64,000 nt of DNA from a bacterium (GTDB taxonomy: Bacteria > Pseudomonadota > Alphaproteobacteria > Rhodobacterales > Rhodobacteraceae): positions 1 to 64,000 of the forward strand of contig WGOE01000006.1 of assembly GCA_016124195.1 (NCBI GenBank). The letters run 5' to 3'. The notes below the pieces were generated by a model. The model saw only the letters and a list, made by a program, of their open reading frames with translations, was not told the DNA's origin and ran no database searches. Made by a program: the position numbers and the translations under genes. Shown here one piece after another: positions 1 through 64,000 of the stretch. How positions within the stretch are numbered: the first letter of the stretch is position 1; each line of letters opens with the position of its first letter.

Positions 1-2
1 CG

Positions 3-464
<462 letters not shown>

Positions 465-473
465 GAGGGCAGC

Positions 474-878
474 ATGGCAGGCACGATGCAATTCGACCTG
501 GTCAGCCCTGAAAAGCGCTTGGCCTCGATGACGGTGACCGAGGTGATGATCCCCGGCGCCGAGGGCGATCTGACCGCGATGGAGGGCCACACGCCCGTCA
601 TCGTGGGCCTGCGCACCGGCACGCTGCGTGTCGTCAATGCCGAGGGCGTCAAGTCCTTCGTTGTGACCGGCGGCTTTGCCGAAGTCACCGGGTCGAGCGT
701 GTCGGTCCTGGCCGAACGGGTGATCCCCTTCGAAGAGGCCACCGGCACCGTGATCGACACGATCCTGGCCGAGGCGCGTTCGCTCGCCGCCGCGGCCCTG
801 CCCGAAGACAAGGACATGGCCGAAAAGAACGTGGCCGATGCCCTGGCGCTGCATGATGCGATCCTCAAGGCCCATTGA
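474..878 (+). CDS. atpC: F1F0 ATP synthase subunit epsilon
   Basis: 134-residue epsilon subunit, the regulatory stalk protein of F1 that rotates with gamma and limits ATP hydrolysis. The N-terminal beta-sandwich starts with the typical FDLVSPEKRLAS and contains the family stretch MIPGAEGDLTAMEGHTPVI (about residues 25-43); a short C-terminal helical part follows. The ATG at 474 is preceded by a purine-rich AGAGGG. It is the last gene of the atp operon, being followed directly by a strong intrinsic terminator. Confidence 0.96.
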   Translation: MAGTMQFDLVSPEKRLASMTVTEVMIPGAEGDLTAMEGHTPVIVGLRTGTLRVVNAEGVKSFVVTGGFAEVTGSSVSVLAERVIPFEEATGTVIDTILAEARSLAAAALPEDKDMAEKNVADALALHDAILKAH

Positions 879-896
879 CCCTGACGTGACTTGAGT

Positions 897-932
897 GGAA
901 AAATGCCCCGCAGCCGTGGGGCATTTTTGTTT
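897..932 (+). terminator. Intrinsic terminator of the atp operon
   Basis: GC stem ATGCCCC / GGGGCAT with loop GCAGCCGT, preceded by five A and followed by a T-rich run (TTTTTGTTT). It begins about 20 bases after the atpC stop codon and is a textbook factor-independent terminator for the plus strand. Confidence 0.9.
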
Positions 933-988
933 GTTGACATTTTCTTGACCATTTTTTCCGCTAATGGGAGCGGAAAGGCGAATTGGAC

Positions 989-1339
989 ATGAAGCGACTA
1001 TCTTCAGGCAAAATCGGCATCGACCAGGGCAGCAAGGTCTTGTTTTCAGACTTCGCCGACGGCGGTGTCATGTGGACAGGGCAGGGCAATCGGGAAAGCC
1101 GGCATGCGATCACCTTCGCCGAGCCGTTTCTGGACGGTCCGGCGGTGATGGTCGGCATCTCGATGTGGGACATCGACCACAAGCACACGCAGCGCGCCGA
1201 CATCACGGCCGAAAAGGTCACGCGCAAGGGCTTCGATCTGGTGTTCCGCACCTGGGGCGACACCCGCGTCGCCCGGGTCCGCGCCGATTGGACGGCGATC
1301 GGCGCCCTGCGCGATGATGAGGACTGGGATATCGACTGA
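989..1339 (+). CDS. H-type lectin domain protein
   Basis: About 116 residues. The C-terminal two thirds match the H-type lectin fold (the sugar-binding domain of snail agglutinin and discoidin): ITFAEPFLDGPAVMVGIS, then DIDHKHTQRADI and GFDLVFRTWGDTRVARVRADW. Small proteins with this single domain are common in Rhodobacteraceae; their ligand is unknown. No signal peptide is visible, so it is probably cytoplasmic. I chose ATG 989, ten bases after GGAAAGG; a TTG at 983 would add two residues. The gene stands alone after the atp terminator and faces prs. Confidence 0.75.
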   Translation: MKRLSSGKIGIDQGSKVLFSDFADGGVMWTGQGNRESRHAITFAEPFLDGPAVMVGISMWDIDHKHTQRADITAEKVTRKGFDLVFRTWGDTRVARVRADWTAIGALRDDEDWDID

Positions 1340-1388
1340 TCCGGGTCGCATGGGCAATTGGCCCGCCCCGGGATTGCCGCGTGACTTG

Positions 1389-1413
1389 GGTAGGATGGGC
1401 AATCTGCCCATCC
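1389..1413. repeat. Palindromic repeat, family A (copy 1)
   Basis: GGTAGGATGGGC, then AATCT, then GCCCATCC: an imperfect palindrome found in near-identical form at 8084, 18875, 33930/33987 and 54090. Here it lies between the convergent lectin gene and prs. A degenerate relative (ATGGGCAATTGGCCC) lies about 40 bases to the left. It behaves like a REP-type element; a role as a bidirectional transcription end is possible. Confidence 0.75.
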
Positions 1414-1432
1414 CCGGAACGGGCCGCAAAGC

Positions 1433-2452
1433 CTAGCTGCGCAGGTACATGCCCTCGTAGATCGGCACCAGCGTTTCGGTCTCGAACAGCGACGACACCG
1501 AAGTGCCGTTCCAGATGTTCAGGATGGCCTGGGCGAACATCGGCGCTGTCGGCACGATGCGGATGTTGGTGGCGTTTCTGACCTCTTCGGTTGGCTCGAT
1601 GGAATCGGTGATCACCAGAGATTTCATCACCGAGCCCGCCACCCGCGCCACGGCGCCCTTCGACAGGACGCCATGGGTGATGTAGGAATGAACCTCCCTG
1701 GCGCCGCTGTTCATCAGCAGTTCGGCCGCCTTGCACAGCGTGCCCGCCGTATCGGCGATGTCATCCACGATGATGCAGGTCTTGCCCTCGACATTGCCGA
1801 TCACCGTCATCTCGGCGACCTCGCCCGCCTTCTCGCGCCGCTTGTCCACGATGGCCAGCGGCGCCTCGATCCGCTTGGCCAGTTCGCGCGCCCGCGCCAC
1901 GCCGCCCACATCGGGCGAGACGATCATCACATCCGCCATCTTGCCGCGGAAATGATGCTCGATGTCCAGCGCAAAGATCGGCGAGGCGTAAAGGTTGTCC
2001 ACCGGAATGTCGAAAAAGCCCTGGATCTGCGCGGCATGCAGGTCCAGCGTCAGCACCCGGTCGATCCCGGCCTCGGCGATCATGTTGGCCACCAGCTTGG
2101 CCGAGATCGGCGTGCGCGCCTTGGACCGGCGGTCTTGCCGGGCATAACCGAAATAGGGGATCACGGCGGTGATGCGGTCGGCACTCGACCGGCGCAGCGC
2201 GTCGCACATGATCAAAAGCTCCATCAGGTTGTCATTCGCCGGGTTCGAAGTGGGCTGGATGATGTACATATCCTCGCCCCGCACATTCTCGTAGACTTCG
2301 ACGAAGATTTCCTGATCGTTGAAGCGTTCGATCCTGGCGTCCACCAGATTGACCGACATGCCGCGATGCATCGACATGCGCCGCGCGATCGATTTGGCAA
2401 GGGTGAGATTGGCGTTGCCGGAGATCAGCTTCGGCTCGGTGATGACGGGCAT
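1433..2452 (-). CDS. prs: Ribose-phosphate pyrophosphokinase
   Basis: 339 residues, normal length. Makes 5-phosphoribosyl-1-diphosphate from ribose 5-phosphate and ATP for purine, pyrimidine, histidine, tryptophan and NAD synthesis. Visible family motifs: FGYARQDRR at residues 101-109 (ATP loop), the catalytic flexible-loop region with KRR at 204-206, and the PRPP-binding [10 protein letters not shown] at 230-239. Transcribed alone on the minus strand, convergent with the lectin gene. The ATG at 2452 starts the conserved N-terminus ([13 protein letters not shown]). Confidence 0.97.
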
Positions 2453-2582
2453 GAGGTATCCTTGCGCTCGGGGAGGGCCGGGGGCCTGCGTGACGGATTC
2501 GTGACGTTGACACCGCTTATCAACCTTCTAGGGTCTTGCAAAGCCAAGGAGGGGCATCCTTGGCCTCGGGGGGGTGCGTCAC

Positions 2583-3191
2583 ATGGTGCAGGTCGACTAT
2601 TTTTTCGCGACAGTGTCGCCCTGGTGCTATCTGGCCGGCGACCGGCTGGAACAGACCGCCCGACGGCACGGTGCAACCGTGCGCTATATCCCGGTTGACG
2701 CAGGCGCGCTCTTCGCCCGGACCGGGGGAAAGCCCTTGGCCGAACGTCACGACAGCCGCAAGGAATACCGGCTGCAGGAACTGCGGCGCTGGTCAAGACG
2801 GCTGGGGATGAAGCTGGATCTGCAGCCCTTCTATTTCCCGGTCAACCCTGCGCCGTCGTCTTACGCCATCCTCGCCGCGATCCAGGCGGCCGAGGTTGGC
2901 GGCGGCGGCGACCTCGCCGGCCTCGTCCAGGCCTTTCCGCGTGCCGTCTGGGCCGAGGGTCGCAACATCGCCGAGGACGAGGTGGTCAAGGCAATCCTGG
3001 CCGAGCACGGCTTTGACCCCGCGATTGCCGACCGCCACATGATGACCGCCGCCGACAGCTATGTCCGGAACCTTGAAGAGGCGGTGCGGCGTGGTGTATT
3101 CGGCGTGCCGTTCTACATCGTGGGTGAAGAGCGGTTCTGGGGTCAGGACCGGCTTGAGGACCTAGACCTGCATCTGGCCGGAAAGCTCTGA
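2583..3191 (+). CDS. 2-hydroxychromene-2-carboxylate isomerase family protein (DsbA/GST-kappa fold)
   Basis: 202 residues of the thioredoxin-like HCCA isomerase family, glutathione-dependent enzymes best known from naphthalene degradation (NahD). The start motif YFFATVSPWCYLAG matches the family's N-terminal active-site region, with Ser15 as the probable glutathione-activating residue, and the ending has the typical GVFGVPFYIVGEERFWGQDRLEDL. ATG 2583 lies 8 bases after a G-run; a GTG at 2574 is less likely. The hydrolase gene starts one base after its stop codon, so the two are probably co-translated. No other aromatic degradation genes are nearby, so the true substrate is open. Confidence 0.85.
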   Translation: MVQVDYFFATVSPWCYLAGDRLEQTARRHGATVRYIPVDAGALFARTGGKPLAERHDSRKEYRLQELRRWSRRLGMKLDLQPFYFPVNPAPSSYAILAAIQAAEVGGGGDLAGLVQAFPRAVWAEGRNIAEDEVVKAILAEHGFDPAIADRHMMTAADSYVRNLEEAVRRGVFGVPFYIVGEERFWGQDRLEDLDLHLAGKL

Positions 3192-3192
3192 C

Positions 3193-4014
3193 ATGCCTGA
3201 AGACATGGCTCTTGCGGCGTTGCCGCCTCATCGCAGCTGGATGCGGGGCGGACCGCGCCCCGTGCTGGCGCTGCACTGCTCGCTCGCCCATTCCGGCGCG
3301 TGGAGCGGGCTGGCCGCGCGGCTGCAGGGCGTGACCGTGACCGCCATCGACCAGATGGGCCATGGTGCGGCCGAGGATTGGGACGGGGTCAGCGACCTGC
3401 ACGGTGCGGCGACCGAGGCCGCGATCCTGATGGCCGAACGGCTGGGGCAGGGGGCGGGCATCGACCTTTTCGGCCATTCCTTCGGAGCCACCGTTGCGCT
3501 GCGGATGGCGCTGGCGCGGCCGGATCTGGTGCGCAGCCTGACGCTGGTCGAGCCGGTGATCTTCGCTGCCGCCAAGGCCTGGGATCCGGCGGTCCATGCG
3601 GCCTTCCGCGCCCGGCATCTTGAATTTGCGCGGCTGATCGGTGCCGGCCAGCGCGAGGCCGCGCTCCGCGTGTTTCACGGAGACTGGGGCACCGGAGAGG
3701 CGCTTGACGCCCTGCCAGCGCGGACCCGCAGCTACATGCTGGACCGCATCCACCTGATTGAGGCGCAGAACCCGGTTCTTCTGGACGATGCGGCGCAGAT
3801 GTTGCGACCGGGCGGGCTGGAGGCGGTTGAGGCGCCGGTTCTGCTGATCGACGGGGCCAAGAGCCCGCCCGTGATCGAGGCCGTGCAGTCCGCGCTTGCG
3901 GCGCGGCTGCCACGGGTGCGCCGGGTTTCGGTGCCCGGCGCGGGTCACATGGTGTCGATCACCCATGCGGCCGAGATTGCGCCAGCCGTGCAGGCCCATC
4001 TGGACGCATGCTAG
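3193..4014 (+). CDS. Alpha/beta hydrolase
   Basis: 273 residues. The nucleophile elbow GHSFG (about residues 94-98) gives the catalytic serine, the oxyanion region is LHCSLAHSGAW, and the late GAGHMVSITH supplies the histidine. It resembles small soluble esterases and carboxylic ester hydrolases of Rhodobacteraceae; the substrate cannot be read from sequence. It follows the HCCA-isomerase gene with a one-base gap, so the pair forms an operon. Transcription is convergent with the aldolase gene and meets a conserved-loop hairpin. Confidence 0.85.
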   Translation: MPEDMALAALPPHRSWMRGGPRPVLALHCSLAHSGAWSGLAARLQGVTVTAIDQMGHGAAEDWDGVSDLHGAATEAAILMAERLGQGAGIDLFGHSFGATVALRMALARPDLVRSLTLVEPVIFAAAKAWDPAVHAAFRARHLEFARLIGAGQREAALRVFHGDWGTGEALDALPARTRSYMLDRIHLIEAQNPVLLDDAAQMLRPGGLEAVEAPVLLIDGAKSPPVIEAVQSALAARLPRVRRVSVPGAGHMVSITHAAEIAPAVQAHLDAC

Positions 4015-4071
4015 GGGCGGCTGGGGCGCCGCAGCCGCCGGGCGTTTCGCACCCCGGCAGCCGGACCTCAA

Positions 4072-4092
4072 GCGGGGGTTTCACACCCCCGC
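4072..4092. repeat. Conserved-loop hairpin, family C (copy 1), between convergent genes
   Basis: GCGGGGG - TTTCACA - CCCCCGC, a 7-bp GC stem with a 7-base loop, between the stops at 4014 (plus) and 4128 (minus). Copies with different stems but the same loop occur at 13003 and 37259. There is no T-run directly after the stem, so it is not a classic terminator, but its location fits a bidirectional 3'-end structure. Confidence 0.6.
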
Positions 4093-4127
4093 ACCCCCGT
4101 GGGATATTTATGAACAGATGAACGAGG

Positions 4128-5159
4128 TCAGGGTTTCAGCGCGGCGAGGAGCGCATCGACATCCTCGCCCGTGGTGGACCAGCTTGCGACGAGGCGGGCG
4201 CCCTCCATCCCTTCGGGCGCGGGCATCGCGTAGTAGATGGCGCCGCGCGCCTCGGCCCTGGCATTGGTCCCCTTGGGCCAGGCTGGGAACAGCATGTTGG
4301 CGGGGGCGGGATGCAGAAGCCGGGCGTCGGGCACCTGCGCCAGACCCTGGACAAGACGCGCGCCCATCGCATTGGCCCGGCGGGCGAGGTCGAGCCAGAG
4401 GCCATCGGTCAGGTAAGCCTCCATCTGGGCTGAAAGGTAGCGGTGCTTGGAGAAGAGGTGGCCGGCGCGTTTGCGGCGCAGTTCGAACTCCCAGGCCTTG
4501 GCCGGATCGAAGAGGACGACGGCCTCGACGCCAAGGCAGCCGTTCTTCGTACCGCCCAGCGACAGAACATCGATCCCGGCCTTCCAGGTCATCTCGGCGG
4601 GTGTGGCGCCGGTGGCGACCAGCGCATTGGCAAAGCGCGCGCCGTCAAGGTGGCAGGGCAGGCCGAGGCTTCGCGCAAGTGCGGTCAGGGCCGCGATTTC
4701 GGCCGGAGTATAGACCGTTCCGGCCTCGGTCACATTGGTCAGGGTCAGCATGCCGCGCTGCACGCCATGCACGCCCGAGACGCCCACCCGGGACAGGGCG
4801 GCAGTCAGGGTCGCGGGCGTGATCTTGCCATGGTCGCCCGCCACCGGGATCAGCTTGGCGCCGGCCGAGAAGAACTCTGGCGCGCCGCATTCGTCGGTGG
4901 CGACATGGGCCTCGCCATGGCCGAATACGGCGGCCCAGGGCGGGGTCAGCATGGCGATTGACAGGGCATTGGCGGCGGTGCCGGTGGCAACCAGATAGAC
5001 CTCGGCCTCAGGCGCCTCGAAAAGGGTGCGGATCAGCCACTTGACCCGGGTCATGATCGGGTCGGCGCCATAGCTGCGCGCATAGCCGTCATTGGCACGG
5101 GTCAGGGCGGCGATGATTTCGGGGGCGGCGCCAGAGCCGTTGTCGGAGGCAAAGAACAT
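4128..5159 (-). CDS. Low-specificity L-threonine aldolase family (PLP enzyme)
   Basis: 343 residues, fold-type I beta-eliminating lyase family. Cleaves L-threonine or L-allo-threonine to glycine and acetaldehyde in characterised members. The PLP lysine lies in LSLGGTKNGCLG (about residues 204-215), and PCHLDGARFANAL carries the PLP-binding Asp and Arg. The N-terminus FFASDNGSGAAPEI is typical. Its ATG overlaps the stop of the upstream YcgN gene by one base (TGATG), indicating translational coupling. The split between threonine aldolase and related lyases is by overall similarity only. Confidence 0.87.
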   Translation of the reverse strand: MFFASDNGSGAAPEIIAALTRANDGYARSYGADPIMTRVKWLIRTLFEAPEAEVYLVATGTAANALSIAMLTPPWAAVFGHGEAHVATDECGAPEFFSAGAKLIPVAGDHGKITPATLTAALSRVGVSGVHGVQRGMLTLTNVTEAGTVYTPAEIAALTALARSLGLPCHLDGARFANALVATGATPAEMTWKAGIDVLSLGGTKNGCLGVEAVVLFDPAKAWEFELRRKRAGHLFSKHRYLSAQMEAYLTDGLWLDLARRANAMGARLVQGLAQVPDARLLHPAPANMLFPAWPKGTNARAEARGAIYYAMPAPEGMEGARLVASWSTTGEDVDALLAALKP

Positions 5160-5608
5160 CAGGGGGTCTCGTCTATCACATATTCGTCCCAGATTTCCTC
5201 TGGCACTTCGATTTCGGACACGGTCCAGCCGCGCACGGACATGCCGGCGCGGTGCGTGCTTTCGGGATCGCCGGTCAGCAGGGGATGCCAGTCAGGCAGG
5301 GATTTGCCCTCGTAAAGCAGCCGGTAGGCGCAGGTGCGCGGCATCCAATAGGCGATCTTGGGCAGGGTCTTGGGCGACAGGCGCACGCATTCCGGTACAT
5401 ATTGGTGCCGCGTTTCGTAGTTGCGGCAGCGGCAGGTGTCGCCGTCCAGAAGCTTGCAGGCCACGCGGGTGAATTCGACCTCGCCGGTGTCTTCGTATTC
5501 CAGCTTGTTCAAGCAGCATTTGCCGCAGCCGTCGCAGAGCGCCTCCCACTCGGTCGGGGTCAGCTTGCTCAGCGGCAGGGTCCAGAAGCGGGGGCGAAGG
5601 TCACTCAT
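5159..5608 (-). CDS. YcgN family cysteine-cluster protein (UPF0260)
   Basis: 149 residues with the family cysteine cluster: CDGCGKCCLNKLEYEDTGEV near the N-terminus and CKLLDGDTCRCRNYETRHQYVPECVRL in the middle; the spacing of the cysteines suggests metal or Fe-S binding (CxxCxxCC pattern). The biochemical role is not known. First gene of a two-gene unit with the threonine-aldolase-like gene. Confidence 0.88.
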   Translation of the reverse strand: MSDLRPRFWTLPLSKLTPTEWEALCDGCGKCCLNKLEYEDTGEVEFTRVACKLLDGDTCRCRNYETRHQYVPECVRLSPKTLPKIAYWMPRTCAYRLLYEGKSLPDWHPLLTGDPESTHRAGMSVRGWTVSEIEVPEEIWDEYVIDETP

Positions 5609-5644
5609 GCCCGCACAGTGCCGGGAATTGCGCGGGAAGGGAAG

Positions 5645-6562
5645 TCAGGAAAGCAGCGCGCGGGCCCGGGCGCAATCGGCGGCCATCTGGTCCATCAGGG
5701 CGGGCAGACCGTCGAACTTCATCTCGGGGCGCAGGTAGTCCACGAGTGCGACCGAGAGATGCTGGCCGTACAGGTCCGCGTTGAAATCGAACAGGAAGGT
5801 TTCAAGATTGGGCTGGTTCAGGCCGAACATCGGGCGCACGCCAAGGCTGGCCGCGCCGATGTAATGGCCCTTCTGCGGGCCGGTCAGCACCTCGACCCGC
5901 ACGGCATAGACGCCGAGCCGCGGCAGATGCAGGCCCGCAACCGACATGTTGGCGGTCGGATAGCCCAGGGTGCGGCCGCGCTTTTCGCCATGGATCACCT
6001 CGCCGTCGATGCGGTGCCAATGGCCCAGCATGGCGGCGGCGTCCCGTGGACGACCCTCGGCCAGGGCGGTGCGGATCGCGGTCGAAGAGATCTCGACCCC
6101 GCCCTGCTGCACCAGTTCGGCCACGGTGACCGCAAAGCCGAAGGTCTGCCCAAGCGCCACAAGGTCCTGCGCCTTGCCGGCGCGGGCCTTGCCAAAGCAG
6201 AAATCCGACCCGACCACGACATGGCTGACCCCAAGGCCCGCGGCCAGAATGTCCTGGGCGAAAGCCTGCGGCGACAGGCCGGCCAGCGCCTTGTCAAAGG
6301 GCAGTTGGTAAAGCTCGGCGACGCCCAGCTTGGCCAGCCGGTTGGCGCGTGCCTCTGCATTCATCAAGCGAAACGGTGGCGCATCGGGATTGAAGACTTC
6401 ACGCGGATGCGGCTCGAAGGTCACGATTCCCAGGGGCGCCGTGCCGCGCGCCAGATCGATCACCGCCTGATGGCCAAGATGGACGCCGTCGAAATTGCCC
6501 ATGGCAACGGAGGCTCCGCGCGCGTCAGGTGCAAGCCCTTGCCAATGCTTGTGAATCCGCAT
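5645..6562 (-). CDS. ribF: Bifunctional riboflavin kinase / FAD synthetase
   Basis: 305 residues, normal length. The N-terminal nucleotidyltransferase half has AMGNFDGVHLGHQAVI (about residues 20-35, the HxGH site) and makes FAD from FMN; the C-terminal flavokinase half begins near HGEKRGRTLGYPTANM and phosphorylates riboflavin. Cytosolic cofactor synthesis. A second flavin gene, the riboflavin importer ribN, lies 8 kb away under an FMN riboswitch, whereas no riboswitch is visible before ribF. Minus strand, 28 bases downstream of the MaoC gene, so co-transcription is likely. Confidence 0.95.
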   Translation of the reverse strand: MRIHKHWQGLAPDARGASVAMGNFDGVHLGHQAVIDLARGTAPLGIVTFEPHPREVFNPDAPPFRLMNAEARANRLAKLGVAELYQLPFDKALAGLSPQAFAQDILAAGLGVSHVVVGSDFCFGKARAGKAQDLVALGQTFGFAVTVAELVQQGGVEISSTAIRTALAEGRPRDAAAMLGHWHRIDGEVIHGEKRGRTLGYPTANMSVAGLHLPRLGVYAVRVEVLTGPQKGHYIGAASLGVRPMFGLNQPNLETFLFDFNADLYGQHLSVALVDYLRPEMKFDGLPALMDQMAADCARARALLS

Positions 6563-6590
6563 CTTACCCCGGGTTCGGGGGCAGCCCCCG

Positions 6591-7034
6591 TCAGTCGAAC
6601 TTGCGGCTGGGCGCCAGAACCAGCGCCTCGCCCTTCAGGACAACGGTATTGCCCACGGCGCAGAGGGTTTCAAGGGTCACCCGGCGTTTGGCATGGTCGA
6701 TGGCCAGGACTTTGACCTGCGCATCCAGAAGATCGCCGGGCCGGACCGGCGCCATGAAGCGCAGCGACTGCGACAGATAGACCGTGCCATGGCCCGGAAG
6801 CTGTTCGCCGATCACCGCCGAAATCAGGCTGGCGGTCAGCATGCCATGCGCGATGCGACCTTCGAAAATTGTCTCGCGGGCGTAGTCGTCGTCCAGATGC
6901 ACCGGGTTATGGTCGGTGGAAACCTCGGCGAAAAGGGCGATGTCACGATCGCTGACCCGCTTTTGCCGCGAACGGACCATGCCGACTTCGATATCTTCGA
7001 TGCAGATCGTGCCGGGCGCGTGATTGTCGAGCAT
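6591..7034 (-). CDS. MaoC-like (R)-specific enoyl-CoA hydratase
   Basis: 147 residues, single hot-dog domain. The hydratase signature is visible in DHNPVHLDDDYARETIFEGRIAHGMLTASLISAVIGEQLPG: Asp and His of the D-x(4)-H catalytic pair lie here. Such proteins hydrate enoyl-CoA to (R)-3-hydroxyacyl-CoA (PhaJ type) or act as unspecified MaoC dehydratases. Upstream of ribF in the same direction. A well-formed promoter lies at 7099-7127. The physiological substrate is not inferable. Confidence 0.87.
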   Translation of the reverse strand: MLDNHAPGTICIEDIEVGMVRSRQKRVSDRDIALFAEVSTDHNPVHLDDDYARETIFEGRIAHGMLTASLISAVIGEQLPGHGTVYLSQSLRFMAPVRPGDLLDAQVKVLAIDHAKRRVTLETLCAVGNTVVLKGEALVLAPSRKFD

Positions 7035-7098
7035 GATTCCCTCCGGGTTGCAGCAAATCTACGCCATGCCGCAGCGCAGCGCAATCCGTCACGCAATA

Positions 7099-7127
7099 AT
7101 TATGCTGAATTTACGCCCGCCATGTAA
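7099..7127 (-). promoter_or_regulatory. Predicted sigma-70 promoter of the MaoC gene
   Basis: Reading the minus strand: -35 TTACAT (7127-7122), a 17-base spacer, -10 CATAAT (7104-7099), about 65 bases before the MaoC start. The -35 hexamer overlaps a small inverted repeat GTAAC-TTT-GTTAC (7124-7136) that could be an operator. Confidence 0.45.
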
Positions 7128-7132
7128 CTTTG

Positions 7133-8008
7133 TTACCGCAGTTTTGCGATCGAGAAGGTGGCCGACATCTGCCGCGCGATCAGCCACTTTTCCAGCAGGC
7201 CCTTGTCCGGCGCATTCGGGTCCGGCCCGAATTCGGTCGCCGAGATGCCGCCGGTGACGAACAGCGTGTCCAGCCCCTCGGCCATGCCGCCTTGGATGTC
7301 GGTGCCGATGCCGTCGCCGATGCACAGGATCTGCGGGTTGCGCCCGCCGCCCAGCTCGCCCAGACGGCGCCGGGCCAGATCGTAGATCGGCGGATGCGGC
7401 TTGCCGAAATACATGGTCTTGCCGCCCATCTTTTCGTAATCCGCCGCGAGCGCCCCCGCGCAGTAAAGCCGCTGGGCGCCATAATCCACGACGATATCGG
7501 GATTGGCGCAAAGCATGGTCAGCCCGGCAGTCTTGGCCCGCATCAGGGGCAGCCTGTAGTCGGCGGGCGTCTCGGTCAGGTCATGGGCAAGGCCGGTGCA
7601 GATCATCACATCGGCCGCCTCGGCCTCGACCCGCGTAATGGCGGCAGGGGTCAGGTCGGCGGGCAGGTCGGTGAAGAAGGGCTCGTCCTTGGTGGCACCC
7701 ACAAAGAAGGCCCGGGTGCCGAAGGTGCCAGAGAACAAGGCATATTGCGTGGCATCGCCCGAGGTCACCACCTCGTCCCAGGCGTCGCGCGGCACGCCCA
7801 TGCGGTCCAGTTGCGCCACCACGCTGCCGCGCGGGCGCGGGGCGTTGGTCAGAAGGATGACCTTGCCACCGCCGCGCCGCAGCGCCTGCAGGGCCGCCAC
7901 CGCCTCGGGGAAAGGCTGCTTGCCGTCGTGCAGGCAGCCCCAGAGGTCGCAGAGCACCGCATCATAGCGGCGGGCAATCTTGGCGAGGGAGGAGATCAAC
8001 TCGGTCAT
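7133..8008 (-). CDS. HAD-superfamily phosphatase, subfamily IIA (TIGR01459 type)
   Basis: 291 residues. HAD motif I is YDAVLCDLWGCLHDG (residues about 15-29), motif II is ILLTNAPRP, and the C-terminal motif is CIGDGIGTDIQGGMAEGLDTLFVTGG. This matches the NagD-like group found across alphaproteobacteria. Sugar phosphates or nucleotides are likely substrates; none can be named. The start was set at ATG 8008, which has AAGGG upstream and places motif I at the usual distance; an upstream ATG at 8098 would add 30 residues lacking family similarity. Confidence 0.85.
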   Translation of the reverse strand: MTELISSLAKIARRYDAVLCDLWGCLHDGKQPFPEAVAALQALRRGGGKVILLTNAPRPRGSVVAQLDRMGVPRDAWDEVVTSGDATQYALFSGTFGTRAFFVGATKDEPFFTDLPADLTPAAITRVEAEAADVMICTGLAHDLTETPADYRLPLMRAKTAGLTMLCANPDIVVDYGAQRLYCAGALAADYEKMGGKTMYFGKPHPPIYDLARRRLGELGGGRNPQILCIGDGIGTDIQGGMAEGLDTLFVTGGISATEFGPDPNAPDKGLLEKWLIARQMSATFSIAKLR

Positions 8009-8083
8009 GGACGGCCCTTGCTGGCATGGATGGTGCGACACGGAACACCCGCGGGCCAGACAAACTTCCAGCCCGCGGGAAAG

Positions 8084-8107
8084 GGTAGGATGGGCCATGG
8101 GCCCATA
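8084..8107. repeat. Palindromic repeat, family A (copy 2)
   Basis: GGTAGGATGGGCCATGGGCCC followed by ATA: the family A element with its centre changed to a perfect CCATGG-type core. It lies between ppaC and the HAD gene, which run in the same direction, so this copy is not at a convergent junction. Confidence 0.7.
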
Positions 8108-8117
8108 CTGGGGGGCG

Positions 8118-9038
8118 TCAGAGCTTCAGCGCCGGGATGATCTGCTTCTTGCGGCTCATGATGCCGGGCAGGACCACGGTGTCGCCGGTGACCTTCACGC
8201 CGAACGACGCCTCGGCCATCTGCTTGACCAGATCGTTCGGCACCAGAAGTGTCGCCTCTTCCTTCAGGATGTCGATGACGAACAGCAGGACCTGATCCGC
8301 GCCGTCTTCCTTGGCCACCCCCGGCATCGACGCCATCAGCGAGGCCTTGCGGTCCAACAGCACCTTGGGCGCCGTAGTCTCCAGAACCGAGACGCGCAGT
8401 TCCTTGCCGGCCACGTTGTATTCCTTGGAATCCATCCGCAACAGCGCCGCGTCCGAGAAGGCCGAGACGTCGGATTTCGCCTCGAACAGCGCGGCGGCCA
8501 GTTCGGGGATCGACACGCGCAGGTCGGCGGCCAGTTGTTCGGCCACGGCACGGTCATGCGGCGTCGTGGTGGGTGAGCGGAATTCCAGCGTGTCCGACAG
8601 GATGCAGGACAGCATCGCCCCCTTGATCGCGCGCGGCGCCTTGGCCAGATCGGCGCCCATCAGGTCACGCAGGATCGTCGCGGTGCAGGCCAGCGGGCGG
8701 ATCGTGATGTCGATCGGCGTCCTGGTCTTGAGGCCGCCCACCAGCATGTGGTGGTCGATGATGCCCATCACATTGGCCTCGTTGATCGAGGCGGGCAGTT
8801 CGGCCGGATTGTTGGTATCGACGATCACCACGCTGTCAGAGGCCGCGACATCGGAAATGATCTCGGGCTTGGGCAGGTCCCAGTGGCGCAGCACGAAGGC
8901 CGCCTCGGTGTTCGGCTCGCCCAGAAGGCAGGGCTTGGCCGGGGTGCCCTTCACTTCGCTCAGGTACCAGGCCCAGATGATCGGCGAGCCGGTCGAATCG
9001 GTGTCGGGGGATTTGTGGCCGAAAACCTTGATGGTCAT
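8118..9038 (-). CDS. ppaC: Manganese-dependent inorganic pyrophosphatase
   Basis: 306 residues, family II pyrophosphatase of the DHH phosphoesterase superfamily; hydrolyses pyrophosphate and so pulls biosynthetic reactions forward. Metal-binding motifs: FGHKSPDTDST (residues 6-16), VDTNNP, the DHH motif in GIIDHHMLVGG, and the C-terminal SRKKQIIPAL that closes over the site. The start at 9038 gives the conserved N-terminus MTIKVFGHKSPDTD. The frame continues open upstream on the minus strand but that part is not protein-like. Family II enzymes are less common in proteobacteria than family I but known from this family. Confidence 0.94.
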   Translation of the reverse strand: MTIKVFGHKSPDTDSTGSPIIWAWYLSEVKGTPAKPCLLGEPNTEAAFVLRHWDLPKPEIISDVAASDSVVIVDTNNPAELPASINEANVMGIIDHHMLVGGLKTRTPIDITIRPLACTATILRDLMGADLAKAPRAIKGAMLSCILSDTLEFRSPTTTPHDRAVAEQLAADLRVSIPELAAALFEAKSDVSAFSDAALLRMDSKEYNVAGKELRVSVLETTAPKVLLDRKASLMASMPGVAKEDGADQVLLFVIDILKEEATLLVPNDLVKQMAEASFGVKVTGDTVVLPGIMSRKKQIIPALKL

Positions 9039-9252
9039 GGGGAAACCTTTCCGTGCTGATTTTGCGCGGCTTATAGGCGCGCGGGGGGTATTTGTCACGC
9101 GGTCCGCGCCCTGACCGGCGGATCTGACGCGCCGCGGCGCAAGGGGCCGGGCCGCTGCCTTGCTTGCGAACCGGCGGGATCTTGGGCATCCTGACCGCTG
9201 CATTTGAGACTTGTCCGTGTTACAGGCCGCAGTCTGCGGAGTTGGGTCGTTC

Positions 9253-9840
9253 ATGTTTGTTCCATTTCTTCTTTTGACAGCGTCGCTGGGTGCCCTTGGG
9301 GCGGCGCTGCTGCGGCCGGGCCTCACGGACCTTGTCTTGCTGGCCGCGCCCTGTGCCATCGCCGCGCTGTTTCTGTTCCTGCGGGCCTTGCTGCGGCCAC
9401 GGAAGGCGGCCGAGCCCCGGCGCCTGGGGGAGGGAGAGGGGCCGAACTGGGTCGTCGTCGACGGGTCGAATGTCATGCATTGGAAGGACGGCACGCCGCA
9501 GATCGCCACGGTGCGTGAAGTGGTCGATCGGCTGAAGTCCCTCGGCTTCAGCCCCGGTGTCGTGTTCGATGCCAATGCGGGTTACAAGATCTCGGGGCGC
9601 TACCGGCATGATTTTGCCTTCGGTCAGCTTCTGGACCTGCCCGAAAGCCGGGTGATGGTGGTGGCCAAGGGCACGCCGGCGGATCCGGTGCTGCTGGCCG
9701 CGGCCCGCGACCTGGGCGCGCGCGTCGTCACCAACGACCGCTTTCGCGACTGGGCCGCGACCCATCCCGAGGTTCTTGAGGCGGGCCGCCTGATCCGGGG
9801 CGGCTATCGTCAGGGCAGCCTGTGGCTTGACCTCGGCTGA
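9253..9840 (+). CDS. Membrane-anchored NYN (PIN-like) ribonuclease domain protein
   Basis: 195 residues. Two hydrophobic segments at the N-terminus (about residues 1-18 and 28-45) are followed by a soluble domain WVVVDGSNVMHWKDGTPQIATV...VVFDANAGYK...VTNDRFRDW, with the acidic residues of the NYN/Zc3h12a-type nuclease fold (DGSN, DAN, NDR). It probably cleaves RNA close to the inner membrane; the target is unknown. Start ATG 9253 is 11 bases after GGAG; a TTG at 9211 is possible. It precedes groES but is separated from it by a strong promoter. Confidence 0.7.
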   Translation: MFVPFLLLTASLGALGAALLRPGLTDLVLLAAPCAIAALFLFLRALLRPRKAAEPRRLGEGEGPNWVVVDGSNVMHWKDGTPQIATVREVVDRLKSLGFSPGVVFDANAGYKISGRYRHDFAFGQLLDLPESRVMVVAKGTPADPVLLAAARDLGARVVTNDRFRDWAATHPEVLEAGRLIRGGYRQGSLWLDLG

Positions 9841-9887
9841 GACGGGCCGAACGGCCTCTGCCAGATCGAATTTTCGCGTCTCGGGTG

Positions 9888-9916
9888 TTGACAGACTCGG
9901 GGCAAATGCCTAACTC
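9888..9916 (+). promoter_or_regulatory. Housekeeping promoter of groES-groEL
   Basis: TTGACA (9888-9893), 17-base spacer, TAACTC (9911-9916). The -35 hexamer is a perfect match, the -10 partial. The CIRCE operator begins nine bases downstream, over the expected transcription start. Confidence 0.7.
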
Positions 9917-9924
9917 AAGCCTCG

Positions 9925-9951
9925 TTAGCACTCGATAAGCATGAGTGCTAA
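9925..9951 (+). promoter_or_regulatory. CIRCE operator (HrcA binding site)
   Basis: TTAGCACTC, nine-base spacer, GAGTGCTAA: a perfect copy of the CIRCE inverted repeat. HrcA represses groESL through this site in many bacteria including alphaproteobacteria and is released on heat shock. hrcA itself is not in the window. Confidence 0.96.
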
Positions 9952-9986
9952 TCGAGATTAACCTGGAACCTAGGGAGTGTTACCAG

Positions 9987-10274
9987 ATGGCTTTCAAACC
10001 GCTGCATGACCGCGTGCTGGTCAAGCGTATCGCCTCGACCGAAAAGACCAAGGGCGGGCTGATCATCCCGGAAACCGCCAAGGAAAAGCCCGCGGAAGGC
10101 GAGATCATCTCGGTCGGCGAAGGCGCGCGCAAGGACTCGGGCGAGCTGATTGCGCCCTCGGTCAAGGCTGGCGACCGCATCCTGTTCGGCAAATGGTCGG
10201 GCACGGAAGTGACGCTGGACGGCGAAGAGCTGCTGATCATGAAGGAAAGCGACATCATGGGGATCATCGCCTAA
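9987..10274 (+). CDS. groES: Co-chaperonin GroES
   Basis: 95 residues, standard length. The heptameric lid of the GroEL chamber. The N-terminus [12 protein letters not shown], mobile loop (around [17 protein letters not shown], residues 17-33) and the ending [11 protein letters not shown] are all typical. ATG 9987 has AGGGAG upstream. First gene of the groESL operon; 66 bases separate it from groEL. Confidence 0.98.
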
Positions 10275-11987
<1,713 letters not shown>

Positions 11988-12014
11988 TCATCCCTGCGCC
12001 TTTGCAGCAGGATT

Positions 12015-12047
12015 GGGGGGCGGTCTTCGGGCCGCCCCTTTTCTTTT
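12015..12047 (+). terminator. Intrinsic terminator of groESL
   Basis: Stem GGGGCGG / CCGCCCC with an eight-base loop (TCTTCGGG), followed by TTTTCTTTT. It ends the groESL operon on the plus strand. Confidence 0.88.
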
Positions 12048-12130
12048 GTCCCCTCGTGCAAGAGGAGCCTTGGGCGCGCCGCGAATTTGGCGCAAGACTG
12101 TCCGGCAGACGCGCCAGGCCAGAGAGGATC

Positions 12131-12967
12131 ATGCGGCTATTCGGATTGACCTGCCTTGTGATGCTGGCCTTCGCGGCCAATTCGGTGCTGAACCGGATGG
12201 CCGTGGGTACCGGGCTGATCGCCCCGGTGCCCTTCGCCGTCGTGCGGCTTGCGGCGGGAGCCCTCGCCCTGGGCGGCCTTCTGCTCATGCGGCGCGGGGG
12301 GGGGCGGCGCTGGCCCGGCTGGCGGGGCCGTCTGCCGGGCGTCCTTGGGTTGCTGGTCTATCTCTTCGGCTTTTCGGCCGCCTATCTGAACCTCGATGCC
12401 GGCACGGGCGCGCTGATCCTGTTCGGCGTCGTGCAGGTCACGATGTTCGCGGGCGCGCTTTGGTCGCGTGAGGCTCTGCCGCCGCGTCGGATCGGCGGCG
12501 CCGCGCTGGCACTGGTCGGTCTGGCGCTTCTGGTCTCGCCCCGGGGCGGCGCGTTCTGGCCCGAGGTCTGGATGGCGCTGGCCGGGATGGGATGGGGAAT
12601 CTATTCCCTGGCCGGGCGCGGCCAACGCGATGCGCTTGCGGCCTCGGCGTGGAATTTCGGGCTGGCGCTGCCGGTCGGGCTGGTTGTTCTGGCGCGCGCA
12701 CCCGGCCATTGGTCGGCGGAGGGCCTTGCTCTGGCCGCCCTTTCGGGCGCCGTCACATCGGGCATGGGCTATGCCCTCTGGTACGCCGTGGTTCCCCGTC
12801 TTGGCGCCGGCCGCGCGGCCACGGCCCAACTGACCGTGCCGCTGATCGCAGCTTTGGGCGGCTTTGCGCTTCTGGCCGAACTGCCTGGCCCCGGCTTCTG
12901 GCGCGCCGCGGTCCTGGTGCTGGGCGGCGTGGCCCTCGCCTCGGTCGCGCCGCGCCGCGCGCCCTGA
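12131..12967 (+). CDS. EamA/DMT-family inner-membrane transporter
   Basis: 278 residues with about ten hydrophobic segments in two EamA repeats, typical of drug/metabolite exporters of the RhaT/YdcZ group. ATG 12131 (preceded by AGAGAGGATC) gives a normal amphipathic start; the upstream open frame overlaps the groEL terminator and is not real. The substrate is unknown. Single gene, convergent with the GNAT gene. Confidence 0.82.
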   Translation: MRLFGLTCLVMLAFAANSVLNRMAVGTGLIAPVPFAVVRLAAGALALGGLLLMRRGGGRRWPGWRGRLPGVLGLLVYLFGFSAAYLNLDAGTGALILFGVVQVTMFAGALWSREALPPRRIGGAALALVGLALLVSPRGGAFWPEVWMALAGMGWGIYSLAGRGQRDALAASAWNFGLALPVGLVVLARAPGHWSAEGLALAALSGAVTSGMGYALWYAVVPRLGAGRAATAQLTVPLIAALGGFALLAELPGPGFWRAAVLVLGGVALASVAPRRAP

Positions 12968-13002
12968 TCCATTGCTCTTTGCGGCACTACTCCACAGGAG
13001 GT

Positions 13003-13025
13003 CTGGAGGGTGTGAAACCCTCCAG
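13003..13025. repeat. Conserved-loop hairpin, family C (copy 2), between convergent genes
   Basis: CTGGAGGG - TGTGAAA - CCCTCCAG. The stem differs from the copies at 4072 and 37259, but the loop is the same seven bases read on the other strand. It lies between the stops at 12967 (plus) and 13094 (minus). Confidence 0.6.
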
Positions 13026-13093
13026 CGCCCGATGCCAGACGACCGGCTTTGTGCCCTTGCCGGCGGCCGGTGTCTGACCCGCGCCCGGTCGGA

Positions 13094-13582
13094 CTAATCC
13101 AGCCCCTTTCTCAGGCGATGGATGCGATGGCCCGTGGCCGCGTCCAGTCGCATCACGCCGGTGGCGGCAAAGCCCTGCGCCTGCCAGAAGGCAAGGCCGC
13201 GCGGGTTGGCCTCGAGCACCGCCAGAAAGATCTGCGGGCAGTGCCGCTGCCGGGCAAGGTGTTCGGCCTGGGCGTAGAACGCCGCCCCATGGCCCCGGCC
13301 CCGGACGCGCGGCGCGAGGATCATCAGGCCCAGATAGGCATCCCCGGGCGCGGGAAAGCCGAAGGACAGTTCCGCCACCCCGGAAAGCCGATCCTCCAGC
13401 CACAGGCCAAGACGGCAGGACTGCGCCGAGTCGCAGCCGGGCGGGCCGGCCAGATAGACCTCGTCGACCTCTGCCGGGCCGGGCGCGTGGCCAAGACAGA
13501 GGCGATAGTAATCCTCCGCTTCAGCCAGAAGCGCCGCCACCGCCGCGCGGTCGGCCTTTGGCTCAAGCGTCCGGATCTGCAT
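13094..13582 (-). CDS. GNAT family N-acetyltransferase
   Basis: 162 residues. Acetyl-CoA binding motif A is LGLMILAPRVRGRGHGAAFYAQAEHLA (R/QxxGxG/A as RVRGRGHG), and the C-terminal NPRGLAFWQAQGFAATGV is the usual motif B. The acceptor substrate is unknown. ATG 13582 was preferred; a TTG at 13594 would add four residues. The gene overlaps the end of the Gre-like gene by 20 bases, so it belongs to one operon with the Gre-like and Nudix genes. Confidence 0.83.
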   Translation of the reverse strand: MQIRTLEPKADRAAVAALLAEAEDYYRLCLGHAPGPAEVDEVYLAGPPGCDSAQSCRLGLWLEDRLSGVAELSFGFPAPGDAYLGLMILAPRVRGRGHGAAFYAQAEHLARQRHCPQIFLAVLEANPRGLAFWQAQGFAATGVMRLDAATGHRIHRLRKGLD

Positions 13583-14066
13583 GCGAGATCGCAACCACTT
13601 CGACCTGAACCGCGCCCGAAGGTTTGCGCCAGGTCACCACATCGCCGACCTCTGCCCCGATCAGCGCGCGGGCCAGCGGCGCATGGGGCGCGATGCGGCC
13701 TGCGGCGGGGTCGGCCTCGTCCTCGCCGGTGATTTCGTAGCGCGTCTCTGTTCCTGCCTCGTCGCGCAGGGTGACGCGGAGGCCGAAGGCCACCGTCTTC
13801 AGATCATGTGCCGCGGGGTCAACCGGAATGGCCGCGCGCAGCCGCGCCTCCAGATAGCGGATGTCGCGTTCCGCCGCGGCCTCTGGCAACTTGTCCAGCC
13901 GCTCGGCCCTTGCCTTCAGCGCGGCAAGATCGGCCTGCCGCTGGCGCAGCCGCGCCTGCAGCGCCAGAAGCCCGCGCGGCGTCACGTAGTTCGGATGCGG
14001 CGATTGCGGCAGGTCGGGCAGGGGGTCCAGCGCGCCGTCGCCCTCTTTGACAAAGGCGCGGCTCAT
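13563..14066 (-). CDS. GreA/GreB-family protein with shortened coiled-coil tip
   Basis: 167 residues. The C-terminal FKBP-like domain is clearly Gre-type (TRYEITGEDEADPAAGRIAPHAPLARALIGAEVGDVV, residues 107-143). The N-terminal coiled coil (about 30-80) is shorter than in GreA/GreB: the tip that in GreA reads GDLKENAEY is replaced by a short LDKLPEAAAERD, so the acidic pair that holds Mg2+ in the RNA polymerase active site is not evident. It may bind RNA polymerase through the secondary channel without stimulating cleavage. An extra N-terminal segment of about 25 residues precedes the coil. Its ATG overlaps the Nudix stop by four bases. Confidence 0.8.
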   Translation of the reverse strand: MSRAFVKEGDGALDPLPDLPQSPHPNYVTPRGLLALQARLRQRQADLAALKARAERLDKLPEAAAERDIRYLEARLRAAIPVDPAAHDLKTVAFGLRVTLRDEAGTETRYEITGEDEADPAAGRIAPHAPLARALIGAEVGDVVTWRKPSGAVQVEVVAISHADPDA

Positions 14067-14515
14067 CGGATCAGACGCTCCAGCGGGTCATAGGTCAGGC
14101 CCGCTTCCCAAGCGACCTGCGCCAGACTGTCGGGCTTGAAGCGGATGCGCCCCAGCGTCAGATCGCCTTGGCTGAAATAGCGCCGGTCGGTCACGACACG
14201 CGCCGGGTCGCGCCAGGTGGCGTCGATCGACCCGCCAGTGACCGTGCAGCGAAAGAAGATGTCGACCTGATGAAAGCCCGTCGCCGGATCGTGGAATTCG
14301 TTGATCAGCGCGGGGTCGCCCACGCGGATCCGGAGGCCGGTTTCCTCATGCACCTCGCGCATCAGGTTGGCGTGCAGCGAGGTGCCTGATTCCACCCCGC
14401 CGCCCGGGGCGCACCACAAATCCGACCGCCCGCCCGGAAAGGCGTTGACCAGCAAGAGCCGGTTCTCGTGCAGGATCAGCGCACGCGCGGCAAGGCGAGG
14501 AGACTTGGCAGCCAT
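14063..14515 (-). CDS. Nudix hydrolase
   Basis: 150 residues. Nudix box APGGGVESGTSLHANLMREVHEETGLRI (about 36-63): the REVHEETGL catalytic part is intact, while the earlier conserved Glu of Gx5E is Thr. Hydrolyses a nucleoside diphosphate linked to another moiety; substrate unknown. First gene of the three-gene Nudix/Gre-like/GNAT operon, with ATGA overlap to the next gene. Confidence 0.87.
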   Translation of the reverse strand: MAAKSPRLAARALILHENRLLLVNAFPGGRSDLWCAPGGGVESGTSLHANLMREVHEETGLRIRVGDPALINEFHDPATGFHQVDIFFRCTVTGGSIDATWRDPARVVTDRRYFSQGDLTLGRIRFKPDSLAQVAWEAGLTYDPLERLIR

Positions 14516-14598
14516 GATCCAAGGCTTAGGCGGTCAGTCGCGAATGTCCAGCCTTTAGTGGGTGCGCCTTCGATTTTGCCGCCCACTGCCGGAGGCCT

Positions 14599-15501
14599 TC
14601 AGGCCGGAACGGCGGCAGGGCTCGCCTGACGCTCGGCGTAAAGCAGATAGGTCGAACCGGCCAGGATCAGCGCGATGCCCAGCCAATAGGACCCCGAGGG
14701 CGCAAAGTTCAGGACCAGCCAGCTGACCGCGATATTCGAGAACAGCTTCAGGTCATCGAAGGGCTGCACGAAGCCCGCATCCGCCGCCGCATAGGCCAGC
14801 GTCAGGAAATGCTGCGCGCCATACATGATGACCCCGCCGGCCAGCAGCAGGATCAGCACCTCGCCCTGCGGCAGTTCAAACCCGGCCTGCACCGAAAAGA
14901 GCAAATTTACCGGCGTCAGCAACACCAGAAGCCACATGGTGATGGCGGTCTGCGGTTCCTCGCGCGTCAGGCGCTTGGTGATCAGCGAGGCGCCGCCCCA
15001 CAGGATCGCCGCCGCCAGGGGATACAGGGCCGACAGCGTCAGAGGCCCCTCCCACGGGCGCAACAGGATCATCGCGCCAGCAAAGCCCAGCATGGCCGCG
15101 ATCCAGCGATGCGCCGACACCCTTTCGCGCAGGAAGATGGCCGCCCCCACCAGCACAAAGAAGGGCGAGGTCATCACCAGCGCCACCACATGCCAGGGCG
15201 CCATGCCCGAGGCAAAGGCCTGGGTGAAAGCCTGCACGCCCAGCACCGACAGAAGGATGCGCAGGATGTGCAACACGGGACGACGGGTCCGCATCGCGCC
15301 AAGGCCCTGCCGCCACAGGAAAGGCAGCGAGAACAGGGTGGCGATCGCATATTGCCAGAAGGCATCCGATTGCGGCTTGAAACCCAGCTTGTAGGTCACG
15401 GTCCAGGTCACCGCATTGGCCAGAGCAAAGCAGATGCCGGCCAGAACCATGAAGCCTGCGCCGCGCAGCGGGGCGGTTCGGGTGGGGAGGGTCTGATTCA
15501 T
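14599..15501 (-). CDS. ribN: Riboflavin importer, EamA/DMT family
   Basis: 300 residues, about ten membrane segments in two EamA halves. By sequence alone this is a generic DMT transporter; the function comes from the FMN riboswitch directly upstream on the same strand. FMN-riboswitch-controlled EamA transporters in alphaproteobacteria are known as RibN, which takes up riboflavin. AAAGGAGA precedes ATG 15501 at good distance. Single gene. The alternative, another flavin-related solute, is less likely. Confidence 0.82.
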   Translation of the reverse strand: MNQTLPTRTAPLRGAGFMVLAGICFALANAVTWTVTYKLGFKPQSDAFWQYAIATLFSLPFLWRQGLGAMRTRRPVLHILRILLSVLGVQAFTQAFASGMAPWHVVALVMTSPFFVLVGAAIFLRERVSAHRWIAAMLGFAGAMILLRPWEGPLTLSALYPLAAAILWGGASLITKRLTREEPQTAITMWLLVLLTPVNLLFSVQAGFELPQGEVLILLLAGGVIMYGAQHFLTLAYAAADAGFVQPFDDLKLFSNIAVSWLVLNFAPSGSYWLGIALILAGSTYLLYAERQASPAAVPA

Positions 15502-15569
15502 GTCGGTCTCCTTTCAGACAACACAAATCAGGGGGATATGCCGAAGGACCCGGCCCAAAGGGGCCAGTT

Positions 15570-15715
15570 CACTGACACTCTCTTTCATCCGGACTATACC
15601 GTCGGCCCCGGAGTTGCACCGGATCTGCTGACCCTTTCAGCCCCGTATGTCGGGGCAAAAGGCGCTCGCGGGCTGTACCGCCGGTGGGGAATTGCACCCC
15701 GCCCTGAGACTACCG
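15570..15715 (-). promoter_or_regulatory. FMN riboswitch (RFN element)
   Basis: Read on the minus strand the conserved core is clear: TCAGGGCGGGGTGCAATTCC, then CCACCGGCGGTACAGCCCGC, then GATCCGGTGCAACTCCGG, and GCCGACGGTATAGTCCGGAT closing with GAAAGAGAG. These are the hallmark segments of the FMN aptamer. Between the aptamer and ribN a hairpin (GGCCCC-TTT-GGGCC, about 15552-15566) may act as expression platform; a T-run is absent, so control of translation is possible. Confidence 0.95.
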
Positions 15716-15816
15716 GGAAAAGCCCCGGCGCGGGTTTCATAGCCAAGCGGGTCAGGTGCTGCAAGGGGGCCATGGTGCGGCCTTGCGCCGGCCCTTGTGC
15801 GCAACATATCTAGATC

Positions 15817-16563
15817 ATGCGTCGGACTTCCGCCCTGTTCCTGTCGGCCCTGACCGACCTGCGCGCCAAGCCGTCGGGGGCGGGGCCGTCTGACAGCGTG
15901 GTGCTCTTGCACGGGCTGGCACGGACCGAGGCCTCGCTTCTGCTGATGGACGCGGCCTTGCGGGCGCGCGGCTATGAGGTGATCAACGACAGCTATCCTT
16001 CGACCAGTGCCAGCCTTGCACAACTGGCCGAAGGCATCGGGCAAAGGGTGGCGCGCTGCACGCCGGGCGGTCGGGTGCATTTCGTCACCCATTCGATGGG
16101 CGGCATCCTGTTGCGGCTGTGGCTGCAGCACCACCGGCCGGAAAACCTCGGCCGAGTGGTGATGCTGGCGCCGCCCAACCAGGGCTCGGAGGTGGTGGAT
16201 GCCATGGGGGGGCTGGCGGCGTTTCACTGGCTGAACGGTCCGGCGGGGGCCGAACTGGGCACCGGGCCCGAGGCAGTGCCACGCCAGCTGCCGCCGGCGG
16301 ATTTCGAGGTCGGGGTGATTGCCGGCACCCGTTCGCTCAACCCGCTGTTTTCCCGCCTGCTGCCGGGGCCGGACGATGGCACGGTCTCGGTTGCCTCGAC
16401 ACGGCTCGCGGGGATGGCGGCGCATCTGACGCTGCGGGTCAGCCATACCTTCATGATGAATTCGCCAGAGGTGATTGCGCAGACCCTGATCTTCCTGGGC
16501 ACCGGTCGCTTCGCCCCGGACCTGACCTGGCGCGCCGCCGTTGAAAGCCTGTGGCGCCGTTGA
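15817..16563 (+). CDS. Lipase/esterase-like alpha/beta hydrolase
   Basis: 248 residues. [21 protein letters not shown] is the oxyanion region of triacylglycerol-lipase-like proteins, and [10 protein letters not shown] (about 88-97) gives the nucleophile serine in [16 protein letters not shown] and VSHTFMMNS provide the acid and histidine positions. No clear signal peptide, so probably cytoplasmic. Divergent from ribN. Substrate unknown. Confidence 0.8.
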
Positions 16564-16572
16564 CGGCGGCGG

Positions 16573-17007
16573 TCAGGCGCGCGACCGGATCAGCCGGTTG
16601 CGGAACTGTGGCGAAGCGATTTCAGGCACCAGAAGCGTCGGGTTCCGCACCGATTTTACGCGCGGCCCGCCGCCGGAACGAACCAGGAGATAGACCGACT
16701 CCGCCTGGGCCAGGACGGCGCCGCACCCGTCCAGGGCATTCCAGCGGACCCAGACCCTTTGCGTGGCGCCCGGCAGTTCCACCGCGCAGACATGCGGGTC
16801 AAGCTTGGCGAAGCTGCGCGCCAGAAAGGCCAGCCTTGTGCGGTGCAGATGCAGCAGCACATCCTCGCGGCTGGTCAGCACAAGGTTTCGGCCGGCCAGA
16901 TCGATCTCCAGCGGGACCTCGCAATGGCGGGCAAGGTCGTCCAGCCGTCCCGCCATCAGCAGAGCCGCGCGCCATGTGATATAAGAGACGCAATCGTTAT
17001 AGGTCAT
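16573..17007 (-). CDS. Uncharacterised protein, possible NTF2-like fold, behind an FNR box
   Basis: 144 residues, no family I can name with certainty. The pattern of an N-terminal helical pair (TYNDCVSYITWRAALLMAGRLDDLARHCEVPLEI) followed by strands and RNPTLLVPEIASPQ suggests an NTF2/SnoaL-like small domain. The start at 17007 gives MTYNDC; an in-frame codon upstream is less likely. A perfect FNR-type box lies 82 bases before the start, so the gene is probably controlled by oxygen through FnrL. Downstream of purK on the same strand but with its own regulatory region of 191 bases. Confidence 0.65.
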   Translation of the reverse strand: MTYNDCVSYITWRAALLMAGRLDDLARHCEVPLEIDLAGRNLVLTSREDVLLHLHRTRLAFLARSFAKLDPHVCAVELPGATQRVWVRWNALDGCGAVLAQAESVYLLVRSGGGPRVKSVRNPTLLVPEIASPQFRNRLIRSRA

Positions 17008-17088
17008 GTCCGGCCCCTTAAACCGCCTTGGCTTGCCGATAGAGCGCTTCGTGCTTCGGCTATGTCGCAAGACGGCGCTTCAATATCT

Positions 17089-17102
17089 TTGATCGACATC
17101 AA
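17089..17102 (-). promoter_or_regulatory. FNR/FnrL box
   Basis: TTGAT-CGAC-ATCAA, a perfect match to the FNR-type consensus TTGAT-N4-ATCAA. Reading towards the unknown gene at 17007, an activator at -41.5 would put the transcription start near 17054. No other promoter in the window carries such a box. Confidence 0.75.
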
Positions 17103-17198
17103 AATGGCCATGCACCAAACGCATGAAACACCTGCAAAAACGAAATAACGCTTGCAAAAGCTTGTTGCGCCGCACCGCAAAAGGCCACCCGGCCGGCG

Positions 17199-18290
17199 CT
17201 ACCGGCCGGTTCCCGGGCCCGAGGCGCCCGGGCGCTTGATGCGGTTGACATGCCCCATCTTGCGCCCCGGTCGCGGCGCGCCCTTGCCGTACAGATGCAG
17301 GGCCACGTGCGGCTCGCGTGCCAGCGCCGGCACCTTGAGGATGTCATCTCCGATCAGGTTTTCCATCACGACGTCGGAATGGCGCGACCCGTCGCCCAGA
17401 GGCCAGCCGGTGATGGCGCGGATATGCTGTTCGAACTGATCGACCGCGCAGCCGTTCTGCGTCCAATGCCCCGAATTGTGGACGCGCGGCGCGATTTCAT
17501 TGGCGATCAGGCCTTGCGGTGTAACGAAAAGTTCGACCCCGAGCACGCCCACATAATCCAGCGCGTTCAGGATGCGCGCGGCCAGCAGAATGGCGTCGGT
17601 GCGCTGGCTGGCGGTCAGCCGTGCCGGCACCGTGGTGGTGCGCAGGATGCCATCCTGATGCACATTCTCGCCCGGATCGAAACAGGCGACCGACCCGTCC
17701 AGCCCGCGCGCGGCAATCACCGAAACCTCGTGGCTGAAGTCCACCATCCCCTCCAGCACGCAGGCCTGGCGCAGCGTGGCCTTGGCGGCCGCGGCCCCAT
17801 CGGGCGACATGATGCGGACCTGACCCTTGCCGTCATAACCCAACCGCGTCGTCTTGAGGATGGCGGGCGTTCCGATCCGGGCGATGGCCGTCTCCAGATC
17901 GGCCGAGGTCGGCACGGCGGCATAGGGCGCGCAGGCGATGCCAAGGCCGGTCAGGAAATCCTTCTCCAGCAGACGGTCCTGCGAGGTGGCCAGCGCGCGC
18001 CGGTTGGGCCGGATCGGCTTGAGGCTTTCCAGCAGGTCCAGCGCCGAGGTCGGCACATTCTCGAATTCATAGGTGATCACATCGACGCTGGCGGCAAAGG
18101 CGCGCAGGGCGGCCTCGTCCTCATATGGCGCCACGGTGACGGCATGGGCCACATCGCCGGCGGGCGGATTGGCGCCGGGTTCGTAGATATGACAGCGAAA
18201 GCCAAGGCGTGCGGCGGCCACCGACAGCATTCGGCCAAGCTGCCCGCCGCCCAGAATGCCGATGACCGATCCGGGAGGCAGTTCACTCAT
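17199..18290 (-). CDS. purK: 5-(carboxyamino)imidazole ribonucleotide synthase
   Basis: 363 residues, ATP-grasp enzyme. Converts AIR, ATP and bicarbonate to N5-CAIR in purine synthesis. The N-terminus [22 protein letters not shown] is diagnostic, with [12 protein letters not shown] and [18 protein letters not shown] as ATP-grasp motifs. Its start overlaps the purE stop by eight bases, so purEK are translationally coupled. ATG 18290 was chosen over an upstream start because it gives the conserved N-terminus. Confidence 0.95.
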
Positions 18291-18783
18291 CCTTGGGCTC
18301 CTGATCCTGCGGCGCGTCGGGGATCGAGGCGGACAGGGCCGCGCGCCAGGCCTCCAGCCGCCCGGCAAGACCGGCATCCTGCAGGGCCAGGATCGCGGCC
18401 GCCATCAGGCCCGCATTGGCCGCCCCGGCAGAGCCGATCGCCATGGTGGCGACCGGAAAGCCCTTGGGCATCTGCACGATCGAATAAAGACTGTCGACTC
18501 CGGCCAGCGCCCGGGTCTGGATCGGCACGCCGATCACCGGGACGCGGGTCTTGGACGCCATCATCCCCGGCAGATGCGCCGCCCCGCCGGCACCGGCGAT
18601 GATGACCTGCAAGCCGCGCGATACTGCCGTCTTGCCATAGTCCCACAGCCGGTCTGGCGTGCGGTGCGCCGAGACGATGCGCGCCTCGTAGGCCACGCCA
18701 AGCTCGTCGAGCACTTCGGCCGCCAGCCGCATCGTCGGCCAGTCGGACTGGCTGCCCATGATGATCCCGACCTGAACGCCCAT
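18283..18783 (-). CDS. purE: 5-(carboxyamino)imidazole ribonucleotide mutase
   Basis: 166 residues; class I PurE, moving the carboxyl group of N5-CAIR to make CAIR. Motifs [13 protein letters not shown] and [14 protein letters not shown] (the catalytic SDxxTM and His loop) are present, with [25 protein letters not shown] later. ATG 18783 follows GGGAGG at five bases; a GTG six bases upstream lies inside that ribosome site. First gene of purEK. Confidence 0.95.
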
Positions 18784-18874
18784 GCGCACCTCCCGCTTCT
18801 GTCGCGCGGATTATACCGGTCCCCGCGACAGGGCAAGCCATAGCGCAGCCACCCAAGGCGCGCCGGTGTCCATG

Positions 18875-18898
18875 GGTAGGATGGGCAATCTGCCCATC
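18875..18898. repeat. Palindromic repeat, family A (copy 3)
   Basis: GGTAGGATGGGC AATCT GCCCATC, nearly identical to the copy at 1389. It lies between the DUF465 gene and purE, both on the minus strand, five bases before the DUF465 stop. Confidence 0.75.
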
Positions 18899-18903
18899 GT
18901 GGT

Positions 18904-19122
18904 TCAGGCGATGATGTCCGGGATGATGTCGTCCTCGAGCTTGACGACCTTCTCCTTCAGGGCCAGCTTCTGCTTCTTCAGCCGGCGCAGGGTCAGCTGA
19001 TCAGGGCGACCGGACAATTCCAGCGCGTGAATGGCCTGATCCAGATCGCGATGCTCTCGGCGCAGCACCTCAAGCTTGATGCGCATCATTTCTTCGAAGT
19101 TGAGTTCGTTGGTCGCATTCAT
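18904..19122 (-). CDS. DUF465 (YdcH-type) small coiled-coil protein
   Basis: 72 residues: NELNFEEMMRIKLEVLRREHRDLDQAIHALE, then LRRLKKQKLALKEKVVKLEDD. Two charged helices typical of the DUF465/YdcH family, small cytosolic proteins of unknown role common in alphaproteobacteria. ATG 19122 was chosen; a TTG at 19140 would add six residues. Single gene. Confidence 0.85.
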   Translation of the reverse strand: MNATNELNFEEMMRIKLEVLRREHRDLDQAIHALELSGRPDQLTLRRLKKQKLALKEKVVKLEDDIIPDIIA

Positions 19123-19250
19123 GGTCGGATCACTGTGCAAGGCTGCAGGGCAGGGCTACTGCACTTGATCATATATCGATTCGCGCATGACGGGCGAAAA
19201 TTTTGCAAGGAAAAGAATGCCAAGCTGAAGATTTCTGCCCGCCCGCGGCC

Positions 19251-19281
19251 CTTGCGCCGGCCCGGCAGAGGCCCCATATTT
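19251..19281 (+). promoter_or_regulatory. Sigma-32 (RpoH) type promoter of hsp20
   Basis: CTTGCGC, 14-base spacer, CCCCATATTT: a close match to the heat-shock consensus (CTTGAAA - N13-15 - CCCCATNT). The predicted start near 19288 gives a 5' leader of about 57 bases that contains the thermometer-like hairpin. Confidence 0.7.
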
Positions 19282-19318
19282 GCCTCACGGGCGGGTGCCT
19301 TCGGGGTCCGTGCCGCAG

Positions 19319-19340
19319 ATGTCGCTTGTGACAAGGACAT
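19319..19340 (+). promoter_or_regulatory. ROSE-like RNA thermometer hairpin
   Basis: ATGTC-(G)-CTTG, loop TGA, CAAG-GACAT: nine base pairs with one bulged G, closing over the ribosome site AAGGA (19333-19337). The strand opposite the ribosome site reads UCGCUU with the bulged G, the signature of ROSE elements that control small heat-shock genes in alphaproteobacteria. The hsp20 start follows five bases after the hairpin. Confidence 0.65.
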
Positions 19341-19344
19341 GACG

Positions 19345-19758
19345 ATGACGAAACTGACCTTCGGCGCCCATCCCTATCTTCTGGGCTTCGAACAGCTGGA
19401 ACGGCTGGTCGAACGAACCGCCAAGACCGCCTCTGAAGGCTATCCCCCCTTCAACATCGAGGCGACCTCGGACAACACCTACCGCATCACGCTCGCCGTG
19501 GCGGGTTTTCGCGAGGAAGACCTGCAGATCACGGTCGAGGACCGTCAACTGGTGATCCGCGGCCGTCAGGCCGAAGACATCGGCGACCGGGTCTATCTGC
19601 ACCGCGGCATCGCGGCCCGTGCCTTCCAGCGCAGTTTCGTGCTGGCTGACGGGGTCGAGGTCGGCGGCGCCGAACTGGAACACGGCCTCCTGCATGTCGA
19701 TCTGCGCCGCCAGGCGCCCGAGACTGTCGTGCAAACCATCCGCATCGGGCGGAAGTGA
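19345..19758 (+). CDS. Small heat-shock protein, Hsp20/IbpA family
   Basis: 137 residues. Alpha-crystallin domain from about FNIEATSDNTYRITLAVAGF to VETVVQTIRI; the N-terminus MTKLTFGAHPYLLGFEQLERLVER is typical of Rhodobacteraceae IbpA-like proteins. A holdase that binds unfolding proteins. ATG 19345 is eight bases after AAGGA; the ATG at 19339 is too close to it and lies within the hairpin. The expected C-terminal IxI anchor is IRI near the end. Heat control is indicated by the sigma-32 promoter and hairpin. DUF1150 gene follows. Confidence 0.92.
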   Translation: MTKLTFGAHPYLLGFEQLERLVERTAKTASEGYPPFNIEATSDNTYRITLAVAGFREEDLQITVEDRQLVIRGRQAEDIGDRVYLHRGIAARAFQRSFVLADGVEVGGAELEHGLLHVDLRRQAPETVVQTIRIGRK

Positions 19759-19861
19759 TCGGCACCGGGCCGGTTTTCCCGCCAAGACCCAAACCGCTCG
19801 GCGCCGGGGCTCATGCCCGGACCGAGGGCATTCCATCTTGCTTGACCCAGAGGAGAGAGCC

Positions 19862-20089
19862 ATGAACGTCAAATATGAAAACCTGCCGGGCTCCGGGCCG
19901 GCCATCGTCTATGTGCGTCCGGTTCAGGTCGCCGACCTGCCTGCCGAACTGCAAGCCCAGGCCGAGGGGTTCGAGACGCTTTACGCCGTCCACCGCCCGG
20001 ATGGCGCCCGGCTGGCTCTGGTGGCCGACCGCGGTCTGGCCTTCGCACTGGCTCGGCAAAACGATCTCGCCCCGGTGTCGGTCCACTAG
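19862..20089 (+). CDS. DUF1150 family protein
   Basis: 75 residues: IVYVRPVQVADLPAELQAQAEGFETLYAVHRPDGARLALVADRGLAFALARQNDLAPVSVH is the DUF1150 pattern. These small proteins are typically encoded beside hsp20 in alphaproteobacteria, as here (103 bases downstream, ribosome site AGAGGAGAGAG). Function unknown; a role with Hsp20 is likely from context only. Confidence 0.88.
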   Translation: MNVKYENLPGSGPAIVYVRPVQVADLPAELQAQAEGFETLYAVHRPDGARLALVADRGLAFALARQNDLAPVSVH

Positions 20090-20401
20090 ATCGGGCACGT
20101 GGATTGGGCACGGCGCCGGGCGCCCCCGGCCAGCCGCCCCCGGCCAGCCGACTGTCTAGATTGCCTTGCATTTTGCGGGGACCCGTCCTGCGGTCCCCGC
20201 ACTCCGCCGCTTCCGGCGTAAACTTGCCGGCAGGCGCGGCTTTGCAGCAAATTTCGGCTTATGCCTGCCGGTATAGGACGGCGTTTTTATACAAATTCAA
20301 CCTTCTATGGAATTGCTGCGCCGCGGCGTGACGCTATGTCTGGGGCGTCCATCGGCAGGCGGAGCGGTCCGCCGGATGCGTGAACCAGAAGGAAGACCAC
20401 T
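20090..20401. other. Intergenic region before cytochrome b561 with a strong stem-loop
   Basis: 312 bases without a gene. It holds a short tandem duplication (CGCCCCCGGCCAGC twice, about 20120-20149) and a strong perfect hairpin GCGGGGACC - 8-base loop - GGTCCCCGC at 20175-20200 with no T-run on either side. An AT-rich stretch with TTTTTATACAAAT (about 20284-20296) may hold the cytochrome b561 promoter. I see no tRNA or known RNA family. Confidence 0.4.
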
Positions 20402-20884
20402 ATGACTTTGAGATCGGGCTACAGCGGCCTGCAGATAGGTTTGCATTGGGCGGCGGCGGTGCTGATTGCGGCCAACTACGTGATCTCGGACGGCATGGGC
20501 GAGGCGCTTGACGCCCGCCTGTCGGGGCAGCCGGTGCTGGGCCTGACGCCGGTCTGGCATGTCTGGGCGGGTACGGCGCTCCTGGCCGTGGTGGCGGTCC
20601 GGCTGATCGTGCGTCTGATGTCGGGCAACCGTGAAACCACAGGGCCAAAGACCCTGGCCGAGCGGGCGGCCGATGTCGGCCACTGGGTGCTTTATGGGCT
20701 GATGCTGGCGGTCCCGGCGCTTGGCGCCATCACCTGGTTCGGCATGACCGACAGCACTGGCGATCTGCACGTCCTCGTGATGAACGCGATGATGCTGGTG
20801 ATCCTTGGCCATGCCGCCATGGCGATCTTCCACCATTTCGTGCTGAAAGACGGCCTGCTGCGCCGGATGATCCCGCTGAACTGA
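20402..20884 (+). CDS. Cytochrome b561
   Basis: 160 residues, four membrane helices. Inner-membrane di-heme b-type cytochrome of the YodB/CybB type moving electrons from the quinol pool. Candidate heme histidines: LHWAAAVLIAANY (His15), VWHVWAGTALLAV (His53), GHWVLYGLMLAV (His94) and the pair in LGHAAMAIFHHFVLKDGLLRRM. AGAAGGAAG precedes the start. Convergent with sat/cysC and ended by a bidirectional terminator. Confidence 0.88.
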   Translation: MTLRSGYSGLQIGLHWAAAVLIAANYVISDGMGEALDARLSGQPVLGLTPVWHVWAGTALLAVVAVRLIVRLMSGNRETTGPKTLAERAADVGHWVLYGLMLAVPALGAITWFGMTDSTGDLHVLVMNAMMLVILGHAAMAIFHHFVLKDGLLRRMIPLN

Positions 20885-20908
20885 GCAGCGCCACCCCTGC
20901 CGCAATGA

Positions 20909-20946
20909 AAAGCGCCGCCCCGCTTCACCGGGCGGCGCTTGATTTT
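20909..20946. terminator. Bidirectional terminator between cytochrome b561 and sat/cysC
   Basis: Stem AAAGCGCCGCCC / GGGCGGCGCTT with loop CGCTTCACC. On the plus strand it is followed by GATTTTTC, on the minus strand by TTTCATTGC, so it can serve both convergent genes. It runs directly into the family B palindrome at 20941. Confidence 0.75.
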
Positions 20947-20959
20947 TCGCAGAAAAATC
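20941..20959. repeat. 19-bp palindrome, family B (copy 1)
   Basis: GATTTTTCGCAGAAAAATC. Copies lie at 24605 (one changed base pair), 24654 and 29947. All four are between convergent genes. Confidence 0.7.
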
Positions 20960-20965
20960 GGGGCA

Positions 20966-22672
20966 TCAGCCCTTGATCAGGCCCATCGATTCCAGCTTCA
21001 GGATCACCTGGTGGGCGCAGTGGTCCACCTCGATCCCGGTGGTCTGCAACACCAGTTCGGCATTGACCGGAACTTCATAGGGATCGGAAATCCCGGTGAA
21101 TTCCTTGATCTTGCCCTCGCGCGCCAGTTTATAAAGCCCCTTGCGGTCGCGCTTTTCGCAATCCTCCACGCTGGTCGCCACATGCACTTCGATGAAGGCA
21201 CCGTAAGCCTCGACCATCTCGCGCACGGCACGGCGGGTGGCCGTATAGGGGGCAATCGGCGCGCAGATGGCAATGCCGCCGTTCTTGGTGATCTCGGAGG
21301 CGACATAGCCGATGCGGCGGATGTTGATGTCGCGGTGCTCTTTCGAGAAGCCCAGTTCCGAGGACAGATGCTTGCGCACCACGTCGCCGTCCAGCAAGGT
21401 GGTCGGCCGGCCGCCCATCTCCATCAGCTTGACCATCAGCGCGTTCGCGATGGTCGATTTGCCCGACCCCGAAAGCCCGGTGAAAAACACCGTGAACCCC
21501 TGTTTGTCGCGCGCCGGAGAGGTCTTGCGCAACTGTGCCACCACCTCGGGGAAGGAAAACCATTCCGGAATGTCCAGACCCTCGCGCAGGCGACGGCGCA
21601 GTTCGGTGCCAGAGATGTCGAGGACCGTGCAGCCTTCCGGTACTTCGTTGGCCGGATAATACTGCGCCTTTTCCTGTACATAGACCATGTGTTTGAAGTC
21701 GACCATCTTCACGCCGATTTCATCTTCGAGCGACTTGAACAGGGCCTGCGCGTCATAGGGGCCGTAGAAATCCTGGCCCTGGCTGTTCTTGCCCGGGCCG
21801 GCGTGATCGCGGCCGACGATGAAATGGGTGACGCCGTGATTCTTGCGGATCAGCCCGTGCCACACCGCCTCGCGCGGGCCGCCCATGCGCATGGCAAGAC
21901 CCAGGAGCGACATCGTGGTGGTCGAGGCCGGATATTTGTCGATCACCGCCTCGTAGCAGCGCACGCGGGTGAAATGGTCCACATCGCCCGGCTTGGTCAT
22001 GCCGACCGTCGGGTGGATCAAGAGGTTTGCCTGCGCCTCGCGCGCGGCGCGGAAGGTCAGTTCCTGATGGGCGCGGTGCAAGGGGTTGCGGGTCTGGAAG
22101 GCCACGACCTTTTCCCAGCCAAGCTTCTTGAAATAGGCACGCAATTCGTTGGGCGTGTCGCGGCGCGCCTTGAAATCGTAGTGGACGGGCGCCTGAAGAC
22201 CTTCGATCTTGCCGCCCAGATAGACCGGGCCTGCGATGTTGTGCAGGTAGTTGACGGCCGGATGGGCCTGATCGTCGGCGCCAAAGACCTTGATGGCCTC
22301 CTTCGCCTTGTCGGGCGTCCATTTGTCCGACACGGTCATGACGGCCAGGATGACGCCTTCGGCATCGCGCAGCGCGATCTGGCTGCCGTGCGTCACGGAG
22401 CCGGCGAATTTCTCGGACACGTCCAGCGTGACGGGCATCGGCCACAGCGTGCCATCCGCCAGACGCATGTTTTCCACGACGCCGTTGTAATCAGCCTCGG
22501 TGAGGAAACCTTGCAGCGGGAAAAAACCGCCATTCATCAGAAGTTCAAGATCGCAGGCCTGACGCGCCGTCAGATCCCAGGATGGCATGTCGCCGGCGGC
22601 ATTTTTCAGACGCTCGGCCTCTGCTTCCGGGACGAACAATTCTGGAATGGGAGCATGACTTGAAATCTTCAT
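20966..22672 (-). CDS. sat/cysC: Bifunctional sulfate adenylyltransferase / adenylylsulfate kinase
   Basis: 568 residues, a fusion. The N-terminal ATP sulfurylase (about 1-385) has QTRN (193-196) and HRAH (199-202) in AFQTRNPLHRAHQEL and makes APS from sulfate and ATP. The C-terminal APS kinase has Walker A GLSGSGKS (399-406), then DGDVVRKHLSSELGFSKEHRD, and makes PAPS. Together they activate sulfate for cysteine synthesis and sulfonation. This homo-oligomeric type replaces CysDN and is usual in Rhodobacteraceae. ATG 22672 starts the conserved N-terminus; the ribosome site is weak. Single gene. Confidence 0.95.
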   Translation of the reverse strand: MKISSHAPIPELFVPEAEAERLKNAAGDMPSWDLTARQACDLELLMNGGFFPLQGFLTEADYNGVVENMRLADGTLWPMPVTLDVSEKFAGSVTHGSQIALRDAEGVILAVMTVSDKWTPDKAKEAIKVFGADDQAHPAVNYLHNIAGPVYLGGKIEGLQAPVHYDFKARRDTPNELRAYFKKLGWEKVVAFQTRNPLHRAHQELTFRAAREAQANLLIHPTVGMTKPGDVDHFTRVRCYEAVIDKYPASTTTMSLLGLAMRMGGPREAVWHGLIRKNHGVTHFIVGRDHAGPGKNSQGQDFYGPYDAQALFKSLEDEIGVKMVDFKHMVYVQEKAQYYPANEVPEGCTVLDISGTELRRRLREGLDIPEWFSFPEVVAQLRKTSPARDKQGFTVFFTGLSGSGKSTIANALMVKLMEMGGRPTTLLDGDVVRKHLSSELGFSKEHRDINIRRIGYVASEITKNGGIAICAPIAPYTATRRAVREMVEAYGAFIEVHVATSVEDCEKRDRKGLYKLAREGKIKEFTGISDPYEVPVNAELVLQTTGIEVDHCAHQVILKLESMGLIKG

Positions 22673-22968
22673 AAGAGGCTCGCTTGTGCTGACAATCCAT
22701 CGGGCGGTCACGGGTCGCCCGTGTCGCGGCTTGTGCCGGGGAAGCGTCGAACAATCAAGCCAGGAGGGCCCAATTCTGCGGAAAAGGGCTGATGCTGATG
22801 CAACCCCTCCGCACTTGCGGCGGTTTTTCCGGCAGATCGGCGGAGGGGGGAAAAGTGGTTCAGACCGGGCAAACTGGTCCGGGCCCGGACTGTTTTATGC
22901 CTGATTTGTCAAGGCCCGGCCTATCAAAACCCGGCCTGTCAACGCGCTGCCTCCCCCCGTCCAGCCCA
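22673..22968. other. Intergenic region between trxB and sat/cysC
   Basis: 296 bases, between sat/cysC (starting at 22672) and the end of trxB. It holds a perfect 14-bp palindrome GTCCGGGCCCGGAC (22877-22890) and a short tandem repeat at 22907-22944. I found no riboswitch and no convincing leader peptide. Confidence 0.4.
22907..22944. repeat. 15-bp tandem repeat, about 2.5 units
   Basis: TGTCAAGGCCCGGCC, TATCAAAACCCGGCC, then TGTCAACG. Minisatellite-like, 25 bases from the trxB stop. Copy number may vary between strains. Confidence 0.6.
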
Positions 22969-23910
22969 TCAGTGCCCGGCCAGCCAGCGTTCGGCATCCA
23001 GGGCGGCCATGCAGCCCATGCCGGCGCTGGTCACCGCCTGGCGATAGACATGGTCGGTCAGATCGCCCGCAGCAAAAACGCCCGGTATGGCGGTGCGGGT
23101 CGAACCCGGCTCGACCTGGACATAACCGCCGTTGTGCAGCGGCAGCTGGTCCTTGACCAGTTCCGAGGCCGGCGCATGACCAATGGCAACAAAGAACCCG
23201 TCGCAGGGAATGTCCGTCGTCTCGCCCGTTTGCAGGTTGCGGGCGCGCACGGCGGTCACGCCCAGGGGGGCCTCGGTCCCCAGAACCTCGATCACTTCCG
23301 AGTTCCAGACCATCTGGATTTTCGGATGCTTGAACAAGCGGTCCTGCATGATCTTTTCGGCGCGCAGGCTGTCGCGGCGGTGGATCAGCGTGACCTTGGT
23401 GGCAAAGTTGGTGAGGAACAGCGCCTCTTCCACGGCCGTATTGCCGCCGCCGATCACCACGACCTCTTTGCCGCGATAGAAGAACCCGTCGCAGGTGGCG
23501 CAGGCCGAAACGCCAAAACCCTTGAACTTCTGTTCGGAGGGCAGGCCCAGCCATTTGGCTTGCGCGCCGGTGGCCAGGATCACGGCGTCGGCGGTGTAGG
23601 TCACGCCCGAGTCAGACAGCGCTGTGAAGGGACGCTGCTGCAGATCGAGGCTGGTGATATAGTCCGAGATCACCTCTGCCCCCATCGCGGCGGCATGATC
23701 CTGCATGCGGATCATCAGGTCGGGACCCTGGACATGGGTGTCGCCGGGCCAGTTCTCGACCTCGGTCGTGATGGTCAGCTGCCCCCCGGGGGTCAGGCCC
23801 TGCACGAGGATGGGGTTGAGCATGGCCCGCGCCGCATAGACGGCGGCCGTGTAGCCCGCAGGGCCGGAGCCGATGATCAGTACCTTGGTATGCCGCGTCT
23901 CGCCCATCAT
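22969..23910 (-). CDS. trxB: Thioredoxin-disulfide reductase
   Basis: 313 residues. Moves electrons from NADPH through FAD and a redox disulfide to thioredoxin. FAD motif [10 protein letters not shown] (14-23), redox centre CATC (137-140, followed by DG), NADPH motif GGGNTA (154-159) and the C-terminal FAD motif [18 protein letters not shown]. Low-molecular-weight type. Divergent from the Lrp gene across 164 bases. Confidence 0.96.
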
Positions 23911-24074
23911 GTCCTCGCATCAAAATCAGCCGCCCAGATATAGGCAAAGCCGCAGGCCTGGGAAAGGCCTTGCGATGCAAGGCGGTCTTGCGGCTTTTTC
24001 TTGCGTGCCAGCGAAATATTATTGCGCAGGCAGGGGTGAGCGCGTACAGAAAGCCACCTATTCAGGAGGATTCC

Positions 24075-24575
24075 ATGTCCGTTGCGAAACTCGACCCGAT
24101 CGACCGGAAAATTCTGGCCGAATTGCAGGGCGACGGGCGGATGACCAATGTGGAACTGGCCTCGCGGGTGGGAATTTCGGCGCCGCCCTGTCTGCGCCGG
24201 GTCCGCACACTGGAGGAGGCCGGCTATATCAAGGGCTATCACGCCGACATCGACGCGCGCGAGATGGGCTTCGAGGTGCAGGTCTTTGCCATGGTGCGGC
24301 TGAACAGCCAGGCCGAGGCGGATCTTTCGACGTTCGAGGGCCGCTGCCGGGCCTGGCCCCTCGTGCGCGAGTGTCACATGCTGAACGGCGAGATCGACTT
24401 CATCCTGAAATGCGTGGCGCCGGATCTTTCGACTTTTCAGAATTTCCTGACCGAGCAATTGTTGAAGGCGGACAATGTGGCGAATGTGAAGACTTCGCTG
24501 GTGATCCGCTGCGCCAAGGACGAGCCGGGTCTGCCCTTCGAGGTTCTCGAGGACCGCTTGGCGAAGAACGCCTGA
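24075..24575 (+). CDS. Lrp/AsnC family transcriptional regulator
   Basis: 166 residues. N-terminal winged HTH LDPIDRKILAELQGDGRMTNVELASRVGISAPPCLRRVRTLEEAGYI (about 6-52) and a C-terminal RAM/AsnC ligand domain. AGGAGGA gives a strong ribosome site. Such a regulator beside trxB is frequent in Rhodobacteraceae; the ligand, probably an amino acid, is unknown. Convergent with the aruI-like gene. Confidence 0.93.
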   Translation: MSVAKLDPIDRKILAELQGDGRMTNVELASRVGISAPPCLRRVRTLEEAGYIKGYHADIDAREMGFEVQVFAMVRLNSQAEADLSTFEGRCRAWPLVRECHMLNGEIDFILKCVAPDLSTFQNFLTEQLLKADNVANVKTSLVIRCAKDEPGLPFEVLEDRLAKNA

Positions 24576-24604
24576 TCGCACTTTCCGCGACTTGCCCCGG
24601 GGAC

Positions 24605-24623
24605 GAATTTTCTGCGAAAATTC
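24605..24623. repeat. 19-bp palindrome, family B (copy 2)
   Basis: GAATTTTCTGCGAAAATTC: differs from the other copies by a compensated base pair near the ends (A-T for T-A), so the hairpin is kept. Lies between the convergent Lrp and aruI-like genes. Confidence 0.65.
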
Positions 24624-24653
24624 ATGGGCGTCTTCGCGGGAGGTCTGAATGCT

Positions 24654-24672
24654 GATTTTTCGCAGAAAAATC
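24654..24672. repeat. 19-bp palindrome, family B (copy 3)
   Basis: GATTTTTCGCAGAAAAATC, identical to the copy at 20941; 30 bases after copy 2 and eight bases before the stop of the aruI-like gene. Confidence 0.7.
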
Positions 24673-24679
24673 GGTGGCG

Positions 24680-26257
24680 TCAGAGCGTGACGCGCACCTC
24701 TATCATCCTTGGGCCAGCGCAGGGTGCTTTGAGAGCAGCCGCAAGCGCTTCGGGGTCTTGGTCGATGCTTGTGAAGGGCAGGTCGCAGGCGGCGGCAAAG
24801 GGCTCCATCTTCAAGGGCGAAGGATGGCAGCCGATGATTTCGGCATTGGCGCCGCGCATGGCTTCGGCAATTTCGCGGAAGGCGGCGTTGTTCCAGATCA
24901 GGAAGGTGATCGGCAGGGCCTCGTCCACGGCCGTGCGCAATTCGCCTGGCGAGAATTGCAGGCCACCGTCGCCGATCAGGCAGACGACGGGTGTCCCGGG
25001 CGCTGCAAGGGCAGCGCCGACCGCGGCACCCGGACCGAAACCAAGCGCGCCATAGCCGGTGGCGGCATTGAACCAGCCGCCGGGGCGGTCGTGGTCGTAG
25101 TAGAGGTTGCCGGCATAGACCGGCTGGGTGCTGTCGCCCACGATCACGCAGCCGGGTAGGGCGGCGCGGATCGCCTCGACCATCTCAAGCTGCGCCGGCA
25201 TCGTGGCGGAAAGCTCGCCCAACAGGGCGCGGGCGTGGATACGGGTCTGCGCCGCCCGCGCAGCGCCGTTGGCCGCGTGCCGGGTCAAAAGCGGCAGAAG
25301 GGCCGCCATCGTGGCACCAGCGTCGCCCTCCAGTGCCAGCCTTGACGGGTGGCGAGCCAGTTGGCCGGCGTCGCTGTCGATGCGGATCATGCCGGACAGA
25401 TCCGGAACATCGTCATCGGCATACATGTCGTAATCGGTCTGACCGATCTCGGTTCCGATCGCCAGGATGCGGTCGGCGGCGCGGATCAGGTCGCGCACCG
25501 CGGCGAGGCTGGGCGAGGCCGGCACGCAAAGCGGGTGGCCGTGCAGCATCCCGCGCGCGTTGACGGTCTGGACCACCGGGGCATCCAGGTGTTCGGCCAA
25601 GGCTTGCAGGGCGGCCTCTGTCCCGCGCGCGCCGCCGCCGGCGAGGATCAGCGGGCGCTGCGCCATGTTCAGCAGGGCTGCCGCCTGGGAGAGTACCGCC
25701 TTGGCGGGCAAGACCTTCGCAGGACTTGGCGCGGGGTCGGGCAGGGCAGGGCAGGGCAGCGGCATCACATCGGTGGGAACCTCGATATGGACCGGTCCCG
25801 GTCGGCCGCTGGTCATCAGGTGGAACGCCCAGTCTAGCGTCGGGCCGACCTCGGCCGGAGCCGTGATCTGGCGGGTCGGGCACAGGGCCGCCACCATTGC
25901 GGCCTGATCGGGCAGTTCGTGCAGGCGGCCAAGGCCGCGGCCGAGGCTGGCCACCCGGTTGACGCCCGAAATGATCAGCACCGGGATCGAATCCGCGCGC
26001 GACTGGGCCATGGCGGTCAGGGCATTGGTCAGGCCCGGGCCCGTTATCACAAAGGCCACCCCGGGCTGGCCCGAAACGCGGGCATAGCCATCGGCCATGA
26101 AGGCGCAGCCCTGTTCGTGGCGCGCCGTGACATGGCGGATCGGCGAGCCCGCAAGGCCGCGGTACAATTCCACCGTATGCACGCCGGGAATGCCAAAGAC
26201 CACGCGCACGCCACGCGCCGCCAGCCCTTCGACCAGACGTTCGCCGACGGTTCTCAT
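24680..26257 (-). CDS. aruI: Thiamine-diphosphate decarboxylase, 5-guanidino-2-oxopentanoate decarboxylase-like
   Basis: 525 residues, acetolactate-synthase-like ThDP enzyme in three domains. The activating Glu is in ARHEQGCAFMADGYAR, and the ThDP site is CLIGDGGLQFSPGELRTAVDEALPITFLIWNN (GDG...NN). AruI decarboxylates 5-guanidino-2-oxopentanoate, the transamination product of arginine, to 4-guanidinobutanal. The assignment is supported by the AruH-like transaminase translated just before it with an ATGA overlap. Other 2-oxoacid decarboxylases remain possible. Third gene of tetR-aruH-aruI. Confidence 0.75.
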   Translation of the reverse strand: MRTVGERLVEGLAARGVRVVFGIPGVHTVELYRGLAGSPIRHVTARHEQGCAFMADGYARVSGQPGVAFVITGPGLTNALTAMAQSRADSIPVLIISGVNRVASLGRGLGRLHELPDQAAMVAALCPTRQITAPAEVGPTLDWAFHLMTSGRPGPVHIEVPTDVMPLPCPALPDPAPSPAKVLPAKAVLSQAAALLNMAQRPLILAGGGARGTEAALQALAEHLDAPVVQTVNARGMLHGHPLCVPASPSLAAVRDLIRAADRILAIGTEIGQTDYDMYADDDVPDLSGMIRIDSDAGQLARHPSRLALEGDAGATMAALLPLLTRHAANGAARAAQTRIHARALLGELSATMPAQLEMVEAIRAALPGCVIVGDSTQPVYAGNLYYDHDRPGGWFNAATGYGALGFGPGAAVGAALAAPGTPVVCLIGDGGLQFSPGELRTAVDEALPITFLIWNNAAFREIAEAMRGANAEIIGCHPSPLKMEPFAAACDLPFTSIDQDPEALAAALKAPCAGPRMIEVRVTL

Positions 26258-27441
26258 GCGGCACCGGGCATCTGGCGGGCGGCGAAGGCGGCGATCCGGC
26301 GACAGGCCTCGGCGGTCTCGTCATCGGGGCGGGTCAGGCTGAGGCGCAGCCAGCCGTTCAGCGCGGGACCAAAGCTTTCGCCGGGCATGACGGCAACCTT
26401 CTCCTCGGCCAGCAGACCACGCGCGAAAGCGTGGCCCGAAAGGCCGGTGGCGCGGATGTCGATGACGGTGAACATGCCGGCGCCGGGCTGGTGGACATTG
26501 ATCGCATTCTGCCCGTGCAGCATGTCGCGGATGATTCCGGCCCGTCGCGCAAAGCGTTCGGCCATGCCGGGTGCCACGCTCGAGGGATGCGACACGGCCA
26601 GCGCCGTCATGTCGGCGATGAAGGGCTGGTTGCCGAACAGCATCGTTTCGGCCACCGGCAAGAGGCGGGCGGTGAATTCGCCCGGCCCCACGGCCCAGCC
26701 CGAACGGAACCCCGGTGCCGCATGCGACTTCGAGATCGACGAGACCACGATGGTGCGGTCCGCCAGATCGGCCTGATCCAGCGGCGAGGCAAAGGCGGCA
26801 TCGCCGAAGATCAGCTCTTCATAGACCTCGTCGGAAAGGATCCACAGGTCATGCTGGCGCGCAAGTTTTCCAAGCGCCGCAATATCGCCGCGGCTGAGGA
26901 CGGCGCCAGTCGGATTGTGCGGCGTGTTGAGGAACAGGACGCGCGAGGCCGGCGTGATGCGGGCCGCGACATCCTCGACCTGCAGGCGAAAGCCGTGTTC
27001 GGCCCGCAGCGGCACCGCAACCGTGGTGGCCCCGGTCGCGGCGATCACCCCTTCATAGGTGGCATACATCGGGTCGCCGACCAGAACCTCGTCGCCGGTC
27101 TGCACAAGCGCCATCATCACGGCGTAAAGCGCGGTCTGGGTGCCCGGAAAGGCCATGATCTGGTTCGATCCGATGGTGCGGCCGGTCCGGCGGCTGTAGC
27201 GCGCCGCAAGGGCCGCCAGCAGGCCCGGTTCCCCCCGCCCGTTGGAATAGGCATAGCGCCCGGCCGCCATCGCGGTCTGGGCCTTCTCGATCAGGTTGGG
27301 CGGCGTGGGCACATCGGGCTCGCCGATGGTCAGCGACAGCACCTCTTGTCCGGCCGAGGTCATCGCCTTGGCCATCGCATGGATTTCCCATTTGGCGCCG
27401 CCAAGGCCGGACAGGCGTCCGGTGATATCCGCGTATTTCAT
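26254..27441 (-). CDS. aruH: PLP aminotransferase, arginine:pyruvate transaminase-like
   Basis: 395 residues, fold-type I class I aminotransferase. The N-terminus ITGRLSGLGGAKWEIH and the stretches FRLQVEDVAARITPASRVLFLNTPHNPTGA and GMFTVIDIRATGLSGHAFARGLL resemble Pseudomonas AruH; the PLP lysine is in SSISKSHAAPGFRSGW. Expected reaction: arginine plus pyruvate to 5-guanidino-2-oxopentanoate plus alanine. Both junctions are 4-base overlaps (tetR before, aruI after), so the three genes form one translational unit. Another basic amino acid could be the substrate. Confidence 0.75.
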   Translation of the reverse strand: MKYADITGRLSGLGGAKWEIHAMAKAMTSAGQEVLSLTIGEPDVPTPPNLIEKAQTAMAAGRYAYSNGRGEPGLLAALAARYSRRTGRTIGSNQIMAFPGTQTALYAVMMALVQTGDEVLVGDPMYATYEGVIAATGATTVAVPLRAEHGFRLQVEDVAARITPASRVLFLNTPHNPTGAVLSRGDIAALGKLARQHDLWILSDEVYEELIFGDAAFASPLDQADLADRTIVVSSISKSHAAPGFRSGWAVGPGEFTARLLPVAETMLFGNQPFIADMTALAVSHPSSVAPGMAERFARRAGIIRDMLHGQNAINVHQPGAGMFTVIDIRATGLSGHAFARGLLAEEKVAVMPGESFGPALNGWLRLSLTRPDDETAEACRRIAAFAARQMPGAA

Positions 27442-28112
27442 GAATGCTTGTCCATTGCAGGCTCTGCCAGAGTGATGTCCGACAGAAAAAGGTAGCGCTG
27501 CAGGTCGACACCGATGATGGCGCCAACCGCGCGGATGCCGATGTCGACCAGTTCGCCATTGGCAAATTCTTCGGGCAGGGCGCTGCCCTCCATCCACAGG
27601 CCGTCGATCACCGCATTGGCGGCAATCGCCAGCCGGCGCAAATCGGCCTCAGTGCGCGTACCCGGCAGTGCCGCGATCAGCGATTGCAGCCGGTTGCGAA
27701 AGCCGAGATAGCCCAAGGCATGAATGCCGCGCATCGCCGCATCGCGCTGGGTGTCGGTCATGAAGGTGGCCCAGAGCACCATCGCCTCGGGGTCGACCAC
27801 CGGCGGCTTCAGCGAGGCCGCGACGAAAGACGCCAGCCGGGCCTCGGGGTCATTGGGCGCCGCGTTCAGCACCGCCGCCGAATCGTCGGTCATGCGGTCC
27901 ATCAGATGGCGGTAGGCGGCAGCGATCAGCTGGTCCTTGCCCTCGAAATAGTGACGGATCAGGCCGGCCGTCACGCCGGCCCGCTGGGCGATGGCGCGGA
28001 CCGTGGCATTCCTCGCCCCACCTTCCGAGACAAGCGCCAGGGTCGCCTCGATCAGCGCAAGGCGGCGCTTGTCTTCGGCCTCGCGGCGATAGAGTTTGCG
28101 GTCTTGCGCCAT
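27438..28112 (-). CDS. TetR/AcrR (BetI-like) regulator of the aruHI-like operon
   Basis: 224 residues. N-terminal HTH RRLALIEATLALVSEGGARNATVRAIAQRAGVTAGLIRHYFEGKDQL is BetI-like; the C-terminal ligand domain is variable. First gene of the operon, overlapping aruH by four bases, so it likely regulates itself together with the enzymes. ATG 28112 was chosen over a TTG at 28136. A palindrome over the upstream region is a candidate operator. Confidence 0.87.
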   Translation of the reverse strand: MAQDRKLYRREAEDKRRLALIEATLALVSEGGARNATVRAIAQRAGVTAGLIRHYFEGKDQLIAAAYRHLMDRMTDDSAAVLNAAPNDPEARLASFVAASLKPPVVDPEAMVLWATFMTDTQRDAAMRGIHALGYLGFRNRLQSLIAALPGTRTEADLRRLAIAANAVIDGLWMEGSALPEEFANGELVDIGIRAVGAIIGVDLQRYLFLSDITLAEPAMDKHS

Positions 28113-28123
28113 GGCCGCCCCTG

Positions 28124-28147
28124 TCTTGTTCTTCAATTGAACAATTC
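28124..28147. promoter_or_regulatory. Candidate TetR operator
   Basis: TTGTTC - TTCAATT - GAACAA (28126-28144), with a nested perfect palindrome TTCAATTGAA (28132-28141), 12-35 bases before the regulator's ATG. Position and symmetry fit autoregulation. Confidence 0.5.
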
Positions 28148-28230
28148 ATAGGGCGTCGCGGCAAAGGCCGCAAGCGGGGGAAAGGCGCGATTGTTGAGAC
28201 CCCGGTCCGGAGAGGCGGAAAGCAGCCGGA

Positions 28231-28842
28231 TCAGGGGTAAACCTCGGTCGGATCGACGCCCCAGATCGCGGTCTTCTTGACCCAGCCCTTCTTGCCCTCG
28301 ACCGCGATGCGGCACCAATCTGGCAGGCATTGCAACAGCTTGCCGATGACGCCCAGTTCGGATTGATAGACCACCTCGGATCTTGGGTCCGGGTCGGCGA
28401 AGGCCTGCGCCATGTCTTGCGTGACCAGAACCGACCGGACGCCCGACAGCAGCGTGTAATGGATCCAGCCGCCCGCGCCATCGACATCCTCGACCCGGCG
28501 CCAATGTTCGTATTCGGCCGTCAGCTTCAGCGGCATGCCCTCGCGGGTGAAGACCCAGTCGATGCGGTGCGTAAGGCCCGGACCGCGCCGGGCATTGCCC
28601 TCGGACCCTTTGAGGGTGACGAAGCGCGGCAGGGGCAAGTTGGTGACCGGCCCCTTGCCCGGGTCGCGCGGCAGGGCGGGATCGGTGGAACTGGCGGCGC
28701 CGTTCATGCCGGGATCGGTGGCGCCTTCGACCTGTTGTTCAAGCGCCGTGCTGGTGTCTTGCGCGGTCACGGGCAAGGACAGGGCCAGAACGCAGGCCAC
28801 AAGCCATACCAGAAGGCCGGCGGCCAGAGGGAATATCTTCAT
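28231..28842 (-). CDS. Exported bacterial SH3-domain protein
   Basis: 203 residues. Signal peptide or anchor at the N-terminus (FPLAAGLLVWLVACVLALSLPVTAQ), a low-complexity linker (about 30-70) and a bacterial SH3_4-type domain: NARRGPGLTHRIDWVFTREGMPLKLTAEYEHWRRVEDVDGAGGWIHYTLLSG, repeated more weakly at DWCRIAVEGKKGWVKK. Such proteins act in the periplasm, probably binding peptidoglycan or proteins. Upstream is the divergent 2-hydroxyacid dehydrogenase, with 115 bases between. Confidence 0.83.
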   Translation of the reverse strand: MKIFPLAAGLLVWLVACVLALSLPVTAQDTSTALEQQVEGATDPGMNGAASSTDPALPRDPGKGPVTNLPLPRFVTLKGSEGNARRGPGLTHRIDWVFTREGMPLKLTAEYEHWRRVEDVDGAGGWIHYTLLSGVRSVLVTQDMAQAFADPDPRSEVVYQSELGVIGKLLQCLPDWCRIAVEGKKGWVKKTAIWGVDPTEVYP

Positions 28843-28957
28843 GATCGACCTGCTCGAAGCGGCTGCGTCTTGTTGTCTCGGCTTGCGGACTTGTGCCCGG
28901 CCGCGCTTGGCGTCACTTTGCCACTAAAGCGGCACGATGGGAAGTGAGGCAAGAAAC

Positions 28958-29941
28958 ATGGCACAAGGTCGTCTGTCCGTCGTGGTCACCCGGCGTCTGC
29001 CGCCCGAGGTCGAGACCCGGCTGAAAGAGCTGTTCGACGTGACCCTGCGCGATCCAGACACCCTGATGAGCCGGGAGGAGCTGGCGGCGGCAATGCGCGA
29101 CTGCGACGTGCTGGTGCCCTCGATCAGCGACCGGATCGACGCGGGGCTGATCGGGCAGGCCGGGACCCGGCTGAAGCTGATCGCCAATTATGGCGCAGGG
29201 GTCGATCACATCGACGTGGCCACCGCGCGCAGCCGGGGCATTCTGGTGTCGAACACGCCGGGGGTATCTACCGAGGACACCGCCGACATGGCCATCGCCC
29301 TGATCCTGGCCTTGACCCGCCGTATCCCGGAGGGTCTGGCCATGATGCAGGCGGGCGAGTGGCAAGGCTGGTCGCCGATGGCGTTTCTGGGCGGGCGGCT
29401 GGCCGGGCGGCGTCTGGGCATTCTGGGCATGGGGCGGATCGGTCAGGCGGTGGCGCGCCGGGCGCGGGTCTTTGGCTGCCAGGTGCACTACCACAACCGC
29501 CGCCGGCTGCGCCCCGAGGTCGAGGCAGAGCTTGACGCGACCTGGTGGGAGAGCCTCGACCAGATGGTCGCCCGAATGGACATCGTGTCGGTCAACTGCC
29601 CGCACACGCCTTCCACCTTTCATCTGATGAACGCGCGGCGGCTGAAGCTGATGAAGCCCTCGGCGGTGATCGTGAACACTTCGCGCGGGGAGGTGATCGA
29701 CGAGAACGCCTTGACGCGGGGCCTCAGGGCCGGGGAACTGGCAGGGGCGGCGCTGGATGTCCATGAAAACGGCCGGGCCAATCCGCGGCTGAAGGAATTG
29801 CCCAATGTGGTCCTTCTGCCGCACATGGGATCGGCCACGATCGAAGGGCGGATCGAGATGGGCGAGCGCGTGATCATCAACATCAAGACCTTTGCCGATG
29901 GCCACCGTCCGCCAAACCTGGTCGTGCCGGGGATGCTGTAG
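28958..29941 (+). CDS. D-2-hydroxyacid dehydrogenase (glyoxylate/hydroxypyruvate reductase-like)
   Basis: 327 residues. NAD(P)-binding LGILGMGRIGQAVARRARVFGCQVHYHNRR (about 149-178); catalytic Arg in NTSRGEVIDENAL, Glu in VHENGRANPRLKEL and His in VVLLPHMGSAT. The double basic stretch NRRR after the nucleotide fold suggests NADPH. Likely reduces glyoxylate or hydroxypyruvate. ATG 28958 follows GAGGCAAG; an upstream in-frame ATG at 28937 is less good. Convergent with the FAD oxidase gene. Confidence 0.87.
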   Translation: MAQGRLSVVVTRRLPPEVETRLKELFDVTLRDPDTLMSREELAAAMRDCDVLVPSISDRIDAGLIGQAGTRLKLIANYGAGVDHIDVATARSRGILVSNTPGVSTEDTADMAIALILALTRRIPEGLAMMQAGEWQGWSPMAFLGGRLAGRRLGILGMGRIGQAVARRARVFGCQVHYHNRRRLRPEVEAELDATWWESLDQMVARMDIVSVNCPHTPSTFHLMNARRLKLMKPSAVIVNTSRGEVIDENALTRGLRAGELAGAALDVHENGRANPRLKELPNVVLLPHMGSATIEGRIEMGERVIINIKTFADGHRPPNLVVPGML

Positions 29942-29946
29942 GGCCC

Positions 29947-29965
29947 GATTTTTCTGCGAAAAATC
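29947..29965. repeat. 19-bp palindrome, family B (copy 4)
   Basis: GATTTTTCTGCGAAAAATC, five bases after the 2-hydroxyacid dehydrogenase stop and 39 before the stop of the convergent FAD oxidase gene. Confidence 0.7.
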
Positions 29966-30004
29966 GTGGGCTGCCCTGTCGGTGCGGTCTTGGCAAGGAC
30001 GCGG

Positions 30005-31258
30005 TCAGAACCGGCCGGGCCGGAAGGCCGCGATGTCGCGCTCTGGCGGGCGGCCCTGCACGAGGTCGGTGACGATGCGCGCGGTGATCGGCGCCAGGGT
30101 CAGGCCGATATGGCCGTGACCGAAGGCATGGATCACCTCGGGCCCCTGGGTCGAGGGGCCGATCACCGGCAGGCTGTCGGGCATCGAGGGGCGAAAGCCC
30201 ATCCACGCGGCCGAAGGTTCGGGCAGGTCGGGAAATATCGCGCGCGCACCCTGCAACAGCCGGTCGAGGCGGTGCTGCGAGGGCGGCGCCGTGAGGCCGC
30301 CCAGTTCGACGGTTCCCGCCGCGCGCAGGCGGCCGGTCATCGGGCAGAGATAGAATCCCCGTGCCGTCGGGCAAGCCGGGCGATTGAGACGCGGCTGGTC
30401 CATGTCCCATTCGAGGTGATAGCCGCGCTCTGTATCAAGCGGCACGTCATCGCCGGCCATTTTCGCAAAGGGGCGGGAATGGGCGCCGGCCGCGATGATC
30501 ACCCGCTTGGCATGAACGCGAAAGCTGGTTTCATCCGCGCTGACACCGTCGAGGATGATGCCGTCGAACTGCCGGGTCAGGGTCTGAACCTCGGCGGTCA
30601 GAAGGCCGGCATATTGCAGCGCCGATTGGGCAAGACGGTGCAGCATCGCGCCGGGGTCCGACAGGAACGAGGCGCCGGGAAAGAAGGCCGCGCCGGGCAG
30701 GTCGGGCAGGCCCGGCTCCAGATGGGCCAGGTCACGGCTGGAGATCAGTTCCACCTCGACGCCAAGGCTGCGGCGATGGGCCATGTCGGCCTCGGCGCCG
30801 CGCAGGGCCTTTTCGGTTTCGTAGAGGTAAAGGCAGCCCTGCTGTTCGATCAGGTCGAGCCCGCCGATCCGCGCCGCCAGTTCGTGCCAGAGATCGCGCG
30901 CATCGCTCAGCAGCGCCGTGATGGCCTGGCCGTTGCGCGCGGCAGCGCCGGGCAGCGACTGGCGGGCAAACCGTGCGAGCCAGGGGGCAAGCGACAGAAA
31001 GGCCCCGGGCCGGATGGCGAGGGGCGAGTTGCGGTTGAAGAGAAGCGCCGGCAGGTTCCGCAGCACGGCCGGGGTTCCGACCGGCAGCACCGCATAATCC
31101 GCGATGGTGCCGGCATTGCCATAGCTTGCGCCAGACCCGGGCGGATTGGGGTCGATCAGCAGGACTTCCAGCCCCTCGGCAACCAGGGATTCCGCGATGG
31201 CAAGTCCGACCACGCCGGCGCCGATCACGGCGATGTCACTGGAAATGTGTTGAACCAT
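30005..31258 (-). CDS. FAD-dependent amino acid/amine oxidoreductase (DadA-like)
   Basis: 417 residues, DAO superfamily. The FAD motif IAVIGAGVVGLAIAESLVAEGLEVLLID is at residues 9-36, and the GFRPSMPDSLPVIGPST and HAFGHGHIGLTLAP stretches near the end are typical of small-subunit D-amino-acid dehydrogenases and glycine/amine oxidases. Last gene of the gamma-glutamyl operon candidate, 86 bases after the iron alcohol dehydrogenase. The substrate may be the amine itself, a D-amino acid or glycine; sequence alone does not tell. Confidence 0.8.
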   Translation of the reverse strand: MVQHISSDIAVIGAGVVGLAIAESLVAEGLEVLLIDPNPPGSGASYGNAGTIADYAVLPVGTPAVLRNLPALLFNRNSPLAIRPGAFLSLAPWLARFARQSLPGAAARNGQAITALLSDARDLWHELAARIGGLDLIEQQGCLYLYETEKALRGAEADMAHRRSLGVEVELISSRDLAHLEPGLPDLPGAAFFPGASFLSDPGAMLHRLAQSALQYAGLLTAEVQTLTRQFDGIILDGVSADETSFRVHAKRVIIAAGAHSRPFAKMAGDDVPLDTERGYHLEWDMDQPRLNRPACPTARGFYLCPMTGRLRAAGTVELGGLTAPPSQHRLDRLLQGARAIFPDLPEPSAAWMGFRPSMPDSLPVIGPSTQGPEVIHAFGHGHIGLTLAPITARIVTDLVQGRPPERDIAAFRPGRF

Positions 31259-31344
31259 GTACCCCTAGTCCCCTGCACGTCGCGCCCTGCGGAGGACCGT
31301 GGCCCGAAGGCGGCCTCTCCGCAAGACAGCGCTGTGCCGGCAGG

Positions 31345-32502
31345 TTACATGCAGGCGTCAAAGAGCGCACGGGTGTTTTCGCGCGTCATCACCACCGGGT
31401 TGCCACCGCAGGACGGATCCTCCAGCGCCATGTCGGTCAGCATGTCGAGATCCTCGCGCTTGACACCCATGGCCGAAAGGTTGGCCGGGATGCCCAGCTT
31501 CGCCCGCAGCGCCATGACCGCCGCCCTGAAGCCGTCGAACCCCTTGAAGCCAAGGTAGGCGGCGGCGGCGTTGATCCGCTCTTCGATGGCGGCGCGGTTG
31601 AAATCCAGCACCATGGGCATGACGACCGCATTGGTGGTGCCGTGGTGGGTGCCATAGACCGCGCCGACCGGATGGCTCAGCGAATGGATGGCGCCCAGCC
31701 CCTTCTGGAACGCCACGGCGCCCATGGCGGCCGCGCTCATCATATGGGCGCGGGCATCAAGGTCGTTGGGGTTGTCGTAGACCTTGGGCAGATTCTCGAA
31801 CACAAGGCGCATGCCTTCGAGGGCGATGCCCTGGCTCATCGGGTGGTAGAAGGGCGAGGAATAGGCCTCGAGGCAATGCGCCAGCGCGTCCATGCCGGTG
31901 CCGGCGGTGATGAAGCGCGGCATGCCGACGGTCAGCGCCGGGTCGCAGATCGTGACGACGGGCATCAGCTTGGGGTGGAAGATGATCTTCTTCTTGTGGG
32001 TGACCGAATTGGTCAGAACCCCGGCCCGGCCCACTTCGGACCCGGTGCCGGCGGTGGTGGGCACGGCCACGATGGGGGCGATCTTGCTGGCATCGGCGCG
32101 GGTGTACCAGTCGTCGACATCCTCCAGATCCCAGACGCTGAGGTCGGCACGCTGATGCGCCATCAGCGCGATCATCTTGCCCAGATCGAGGCCAGAGCCG
32201 CCACCAAAGGCCACCACGCCGTCATGTCCGCCGGCCAGATAGACGGCGATCCCCTCGGCCATGTTCTTTTCGTTCGGGTTGGGGTCCACCTCGGAAAAGA
32301 CGGCGCGGCCAAGGCCCGCGGCCTCCAGCACATCCAGCGCCTGCGCGGTGATGGGCAGGCTCGCCAGCGCCTTGTCGGTCACGAGCAGCGGCTTTTTCAG
32401 GCCGGCGGCCTTGGCATGTTCGGCCAGTTCGGCAATGCGGCCCACGCCGAATTTGATCGGGGTCGGGTAGTTCCAGTTCCGGTTGGGGACATGGTGGGTC
32501 AT
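31345..32502 (-). CDS. Iron-containing alcohol dehydrogenase
   Basis: 385 residues, group III. The NAD-binding part has FGGGSGLDLGKMIALMA; VPTTAGTGSEVGRAGV and the iron-binding GAIHSLSHPVGAVYGTHHGTTNAVVMP (two catalytic-site His) are present. Oxidises a primary alcohol to an aldehyde with NAD. Placed four bases after the aldehyde dehydrogenase gene, it probably supplies that enzyme's substrate, for example a gamma-glutamylated amino alcohol. Confidence 0.9.
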   Translation of the reverse strand: MTHHVPNRNWNYPTPIKFGVGRIAELAEHAKAAGLKKPLLVTDKALASLPITAQALDVLEAAGLGRAVFSEVDPNPNEKNMAEGIAVYLAGGHDGVVAFGGGSGLDLGKMIALMAHQRADLSVWDLEDVDDWYTRADASKIAPIVAVPTTAGTGSEVGRAGVLTNSVTHKKKIIFHPKLMPVVTICDPALTVGMPRFITAGTGMDALAHCLEAYSSPFYHPMSQGIALEGMRLVFENLPKVYDNPNDLDARAHMMSAAAMGAVAFQKGLGAIHSLSHPVGAVYGTHHGTTNAVVMPMVLDFNRAAIEERINAAAAYLGFKGFDGFRAAVMALRAKLGIPANLSAMGVKREDLDMLTDMALEDPSCGGNPVVMTRENTRALFDACM

Positions 32503-32506
32503 GGGG

Positions 32507-33886
32507 TCATACCTTCTTGAGGTGGTAGGATTTCGGGCGGGTTACCGAATGGTAGCCCAGGAAAGACAACGAGCCGCCCCGGCCGGTGTCCTTGCAGCCG
32601 GTCCAGCAGAGCGCCGGGTCCAGATAATCGGCGCGGTTCATGTAGACGGTCCCGGTCTCGACCTGCGCGCCCAGGGCTGCGGCGGTGTCGTAGTCCTGCG
32701 TCCAGATCGAGGCGGTGAGGCCATAGGGGCTGTCGTTCATCAGGCGCAGGGCCTCGGCATCGTCGCGCACCTTCATGATGCCCACGACGGGGCCGAAGGA
32801 TTCCTCGGTCATCACCCGCATCGCATGGCTGACATTCACGAGGATCTGCGGGGCCAGATAGGCACCGCCGTCATCGGCCGGGAAGGCCTTGGGGTCGATC
32901 AGCGGCCGCGCGCCCATGGCGATGGCCTCGGCGGTCTGGGCGCGCACCACATCGGCAAAGCGCTTGTTGGCCATCGGCCCGAGGGTCGAGGCGGCATCGA
33001 ACGGATTGCCCAGCGTCAGCGCGTTGACCCAGGCCACCGATTTCTCGACGAAGGCATCATACAGGCTTTCATGGACATAGATCCGCTCGATCCCGCAGCA
33101 GCATTGGCCGGCGTTGAACATGGCGCCGTCCATCAGCGTGTCGACGGCGGCGTCGAGGTTGGCATCGGCGCGGACATAGCCGGGGTCCTTGCCGCCGAGT
33201 TCAAGGCCCAGGGGCGTAAAGGTGCCGGCTGCGGCGCGCTCGATCGCCTGGCCGCCGCGGACCGAGCCGGTGAAGTTCACGAAGTTGAAGGCGCGGCCGG
33301 CGATCAGGGCCTCGGTCGTGGGGTGATCCAGCACGACATTCTGGAACACGTCGGCCGGGATGCCCGCGGCATGGAAGGCCTCGGCCAGGCGTTCGCCCAC
33401 CAGCATGGTCTGCGAGGCATGTTTCAGGACCACCGTATTGCCGGCGATCAGGGCCGGGATCAGGGTGTTGATCGTGGTCAGGTAAGGATAGTTCCAGGGC
33501 GCCACGATGAAGACCACGCCAAGCGCCTCGCGCGCGATGTAGCGGCGGAAGGCGGCGCTGTCTTCGATCATCACGAGCGCCAGGGCCTGCTCGGCGATGT
33601 CGGCCATGTAGTCGGTGCGGGCGTTCACTCCGCCGAATTCGCCGCCGAACCGGGTGGGGCGGCCCATCTGCCACGCGAGTTCTTCGACCACGCGGTCCTT
33701 CATGGCGTTGAGGTTGGCAATCCCCTTGCGGACGAGCGCGATGCGTTCGGCCAGAGGCCGGGCGGCCCAGGGCTTTTGCGCCGCACGGGCCGCGGCGGCC
33801 ATGCTGCGCGCGGCGTCAAGGGTCATCGGCAGGCGTTCGGCATAGACCGAACCGTCCACCGGGGAAATCAGTTGGATGGGCGTCAT
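32507..33886 (-). CDS. Aldehyde dehydrogenase family protein
   Basis: 459 residues. Substrate-activating Asn in APWNYPY (129-135), general base Glu229 in LELGGKDP, catalytic cysteine in GQCCCG (260-265), and EESFGPVV near the end. The cluster of three cysteines at 262-264 is unusual but compatible. Oxidises an aldehyde to the acid with NAD(P). Between the glutamine-synthetase-like gene and the iron alcohol dehydrogenase; a PuuC-like role on a gamma-glutamyl aldehyde fits the context. Confidence 0.9.
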   Translation of the reverse strand: MTPIQLISPVDGSVYAERLPMTLDAARSMAAAARAAQKPWAARPLAERIALVRKGIANLNAMKDRVVEELAWQMGRPTRFGGEFGGVNARTDYMADIAEQALALVMIEDSAAFRRYIAREALGVVFIVAPWNYPYLTTINTLIPALIAGNTVVLKHASQTMLVGERLAEAFHAAGIPADVFQNVVLDHPTTEALIAGRAFNFVNFTGSVRGGQAIERAAAGTFTPLGLELGGKDPGYVRADANLDAAVDTLMDGAMFNAGQCCCGIERIYVHESLYDAFVEKSVAWVNALTLGNPFDAASTLGPMANKRFADVVRAQTAEAIAMGARPLIDPKAFPADDGGAYLAPQILVNVSHAMRVMTEESFGPVVGIMKVRDDAEALRLMNDSPYGLTASIWTQDYDTAAALGAQVETGTVYMNRADYLDPALCWTGCKDTGRGGSLSFLGYHSVTRPKSYHLKKV

Positions 33887-33929
33887 GGTGGTACCTCAAG
33901 GGAACGGGCCGGCGGGCCGGCATCGATTC

Positions 33930-34015
33930 GGCAAGATGGGCGCATCGCCCATCCTACCTGTGTCAAAGGGCGCGCCTCTGGCCATGGGTAGGATGGGCGA
34001 TGCGCCCATCTTGCC
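33930..34015. repeat. Palindromic repeat family A, inverted pair (copies 4 and 5)
   Basis: Two 29-base family A elements (33930-33958 and 33987-34015) are exact reverse complements, separated by 28 bases. Each arm is itself palindromic (GATGGGCGCATCGCCCATC type). The pair lies between the glutamine-synthetase-like gene and the aldehyde dehydrogenase gene of the same operon and could form a long hairpin in their shared mRNA, as BIME-type elements do. Confidence 0.8.
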
Positions 34016-34028
34016 AGAGGCGTCGGGT

Positions 34029-35396
34029 TCAGGCGCGTTCCAGCAGGCGCTGGAGTTCGAAATCGGTGACGACGCGGTCGGTCTCGGCGATCTCCCACTG
34101 GCAGGCGTGATGGTAATGGTCCACCACATCGTCACCAAAGGCCGCGCGCAGCATGGCCGAGCCGTGCATCAGGCTCGCCGCGTCGCGCAGGTTCTTGGGA
34201 ATCTCGCGGATGCCCGCGGCCATGTACATGTCGCCCTTCATCTCGGGTTCCAGTTCCATCTTCTTTTCGATTCCGTCCAGACCGGCGGCCAGCAGCGCCG
34301 CACAGGCCATATAGGGGTTCACGTCGCTGCCCGGAATGCGGCATTCGACCCGCACCGCCTTGGTATGTTCGCCACAGACCCGGAAGCCCGCCGTACGGTT
34401 GTCGGCACTCCACACTGCCTTGGTGGGCGCGAACATGCCGATGGTGAAGCGCTTGTAGCTGTTCACGTAAGGCGCCAGAAAGGCCGTGATGTCGCGGGCA
34501 TGGGCGAGCTGGCCGGCCATGTAATGCTTCATCACCGCCGACATGCCATGCGTATCGGCGTGATCCGCGAAACTGGGCTTGCCGTCGAGGCTCCACAGGC
34601 TCTGGTGGATATGCGACGACGAGCCGGCCTTCCGGTGGTCATACTTGGCCATGAAGGTGACAGAGCGCCCCTTGGTCCAGGCGATTTCCTTCACGCCGTT
34701 CTTGATGATCACATGGTTGTCGGCGGTGTCGAGCGCGTCGGAGTATTTGTAGTTGATCTCTTCCTGACCGGCATCGGCCTCGCCCTTGGAGTTTTCGACC
34801 GGGATGCCCGCGCCATAAAGCCCGTTTCGCACGGCGCGCATCACCTCTTCTTCCTTGGTGGTCTGGAAGATGTGGTAATCCTCGTTATAGGCCGAGACCG
34901 GATGCAGCGCCTTCAGCCCGCCGTCGCGCAGGTTTTCATAGGAATTCTCGAAGAGGTAGAATTCGAGTTCGGTCGCCATCATCGGCTCGAACCCCATGGC
35001 GCGGGCGCGGGCGACCTGTTTCTTCAGGATGGCACGCGGCGACAGCAACACTTCCTGATGGGTGTGATGATCCAGAAGATCGGCCAGCACCAGCGCGGTG
35101 CCTGCCAGCCAGGGGATCGGGCGCAGAGTGGTCATGTCGGGCTTGAGCACATAATCGCCATAGCCCGTCGCCCAGGACGAGCTTTTGTAGCCCTGCACCG
35201 TGTTCATTTCCTGATCGACGGTCAGCAGATAGTCGCAGCAATGGGTTTCCTGCCAGCCGCTTTTCACGAAGAAGGCGGCGTGAAAGCGCTTGCCCATCAG
35301 GCGGCCCCACATATCCACGCCGGCCACCAGAACGGTGTCGATGCTGCCGTTCTCCACGGCCTCTTTGAGTTGGTCGAATGTCATGTTGCCGGGCAT
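34029..35396 (-). CDS. Glutamine-synthetase-like gamma-glutamylamide synthetase
   Basis: 455 residues, GlnA superfamily. Metal and glutamate sites are seen in MMATELEFYLFENSYENLRDG, GQEEINYKYSDALDTADNHV and GSSSHIHQSLWSLDGK; RVECRIPGSDVNPYMACAALLAAGLDGIEKK is close to PuuA/GlnA3/GlnA4-type enzymes. The adenylylation loop with NLYDLP of true assimilatory GlnA is absent. Such enzymes ligate glutamate to polyamines, ethanolamine or other amines. Placed between an amidohydrolase and dehydrogenases, it probably starts amine catabolism. Confidence 0.82.
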   Translation of the reverse strand: MPGNMTFDQLKEAVENGSIDTVLVAGVDMWGRLMGKRFHAAFFVKSGWQETHCCDYLLTVDQEMNTVQGYKSSSWATGYGDYVLKPDMTTLRPIPWLAGTALVLADLLDHHTHQEVLLSPRAILKKQVARARAMGFEPMMATELEFYLFENSYENLRDGGLKALHPVSAYNEDYHIFQTTKEEEVMRAVRNGLYGAGIPVENSKGEADAGQEEINYKYSDALDTADNHVIIKNGVKEIAWTKGRSVTFMAKYDHRKAGSSSHIHQSLWSLDGKPSFADHADTHGMSAVMKHYMAGQLAHARDITAFLAPYVNSYKRFTIGMFAPTKAVWSADNRTAGFRVCGEHTKAVRVECRIPGSDVNPYMACAALLAAGLDGIEKKMELEPEMKGDMYMAAGIREIPKNLRDAASLMHGSAMLRAAFGDDVVDHYHHACQWEIAETDRVVTDFELQRLLERA

Positions 35397-35474
35397 GTCC
35401 GGTCTCCCTCATCTGTTTGGCGCCCTTCGGGGCAATGCGTTCGGGGGCGGGCCCCCGCGGCTTTGGGCCGGGAT

Positions 35475-36272
35475 CTAGCTGGCCTTGGCCTGCTTCTGGA
35501 TCTCGACCAGACCCATGTTCAGCACCGGGGCCAGCGTCTCGGCCATCGCCTCGCAGGCGGCGTCCGAGGCGATGAGGTCGTTGCGGATCTCGAGCATGGC
35601 ATTGGGCAGGCCGTAGGGCGTGGCCTGCAGGCGCAACGTGTGGGTGACGTCGTCGGCGGCGGAATAGGGCGCGTTGAGTTCGGCGCGCAGCCCGGTCAAC
35701 TGGCGGGCCGCCTCGTGCAGGGCGAGGGCAAGGCGCGGATCGGAATCATGGATCACGCCGAATTCGACCTGCCGGCGCTGGCCAAAATAGACCGGGGTGA
35801 AGGAATGGATCGTCACGACCACCGGCTGCAGACCCAGGGCGATGCGCCCGGCGATCAGGCCATGCAGGGCGGCGGTCCAGGGCAGATAGACGGCCTCGGT
35901 CCGGGCCAGCCGCTCTTCGGGGGGCAGCGCGGCATTGCCCGGAATGTCGTGAATTTCCGAACGTGCCGGCATGGCGCCTTTCATGTCGGGCGCGCGGTTG
36001 AGGTCATAGACCAGCCGGCTGACCGGCGCATGGATCAGGACGGCATCGAGCCTGCGGGACAGACCCTGCGCCACAGCCAGCGCCCCCGGGTCCCAGGCGA
36101 TATGCGCGGCAATCTGCTCATCGGTCAGGCCAAGCCGGTTCCAGCGCTCTGGAATGTGGTTGGAGGCATGTTCGCAGACCAGAACCAGCCGCCCCCGGGC
36201 CGCGGCATTCTCGATCACCGGCGCAAAGGCCGGCGTCGCTGCAAGTTCGGTTTCCATTGTCTGCGCCCGCAT
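35475..36272 (-). CDS. N-formylglutamate amidohydrolase-family protein
   Basis: 265 residues of the HutG-like (N-formylglutamate deformylase) family: LVLVCEHASNHIPERW near the N-terminus gives the zinc-binding His/Glu region and VVVTIHSFTPVYFGQRR the second part. In histidine degradation it releases glutamate from formylglutamate, but no hut genes are near; here it could hydrolyse a gamma-glutamyl or N-acyl-glutamate product of the operon. First gene of the operon; GGGGAG lies 11 bases before ATG 36272. An internal ATG (36257) is an alternative start. Confidence 0.83.
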   Translation of the reverse strand: MRAQTMETELAATPAFAPVIENAAARGRLVLVCEHASNHIPERWNRLGLTDEQIAAHIAWDPGALAVAQGLSRRLDAVLIHAPVSRLVYDLNRAPDMKGAMPARSEIHDIPGNAALPPEERLARTEAVYLPWTAALHGLIAGRIALGLQPVVVTIHSFTPVYFGQRRQVEFGVIHDSDPRLALALHEAARQLTGLRAELNAPYSAADDVTHTLRLQATPYGLPNAMLEIRNDLIASDAACEAMAETLAPVLNMGLVEIQKQAKAS

Positions 36273-36331
36273 CGGCGAGTCATCTCCCCGGTTTGACTTA
36301 CGCTGGCGCTTCGCCGGAAAACTGTCAAGAT

Positions 36332-36368
36332 TGTTTCCTGATCGGTTTTCCTGTTACGATGTTTTCTG
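36332..36368. promoter_or_regulatory. Three direct repeats, candidate RpiR operator
   Basis: TGTTTCCTG (36332), GGTTTTCCTG (36344) and TGTTTTCTG (36360), spaced about 13-15 bases, in the 114-base region between the divergent amidohydrolase and RpiR genes. A GGAAAAC (36316) / GTTTTCC (36345) inverted pair overlaps them. A likely site for the neighbouring RpiR protein to control both directions. Confidence 0.4.
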
Positions 36369-36386
36369 TTTCGGGAGGCGAAGACG

Positions 36387-37244
36387 ATGACCCTGGATGA
36401 TCAGTTGCGCAATGCCCTGCCCGATCTGACCCGGGCCGAACGGCAATTGGCCACCCATATCCTGTCGCATTATCCGGTGGCGGCGCTGGGTTCGATCACC
36501 ATTCTGGCCAAGGCTGCGCTGGTTTCCACGCCCACGGTGGTGCGTCTGGCGCAGAAGCTGGGCTACAAGGGCTATCCCGATTTTCAGGCCGCACTGCGTG
36601 GCGAGGTCGAGGCGATGCTGGTCACGCCCCTGACCAAACATGCCACCCGCGGCGGGTCGATGCCCGCAGGCCATATGCTGACCCGGTTCGCCGAGGCCGT
36701 GGTGGCCAATCTGCAGGCGACGCTGAACCAGATCGACCCTGCCGAATTCGATGCCGCGGTGCGGCTGCTGGCCGATCCGGGGCGGCGGGTCTTTACCCTC
36801 GGCGGGCGGATCACCCATGCGATGGCGGATTATTTCGCCTCGCTCATGACGATGATCCGGCCGGGGGTGACGCTGTTGTCGGACAATTCGGCAACCTGGC
36901 CGCCGGTCTTGCTGGACCTTGCCGCCGGAGACGTTCTGGTCGTCTTCGATATCCGCCGTTATGAGAACACGGTGTTGCAGATCACCGAGATGGCGAAAGA
37001 GCAGGGGGCAGAGATCCTGCTGGTCACCGACCGCTGGATCTCGCCCGCCGCCAGCCACGCGCGCCATACCTTCTGCTGCCATGTCGAGGCGCCCTCGGCC
37101 TGGGACAGCAATGCCGTGCTGATGGTGCTGGTGGAAACGCTGCTGGCGGCCGTGCAGAACGCGACCTGGGCCGGAACCGAACCGCGGTTGCGCCGGCTGG
37201 AAGAATTATATGTCCGAACGCGGTTCTTTCGCCGGCACCGGTGA
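36387..37244 (+). CDS. MurR/RpiR family transcriptional regulator
   Basis: 285 residues. N-terminal HTH_6 domain (DQLRNALPDLTRAERQLATHILSHYPVAALGSITILAKAALVSTPTVVRLAQKLGYKGYPDFQAAL, about 4-68) and a C-terminal SIS domain (RVFTLGGRITHAMADYFASLM ... VLVVFDIRRYENTVLQITEMAKEQGAEILLVTD) that normally binds phosphosugars. Divergent from the amidohydrolase-led operon, hence its probable regulator. GGGAGG at good spacing before the ATG. Confidence 0.92.
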   Translation: MTLDDQLRNALPDLTRAERQLATHILSHYPVAALGSITILAKAALVSTPTVVRLAQKLGYKGYPDFQAALRGEVEAMLVTPLTKHATRGGSMPAGHMLTRFAEAVVANLQATLNQIDPAEFDAAVRLLADPGRRVFTLGGRITHAMADYFASLMTMIRPGVTLLSDNSATWPPVLLDLAAGDVLVVFDIRRYENTVLQITEMAKEQGAEILLVTDRWISPAASHARHTFCCHVEAPSAWDSNAVLMVLVETLLAAVQNATWAGTEPRLRRLEELYVRTRFFRRHR

Positions 37245-37258
37245 GCTTGGCCCCAAGG

Positions 37259-37279
37259 CCGGGGGTTTCACACCCCCGG
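37259..37279. repeat. Conserved-loop hairpin, family C (copy 3), between convergent genes
   Basis: CCGGGGG - TTTCACA - CCCCCGG, directly after the RpiR stop and before the convergent ghrA. As at 4072, it is followed by ACCCCCGTGG and a (G)ATATTT-like segment, so the similarity extends beyond the hairpin. Confidence 0.65.
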
Positions 37280-37419
37280 ACCCCCGTGGAGGTATTTGCA
37301 CCTGGATGAAGGGGTTTGCCGGGCGCGTGGGATGGGCAGAAAGGTGCGTCCTGCCGGACAGCGAGGGGGCGGGCGCATTGCTCGGCTCCGGGGCAAGCTC
37401 CGGGGCATGCGCGGGGGCC

Positions 37420-38346
37420 TCAATAGCCGCGGTTGCGGTCCACGAGGTGCAAGAGCGGCTCGCCCGCCTCGGCACGCCGGATGTTTTCGACCAGCACGCG
37501 GGCGGCGCTATGGGGCCTTGTGTCGGCGGCGATATGGGGGGTGACGGTCACGCCGGGATGCGACCAGAACGGGTGGTCGGGGGGCAGAGGCTCGACCCGG
37601 AAGACGTCGAGCGTGGCATGGGCGATCTGGCCGCTGTCGAGCTCCGCAAGCAGGGCCGCGTCATCGATCAGGGGGCCGCGCCCGGGGTTCAGAAGGAAGG
37701 CGCCGCGGGGCAGATAGCCCAGGGTGCGCGCGTTCAGCAGGTTCTCGGTCTCGGGCGTGCGGGGCAGGAGGGTAACGACGATGGCGGCACGCGCCAGCGC
37801 CTCGCGCAGGCCCGCCTCGCCGGACAGGCAGGTCAGGCCAGGAACCTCCTTGGCGGTGCGGCTCCAGCCGGTGACGGGGAAGTTCAGCGCCTGCAGGGCG
37901 CGGGCCGCCGCAAGGCCAAGCGCGCCGAGGCCCAGCATCGCCACCGGGCGCTGGCGCGCCAGCGGCGGGCAGGTCGGGTTCCAGACATGGCCCGGGTTCA
38001 CGATATGGCGGTCCATGCCGAGATGATGTCGCAGGGCATGGCCCACGACCCATTCCACCATGCCCTCGGTCAGGCCAGGATCGACCATGCGGGCCAGGGG
38101 TTGGGTCAGGGTGGTGTTGCCCACGATGCGCTCGACCCCGGCCCAGAGGCTCAGAACCGCCTTGCAGGAGGTATAGGGGGTGAAGTCCTGCAAAGGGGCC
38201 GAAGGCGCGTAGATGATATAGTCGACCGCGGCAGGATCGGCGGCCTCGGTCACGATGCGTGCGGACAGGCCCGCTTCAGCCAGAGCCTGCGGCAGGATCG
38301 TTTCGTAGTCCGGCCAGAGCGCGGGGGCGGCAAACAGGATCAGCAT
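37420..38346 (-). CDS. ghrA: Glyoxylate/hydroxypyruvate reductase A
   Basis: 308 residues. NADPH-binding VAMLGLGALGLAAARALQALNFPVTGWSRT (about 135-164) and the catalytic set NPGRGPLIDD (Arg), VEPLPPDHPFW (Glu) and VTPHIAADTRP (His) match GhrA/YcdW, which reduces glyoxylate to glycolate and hydroxypyruvate to glycerate. It is 11 bases after the DUF1345 gene and so forms the tail of the mre/rod operon. Confidence 0.9.
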   Translation of the reverse strand: MLILFAAPALWPDYETILPQALAEAGLSARIVTEAADPAAVDYIIYAPSAPLQDFTPYTSCKAVLSLWAGVERIVGNTTLTQPLARMVDPGLTEGMVEWVVGHALRHHLGMDRHIVNPGHVWNPTCPPLARQRPVAMLGLGALGLAAARALQALNFPVTGWSRTAKEVPGLTCLSGEAGLREALARAAIVVTLLPRTPETENLLNARTLGYLPRGAFLLNPGRGPLIDDAALLAELDSGQIAHATLDVFRVEPLPPDHPFWSHPGVTVTPHIAADTRPHSAARVLVENIRRAEAGEPLLHLVDRNRGY

Positions 38347-38357
38347 GGGAGCGGGCC

Positions 38358-38990
38358 TTATTTGGGCAGGGCAATGCCTGCGTTGACCGCCAGCGCCAGA
38401 ATGACGGTGTTGAAGAAGAACGAGCCGATGGAATGGATCAGCACCACCCGCCGCATGCCACGGTCGGTCACCACAACATCGGAGACCTGCGCCGTCATGC
38501 CGATGGTGAAGGCAAAGTAGAGAAAGTCGCCGATCGAGGGCTTTTTCGTGCCGCCAGGAAATTCGAGCCCGGCATCGGGATCGGGCGAATAGTAAAGATG
38601 CGCGTAGCGGAAGGCCGCCAGCATATGCATCGTGGCCCAGCCCAGCGGGGCGGCCAGGAGCGCGAAAAGCCCCTCGCCGAGGGCAAGGCTCGGCCGGTTG
38701 AGCACATGGAAGATCGAGTAGAGGCTGAAGGCGACCGAGGCGGCCGCCAGGATCAGGATGAAGGCCGCGCCCTCGTCATCCGCCTCGGCGTGGCGGCGCA
38801 GATCATCGGGCGAAGTGCGCAGGATCATGGCGAGCGACAGCGCCAGGTAGCAGGCGAAAAAGCTGTTCACCCCCAAAAGGGCGCGCATCGCACCGTCGAG
38901 CGGCGAGGCCAGACTGCCCGACCACAGGGCGATGCCAAGGGCGAAGGACAGAAGGAACCTTGCATGCCGGCGCAGCGCAGAGACTCGCAT
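38358..38990 (-). CDS. DUF1345 family membrane protein
   Basis: 210 residues with five or so hydrophobic segments. KPSIGDFLYFAFTIGMTAQVSDVVVTDRGMRRVVLIHSIGSFFFNTVILALAVN is the DUF1345 core. Function unknown. The ATG overlaps the rodA stop by one base (TGATG), so it is translationally coupled to the cell-elongation genes. Confidence 0.88.
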   Translation of the reverse strand: MRVSALRRHARFLLSFALGIALWSGSLASPLDGAMRALLGVNSFFACYLALSLAMILRTSPDDLRRHAEADDEGAAFILILAAASVAFSLYSIFHVLNRPSLALGEGLFALLAAPLGWATMHMLAAFRYAHLYYSPDPDAGLEFPGGTKKPSIGDFLYFAFTIGMTAQVSDVVVTDRGMRRVVLIHSIGSFFFNTVILALAVNAGIALPK

Positions 38991-40129
38991 CAGCGCAGCC
39001 TGTGGACGATGGCGCTTTGCGCTAGGCCAAAGGCCAGAAGCAGCACCAGCGTCGCCGACCCGCCATAGCTGAGGAAGGGCAAGGGCACCCCCACCACCGG
39101 CGCCATGCCCATCACCATGGCAAGGTTGACCGCCAGATACAGAAAGAAGTTCGCGGCGATCCCGATCAGCAACAGCGCCGAGAAGCGGTCCTTGTTCTGC
39201 ATCGCGGCCCACAGAAGAAAGATCAGGATCATCGCGTATAGCGCCAGAAGCGAGACCGCGCCGACAAAGCCGAACTCTTCGCCCAGCGTGGTGAAGATGA
39301 AGTCGGTGTGCTTTTCGGGCAAAAAGTTCAGCCGGCTTTGCGTGCCCTGCATGAAGCCCTTGCCGGTCAGCCCGCCTGAACCGAGCGCGATCTTGGCCTG
39401 CAGGATGTTGTAGCCCGCGCCCAAGGGGTCGGCCGAAGGGTCAAGGAAGGTGTCGATGCGTTTGTACTGGTAGTCATGGATCAATTGCCAGGGCGTGCCG
39501 CGCAACAAGAAGATGCCCGCCACGGCCGCGCCGATCAGGCCAAGCACGCCGGCAAAGTACCACAAGGACACGCCGGCCGCGAACATCACCGAGGCGCCGG
39601 CGACGATCAGCATCAGCGAGGTGCCGAGGTTCGGCTCCAGGATGACGAGGATCGTCGGCGTGATGATCAGAAGCACCGGGATCAGCACCCAGAGCGGGCG
39701 CGAGACGCGCCGGTCGTCCAGCCAGTCGTAATAGGTGGCCAGGGCCATGATCAGGCTGACCTTCATGAACTCGGACGGCTGGATGCGCACGAAGCCAAGG
39801 TCGATCCAGCGCTGCGCGCCCATGCCCACGGCGCCAAAGAAATGCACGACGATCAGCAGGAAGAAGGTGACGGCATAGGCCGCCCCCGACATGCTGCGCC
39901 AGAACCAGATCGGCGTGAAGCACATGGCCAGCGACAGCACGAGGCCCACGGCGTAACGCTTCATCTGCGGGCCGGCCCACATGCTCATGTCGCCGCCCGA
40001 GATCGAATAGAGCATCAGCCAGCCGATCGCCGCCGCCGCCGTGATCAGCAGGTAGAGGCCCCAGTTGACGTACAAGACCTTGGCAAAGCCGGTGGGGGCG
40101 AATTTGACGCGGTATTCCAGAAAGCTCAT
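38990..40129 (-). CDS. rodA: Peptidoglycan glycosyltransferase RodA
   Basis: 379 residues, SEDS family with about ten membrane helices. Polymerises glycan strands in the elongasome together with PBP2. Motifs: GAQRWIDLGFVRIQPSEFMKVSLIMALA in the middle and LPFLSYGGSATLVLLLAFGLAQ near the C-terminus are diagnostic. Four bases after mrdA. Confidence 0.96.
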   Translation of the reverse strand: MSFLEYRVKFAPTGFAKVLYVNWGLYLLITAAAAIGWLMLYSISGGDMSMWAGPQMKRYAVGLVLSLAMCFTPIWFWRSMSGAAYAVTFFLLIVVHFFGAVGMGAQRWIDLGFVRIQPSEFMKVSLIMALATYYDWLDDRRVSRPLWVLIPVLLIITPTILVILEPNLGTSLMLIVAGASVMFAAGVSLWYFAGVLGLIGAAVAGIFLLRGTPWQLIHDYQYKRIDTFLDPSADPLGAGYNILQAKIALGSGGLTGKGFMQGTQSRLNFLPEKHTDFIFTTLGEEFGFVGAVSLLALYAMILIFLLWAAMQNKDRFSALLLIGIAANFFLYLAVNLAMVMGMAPVVGVPLPFLSYGGSATLVLLLAFGLAQSAIVHRLR

Positions 40130-40133
40130 GGTC

Positions 40134-42077
40134 CTAGGCCTTGATCTGGTTGGGCTGGGTGCCGTCGGGATTGCGCAGCACGAGGTCCTTGAGCATCGAT
40201 TCGATGCGGCTGCGCTGATTGGCCGGGTAATCCTTGGGGTCGGGCAGGGCGCCGGTCAGCACGCGCAACAGGACATCGCGCGCGATGGGGGCCGCAACGC
40301 CAGAGCCGCCGCCGCCATGTTCGACAACGCAGGACACCGCATAGCGCGGCGCATCGACCGGGGCGAAGGCCACGAACAGCGCATGGTCGCGCTGTTTCCA
40401 TGGCAGGTCGTTGTTGCCGACCACACCCGTCTCACGCTCGGCGGCCGAGATGTTGCGGACCTGGCTCGTGCCGGACTTGCCGGCCATCTGGTAATTGGCA
40501 TTGACGATGCGCGCGGAATAGCCGGTGCCGTGCTGGCTGTTGACCACATCGGCCATGCCGGCGCGTACTGCTTCCAGCTGCGAGGTTTCCAGCCCGAGGG
40601 GGGCGGCCTCGACCACGGGAACCTCGACCCCGCCGATCGCCTTGATCAGGCGCGGCGCCACCATCCGACCCGAGGCCAGCCGCGCCGTCATAACCGCCAG
40701 TTGCAGCGGCGTGGCCAGGACATAGCCCTGCCCGATGGCCGCATTGATCGTGTCGCCGATGCGCCAGTCCTGCTTGAAACGGGCCTGCTTCCAGGCCTTG
40801 GTCGGCAGGTTGCCCTCGGCTATGGCCGACATGGGCAGGTCGTGGCGTTGCCCCAGCCCCATGGTCTTGCCCATCTCGGCCATCTTGTCGATGCCGACCC
40901 GCTGGGCGACCTCGTAAAAATACACGTCGCAGCTTTGTTCCAGCGCATGGGCCAGATCGACCTTGCCATGGCCGCCCGACCGCCAGCAGTGAAACTTGCG
41001 CCCGCCGTAATCCAGATAGCCGGGGCAGTTGACGGTCGTGTTGATGTCGATCTTGCCATCGGCGAGCGCGGCCAGCGCCGTCACGATCTTGAAGGTCGAC
41101 CCGGGTGGATAGGCGCCCTGTGCCACCTTGTTGGCCAAGGGACGATGGTCGTTTTCGGTCAGGATCGTGTAATTGTCGTTCGAGATGCCGCGCACGAAAA
41201 GATTGGGGTCAAAGCTGGGCGCCGAGGCCGCCGCGATGATGTCGCCGTTCTGGATGTCCATCACGACGCAGGCGGCGGACTGATCGCCCAGACGGACCTG
41301 CACGAAGTTCTGAATGTCGGCATCCATGGTCAACGTCAGATCGGCGCCCGCCTTGCCCTCGGTCCGGTCCAGCTCGCGCATCACGCGGCCGACGTGGTTG
41401 ACCTCGATCTTGCGGTTGCCGGCCGATCCGCGCAGCACATCCTCTTCCCAGCGTTCCACCCCGATCTTGCCGATCTGGAATTTCGGGATGCGCAGCAGGG
41501 GGTCGGGGTTGTCGAGCCCGGCCAGATCGCGCTCTGACACCGGGCCCACATAGCCCACCACATGGGCGAAATCGGTGTCGCGCGGATAGACCCGGCTCAG
41601 GCCCACATCCGGCGTCACTCCGGGCAGGGCGGGGGCATTGACCGAGATGCCGCTGAATTGCGCCCAGCTGAGCCGGTCGGCCACCGGGATCGGCACGAAC
41701 GAGGGGTTGCGGTCGATATCCTTCAGGACCCGCGCCATGTCGCTTTCGTTCAGCGGCACCAGATGGCTGAGCCGGTCCAGCACCAGTTGCACATCGCCCG
41801 CCCCCTCGCGCGTGATCACGACCCGGTAGTTCTGTTCGTTGCCCGCGATCAGCTTGCCGTTGCGGTCAAGGATCAGACCGCGCGCCGGCGGGATCAGCTG
41901 GATGTTGACGCGGTTCTGTTCGGCCAGAAGGCTGTATTCATCAGACTGGTCCACCCCCAGATAGCGCATCCGCCCGGCCAGAACCGCCATGGTCGCGGCC
42001 ATGCAGCCGCCCATGAACAAGGCCCTTCGGTTGATCTTGCGGGCCGAATCCTCGGCATCGCGGACCGGGCGTCTCAC
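40134..42077 (-). CDS. mrdA: Penicillin-binding protein 2
   Basis: 647 residues. N-terminal membrane anchor (about 19-37), dimerisation domain (RGLILDRNGKLIAGN, 66-80) and class B transpeptidase domain: SxxK at STFK (327-330), the SxN-like SCD (382-384) and KSG (534-536). Cross-links peptidoglycan during side-wall growth with RodA. Overlaps mreD by four bases. Confidence 0.96.
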   Translation of the reverse strand: MRRPVRDAEDSARKINRRALFMGGCMAATMAVLAGRMRYLGVDQSDEYSLLAEQNRVNIQLIPPARGLILDRNGKLIAGNEQNYRVVITREGAGDVQLVLDRLSHLVPLNESDMARVLKDIDRNPSFVPIPVADRLSWAQFSGISVNAPALPGVTPDVGLSRVYPRDTDFAHVVGYVGPVSERDLAGLDNPDPLLRIPKFQIGKIGVERWEEDVLRGSAGNRKIEVNHVGRVMRELDRTEGKAGADLTLTMDADIQNFVQVRLGDQSAACVVMDIQNGDIIAAASAPSFDPNLFVRGISNDNYTILTENDHRPLANKVAQGAYPPGSTFKIVTALAALADGKIDINTTVNCPGYLDYGGRKFHCWRSGGHGKVDLAHALEQSCDVYFYEVAQRVGIDKMAEMGKTMGLGQRHDLPMSAIAEGNLPTKAWKQARFKQDWRIGDTINAAIGQGYVLATPLQLAVMTARLASGRMVAPRLIKAIGGVEVPVVEAAPLGLETSQLEAVRAGMADVVNSQHGTGYSARIVNANYQMAGKSGTSQVRNISAAERETGVVGNNDLPWKQRDHALFVAFAPVDAPRYAVSCVVEHGGGGSGVAAPIARDVLLRVLTGALPDPKDYPANQRSRIESMLKDLVLRNPDGTQPNQIKA

Positions 42078-42613
42078 ATCTTTCTCCCATAGGCGTCGAT
42101 TTCGCCGGTTGCGGGCTTGTGCAGGTCAAGACCATAGCGCGAAAAGGCCACGACGGCCGGATAGGCCAGCACCGACCACACCATCTGCACCAGAGCATAG
42201 CCCAGAATCGGCTGCGGCAGAAAGGCCAGCGCCATGACCAGGCGGTTGACGAGAAACATCGCAACCATGACGCCCGAGACAAGCAGCCATTCGACGCCAA
42301 AGCTCAATTCACGCGTCAGGGCCGAACGGGCGCGCAGGAACTCCGCCCCCATCAGCACAACGGCGGTCCAGAGCCCGGGCGGGCGCATCAGCAGGATGTC
42401 CTCGGCCAGAACGACCGCCGCGATCAGCGGCGCCGACAGATATTCGGGCCGCCGCACCATCCAAGCCAGGATCAGGCACAACAGGATGTCCGGCCCCGGC
42501 AGGTGCCCCGCCGAAGTGTCCAGCGGCAAGAGCCGCACGAAGGTGATGACAACGACGACCGCAAGGAAAATGAGCCGGTGCAGCCAGAGCGAGCCGATCC
42601 AGGTTCTAATCAC
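42074..42613 (-). CDS. mreD: Rod shape-determining protein MreD
   Basis: 179 residues, five to six membrane helices, poorly conserved as usual for MreD; the stretch LLPLDTSAGHLPGPDILLCLILAWMVRRPEYLSAPLIAAVVLAEDILLMRPPGLW is characteristic of the alphaproteobacterial form. Part of the elongasome scaffold. Overlaps mreC by eight bases and mrdA by four. Confidence 0.9.
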   Translation of the reverse strand: MIRTWIGSLWLHRLIFLAVVVVITFVRLLPLDTSAGHLPGPDILLCLILAWMVRRPEYLSAPLIAAVVLAEDILLMRPPGLWTAVVLMGAEFLRARSALTRELSFGVEWLLVSGVMVAMFLVNRLVMALAFLPQPILGYALVQMVWSVLAYPAVVAFSRYGLDLHKPATGEIDAYGRKM

Positions 42614-43625
42614 TGCGGCCTCCGGTCGTGCCGTCCGTCACGGTCACGCTCTGGTCCTGGGTCGTGGTGTCGGCGCCAACCGCTGGCAGGTCGGTCGGGG
42701 CCGCGGGCAGCCCTCCGGCCGGCATCAGGGGGCCCTGATACCCCGGAGGCAGGGGCTTGGGCGGCTCTGGCACCAGAAGGGCGCCGGGATCGGTGATCGG
42801 CATCGTCTCATAGCTGCGCAGCACGCGCAGGAATTCCAGCCGCTGATAATCGGCCGCCAGCACGACGCGCAGCCGCTTGTCCGCACCCAGCGCCACCTGA
42901 CCGACCAACAAGCCTGCGGGGAACACCGCGCCGTCCCCCGTCGTCACCACCCGGTCGCCGGGCTGCACCTGATCAGGATGCTCCAGAAAATCCAGCGGCG
43001 GCAGCATGGTGTTGTCGCCGGACAGGATCGCCTTTTGCCCCGAGGGCTGCACCACCACCGGAATCCGGCTGGAACTGTCGGTCAGAAGGATCACCCGCGA
43101 CGTGCGCGCCCCCACCCCTGCGATGCGCCCGACAAGCCCGATCCCGTCCATCGTGGCCCATCCGTCATGGATGCCATCGCGAGAGCCCACGTTCAGCAGG
43201 ACCGACTGCCGGAACGGGCTGCCGCTGTCGGCCAGGACCACGCCCGTGATATGGGTCAGCATCGGATCAAGCCGCACGTTGTTGAGGTCCAGAAGCCGGG
43301 CGTTCTTCTGTTCCAGCTGCAGGGCGGCCTCTTTCCAGGCCTTCATCTGCTGCAATTCATCGCGCAACTGCTGGTTTTGTTCGTAAAGCCGGGCGTAGGA
43401 CTGGAAATTCTCGATCATCACGGTGGCCTTGGTCACCGGCAGCATGGCCCAGGAAAGGTCGGGCACCACGCGGTCGATCAGGGCCGTGCGAAACCGTTCC
43501 ACCCGCGGGCTGTCGATCCGCCACAGCACGAAAAGCGCCAGCATCAATAGGATCAGCAAGCCCACCAGCACCCGGCGCAGCGGGCGTGAGAATTCTTGCG
43601 GATCGTAGGAGCGTGTCTTGGCCAT
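42606..43625 (-). CDS. mreC: Rod shape-determining protein MreC
   Basis: 339 residues: short cytoplasmic start, one membrane helix (VGLLILLMLALFVLWRI), a coiled coil (YARLYEQNQQLRDELQQMKAWKEAALQLEQKNARL, about 77-111) and the periplasmic beta domain. A proline-rich tail (EPPKPLPPGYQGP to the end) is extra. Links MreB to PBP2/RodA. Confidence 0.95.
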   Translation of the reverse strand: MAKTRSYDPQEFSRPLRRVLVGLLILLMLALFVLWRIDSPRVERFRTALIDRVVPDLSWAMLPVTKATVMIENFQSYARLYEQNQQLRDELQQMKAWKEAALQLEQKNARLLDLNNVRLDPMLTHITGVVLADSGSPFRQSVLLNVGSRDGIHDGWATMDGIGLVGRIAGVGARTSRVILLTDSSSRIPVVVQPSGQKAILSGDNTMLPPLDFLEHPDQVQPGDRVVTTGDGAVFPAGLLVGQVALGADKRLRVVLAADYQRLEFLRVLRSYETMPITDPGALLVPEPPKPLPPGYQGPLMPAGGLPAAPTDLPAVGADTTTQDQSVTVTDGTTGGRSD

Positions 43626-43647
43626 GGGGCCGCCTCAGGCTTCTGGT

Positions 43648-46848
<3,201 letters not shown>

Positions 46849-46896
46849 GTCAGGGGTCCTTGGTGGCTTTGCTTCTGTGGCGTCGGGCGCTGGTCA

Positions 46897-46933
46897 CCTC
46901 CGAGCGGTCGCACCCAAGGGGCACGCTCAGAGG
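46897..46933 (-). promoter_or_regulatory. Attenuator stem-loop before leuA
   Basis: In the transcript CCTCTGAGCG (46933-46924) pairs with CGCTCGGAGG (46906-46897): ten pairs including one G-U. The 5' arm contains the stop codon of the leader peptide, so a ribosome reaching the stop would block the stem and a ribosome stalled at the Leu codons would permit it. No T-run follows, so the exact mechanism (antiterminator or translational) is open. Confidence 0.55.
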
Positions 46934-47025
46934 CGGCTAAGAAGAAGCAGGTCCAAGGGCAGGTCACGCAACATGGAGGGGCAGTGCCCCCAAGCCGCGT
47001 CAGCCATGATGAATTCCGTGATCAT
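46927..47025 (-). CDS. leuA leader peptide
   Basis: 32 codons ending in MLRDLPLDLLLLSRL and a stop; eight of the last 15 codons are Leu, including CTG CTT CTT CTT in a row. It lies 78 bases before leuA on the same strand, the arrangement of a leucine attenuator. The first ATG is exactly six bases after a -10 TATAGT, so the transcript may start at the ATG (leaderless). Internal ATGs at 47007 and at codon 18 are alternatives. Confidence 0.75.
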   Translation of the reverse strand: MITEFIMADAAWGHCPSMLRDLPLDLLLLSRL

Positions 47026-47031
47026 GGGCGC

Positions 47032-47060
47032 ACTATAGGCAGGACAACGGGAAAGAAAAG
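47032..47060 (-). promoter_or_regulatory. Predicted leuA promoter
   Basis: -10 TATAGT (47037-47032), 17-base spacer, weak -35 CTTTTC (47060-47055). The predicted start falls on the A of the leader ATG at 47025. Confidence 0.5.
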
Positions 47061-47133
47061 GGGGGGCGAGGATTTTTCGGGGCTTGGCCGGCGGCGCGAC
47101 CGGGCTAGATCACGCGGAAACAAGGGAGGCGGC

Positions 47134-47799
47134 ATGGAACGGGCATTGGTGGTTGGCGCGTCGGGAGGCATCGGTGCGGCGCTTGTCGCGGCGCTTGGCT
47201 CTCGCGGCGTGGCCGTGACCGGCATTTCGCGGCGTCAGAACGGGATTGACCTGACCGATGAGGCGAGCATCGCGCAGGTTCTGGGCGGGATCGAGGGGCC
47301 ATTCGACACGGTGATCGTGGCGACCGGTGCGCTGGAGCTTGGGCCGCACAAGCCGGAAAAATCCCTGCGCGCCGCCAATGCCGAGGCACTGGCAGCCCAG
47401 TTCTCGCTGAATGCGACCGGGCCGCTTCTGGTGCTCAAACATGCGCTGCGCCTGATGCCGCGCGACAAGCCCACGCGGTTTGCGGCGCTGTCGGCGCGGG
47501 TCGGCTCGATCGGCGACAATGCCCTGGGCGGCTGGTATTCCTACCGCGCGGCCAAGGCGGCGCTGAACCAGCTGATCCATACCGCCGCCATCGAGATCGC
47601 CCGAAGCCATCCGCAAAGCGTGGTCGTCACCCTTCATCCCGGCACGGTCGACACCGGCCTGACCGCCAATTATCGCGGCGGCCATGCGGCGGTGCCGGCC
47701 TCGGTCGCGGCGGAGTATCTTCTGGACGTGCTGTCTGCCCTGACCCCGGCGCAGACCGGCCAGTTCTTCGATTGGCAAGGCGAAGCGGTGCCGTGGTAA
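47134..47799 (+). CDS. SDR family oxidoreductase
   Basis: 221 residues, short-chain dehydrogenase fold. Cofactor motif VVGASGGIGAAL (6-17, TGxxxGxG variant GASGGIG), catalytic LSARVGSI (Ser) and YSYRAAKAALN (YxxxK). It resembles the C-factor/CsgA-like SDR group; substrate unknown. AAGGGAGG precedes ATG 47134. Divergent from leuA with 108 bases between gene and leader. Confidence 0.9.
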   Translation: MERALVVGASGGIGAALVAALGSRGVAVTGISRRQNGIDLTDEASIAQVLGGIEGPFDTVIVATGALELGPHKPEKSLRAANAEALAAQFSLNATGPLLVLKHALRLMPRDKPTRFAALSARVGSIGDNALGGWYSYRAAKAALNQLIHTAAIEIARSHPQSVVVTLHPGTVDTGLTANYRGGHAAVPASVAAEYLLDVLSALTPAQTGQFFDWQGEAVPW

Positions 47800-48163
47800 G
47801 CGGCACAGGCGGCCGGCCAGTCTCTTCGCAGCCTTTTCGCGCACGCGTTGCGGCGACTTTCACGAAGCCGTGAGAAGCTGGCCTAAACTGGAGTTTAGGA
47901 GCACAATTGCCCCGGATTTCCGGCTGCATCGAACCAAAGGGCAATTTCCCTGCTGCGGGGATTCCCCCAGATTGGCCCTCAGAGCCTCCGGCGCGGCATG
48001 CCCGGTGCGCAGGAATTTGGCACGTTGATCGGCCAGGCCCCGGCAGGGTGGCCGGGCCGGACAACATGCCGCAGATGAAAAGGTGCCGCCCCTCGGCCAA
48101 AGCGCTTGCCCGGGGGACGCCGACCGAGGATAGGGACTTGACCGGTGTGACCGGGGGTGAATC
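47800..48163. other. 364-base region before the PepSY gene, with an 18-bp palindrome
   Basis: No convincing gene. It holds the perfect palindrome CCTAAACTGGAGTTTAGG (47882-47899), a likely protein-binding site, about 265 bases before the PepSY gene. An 86-codon TTG-started frame (47907-48167) ends in an ATGA overlap with the PepSY start but has no recognisable similarity or ribosome site. Confidence 0.45.
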
Positions 48164-48673
48164 ATGAAGCAAAGCGTCCTTATGATCGTCCTGCCGGCCG
48201 TGCTGCTGTTTTCAGCGGGCATGGCCTGGGCGGACCAATATTCCGATGACGTGGTGAGCCAGCTGTCTAAGCAGGGGTTCCGCTCGATCACGCGGCAATC
48301 GACCTGGCTTGGTCGGGTACAGATCGATGCGCAGCGCGTCGATGGCCGGCGCGAGATCGTGCTGAACCCGCGCACCGGGGAAATCCTGCGCGATGAATGG
48401 ACGCCGGCCAAGGCAGGTCTGATCTCCAAGCCGATCGTGGACGATGTGGCTTCGGTCAACGCGGCCTCGGGCAAATCGTCCTCGACAGACAACGGGCATA
48501 GCGGCGAGTCTGGGTCAGGCGGCGACTCGGGGTCTGGCGCAGGGTCTGACGGCGGCGGGTCAAGCGGCGGGTCTGGCAGCGGGTCTGGTGGTGGGGAGTC
48601 CGGCGGTCATTCCGGGTCGGATGGCGGTTCGGGGTCGGATGGCGGGTCTGACAGCAAGGGAAGCGACAATTGA
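48164..48673 (+). CDS. Exported PepSY-like protein with Ser/Gly/Asp-rich tail
   Basis: 169 residues. Signal peptide (1-23, MIVLPAVLLFSAGMAWA), a PepSY/YpeB-like domain (about 26-80: VVSQLSKQGFRSITRQSTWLGRVQIDAQRVDGRREIVLNPRTGEILRDEW) and a tail of 59 residues (111-169) made almost only of Gly, Ser and Asp. The PepSY part is common in Rhodobacteraceae, usually next to a LuxR-type HTH membrane protein, as here. The tail is presumably disordered and periplasmic; its length is likely to vary between strains. Function unknown. Confidence 0.75.
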   Translation: MKQSVLMIVLPAVLLFSAGMAWADQYSDDVVSQLSKQGFRSITRQSTWLGRVQIDAQRVDGRREIVLNPRTGEILRDEWTPAKAGLISKPIVDDVASVNAASGKSSSTDNGHSGESGSGGDSGSGAGSDGGGSSGGSGSGSGGGESGGHSGSDGGSGSDGGSDSKGSDN

Positions 48674-48734
48674 TCAGAGTCTGTGACCGGCGTTCGGGCA
48701 AGTCCCGGCGCGAGGCCAGCCGGGAGCGGCTTTA

Positions 48735-49256
48735 GTGGGGCGACTTGCCATTGTTGCGTTGCTGTTTCTGGCCCAGTCCTTCTGCGCCATTCTTTTCGTG
48801 ACAGACATCTTTTCCTCGCTGATCGGCATCCGCGACATGCCGATGCCGTGGGAAATGCGCGAGCTTCTGGAAATCAGCGCGGCCGTTGGCCTCATCGTGG
48901 GCGCCGTGCTGGGCGGGCTTGCGATGCGGCGCGCGGTCCACGACCGCAATCATGCGCAGGAACGTCTGCGCCGCGCCTCGGGCGCCTTTCTTGACCTTCT
49001 GAACGAGCGGTTCAGCGAATGGCGCCTGACCCCGGCCGAACGGGACGTGGCGCTTTTCGCCATCAAGGGCATGTCCACCGCGGAAATCGCGGTGCTGCGT
49101 TCAACCTCGGAAGGCACGGTCAAGGCCCAGACCAACGCGATCTATCGCAAGGCCGGCGTGACAGGGCGGTCGCAACTGCTCAGCCTGTTCATCGACGACA
49201 TGATGCGCGAGGATACTGACCTGCGCCCGCCGCTCAAGATTGTCTCGAACGGCTAA
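48735..49256 (+). CDS. Membrane-anchored LuxR-type HTH regulator
   Basis: 173 residues. Two hydrophobic helices (about 4-26 and 46-64) and a C-terminal LuxR/GerE HTH: RLTPAERDVALFAIKGMSTAEIAVLRSTSEGTVKAQTNAIYRKAGVTGRSQLLSLFID (about 97-154). No receiver or autoinducer domain, so the membrane part or the periplasmic loop may sense the signal. GTG start with GGGAG upstream. Follows the PepSY gene by 61 bases; its stop overlaps the convergent DUF2237 gene by four bases. Confidence 0.82.
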   Translation: MGRLAIVALLFLAQSFCAILFVTDIFSSLIGIRDMPMPWEMRELLEISAAVGLIVGAVLGGLAMRRAVHDRNHAQERLRRASGAFLDLLNERFSEWRLTPAERDVALFAIKGMSTAEIAVLRSTSEGTVKAQTNAIYRKAGVTGRSQLLSLFIDDMMREDTDLRPPLKIVSNG

Positions 49257-49627
49257 AGCGCCTTGACCGCGTAGGCTTGCAGCACGTCGAGCGGCACGAC
49301 ATCCAGCGTGCGCCGATGCGTGGCATGAAGGTTGACCTGAGGTGCGGCGCCCTCGGCATGGGCTTGCAGGAAGCGCCCCGCACACAGGCACCAGCGGTCG
49401 CCCGGCTTCAGCCCGGCAAAGCCGAACTCGGGGCGCGGGGTGGACAGGTCATTGCCAAGGTATTTCGACATGGCGAGGAACTCGGCCGTCATCACCGCGC
49501 AGACCGTGTGCTGGCCGCGATCCTCGGGCCCGGTGTCACAGCATCCGTTGCGGTAAAACCCGGTGAGAGGCTTGGTCGAGCAGGGTTGCAGGACTTCGCC
49601 CAACACGTTGATCGAGGCTTCCTTCAT
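49253..49627 (-). CDS. DUF2237 family protein
   Basis: 124 residues with the family core CSTKPLTGFYRNGCCDTGPEDRGQHTVCAVMTAEFL and RWCLCAGRFLQA; conserved cysteines (Cys16, Cys29, Cys30, Cys43, Cys80, Cys82) suggest metal binding. No function known. Its 3' end overlaps that of the LuxR-type gene. Confidence 0.87.
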   Translation of the reverse strand: MKEASINVLGEVLQPCSTKPLTGFYRNGCCDTGPEDRGQHTVCAVMTAEFLAMSKYLGNDLSTPRPEFGFAGLKPGDRWCLCAGRFLQAHAEGAAPQVNLHATHRRTLDVVPLDVLQAYAVKAL

Positions 49628-49780
49628 GGCACAGATCCTTTGGCAGGGGCCGATCCAAAACGGCCACCCGTTCCGAACAGTCTAGTGCGAATCCCGCGTT
49701 TGAACAGCCATGTCAGCCCACGAATCCCGTGCAAAGCCCGCGGCCTTGGCTATCGTGGTCCTGCCATGCCAGAGGACATC

Positions 49781-50911
49781 ATGCCGCTTGATCCCCGCGA
49801 CCTGACCGCCGCCGCCGCCCCGATCGCCAAGGCCCGCGCCATGCCGGCCGGCTTTTACACCGACCCCGCGCTCTTTGCCCGCGAACGCGAGACGCTGTTC
49901 CTGCGCCACTGGTTCTTTCTCTGCCGGGACGAGATGCTGCCCCGCCCCGGCGATTTTCGCAGCTTCGACACACCCGGCGGCCCGATCGTCGCCCTGCGCG
50001 GCGACGACGGCACCTTGCGGGTCTTCGCCAATTTCTGCCGGCATCGCGGCTCGATCCTGCTGGAAGGGCAGGGCAATTGCGGCGGCAAGGTCACCTGCCC
50101 CTATCACGGCTGGAGCTATCTGAACGACGGCCGCCTGTATGGCTGCCCCGACATGAAGGACGCCGAAGGCTTTGACCGGCGCGAGAACGGCATGGTGGCG
50201 CTGGCGGTGGAGACCTGGGCCGGCTTTGTCTTTGCCCGCTTTGCGCCCGATGGTCCCAGTCTGGCCGAGCATCTGGGCGATCTGCCCGACCGACTGGCCT
50301 CGCACCGGCCCGAAGAGATGCGTTGCACCTGGACCGTGACGCTGGAGCCGGAGTGCAACTGGAAACTGATCCTTGAAAACGCGATGGAGACCTATCACAC
50401 CGGTATCGTCCACCGCGACACGGTTGGGGCGCAGACCTCGCGCACCTTGGCCACGAAGGGCAACTGGATCTGCATTCAGGTCATCTCGGGCCGCTCGATC
50501 GCCACGCTGTCCGACACGGTGCCGCCCTTCGACCCCATCGAGGGTCTGGATGCGGATGCGCGGCTTGGCACCTATTTCACCGTGGCCCTGCCCACCGTCC
50601 AGTTCGCCGTGGCGCAGGATTGTCTCTGGTGGCTGAACGTGACGCCGGTTGCCGCGAACCGCTCGCGGTTGGAGATCGGCGGCTGTTTTCCGCGCCAGCG
50701 TCTGGATCAGCCCGATTTCTCCACCCGCGCCGCCCCCTATTACGACCGCTGGGAAAGGGTCGGGCGCGAGGATGTCGGCATCCTGGAAAAGCAGCAAAAG
50801 GCGCTGGGCTCGGCGCTCTACCGGCCCGGCCCCCTGTCGGGGCGCGATGACATGGTGCAGGCTCTGGGCCTCTGGGTGGTGGAGAAGTTGGGTCTTCAGC
50901 CGCCCGGCTGA
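49781..50911 (+). CDS. Rieske non-heme iron oxygenase, alpha subunit
   Basis: 376 residues. Rieske centre C86-x-H88 and C106-x2-H109 (CRH ... CPYH); mononuclear iron histidines H206 and H211 in ENAMETYHTGIVH. The family covers aromatic ring hydroxylases and also carnitine, choline or glycine betaine monooxygenases; no reductase or ferredoxin gene is adjacent, so the substrate is open. ATG 49781 with AGAGG five bases upstream was chosen; ATG 49766 is also in frame. Confidence 0.85.
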   Translation: MPLDPRDLTAAAAPIAKARAMPAGFYTDPALFARERETLFLRHWFFLCRDEMLPRPGDFRSFDTPGGPIVALRGDDGTLRVFANFCRHRGSILLEGQGNCGGKVTCPYHGWSYLNDGRLYGCPDMKDAEGFDRRENGMVALAVETWAGFVFARFAPDGPSLAEHLGDLPDRLASHRPEEMRCTWTVTLEPECNWKLILENAMETYHTGIVHRDTVGAQTSRTLATKGNWICIQVISGRSIATLSDTVPPFDPIEGLDADARLGTYFTVALPTVQFAVAQDCLWWLNVTPVAANRSRLEIGGCFPRQRLDQPDFSTRAAPYYDRWERVGREDVGILEKQQKALGSALYRPGPLSGRDDMVQALGLWVVEKLGLQPPG

Positions 50912-50927
50912 TTTCGCCCCTATCCCC

Positions 50928-50956
50928 TTTACCGCCGCACCGGCCTTTTCTATAAG
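50928..50956 (+). promoter_or_regulatory. Predicted ileS promoter
   Basis: TTTACC (50928-50933), 17-base spacer, TATAAG (50951-50956). The expected start is at or next to the A of the small leader ORF at 50963. Confidence 0.6.
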
Positions 50957-50962
50957 GCCGCC

Positions 50963-51013
50963 ATGGCTTTCACAGACCTGATCATCGCCCGAATTATCGG
51001 CCCGGCGTCCTGA
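50963..51013 (+). CDS. Putative ileS leader peptide (Ile-rich)
   Basis: 16 residues, MAFTDLIIARIIGPAS, with two pairs of Ile codons (ATC ATC and ATT ATC). It lies between a good promoter and ileS, and its stop codon sits in the loop of a strong hairpin. As in the leuA leader, the ATG is six bases after the -10 hexamer. No ribosome site precedes it, so translation would be leaderless. The alternative is a chance frame, but the combination with promoter and hairpin is suggestive. Confidence 0.55.
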   Translation: MAFTDLIIARIIGPAS

Positions 51014-51027
51014 CCCCAGACGCCGGG
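51001..51027 (+). promoter_or_regulatory. Candidate attenuator hairpin before ileS
   Basis: CCCGGCGTC / GACGCCGGG, nine GC-rich pairs with loop CTGACCCCA. The 5' arm is made of the last codons of the leader ORF. A smaller hairpin GGCGC-ATG-GCGCC follows (51034-51046). No T-run follows either one. Confidence 0.5.
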
Positions 51028-51088
51028 ATATTGGCGCATGGCGCCCCGCTTTGATATTTGGCCCAGATACCCCGCAAGGACCGCCCCG

Positions 51089-54000
51089 ATGTGCGCTGAT
51101 ACGACTGCGACCGCCCCGAATGAGGCTCCCGACTACCGCGACACCGTTTTTCTGCCCGAGACCGAATTCCCGATGCGCGCGGGCCTTCCGCAGCGCGAGC
51201 CCGAGTGGCTGGCCCGGTGGGAGAGGATCGGCGTCTATGACCGGCTGCGCCAGAAGAAGGGGCGCGCCGATTTCACCCTGCACGACGGCCCGCCCTATGC
51301 CAATGGCCACCTGCACATCGGCCATGCGCTGAACAAGGTGCTCAAGGATATGGTGGTGCGCTCTCAGCAGATGATGGGCAAGGACGCCCGCTATGTGCCG
51401 GGCTGGGATTGCCACGGCCTGCCCATCGAATGGAAGATCGAAGAGCAGTACCGCGCCAAGGGTCTCAACAAGGACGCCGTGGACGTCGTGGCCTTTCGCC
51501 AGGAGTGCCGCCGCTTCGCCGAGGGCTGGATCGACGTGCAGCGCGCCGAGTTCAAGCGCATCGGCATCACCGGCAACTGGGCCGACCCGTACCTGACGAT
51601 GAACTACCACGCCGAGGCGGTGATCGCCGACGAGTTCATGAAGTTCCTGATGAACGGCAGCCTTTACCAGGGCTCGAAGCCGGTCATGTGGAGCCCGGTC
51701 GAGAAAACCGCCCTCGCCGAGGCCGAGGTGGAATACCACGATCTGACCAGCCATACGATCTGGGTGCGGTTCAGAGTCACGGATGTTCAGCGAGGCCGAT
51801 ATGGGCTTCGGGGTGGTTTGGTCGATGATCATACTGATCTGATCAGAATCTCAGACGATTACTCGCGCGGGCGAGAACTTCAGACTAATAACGCTTCCGT
51901 GGTGATCTGGACCACTACCCCTTGGACCATCCCTCAGAACCGTGCAGTGGCCTTTGGCCCTGCTCTGGCTTATGGCGCGTACCGAGTGGACGCCCTGGCC
52001 GAGAACTCCTCTGCGAAGGTCGGGGAGGTTCTGGTTCTGGGCGATGCGCTTGCCGAAGCGGTGATGAAAGCGGGCAAGGTCGAAGGGTTTAGCCGTCTGC
52101 GCGATGTGACGGCTGGTGAATTGACCGGACTAATCCTATCGCACCCCTACCGCGGCATCGAGGGTGGCCATGGCGAGTGGGACTTTGACGTGCCCCTCCT
52201 TCCCGGCGACCATGTGACCGACGACGCCGGTACGGGCTTTGTCCACACCGCCCCCAGCCACGGCGACGACGACTACCAGATGGGGCTCAAGTTCCAGCTG
52301 CCCATGACCTACAACGTCGAGGCCGACGGCACCTACCGCGCCAACCTGCCCATCTTCGGCGGGCAGGCGATCCTCACGCCCGAGGGCAAGGAAGGCCCGG
52401 CCAATGTCAGCAATATCAAGGCTCTTGCCGCGCAAGGGGCGCTGTTTGCCAAGGGCAAGCTGAAACACTCCTACCCGCATTCCTGGCGGTCGAAGGCGCC
52501 TCTGATCTACCGCAACACGCCGCAGTGGTTTGTCGCCATCGACAAGAGCCTGGATGACGGCATGGGAACCTATGGCGACACGATCCGCAAGCGCGCGCTC
52601 AACTCGATCAACCAGCTGGTGACCTGGACGCCGCAGACCGGGCGCAACCGCCTGCACTCGATGATCGAGGCGCGGCCCGACTGGGTTCTGTCGCGCCAGC
52701 GCGCCTGGGGTGTGCCGCTGACCTGCTTCACCAGGAAGGGTGCCCAGCCGACCGACCCCGATTTCCTGCTGCGCAATGCCGATCTCAACGCCCGCATCCG
52801 TGCCGCTTTCGAGGCCGAGGGCGCCGATGTCTGGTACACCAAGGGCTTCAAGGAAAAGATGCTGGAGGGCATCGCCGATCCGGACCAGTACAATCAGGTC
52901 TTTGACGTGCTGGACGTGTGGTTCGATTCCGGCTCGACCCACGCCTTCGTGCTGCGCGACCGGGCCGATGGGTCCGAAGACGGCATCGCTGACCTCTACC
53001 TTGAAGGCACCGACCAGCATCGCGGCTGGTTCCATTCCTCGATGCTGCAGGCCTGCGGCACCAAGGGCCGCGCCCCCTATCGCGGCGTGCTGACCCATGG
53101 CTTCACGCTCGACGAAAAGGGCATGAAGATGTCCAAGTCGCTGGGCAACACCGTGGCCCCGCAGGCAGTGATCGACGAATACGGCGCCGATATCCTGCGG
53201 CTTTGGGTGGCGCAGTCCGATTACACCGTCGATCTGCGCATCGGCAAAGAGATCCTGAAAGGCGTGGCCGACAGCTACCGGCGCCTGCGCAACACCATGC
53301 GCTTCCTTCTGGGCAACCTCAAAGGCTTCACCGAGGCCGAAAGGGTTGAACCCGCCCAGATGCCCGAACTGGAACGCTGGGTGCTGAACCGGCTGGCCGA
53401 ACTGGATGCCGAGGTGCGCGAAGGCTATGCCCGCTATGACTTCCAGGGCGTCTTCACCAAGCTTTTCGCCTTTGCCACCACCGATCTGTCGGCCATCTAT
53501 TTCGACATCCGCAAGGATTCGCTTTACTGCGATGCCGCGGGCAGCCTGACCCGGCGCTCGGCGCGCACGGTTCTGGACATCCTGTTCCACCGGCTGACGA
53601 CCTGGCTTGCCCCGATCCTGGTCTTTACCATGGAGGAGGTCTGGCTCTGCCGCTTCCCGGGCGAAGAGTCCTCGGTCCACCTGCAGGACATGCCCGAGAC
53701 GCCGGCCACATGGCTGAACCCCGCGCTTGCCGCCAAGTGGGAGGGCATCCGCGCCGCCCGCCGCGTCGTCACCGGCGCCTTGGAGGTGCAGCGCACCGCC
53801 AAGGTGATCGGCGCCAGCCTCGAGGCGGCGCCCGTGGTCCATGTGGCCGACACTGCCATCCTCGCCGCGCTGAAATCGGTCGATTTCGCCGATCTCTGCA
53901 TCACCTCGGCCATCCAGGTGACCGCCGACCCCGAACCGCAAGAGGCCTTCCGCCTGCCCGAAGTGCCCGGCATCGGCGTGGTCTTCGAAAAGGCCGAGGG

Positions 54001-54094
54001 CCAGAAATGCCAGCGCTGCTGGAAGGTCCTGCCCGATGTCGGCACCCACAAGCACCCCGGCACCTGCCAGCGGTGCAACGCGGCCCTTGGGTAG
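51089..54094 (+). CDS. ileS: Isoleucine-tRNA ligase
   Basis: 1001 residues, normal length for alphaproteobacteria. HIGH at 76-79 (GHLHIGH) and KMSKS at 680-684; editing domain with SVVIWTTTPWTIPQNRAVAFGP; C-terminal zinc knuckle CQRCW ... CQRCN. ATG 51089 follows AAGGA at nine bases. Codons 231-351 (about 51780-52140) differ in base composition from the rest, see findings. The stop TAG lies inside a family A repeat. Confidence 0.97.
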   Translation: MCADTTATAPNEAPDYRDTVFLPETEFPMRAGLPQREPEWLARWERIGVYDRLRQKKGRADFTLHDGPPYANGHLHIGHALNKVLKDMVVRSQQMMGKDARYVPGWDCHGLPIEWKIEEQYRAKGLNKDAVDVVAFRQECRRFAEGWIDVQRAEFKRIGITGNWADPYLTMNYHAEAVIADEFMKFLMNGSLYQGSKPVMWSPVEKTALAEAEVEYHDLTSHTIWVRFRVTDVQRGRYGLRGGLVDDHTDLIRISDDYSRGRELQTNNASVVIWTTTPWTIPQNRAVAFGPALAYGAYRVDALAENSSAKVGEVLVLGDALAEAVMKAGKVEGFSRLRDVTAGELTGLILSHPYRGIEGGHGEWDFDVPLLPGDHVTDDAGTGFVHTAPSHGDDDYQMGLKFQLPMTYNVEADGTYRANLPIFGGQAILTPEGKEGPANVSNIKALAAQGALFAKGKLKHSYPHSWRSKAPLIYRNTPQWFVAIDKSLDDGMGTYGDTIRKRALNSINQLVTWTPQTGRNRLHSMIEARPDWVLSRQRAWGVPLTCFTRKGAQPTDPDFLLRNADLNARIRAAFEAEGADVWYTKGFKEKMLEGIADPDQYNQVFDVLDVWFDSGSTHAFVLRDRADGSEDGIADLYLEGTDQHRGWFHSSMLQACGTKGRAPYRGVLTHGFTLDEKGMKMSKSLGNTVAPQAVIDEYGADILRLWVAQSDYTVDLRIGKEILKGVADSYRRLRNTMRFLLGNLKGFTEAERVEPAQMPELERWVLNRLAELDAEVREGYARYDFQGVFTKLFAFATTDLSAIYFDIRKDSLYCDAAGSLTRRSARTVLDILFHRLTTWLAPILVFTMEEVWLCRFPGEESSVHLQDMPETPATWLNPALAAKWEGIRAARRVVTGALEVQRTAKVIGASLEAAPVVHVADTAILAALKSVDFADLCITSAIQVTADPEPQEAFRLPEVPGIGVVFEKAEGQKCQRCWKVLPDVGTHKHPGTCQRCNAALG

Positions 54095-54115
54095 GATGGG
54101 CAATGCTGCCCATCC
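54090..54115. repeat. Palindromic repeat, family A (copy 6), spanning the ileS stop and ogt start
   Basis: GGTAGGATGGGC AATGCT GCCCATCC. The TAG in it is the ileS stop codon and the following ATG is the best start codon of ogt, whose first codons (MGNAAHP) are repeat sequence. Confidence 0.8.
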
Positions 54116-54560
54116 TTGCGGCAGTCTGATCACACCGCTCGGCCCGCTTTCGGTGACGGAAGAGGCCGGGCGGATCGCAAGGCTGGACTGGCGGGTGGTC
54201 GAGGGCGAGCCGACCCCCCTTGTCATTGAAGCCCTGCGCCAGCTTCAGGCCTATTTCGACCGCCGGCTGACCCGATTTGATCTGCCGCTCGATTTCGGCT
54301 CCGGCCTGCATGAGAAGGTCCGCCGCGCCATGGCCGCCATCCCCTTCGGCCAGACGCTGACCTATGGCGCCATCGCTCGCGAGATCGGATCACCCGCGCA
54401 GGCGGTGGGTCAGGCCTGCGGCGCCAATCCCCTTCCCATCCTCATTCCCTGCCACCGGGTGTTGGGCGCCCGCACGCTTGGCGGCTTTTCGGCCAAGGGC
54501 GGTGTCGAGACCAAGGTCTGGCTTTTGCGCCACGAAGGGGCGGCGGGCCTTCTGATCTGA
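54096..54560 (+). CDS. ogt: Methylated-DNA-protein cysteine methyltransferase
   Basis: 154 residues. Repairs O6-alkylguanine by moving the alkyl group to its own cysteine, C119 in IPCHRV (117-122). FGQTLTYGAIAREIGSPAQAVGQACGANPLPILIPCHRVLG is the DNA-binding and active-site core. The start is uncertain: ATG 54096 one base after the ileS stop encodes repeat-derived residues; GTG 54154 would give a shorter protein. No clear ribosome site, so coupling to ileS is likely. Confidence 0.88.
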   Translation: MGNAAHPCGSLITPLGPLSVTEEAGRIARLDWRVVEGEPTPLVIEALRQLQAYFDRRLTRFDLPLDFGSGLHEKVRRAMAAIPFGQTLTYGAIAREIGSPAQAVGQACGANPLPILIPCHRVLGARTLGGFSAKGGVETKVWLLRHEGAAGLLI

Positions 54561-54665
54561 GTGCCGGTTACACGGCGTCACAAAAGGTGACGGGGACGGG
54601 GCCCCTGCGCCCCTTCCGCCCGCCTCACGCGCCCGTTATCAGGGGCAGCAGTGCAAGGAGGTCGC

Positions 54666-55862
54666 ATGGACAGGCAGGCAGCAGTGCGCGGACGCTGGGC
54701 GATTGCGGCGTTCTTTCTGGTCAATGGCTTCATCATGGGGGCCTGGGCGCCGCAGATCCCGCTGATGCTGCCGCGTCACGGCATCGGGTCGGGGGTGATG
54801 GGCCTGTTGATCCTGATGATCGGGATCGGTGCCGTGGGGGCGATGCTGTTTGCCGGCAAGCTGATCGCCGCCCATGGCTCGCGGCGCATGGCCACGTTCT
54901 TCGCGCTCCTCTTCGTGCCGACCCTGCCGCTGATCGTGCTGGCGCCCTCGATCTGGGTCGCGGCCCCGGTCATGCTGCTGTTCGGCGCCTTCGGCGGCTG
55001 CATGGACGTGTCGATGAACGCCAATTCCGTCATGGTCGAGCGGCGTCTGGGTCAGGCGATCATGTCCTCGTCGCACGGGTTCTGGAGCCTCGGCGGATTT
55101 CTGGGCGGCGCCTTGGGCGGGCGCGCGATCGAGGCCTTTTCGCCCGGCGCCCAGGCAATTGGCGTTTCGGTCCTGTCGCTCGTGGCCGTGCTTTTGGCCC
55201 GGCGCTTCCTTGTACCCGATGTGCCCCATGCCGCGCCCGCGGCCGAGCCTGCACGCGCCACGCTCTTCCCGCGGGTTCCGGTCCTGTATCTTCTGGGCGC
55301 CATGGCGCTGTTCTCGATGGTCGCTGAAGGCGCGGTCCTCGACTGGGGCGCGCTTTTCCTCAAGCAGGAACTGGGCGCGGGGCTGGCCCATGCCGGCCTG
55401 GCCTTCGGCTTCTTTTCCGGTGCGATGGCGGTGATGCGCTTTGCGGGCGACGGCGTGCGCAACCGGTTCGGCGCCGTGGCCACGCTGCGCATCTCGGGTC
55501 TGATCGGCGCGGTCGGCCTGATCGAGGCGGCGCTGGCGCCAACCGATACGATGGCCATCGCGGGCTTTGCCTTTTCCGGGCTGGGTGTGGCCAACATGGT
55601 GCCGATCCTGTTTTCGGCCGCCGGCAACCATCCCGGCATCTCGGCCGGGGCGGGCATCGCCACCGTGACGATGCTGGGCTATTGCGGCATTCTGGTCGCA
55701 CCCTCGGCCATCGGCTTCATCGCGCAGGTGGCGGGCTTTCGCTTCACCTATGCCGCGCTGGCCGTCCTTCTGGTGGTGGTGGCGGCGCTGGCTGGCAGGG
55801 CACAGGCGGCGGATGGCACGGCGCGGCCTGCCGTGGCGCTGCCGCTGGATGGCGGCGTCTAG
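54666..55862 (+). CDS. MFS transporter
   Basis: 398 residues, about 12 membrane helices. Belongs by pattern to the YbjJ-like branch (FLVNGFIMGAWAPQIPLMLPRHGIG; GFWSLGGFLGGALGG; DWGALFLKQELG). The substrate is unknown. AAGGAGG precedes ATG 54666. Convergent with ruvB. Confidence 0.85.
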   Translation: MDRQAAVRGRWAIAAFFLVNGFIMGAWAPQIPLMLPRHGIGSGVMGLLILMIGIGAVGAMLFAGKLIAAHGSRRMATFFALLFVPTLPLIVLAPSIWVAAPVMLLFGAFGGCMDVSMNANSVMVERRLGQAIMSSSHGFWSLGGFLGGALGGRAIEAFSPGAQAIGVSVLSLVAVLLARRFLVPDVPHAAPAAEPARATLFPRVPVLYLLGAMALFSMVAEGAVLDWGALFLKQELGAGLAHAGLAFGFFSGAMAVMRFAGDGVRNRFGAVATLRISGLIGAVGLIEAALAPTDTMAIAGFAFSGLGVANMVPILFSAAGNHPGISAGAGIATVTMLGYCGILVAPSAIGFIAQVAGFRFTYAALAVLLVVVAALAGRAQAADGTARPAVALPLDGGV

Positions 55863-55873
55863 CAGCGGCGCCT

Positions 55874-56899
55874 TCAGCCCTCGAACAGGTCCTGCTGTCC
55901 AGGCGGGCGCGGCGCATCAAGCCCCAGATGCCGCCAGGCCCTTTGCCCCAGCATCCGCCCGCGCGGTGTGCGCAGGATCAGGCCCTGCTGCAACAGGAAG
56001 GGCTCGATCACCTCTTCGATGGCGTCGCGCGCCTCGGACAGGGCGGCGGCGATGGTTTCCACCCCGACCGGGCCACCACCGTAATGTTCGGCCAGCAGGC
56101 CAAGATAGCGCCGGTCGTTGCCATCCAGCCCCAGATGATCAACACCCAGCCGGGTCAGGGCATGATCGGCGATCGCCTGCGACAGGCGGCCATCGCCTTC
56201 GACGGTCACGAAATCCACCACCCGGCGCAACAGCCGCCCCGCGATGCGCGGCGTGCCGCGTGCGCGCCGGGCGATCTCGCGCGTGCCCTCGGGGTCGGTC
56301 GCCACCCCCAGCATCCGGGCGGCGCGGGTCACGATCAGGTCCAGCTCGTCCTCTGTGTAGAACTCCAGCCGGGTCGGAATGCCGAAGCGGTCCCGCAGGG
56401 GCGTGGTCAGAAGCCCAAGCCGCGTCGTCGCCCCCACCAGCGTGAAGGGCTGCAACTCGATCCGCACCGTTCGGGCGGCAGGCCCTTCCCCGATCACCAG
56501 ATCCAGCGCGAAATCCTCGAGCGCGGGGTAAAGCACCTCTTCGACCACGGGCGAAAGACGGTGGATCTCGTCGATGAAAAGCACGTCGCGCGGCTCCAGA
56601 TTGGTCAGGATCGCCGCCAGATCGCCTGGCTTGGCCAGCACCGGCCCCGATGTCATTCGGAAGCCCACGCCGAGTTCGCGCGCCATGATCTGCGCTAGCG
56701 TGGTCTTGCCAAGCCCCGGCGGCCCGTGAAACAGCGTGTGATCCATCGCTTCGCCCCGGGTCTTGGCGCTCTGGATGAAGACGCGCAGGTTGGCGCGTGC
56801 ATCGGCCTGGCCCACGAAATCGTCCAGCGACTGCGGGCGCAGCGCGCGGTCCAGATCCTCGGGCAGTTTCTGCGGGCGCAGGGCGGGGTCGGATTGCAT
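55874..56899 (-). CDS. ruvB: Holliday junction branch migration helicase RuvB
   Basis: 341 residues, AAA+ motor. Walker A GPPGLGKT (59-66), Walker B with DEIH (110-113), and the C-terminal winged helix ([18 protein letters not shown]). Drives branch migration with RuvA. Three bases after ruvA; last gene of ruvCAB. Confidence 0.97.
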
Positions 56900-56902
56900 C
56901 GC

Positions 56903-57571
56903 TTACTGCTTTGGCATCAGAAGTTTCAACGCGGCCCGGATCAGCGTGGCCGTATCGGCCTCTGGCGTCTCAGCCGAAATGGTCATCACCGCCTGCGCCG
57001 CCTCGCCCTGACCGTAGCCGAGGTTGACCAGCGCCGACAGGGCGTCGGCGGTAAAGGCGGCCCGGTTGGGCCCCGGCGCGGGCGCGGCAGGGGCGCGGCG
57101 CTTGGGGGCGGGCTCGGCCTCGATCACCTCGGGCGCGGCGGCAGGCATGCTGCCGCCCAGAGCCATCATGCCCGGCGCCTTGGCCTTCAGTTCCAGGATC
57201 ACGCGCTGCGCCAGTTTCGGCCCGACGCCCTGCGCCGCCTGGATCGAGCGCGCATCGCCCAGGGCGATCGCCCGCGCCACGCCCTCGGCTCCGAGCGCAC
57301 CCAGGATCGACATCGAGGCCTTGGCGCCAACCCCCTGAACCGTCATCAGAAGCTTGTGCCACTCGCGGTCGAACAGCGTCAGGAAACCGAAGAGCTGCAA
57401 CAGATCCTCGCGCACCAGAAGGTCGGTATAAAGCGCCGCAGCGCCGCCCACGCCGGGCAGGGCGGCCAGAGTGCGATCGTTAACATGGACGATATAGCCC
57501 ACGCCGCGCACATCCAGCAGGACCTGGTCCAGCCCCTTCCAGTCGATGATGCCGGACAGTTTGCCGATCAT
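56903..57571 (-). CDS. ruvA: Holliday junction DNA helicase subunit RuvA
   Basis: 222 residues. N-terminal OB fold ([30 protein letters not shown]), helix-hairpin-helix region ([20 protein letters not shown] and [18 protein letters not shown]) and a C-terminal domain that binds RuvB after an Ala/Pro-rich linker. ATGA overlap with ruvC. Confidence 0.96.
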
Positions 57572-58080
57572 CCCGCAGCCCGCCTCAACGCGGCGTCCAG
57601 CCGGCCCGCGCTTTGCAGGTGATGCGCGTGGCAGATGGCAATCGCCAGCGCGTCCGCCGCGTCCGGCCCGGCGATCTCTACCCCCGGCAATTGCAGCCGC
57701 ACCATGTGATCGACCTGTGCCTTGGCCGCGTGACCCACGCCGACCACAGCCTTTTTCACCGCGTTCGGCGCATATTCCCCGATGGTCAGCCCGGCCTGCG
57801 CCGGCACCAGCAGGGCGATTCCGCGCGCCTGGCCCAGCTTCAGCGTGGCCACGGCGTCCTTGTTGACGAAAGTATGTTCGACCGCGGCGGCATCCGGGGC
57901 ATAACGGCGCAGGACTTCGGTCAACTGGCTGTGCAACGAGACCAGCCGTTGCGCCAGATCGCCATCGCCTGCATCGGAATGGCAGATGCCGTTCGCCACG
58001 TGGCTGATCCTGGTGCCAAGGACGTCGATCACCCCCCAGCCAAGGTTGCGCAAGCCCGGATCGATGCCAAGAACCCGCAT
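57568..58080 (-). CDS. ruvC: Crossover junction endodeoxyribonuclease RuvC
   Basis: 170 residues, RNase H-like resolvase. Catalytic acids: Asp7 in [15 protein letters not shown], Glu in [11 protein letters not shown], and Asp in [18 protein letters not shown]. Cuts Holliday junctions. First gene of ruvCAB; ribosome site AGGGGCAGGA. Confidence 0.96.
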
Positions 58081-58393
58081 TCCTGCCCCTTTGTCATTCT
58101 GGCCTGAGCCCTAGCACGAAAAGAGAACATCCGCCAAGCGGTTTTGCGGCCGGGACGCCGCTGCGGGCCGGATGCGGAAAGCGGCATGCCGTCTGACGAA
58201 AGCGACGGCCTTGCTCGGATGCCCATAAATATGTAAACAAATCAATAACAAGTGCGGCGTTCTTGCCATGCGCGCAACGCAAGGCGGCCTTGCTGCGGCC
58301 CGCCTTGTCGTTCATTCGTTTCGCGACTAAATCCCCGTCACAAGAGACGAAGACACGCCTCATCCTTATGCAGAACTTGAAAGGACTACCGCC
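58081..58393. other. 313-base divergent region between ruvC and the DUF1127 gene
   Basis: Contains the ruvC promoter (not placed) and a possible heat/oxidative-stress promoter for the DUF1127 gene, listed separately. A short AT-rich stretch (about 58226-58250) stands out from the GC-rich surroundings. No gene or known RNA is visible. Confidence 0.4.
58304..58332 (+). promoter_or_regulatory. Possible RpoH-type promoter of the DUF1127 gene
   Basis: CTTGTC (58304-58309), 17-base spacer, CTAAAT (58327-58332). The hexamers resemble the RpoHI/RpoHII promoters described in Rhodobacter. The match is moderate. Confidence 0.4.
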
Positions 58394-58597
58394 ATGGCCG
58401 CCTATGAGACGTCCCGCGCGGCGCCGTTCGGCGCCATCACCGTTTACCGTATGGTTCAGATCGTGATTCATACCGCCGAAACGATGAAGGCCTGGAACTC
58501 GGCCCGCATCACCCGCAAGGCTCTGAACCGCCTGTCGAACCGCGAACTGGACGATATCGGTCTGTGCCGCGGCGACATCGAATTGATCGGACGCTGA
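58394..58597 (+). CDS. DUF1127 small protein
   Basis: 67 residues. The C-terminal half WNSARITRKALNRLSNRELDDIGLCRGDIELIG is the DUF1127 (YjiS-like) motif: a basic, Arg-rich small protein. Members in Rhodobacter and other alphaproteobacteria act in stress responses, some through RNA binding (CcaF1). GAAAGGA precedes the start. Monocistronic, with its own terminator. Confidence 0.9.
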   Translation: MAAYETSRAAPFGAITVYRMVQIVIHTAETMKAWNSARITRKALNRLSNRELDDIGLCRGDIELIGR

Positions 58598-58615
58598 TCC
58601 AACGACCCGTGATGA

Positions 58616-58647
58616 CAAAGGCCGCTGCACCCCGCAGCGGCCTTTTG
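58616..58647. terminator. Bidirectional intrinsic terminator
   Basis: Stem AAAGGCCGCTGC / GCAGCGGCCTTT with loop ACCCC, and T-rich ends on both strands. Serves the DUF1127 gene on the plus strand and the gene ending at 58671 on the minus strand. Confidence 0.9.
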
Positions 58648-58670
58648 CTTTGGTCGTCCTAAAGGATGAT

Positions 58671-59021
58671 CTATTTCAGTGACAGCAACAGGCCGTTGAC
58701 CTTTTCCGCGACGTAAAGCGTCACGGGATCGGCTTGCATCAGCCAACCGCCGACCCGATCAAGCCCCTCGCCCTGCATCAGGTTGGTGACGCGCTGGTTG
58801 TAAAGATCGGCGCCGACTTGGCTGAACATCACACCCTTGAGAAGGAATCCGCAGACCAGCAGGAAGACCAATGGTCCCAGCACCGATTTGCGGCGCGGCG
58901 CAGGTTGTGCGTAATAGGATCTGCCCAGCGTTCCCGCTGCTTCAAAGCCATAGCCCTTTTTGCGCGCCTTTTCAATTTTGGCCACGCGCCGGTAAAAATC
59001 ACTCATATTTGGGTCGGTCAT
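58671..59021 (-). CDS. Uncharacterised single-pass membrane protein
   Basis: 116 residues. A basic N-terminal region with a helix (YRRVAKIEKARKKGYGFEAAG), then one strong membrane helix (SVLGPLVFLLVCGFLLKGVMFSQVG) and a C-terminal part probably in the periplasm (LYNQRVTNLMQGEGLDRVGGWLMQADPVTLYVAEKV). The pattern recurs as a hypothetical protein in Rhodobacteraceae. ATG 59021 has AGGGG seven bases upstream; an internal ATG at 59006 is an alternative. Function unknown. Confidence 0.7.
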   Translation of the reverse strand: MTDPNMSDFYRRVAKIEKARKKGYGFEAAGTLGRSYYAQPAPRRKSVLGPLVFLLVCGFLLKGVMFSQVGADLYNQRVTNLMQGEGLDRVGGWLMQADPVTLYVAEKVNGLLLSLK

Positions 59022-59125
59022 ACCAGTGCCCCTGATTCCGACCCCCACCACAGACCTACATAAGGCCTGATTGTGGCAAGAGTGGGGCAATTCTTCCAAA
59101 TGTGGCCAAGATCAGGCGGCGCGCC

Positions 59126-60013
59126 TCAGTTGCGCCGCAGGACTAAAGCCGACCATTCGCCCAGATCCTCGCGCGAGGCGGGGGTGAACCCGGCGGCGAC
59201 ATAGGCCGCGGTCACCGCCTCGGCCTGCACGACCAGAAGGCCCGACAGAATGACCAGACCGCCCGGAGCGGTGTTCTCGGCCATGGCGGGGGCCAGTTCG
59301 ATCAGCGGCCCTTTGAGGATATTGGCAAAGACCAGATCGAAGGGTGCCGCGGCCTTCAGGGCCGGATGGGCAAAACCGGCGGCCTCCAGACACTGGATGC
59401 GGCCATCGAGCCCGTTGATCGCGACGTTGGCCTCGGCCACATCGACCGCGACCTGATCGATGTCAGAGGCCAGGATCCGCGCCTCGGGCAGAAGCGCCGC
59501 GGCGGCCATGGCCAGAACCGCCGTGCCGCAGCCAATGTCAGCCACATTCGTCGGACGCACTCCTTCGGAATACAGCCGGTCCCAGGCGCGCAGGCAGCCC
59601 AGGGTGGTGCCGTGGTGGCCGGTGCCAAAGGCCACCGTCGCCTCGATCTGCAGGGGGATGCGGTCGCCCTGTGCCAGAATGTGCGGAACCTTGTCGGCAT
59701 CATGGCTGCCATAGACGTAGAAACGCCCGGCCTCGACCGGCGACAATTCGCGCCGCACCTTGGCGACCCAATCGACCTCTGGCAGTTCCGATATGGCAAA
59801 GGGCTTGGCCGAGAAGGCCAGGGCAAAGACTTCCAGCATCACCAGATCCGGCGGTTCCAGAAAATAGGCCCCGACCTCCCACAGCCCGGAGTCGTCCTCG
59901 ATTTCGAAGACGCCGACCCCGGTGGGTTCGGGTGTCATCTTCTCCAGCGCCTCGGCCAGCGCGTTTGCGGCGTCTTCGCCCGTCAGGGTGGTCAAGGCGG
60001 TGAAGGTGGGCAT
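59126..60013 (-). CDS. prmA: Ribosomal protein L11 methyltransferase
   Basis: 295 residues, SAM-dependent. Methylates L11 lysines. ATVAFGTGHHGTTLGCLRAWDRL (substrate side), SAM motif ADIGCGTAVLAMAAAALLPEARILASDID, and NILKGPLIELAPAM (NPP-like). ATG 60013 was chosen; the open frame upstream is not conserved in type. Divergent from the TetR gene. Confidence 0.93.
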   Translation of the reverse strand: MPTFTALTTLTGEDAANALAEALEKMTPEPTGVGVFEIEDDSGLWEVGAYFLEPPDLVMLEVFALAFSAKPFAISELPEVDWVAKVRRELSPVEAGRFYVYGSHDADKVPHILAQGDRIPLQIEATVAFGTGHHGTTLGCLRAWDRLYSEGVRPTNVADIGCGTAVLAMAAAALLPEARILASDIDQVAVDVAEANVAINGLDGRIQCLEAAGFAHPALKAAAPFDLVFANILKGPLIELAPAMAENTAPGGLVILSGLLVVQAEAVTAAYVAAGFTPASREDLGEWSALVLRRN

Positions 60014-60068
60014 GGGCTGGCCTTTCGCGGCAGGGGACCCGGCGCGATTAAGCCGCCGGGCCGCGCCC

Positions 60069-60084
60069 GTCAACACCTGTTGAC
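60069..60084. promoter_or_regulatory. Candidate TetR operator
   Basis: GTCAACACCTGTTGAC: perfect 7-2-7 palindrome between the divergent prmA and TetR genes, about 100 bases before the TetR start, overlapping a TTGACT that could be a -35 element. Confidence 0.5.
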
Positions 60085-60181
60085 TTCGCCTCGACTGCGG
60101 TCAAGTCTGTGTGCCCGGCTTTGGTCATGGGGGCAGCAAGCCCGCGCCTGCCGGGCACAGCGCAGTAACGTTGAGGCAAGC

Positions 60182-60829
60182 ATGGCCGAAGGCGCAACGA
60201 AACCGCAGAACAGGCTGGCCCGCGTGCCCTTGTCGGCGCAGCGCATCATCGAGGCGGCCTTGACGATGATCGACCGCGACGGGCTGGAGGCCTTCAGTTT
60301 TCGCGGTCTTGCCGCCGGGCTCGGCTGTCAGGCGATGAGCCTTTACCACTATTTCCCCTCGAGGGCGCATCTGCTGGAGGCCCTGGTCGAGCTGATGATC
60401 GCCGAGGCATCTGACTTTCCTGACAGTGGCCCCTGGCAAGACCGCCTGCGAGGGGCATGTGACGCCTTTCGGCAATCAGCCCTGAGCCATGCAGGATTAT
60501 TCTGTTATTTCAGTTTGTTCCGGCTGAACAACGCCTCTGGCATGGCGCTTCTGGAACGCTATTTCAACATTCTGGGTGCGGCTGGTCTGGGGCCCGAGGC
60601 GCAAGCGCGGCAGGTGCATATCCTGCGCAGCTACCTGACCGGCGCCTGTCTGGCCGAGACTGCGAGGGGCACGGGTTCTGCCACCCCGGTGCCCTTTGCC
60701 GAGGCGCGGCGCGATTATCCCGACATGATGGCCGCCGCGGCCTTTGCCGGCGCGGAGGGACGGCGCGCGCGCTTCGATGCCGGGATCGCCGTGCTGATCC
60801 GTGGCATCGAAGCGGAACTGAACCTCTGA
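60182..60829 (+). CDS. TetR/AcrR family transcriptional regulator
   Basis: 215 residues. HTH: SAQRIIEAALTMIDRDGLEAFSFRGLAAGLGCQAMSLYHYFPSRAHLLEAL (about 18-67). The C-terminal ligand domain is not assignable. No transporter or enzyme gene is adjacent in the same direction, so it is an orphan regulator. Its stop abuts that of the convergent msrA. Confidence 0.87.
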   Translation: MAEGATKPQNRLARVPLSAQRIIEAALTMIDRDGLEAFSFRGLAAGLGCQAMSLYHYFPSRAHLLEALVELMIAEASDFPDSGPWQDRLRGACDAFRQSALSHAGLFCYFSLFRLNNASGMALLERYFNILGAAGLGPEAQARQVHILRSYLTGACLAETARGTGSATPVPFAEARRDYPDMMAAAAFAGAEGRRARFDAGIAVLIRGIEAELNL

Positions 60830-61486
60830 TCAGGCCTGCACTTTCAGGCCGATCGGGCAGGTCACCCCGGTGCCGCCCACGCCGCAATAGCCATCGGGGT
60901 TCTTGGCAAGGTATTGCTGATGGTAATCCTCGGCATAGTAAAAGGTCGGCGCCGGCAGGATCTCGGTCGTGATGGCGCCGTAGCCCTTGGCCGTCAGCGC
61001 CGCCTGATAGGCCGCCTTGCTGGCCTTGGCCGCGGCCATCTGCGCCTCGGAATAGGTATAGATGCCAGAGCGATAGGTCGAACCCACGTCATTGCCCTGC
61101 CGCATGCCCTGCGTTGGATCGTGGCCTTCCCAGAAGGCTTTCAGCAGGCCTTCGTAGGTGATGACCGAAGGGTCGTAGATCACCCGGACCACCTCGTTGT
61201 GGCCGGTCAGCTGGGTGCAGGTTTCCTTGTAGGTGGGATTGGGAGTGAAGCCGCCGGCATAGCCCACCATGGTCAGCCAGACGCCCGGAATGTTGTAGAA
61301 TTTCCGCTCGACCCCCCAGAAGCAGCCCATGCCGAACAGGGCCTCTTCAAAGCCATGCGGGACAGGGGACTTCAGCGGGATGCCCGACAGGAAATGGGTT
61401 TCGGCGGTAGGGAGCGGCTCGGCCCGGCCCGGCAGGGCCTTGTCGGGGGTGACCATGTCGGTCTTGCGGCGGTCGAACAGAAACAT
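60830..61486 (-). CDS. msrA: Peptide-methionine (S)-S-oxide reductase
   Basis: 218 residues. Active-site cysteine C55 in [41 protein letters not shown] and the C-terminal [12 protein letters not shown] with resolving cysteines follow. Reduces oxidised methionine using thioredoxin, so trxB in this window is a functional partner. The first about 40 residues extend beyond the usual core. Start at 61486, behind AAGGAGG. Confidence 0.95.
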
Positions 61487-61660
61487 CGCGGCCTCCTTTG
61501 CGGTTGTGGGGCCAATATAGGGCGGGGCGAGGGGGCTTGGTAGGGGCGCTGGCGCGGGTGTGAGCGGCTGTAACATGGCCCGCGCAGGACACGGCGCGTC
61601 TGAACATGGCCCCTCGCGGCAGAGCCCGGCAGAACACGTCCCAGCAGGTCTGCCGCGGCC

Positions 61661-62227
61661 TTATCTGAGGTCGGGCCGGCGCGGCGCGCCAAGGATCGGC
61701 ACGACCAGCCTTTCCAGCCCGCGCCAGAAGCCCAGGCTGTCCAGTACCGGGTTCACCCATGGCGTCAGGACGCAGTAATGGCTGGTGTGCGGCGCCTTGT
61801 GATGCTGCCAGTGGTGGCGCGAATCCTGCAACAGGCGCAGGCGGCGCAGGATGCGGACCACATTTGGCAAATCGCGGGTCGGTGTGTGTTCCAGCCGGTG
61901 GGCCAGATCGTTCATCCCCGAGAACAGGGCAAAGACCACCAGTTGCCACGAGAAAAGCCCGATCAGCCACGCCCCCGCCAGCACCACGGCCACGGTCACC
62001 GCGATAAGCCCCGCACCGCGCTGCCACGGCACGTTCAGGATATAGGTCGGCTGATCGTGGTGGCGCGAACTTGGCCGCACGAAGACCGGCCCCCAGATCG
62101 GCGTGTCCTCGCTGCCAAGTGTGTCCTCGGCCCAATGGAACAGGCCGCCAAGAAGATCTGCGGCCGTGATCAGAAGGAACAGTTGAAGGGCAACTCCCGC
62201 GATTGCCACGAAAACTTCGGGGTGCAT
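61661..62227 (-). CDS. CarF/Kua-type (TMEM189-like) desaturase, plasmanylethanolamine desaturase family
   Basis: 188 residues with four hydrophobic segments. The histidine pattern of the Kua/CarF family is seen: H31 (FHWAED), H56-H57 (SRHHDQP), H110 and H114 (AHRLEH), H138-H139, H142-H143, H147 and H150 (SRHHWQHHKAPHTSHYC). CarF and its animal homologue form the vinyl-ether bond of plasmalogens; a di-iron site is expected. ATG 62227 has AGAGG at eight bases. No plasmalogen synthesis genes are in view, so the activity is inferred. Confidence 0.78.
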   Translation of the reverse strand: MHPEVFVAIAGVALQLFLLITAADLLGGLFHWAEDTLGSEDTPIWGPVFVRPSSRHHDQPTYILNVPWQRGAGLIAVTVAVVLAGAWLIGLFSWQLVVFALFSGMNDLAHRLEHTPTRDLPNVVRILRRLRLLQDSRHHWQHHKAPHTSHYCVLTPWVNPVLDSLGFWRGLERLVVPILGAPRRPDLR

Positions 62228-62338
62228 GAGCCATGCCTCTGTTAGGTTAGGGCAAATTACGCCAAATCCGGGCCGGACGTAAGCCGCCGTCGAAAGGCCG
62301 CCTTCAAACGGCCGGGGCCCGAAGGCCACGGCCAGCGG

Positions 62339-64000
62339 TCAGCCCTGCAAGGTGCGCACGCCATAGCCCTCGCCCCGGGCCTTCATCGCGGCGACAGCAG
62401 CGATCGAGGCCGCGGCGGTGGTGAAGTAGGGGATCTTGTCCATCAGCGCCACGCGGCGGATGTCGCGCGAATCGTTGATGGCCTGGGTGCCCTCGGTCGT
62501 GTTCATCACAAGGTCGATCTCGTCGTTCTTCAGGCGGTCGACGATGTTGGGCCGGCCTTCGTAGACCTTGGCGACCGGGGTCGAGGCCACGCCCTGCGCG
62601 GCGAGCCAGGCCGTGGTGCCCTTGGTCGCGACAATCTCGAATCCCAGTGCGATCAGGTCGGTCATGGCAGCGGCGAAGGCCGGGGTCTTGTCCATGTCCT
62701 TGATCGACACGAAGGCGCGGCCCGCCTCGGGCAGCGCCACGCCGGCGCCCATCTGCGCCTTGAGGAACGCCAGCGCGAAAGTGCGGTCCCAGCCCATGAC
62801 CTCGCCGGTCGAGCGCATTTCCGGCCCAAGCACCGGGTCGACGCCCGGGAAGCGGGCGAAGGGCAGCACCGCCTCCTTGACCGAGAACCACGGCGTTTGC
62901 GGGTCGGCGAGGGTCAGCGGGTCCATCAGGGGCAGGGGCGTGTCGGGGCCGACGCCCGCCGGATAGGCCGGACGCATCGGGAAGGCGCCCAGCTTTTCCC
63001 CCGCCATCAGCCGGGCCGCGATCGAGGCGATGGCGCTGTCGGTCGCCTTGGCCACGAAGGGCACGGTGCGGCTGGCACGGGGGTTGACCTCCAGCACGAA
63101 GATCACGCCGTCCTTGATGGCGAATTGCACGTTCATCAGGCCCACGACGTTGAGCGCCAGCGCCATCCGCACGGTCTGCGCCTTCAACTCCTCGACCGTG
63201 GCGGGGCTGAGCGAATGGGGCGGCAGGCAGCAGGCACTGTCGCCGGAATGGACGCCGGCCTCTTCGATATGTTCCATGATGCCCGCGACATGGACCGAGG
63301 TTCCGTCGGACAGGGCATCGACATCCACTTCGATGGCGCCGGAGAGGTAGCTGTCCAAGAGGACCGGGCTGTCGCCGGAAACCTGCACGGCGGTGGTGAT
63401 GTAGCGTTCCAGTTGCGCGTCGTCGCGGATGATCTCCATCGCGCGACCGCCCAGCACAAAAGAGGGGCGGATGACGAGGGGATAGCCCACGTCGGCGGCA
63501 ACTTTGAACGCCTCGTCGCGCGAGCGGGCGGTGCCGTTGTGCGGCTGCTTCAGGCCCAGCTTGTGCAGAAGCTGTTGAAAACGTTCGCGGTCTTCGGCGA
63601 GGTCGATGGCATCGGGCGTGGTGCCGAGGATCGGAATGCCTTCGTTGGCCAGCGCTTGGGCCAGCTTCAGCGGCGTCTGACCGCCGAACTGCACGATGAC
63701 GCCGTGCAGCGTGCCGTTTTCCTGTTCAACCCGCAGGATTTCGAGGACGTGTTCGAGGGTGAGCGGCTCGAAATACAGCCGGTCCGAGGTGTCGTAGTCG
63801 GTGGAAACCGTCTCGGGGTTGCAGTTGACCATGATGGTTTCATAGCCAGCCGCGGTCAGGGCATAGCAGGCATGGCAGCAGCAATAGTCGAACTCGATGC
63901 CTTGCCCGATGCGGTTCGGGCCGCCGCCGAGGATGACGACCTTTTTCGCACCCGAAGGCCGGGCCTCGCATTCCACGTCGCCCATGGCCGGCGCTTCGTA
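62339..64000 (-). CDS. carB: Carbamoyl-phosphate synthase large subunit, C-terminal part
   Basis: About 553 codons, cut at the window edge. Second half of CarB: ATP-grasp domain from [23 protein letters not shown] through [16 protein letters not shown] and [20 protein letters not shown], then the allosteric MGS-like domain ([37 protein letters not shown]) that binds UMP or ornithine in family members. Makes carbamoyl phosphate for arginine and pyrimidines. The N-terminal half lies outside. Confidence 0.97.

Follow-up and report, generated by a model that had tools for sequence, protein, structure and literature searches.

The locus upstream of ileS in the stretch of rhodobacteraceal DNA that we analysed (64,000 nucleotides in all, hereafter the window) raises the question of whether a short, isoleucine-rich open reading frame (ORF) controls this gene. 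An initial annotation, made from the sequence of the window, had proposed that ribosomes stalling at the Ile codons of this leader regulate ileS. Comparison with other genomes supports the proposal through the conservation of the ORF and of an Ile codon, through covariation in the adjoining stem, and through the isoleucine-linked genes that follow the same element elsewhere. We consider a cis-acting, ribosome-mediated attenuator, which adjusts ileS to the supply of charged tRNA-Ile, to be the probable reading (probability roughly 0.7). It would offer a concrete and testable account of how an essential aminoacyl-tRNA synthetase is controlled in a large class, for which no such mechanism was reported in the sources we searched.

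Architecture of the leader locus

All parts of the locus lie on the forward strand. A putative −35 box, TTTACC (50928..50933), is followed after a 17-nt spacer by the −10 box TATAAG (50951..50956); in the alignment of relatives, boxes of the TTTACC or TGGAC types occupy the −35 position of family members. The −10 box is located 6 nt 5′ of the leader ATG, and transcription is predicted to start at this ATG or within 1–2 nt of it. The leader ORF (50963..51013), whose in-frame ATG is conserved in relatives, comprises 17 codons, that is 16 amino acids (MAFTDLIIARIIGPAS) and a stop, and runs from the ATG at 50963 to the TGA at 51011–51013 (ATG GCT TTC ACA GAC CTG ATC ATC GCC CGA ATT ATC GGC CCG GCG TCC TGA). 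Its four Ile codons form two pairs. Class-wide comparison delimits a core, CGAATTANNN(G/C)CCCGG (50990..51005), which is made up of an Arg codon (CGA), an Ile codon (ATT), an A and the base of a hairpin, P1.

P1 itself (CCCGGCGTCCTGACCCCAGACGCCGGG, 51001..51027), which is defined by its fold, its homologues and covariation, is predicted to form 11 pairs with −19.0 kcal/mol in the window, and its 5′ arm holds the last leader codons together with the leader stop. It is followed by a second short hairpin, GGCGC-ATG-GCGCC (51033..51045), in the position of the family's conserved P2 (GGYGY..RCRCC), and by a Shine-Dalgarno-like AAGGA (51076..51080) that is conserved in relatives. The ileS gene (51089..54094) encodes isoleucine–tRNA ligase (TIGR00392, 776 bits against a cut-off of 621) and begins, 75 nt after the leader stop, at the ATG at 51089, the start common to its homologues (ATGTGCGCYGA). 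A further ATG at 51038, in frame with ileS and located in the loop of the second hairpin, would lengthen the gene by 17 codons and is not common to the homologues. The initial annotation had read the promoter (TTTACC-N17-TATAAG), the 17-codon ORF, the hairpin and the 75-nt gap correctly, as it had the lack of a T-run after the hairpin, the window being without any terminator-like site.

Searches with Rfam covariance models matched no family at the locus and gave only chance-level matches at 50850–51250. A T-box riboswitch was rejected, with no Rfam match at the gathering score or at E≤10 and with constraint on an ORF instead. Elsewhere in the window, an FMN riboswitch was detected at 15573–15715 on the reverse strand (RF00050, 110 bits).

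In the 4.26-Mb source genome, the pattern TATAAN{6,9}ATGN{18,45}CCCGG has a single match, at the window locus, and the reversed control pattern has two. Five other matches to ATTANNNSCCCGGC in this genome were rejected as further copies, all of them being without leader features. The genome holds 20 TATAA-N6..8-ATG sites, which were considered as other leaders; only the one in the window has an Ile leader and ileS downstream.

Conservation of the leader

Upstream regions of ileS were gathered by IleS similarity alone and are thus not selected for the leader. In Rhodobacteraceae, all 35 such regions (window included) carry a CG(A/C)ATT core preceded, at 24 or 27 nt, by an in-frame ATG, and this spacing from ATG to CGA holds for nearly all family loci. 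Within the genus, the core is present in 15 of 16 genomes (16 loci match, and two of them stop short of the position of the ileS motif). By adding loci that match the pattern CGAATTANNNSCCCGRCG, we arrived at 60 distinct family leaders; the strict pattern was matched in 101 of 150 family genomes, as compared to two matches for the reversed pattern. A −10 box and ATG could be scored in 58 of these 60 loci; in every one, the ATG that comes first downstream of the box is in frame, where chance would predict one third, and 47 of them have a spacing of 6 or 7 nt between box and ATG. From this spacing we infer that transcripts probably begin at the ATG and that the ileS leader mRNA is probably leaderless.

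Ile accounts for 131 of 449 variable leader codons in the family (29%), versus 12/391 (3%) and 5/391 (1%) in the other frames, and five of the 60 leaders have a single Ile codon. The two Ile pairs emphasized in the initial annotation are both present in the window, but only the second (CGA-ATT-ATC) falls within the conserved core; the first is often missing from the nearest relatives, as in MSRTFAPPRRIIGPAS (L004) and MNRISAPPARIIGPAT (L243).

The same architecture was found upstream of ileS in 55 distinct loci from other alphaproteobacteria. In these other orders, the RI frame has an open ATG within 60 nt in 55 of 55 loci, against 6 of 55 for each other frame, and Ile makes up 65 of 516 variable codons (12.6%), against 10/462 and 17/462 (2–4%) in the other frames. 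Of 87 loci, nearly all have the in-frame stop of the leader within the hairpin. Among 46 further ileS loci from the IleS similarity collection, nearly all of them from other alphaproteobacteria, the hairpin is preceded by CGAATTA in 27 and by (A/C/G)GGATTA in seven loci of Bradyrhizobium type. In a sample of the phylum, the pattern occurs in 37 of 63 alphaproteobacterial genomes; outside the class, its 9 matches in about 136 genomes are at the level of the reversed control (about 11).

Judged by these comparisons, the leader ORF is real and a coding leader, chance is excluded as the origin of the element, and the window holds one copy of a leader element that occurs across the class. As checks on its proposal, the initial annotation had suggested aligning the region from relatives and looking for covariation in the stem. 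The alignment bears it out: across the genus, the family and most of the class, conservation extends to the ORF and its frame, to a stop placed within the hairpin, and to one or more Ile codons at a fixed place.

Genes downstream of the element

A search of 190 genomes of the class for the exact core yielded 67 matches, compared to 10 for the reversed pattern. About 28 of the 67 precede ileS and 16 precede a small ACT-like gene (consensus ADPGxLPRVLExFAKRGLVP), which in one case is followed by ilvA, the gene for biosynthetic threonine ammonia-lyase (TIGR01124, 445 bits against a cut-off of 411). One further match is located directly 5′ of a threonine ammonia-lyase-like gene, one is 5′ of a ribF-like gene, two are 5′ of an AAA_33 kinase-like gene, and about 19 are in unrelated sequence. 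Matches within rho genes and other reading frames were discarded as chance. The occurrence of the core before threonine ammonia-lyase and ACT-like genes points to isoleucine, the ACT assignment itself being weak (ACT_5 with E 0.017, AHAS small subunit 2f1f with E 0.53), and the shared signature marks an isoleucine regulon.

The family of small ACT-like proteins preceded by the leader (L086, L095, L097, L100, L103, L110, L112, L117, L119, L121, L131) has a length of about 90–125 residues and no good match in Pfam or NCBIfam. At L133 and L136 (genomes G033 and G162), a single small ACT-like gene is preceded by two leader elements in tandem, 180–200 nt apart. The core and hairpin, with the leader MWMM(C/W)GTRRISCPA and a stop, are also found before a small AAA_33 kinase-like gene at L134 and L135, in two genomes of the same genus.

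Hairpin structure and proposed mechanism of control

The second check, covariation in the stem, likewise came out in favour of the proposal. Across 57 family sequences, 92.9% of the cells at the named pairs of P1 and P2 are paired, 8 pairs show compensatory change, and the covariation score is 0.171, compared to 0.03–0.07 for slid partners. The base of P1 (CCCGG/CCGGG) is nearly unvarying; in P2, one pair is CG in 31 sequences and UA in 14.

In the mechanism that we propose, transcription would begin on the leader ATG or right next to it, and the leaderless ORF would then be loaded with ribosomes. As to stalling and the direction of control, we infer that, with Ile-tRNA plentiful, a ribosome would quickly move past CGA-AUU, terminate at the stop in the hairpin and depart, upon which P1 (CCCGG..CCGGG) would close and ileS expression would go down. 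With charged tRNA-Ile scarce, the ribosome would wait with AUU in its A site, and its leading edge would cover the CCCGG at the base of P1, so that P1 would stay open and ileS would be expressed. On its downstream side, a ribosome covers roughly 12 nt counted from the codon in its A site; with AUU there, this cover reaches the base of P1, as would be expected if a ribosome starved of Ile-tRNA blocked P1 directly.

In other orders, the 10 nt after P1 are enriched in T (31% versus 17%), with TTT in 20 of 55 loci, as is expected of weak intrinsic terminators, and P1 alone is a plausible transcription terminator in the orders with such a T-rich 3′ flank. In Rhodobacteraceae, the same 10 nt are hardly enriched (21% versus 15%; TTT in 1 of 32), and the GC hairpin is present while a U-tract is absent, in the window as in most of the family; here, Rho or an alternative pairing through P2 may assist P1. 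P2, which covaries, could compete for the GGG of P1; the predicted folds gave no clear switch.

The lack of a U-tract in Rhodobacteraceae, together with a covarying P2 between P1 and ileS, would also fit control of translation or of mRNA stability, in which the leader ribosome remodels P1/P2 and thereby affects ileS initiation or protection of the mRNA, with transcription continuing. We consider this unlikely, as it sits poorly with the T-rich 3′ flanks after P1 in other orders and with the predicted access to the ileS Shine-Dalgarno sequence, which is the same with or without a stalled ribosome (0.44/0.46/0.46); control via the ileS ribosome-binding site was rejected for this unchanged accessibility. 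Reinitiation at ileS after translation of the leader was also rejected as unlikely, since the gap of 75 nt compares to a peak of the reinitiation distance at 10–13 bp in Proteobacteria (PMC4833913).

Rho-dependent attenuation, in which leader ribosomes would govern the loading of Rho onto the sequence between P2 and ileS, which is rich in C/U and poor in G, could draw on the 15 nt after P2, which are strongly pyrimidine-rich and G-poor in Rhodobacteraceae, and on a window without an intrinsic terminator, but it leaves P1 without a clear role and seems improbable to us.

The conserved core

For the proposed attenuator, in which a ribosome waiting at an Ile codon keeps P1 open, the relevant feature is a near-invariant core, CGA-AUU-A-NNN-(G/C)CCCGG, where AUU stands at a fixed spacing from the hairpin and is followed by ANN-N-(G/C) and then by CCCGG. 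The codon after AUU is Ile, Thr, Ser, Met or Asn, with its first base always A in the loci compared, which were partly selected by this very A (unselected family loci agree, all but one). By this comparison, the CGA and the A that follows AUU are conserved at the nucleotide level, and the sensing of an Ile codon alone is an insufficient explanation. It is possible, if somewhat doubtful, that a single AUU, always flanked by CGA on its 5′ side and A on its 3′ side and at a fixed distance from the hairpin, senses tRNA-Ile charging without an antiterminator before ileS, ilvA and ACT-like genes of Alphaproteobacteria, with a slow CGA holding the ribosome; that a slowly decoded CGA, once in the P site, might lengthen the pause at AUU is a guess. 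The leader also raises the question of attenuation from a single conserved codon, without a U-tract or a clear antiterminator.

The near-invariance of CGAATTA as nucleotides across codon boundaries, and the resemblance of AUU followed by A to the specifier codon and following purine of a T-box, would be accounted for by a non-translational RNA or DNA element, such as a site that CGAAUUA and the hairpin form for the binding of a tRNA or a protein, with the ORF being incidental. We judge this very unlikely in view of the strict conservation of frame and stop, the occurrence of Ile codons only in the leader frame, and the lack of any match in Rfam, T-box included. Arrest by the nascent peptide through an RIxxP(A/V) C-terminus is hardly credible, as is action of the leader peptide in trans after the manner of peTrpL of Sinorhizobium, which is a functional leader peptide according to the literature. 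Although the leader peptide always has R, I and P, the residue that follows Ile is free to vary (I/T/S/M/N) with the first base of its codon fixed, and P-A/V is an automatic consequence of the hairpin DNA.

Comparison with known systems

In a search of mostly open literature, which carries little weight as negative evidence, we found no paper on ileS attenuation in Alphaproteobacteria. The sole trace is a label in Caulobacter crescentus, where an 'ileS leader CDS (CCNA_03934)' is named in an annotation based on Ribo-seq and appears solely as a negative control (Schrader et al. 2014, PMC4117421). Like the window element, CCNA_03934 is a leader CDS before an alphaproteobacterial ileS, a likeness by label.

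With a short upstream ORF, recognized by its conserved frame, start and stop, with an enrichment in codons for the relevant amino acid, Ile, and with a controlled gene in the metabolism of the same amino acid (ileS; elsewhere threonine ammonia-lyase and ACT-like genes), the element follows the logic of leader-peptide attenuation, but a U-tract terminator, a defining feature, is absent from the window copy. It resembles the attenuators of Proteobacteria (his, trp, thr, leu, ilv, pheA, pheST) in its short leader with relevant codons, in the hairpin directly downstream, and in its promoter-proximal place before a gene that concerns the same amino acid. It differs from them in the gene, ileS, in having one invariant Ile codon at a fixed distance with the others optional, in the overlap of the hairpin with the end of the ORF, and in that most Rhodobacteraceae have no U-tract and the predicted folds no clear antiterminator.

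In the pyrBI attenuator of enteric bacteria, the leader ORF enters the regulatory hairpin and a nearby ribosome blocks it directly, with no antiterminator. The ileS leader shares the ORF running into the hairpin; pyrBI differs in that it senses UTP via polymerase pausing and not a codon. The ileS T-box of Firmicutes, also found upstream of ileS in Actinobacteria (PMC1262725), has the gene and the signal, uncharged tRNA-Ile, in common with our proposal, but it reads the tRNA directly and has no ORF, and the window locus is without T-box features.

A leaderless attenuator ORF is known within Alphaproteobacteria from trpL of Sinorhizobium (PMC10117765). The ileS leader resembles the rnTrpL/peTrpL system of Sinorhizobium meliloti in being alphaproteobacterial and in its probably leaderless ORF of 14–16 codons at the 5′ end of the transcript, whereas rnTrpL/peTrpL senses Trp, uses classical alternative hairpins and has a terminator that releases an sRNA (PMC10117765).
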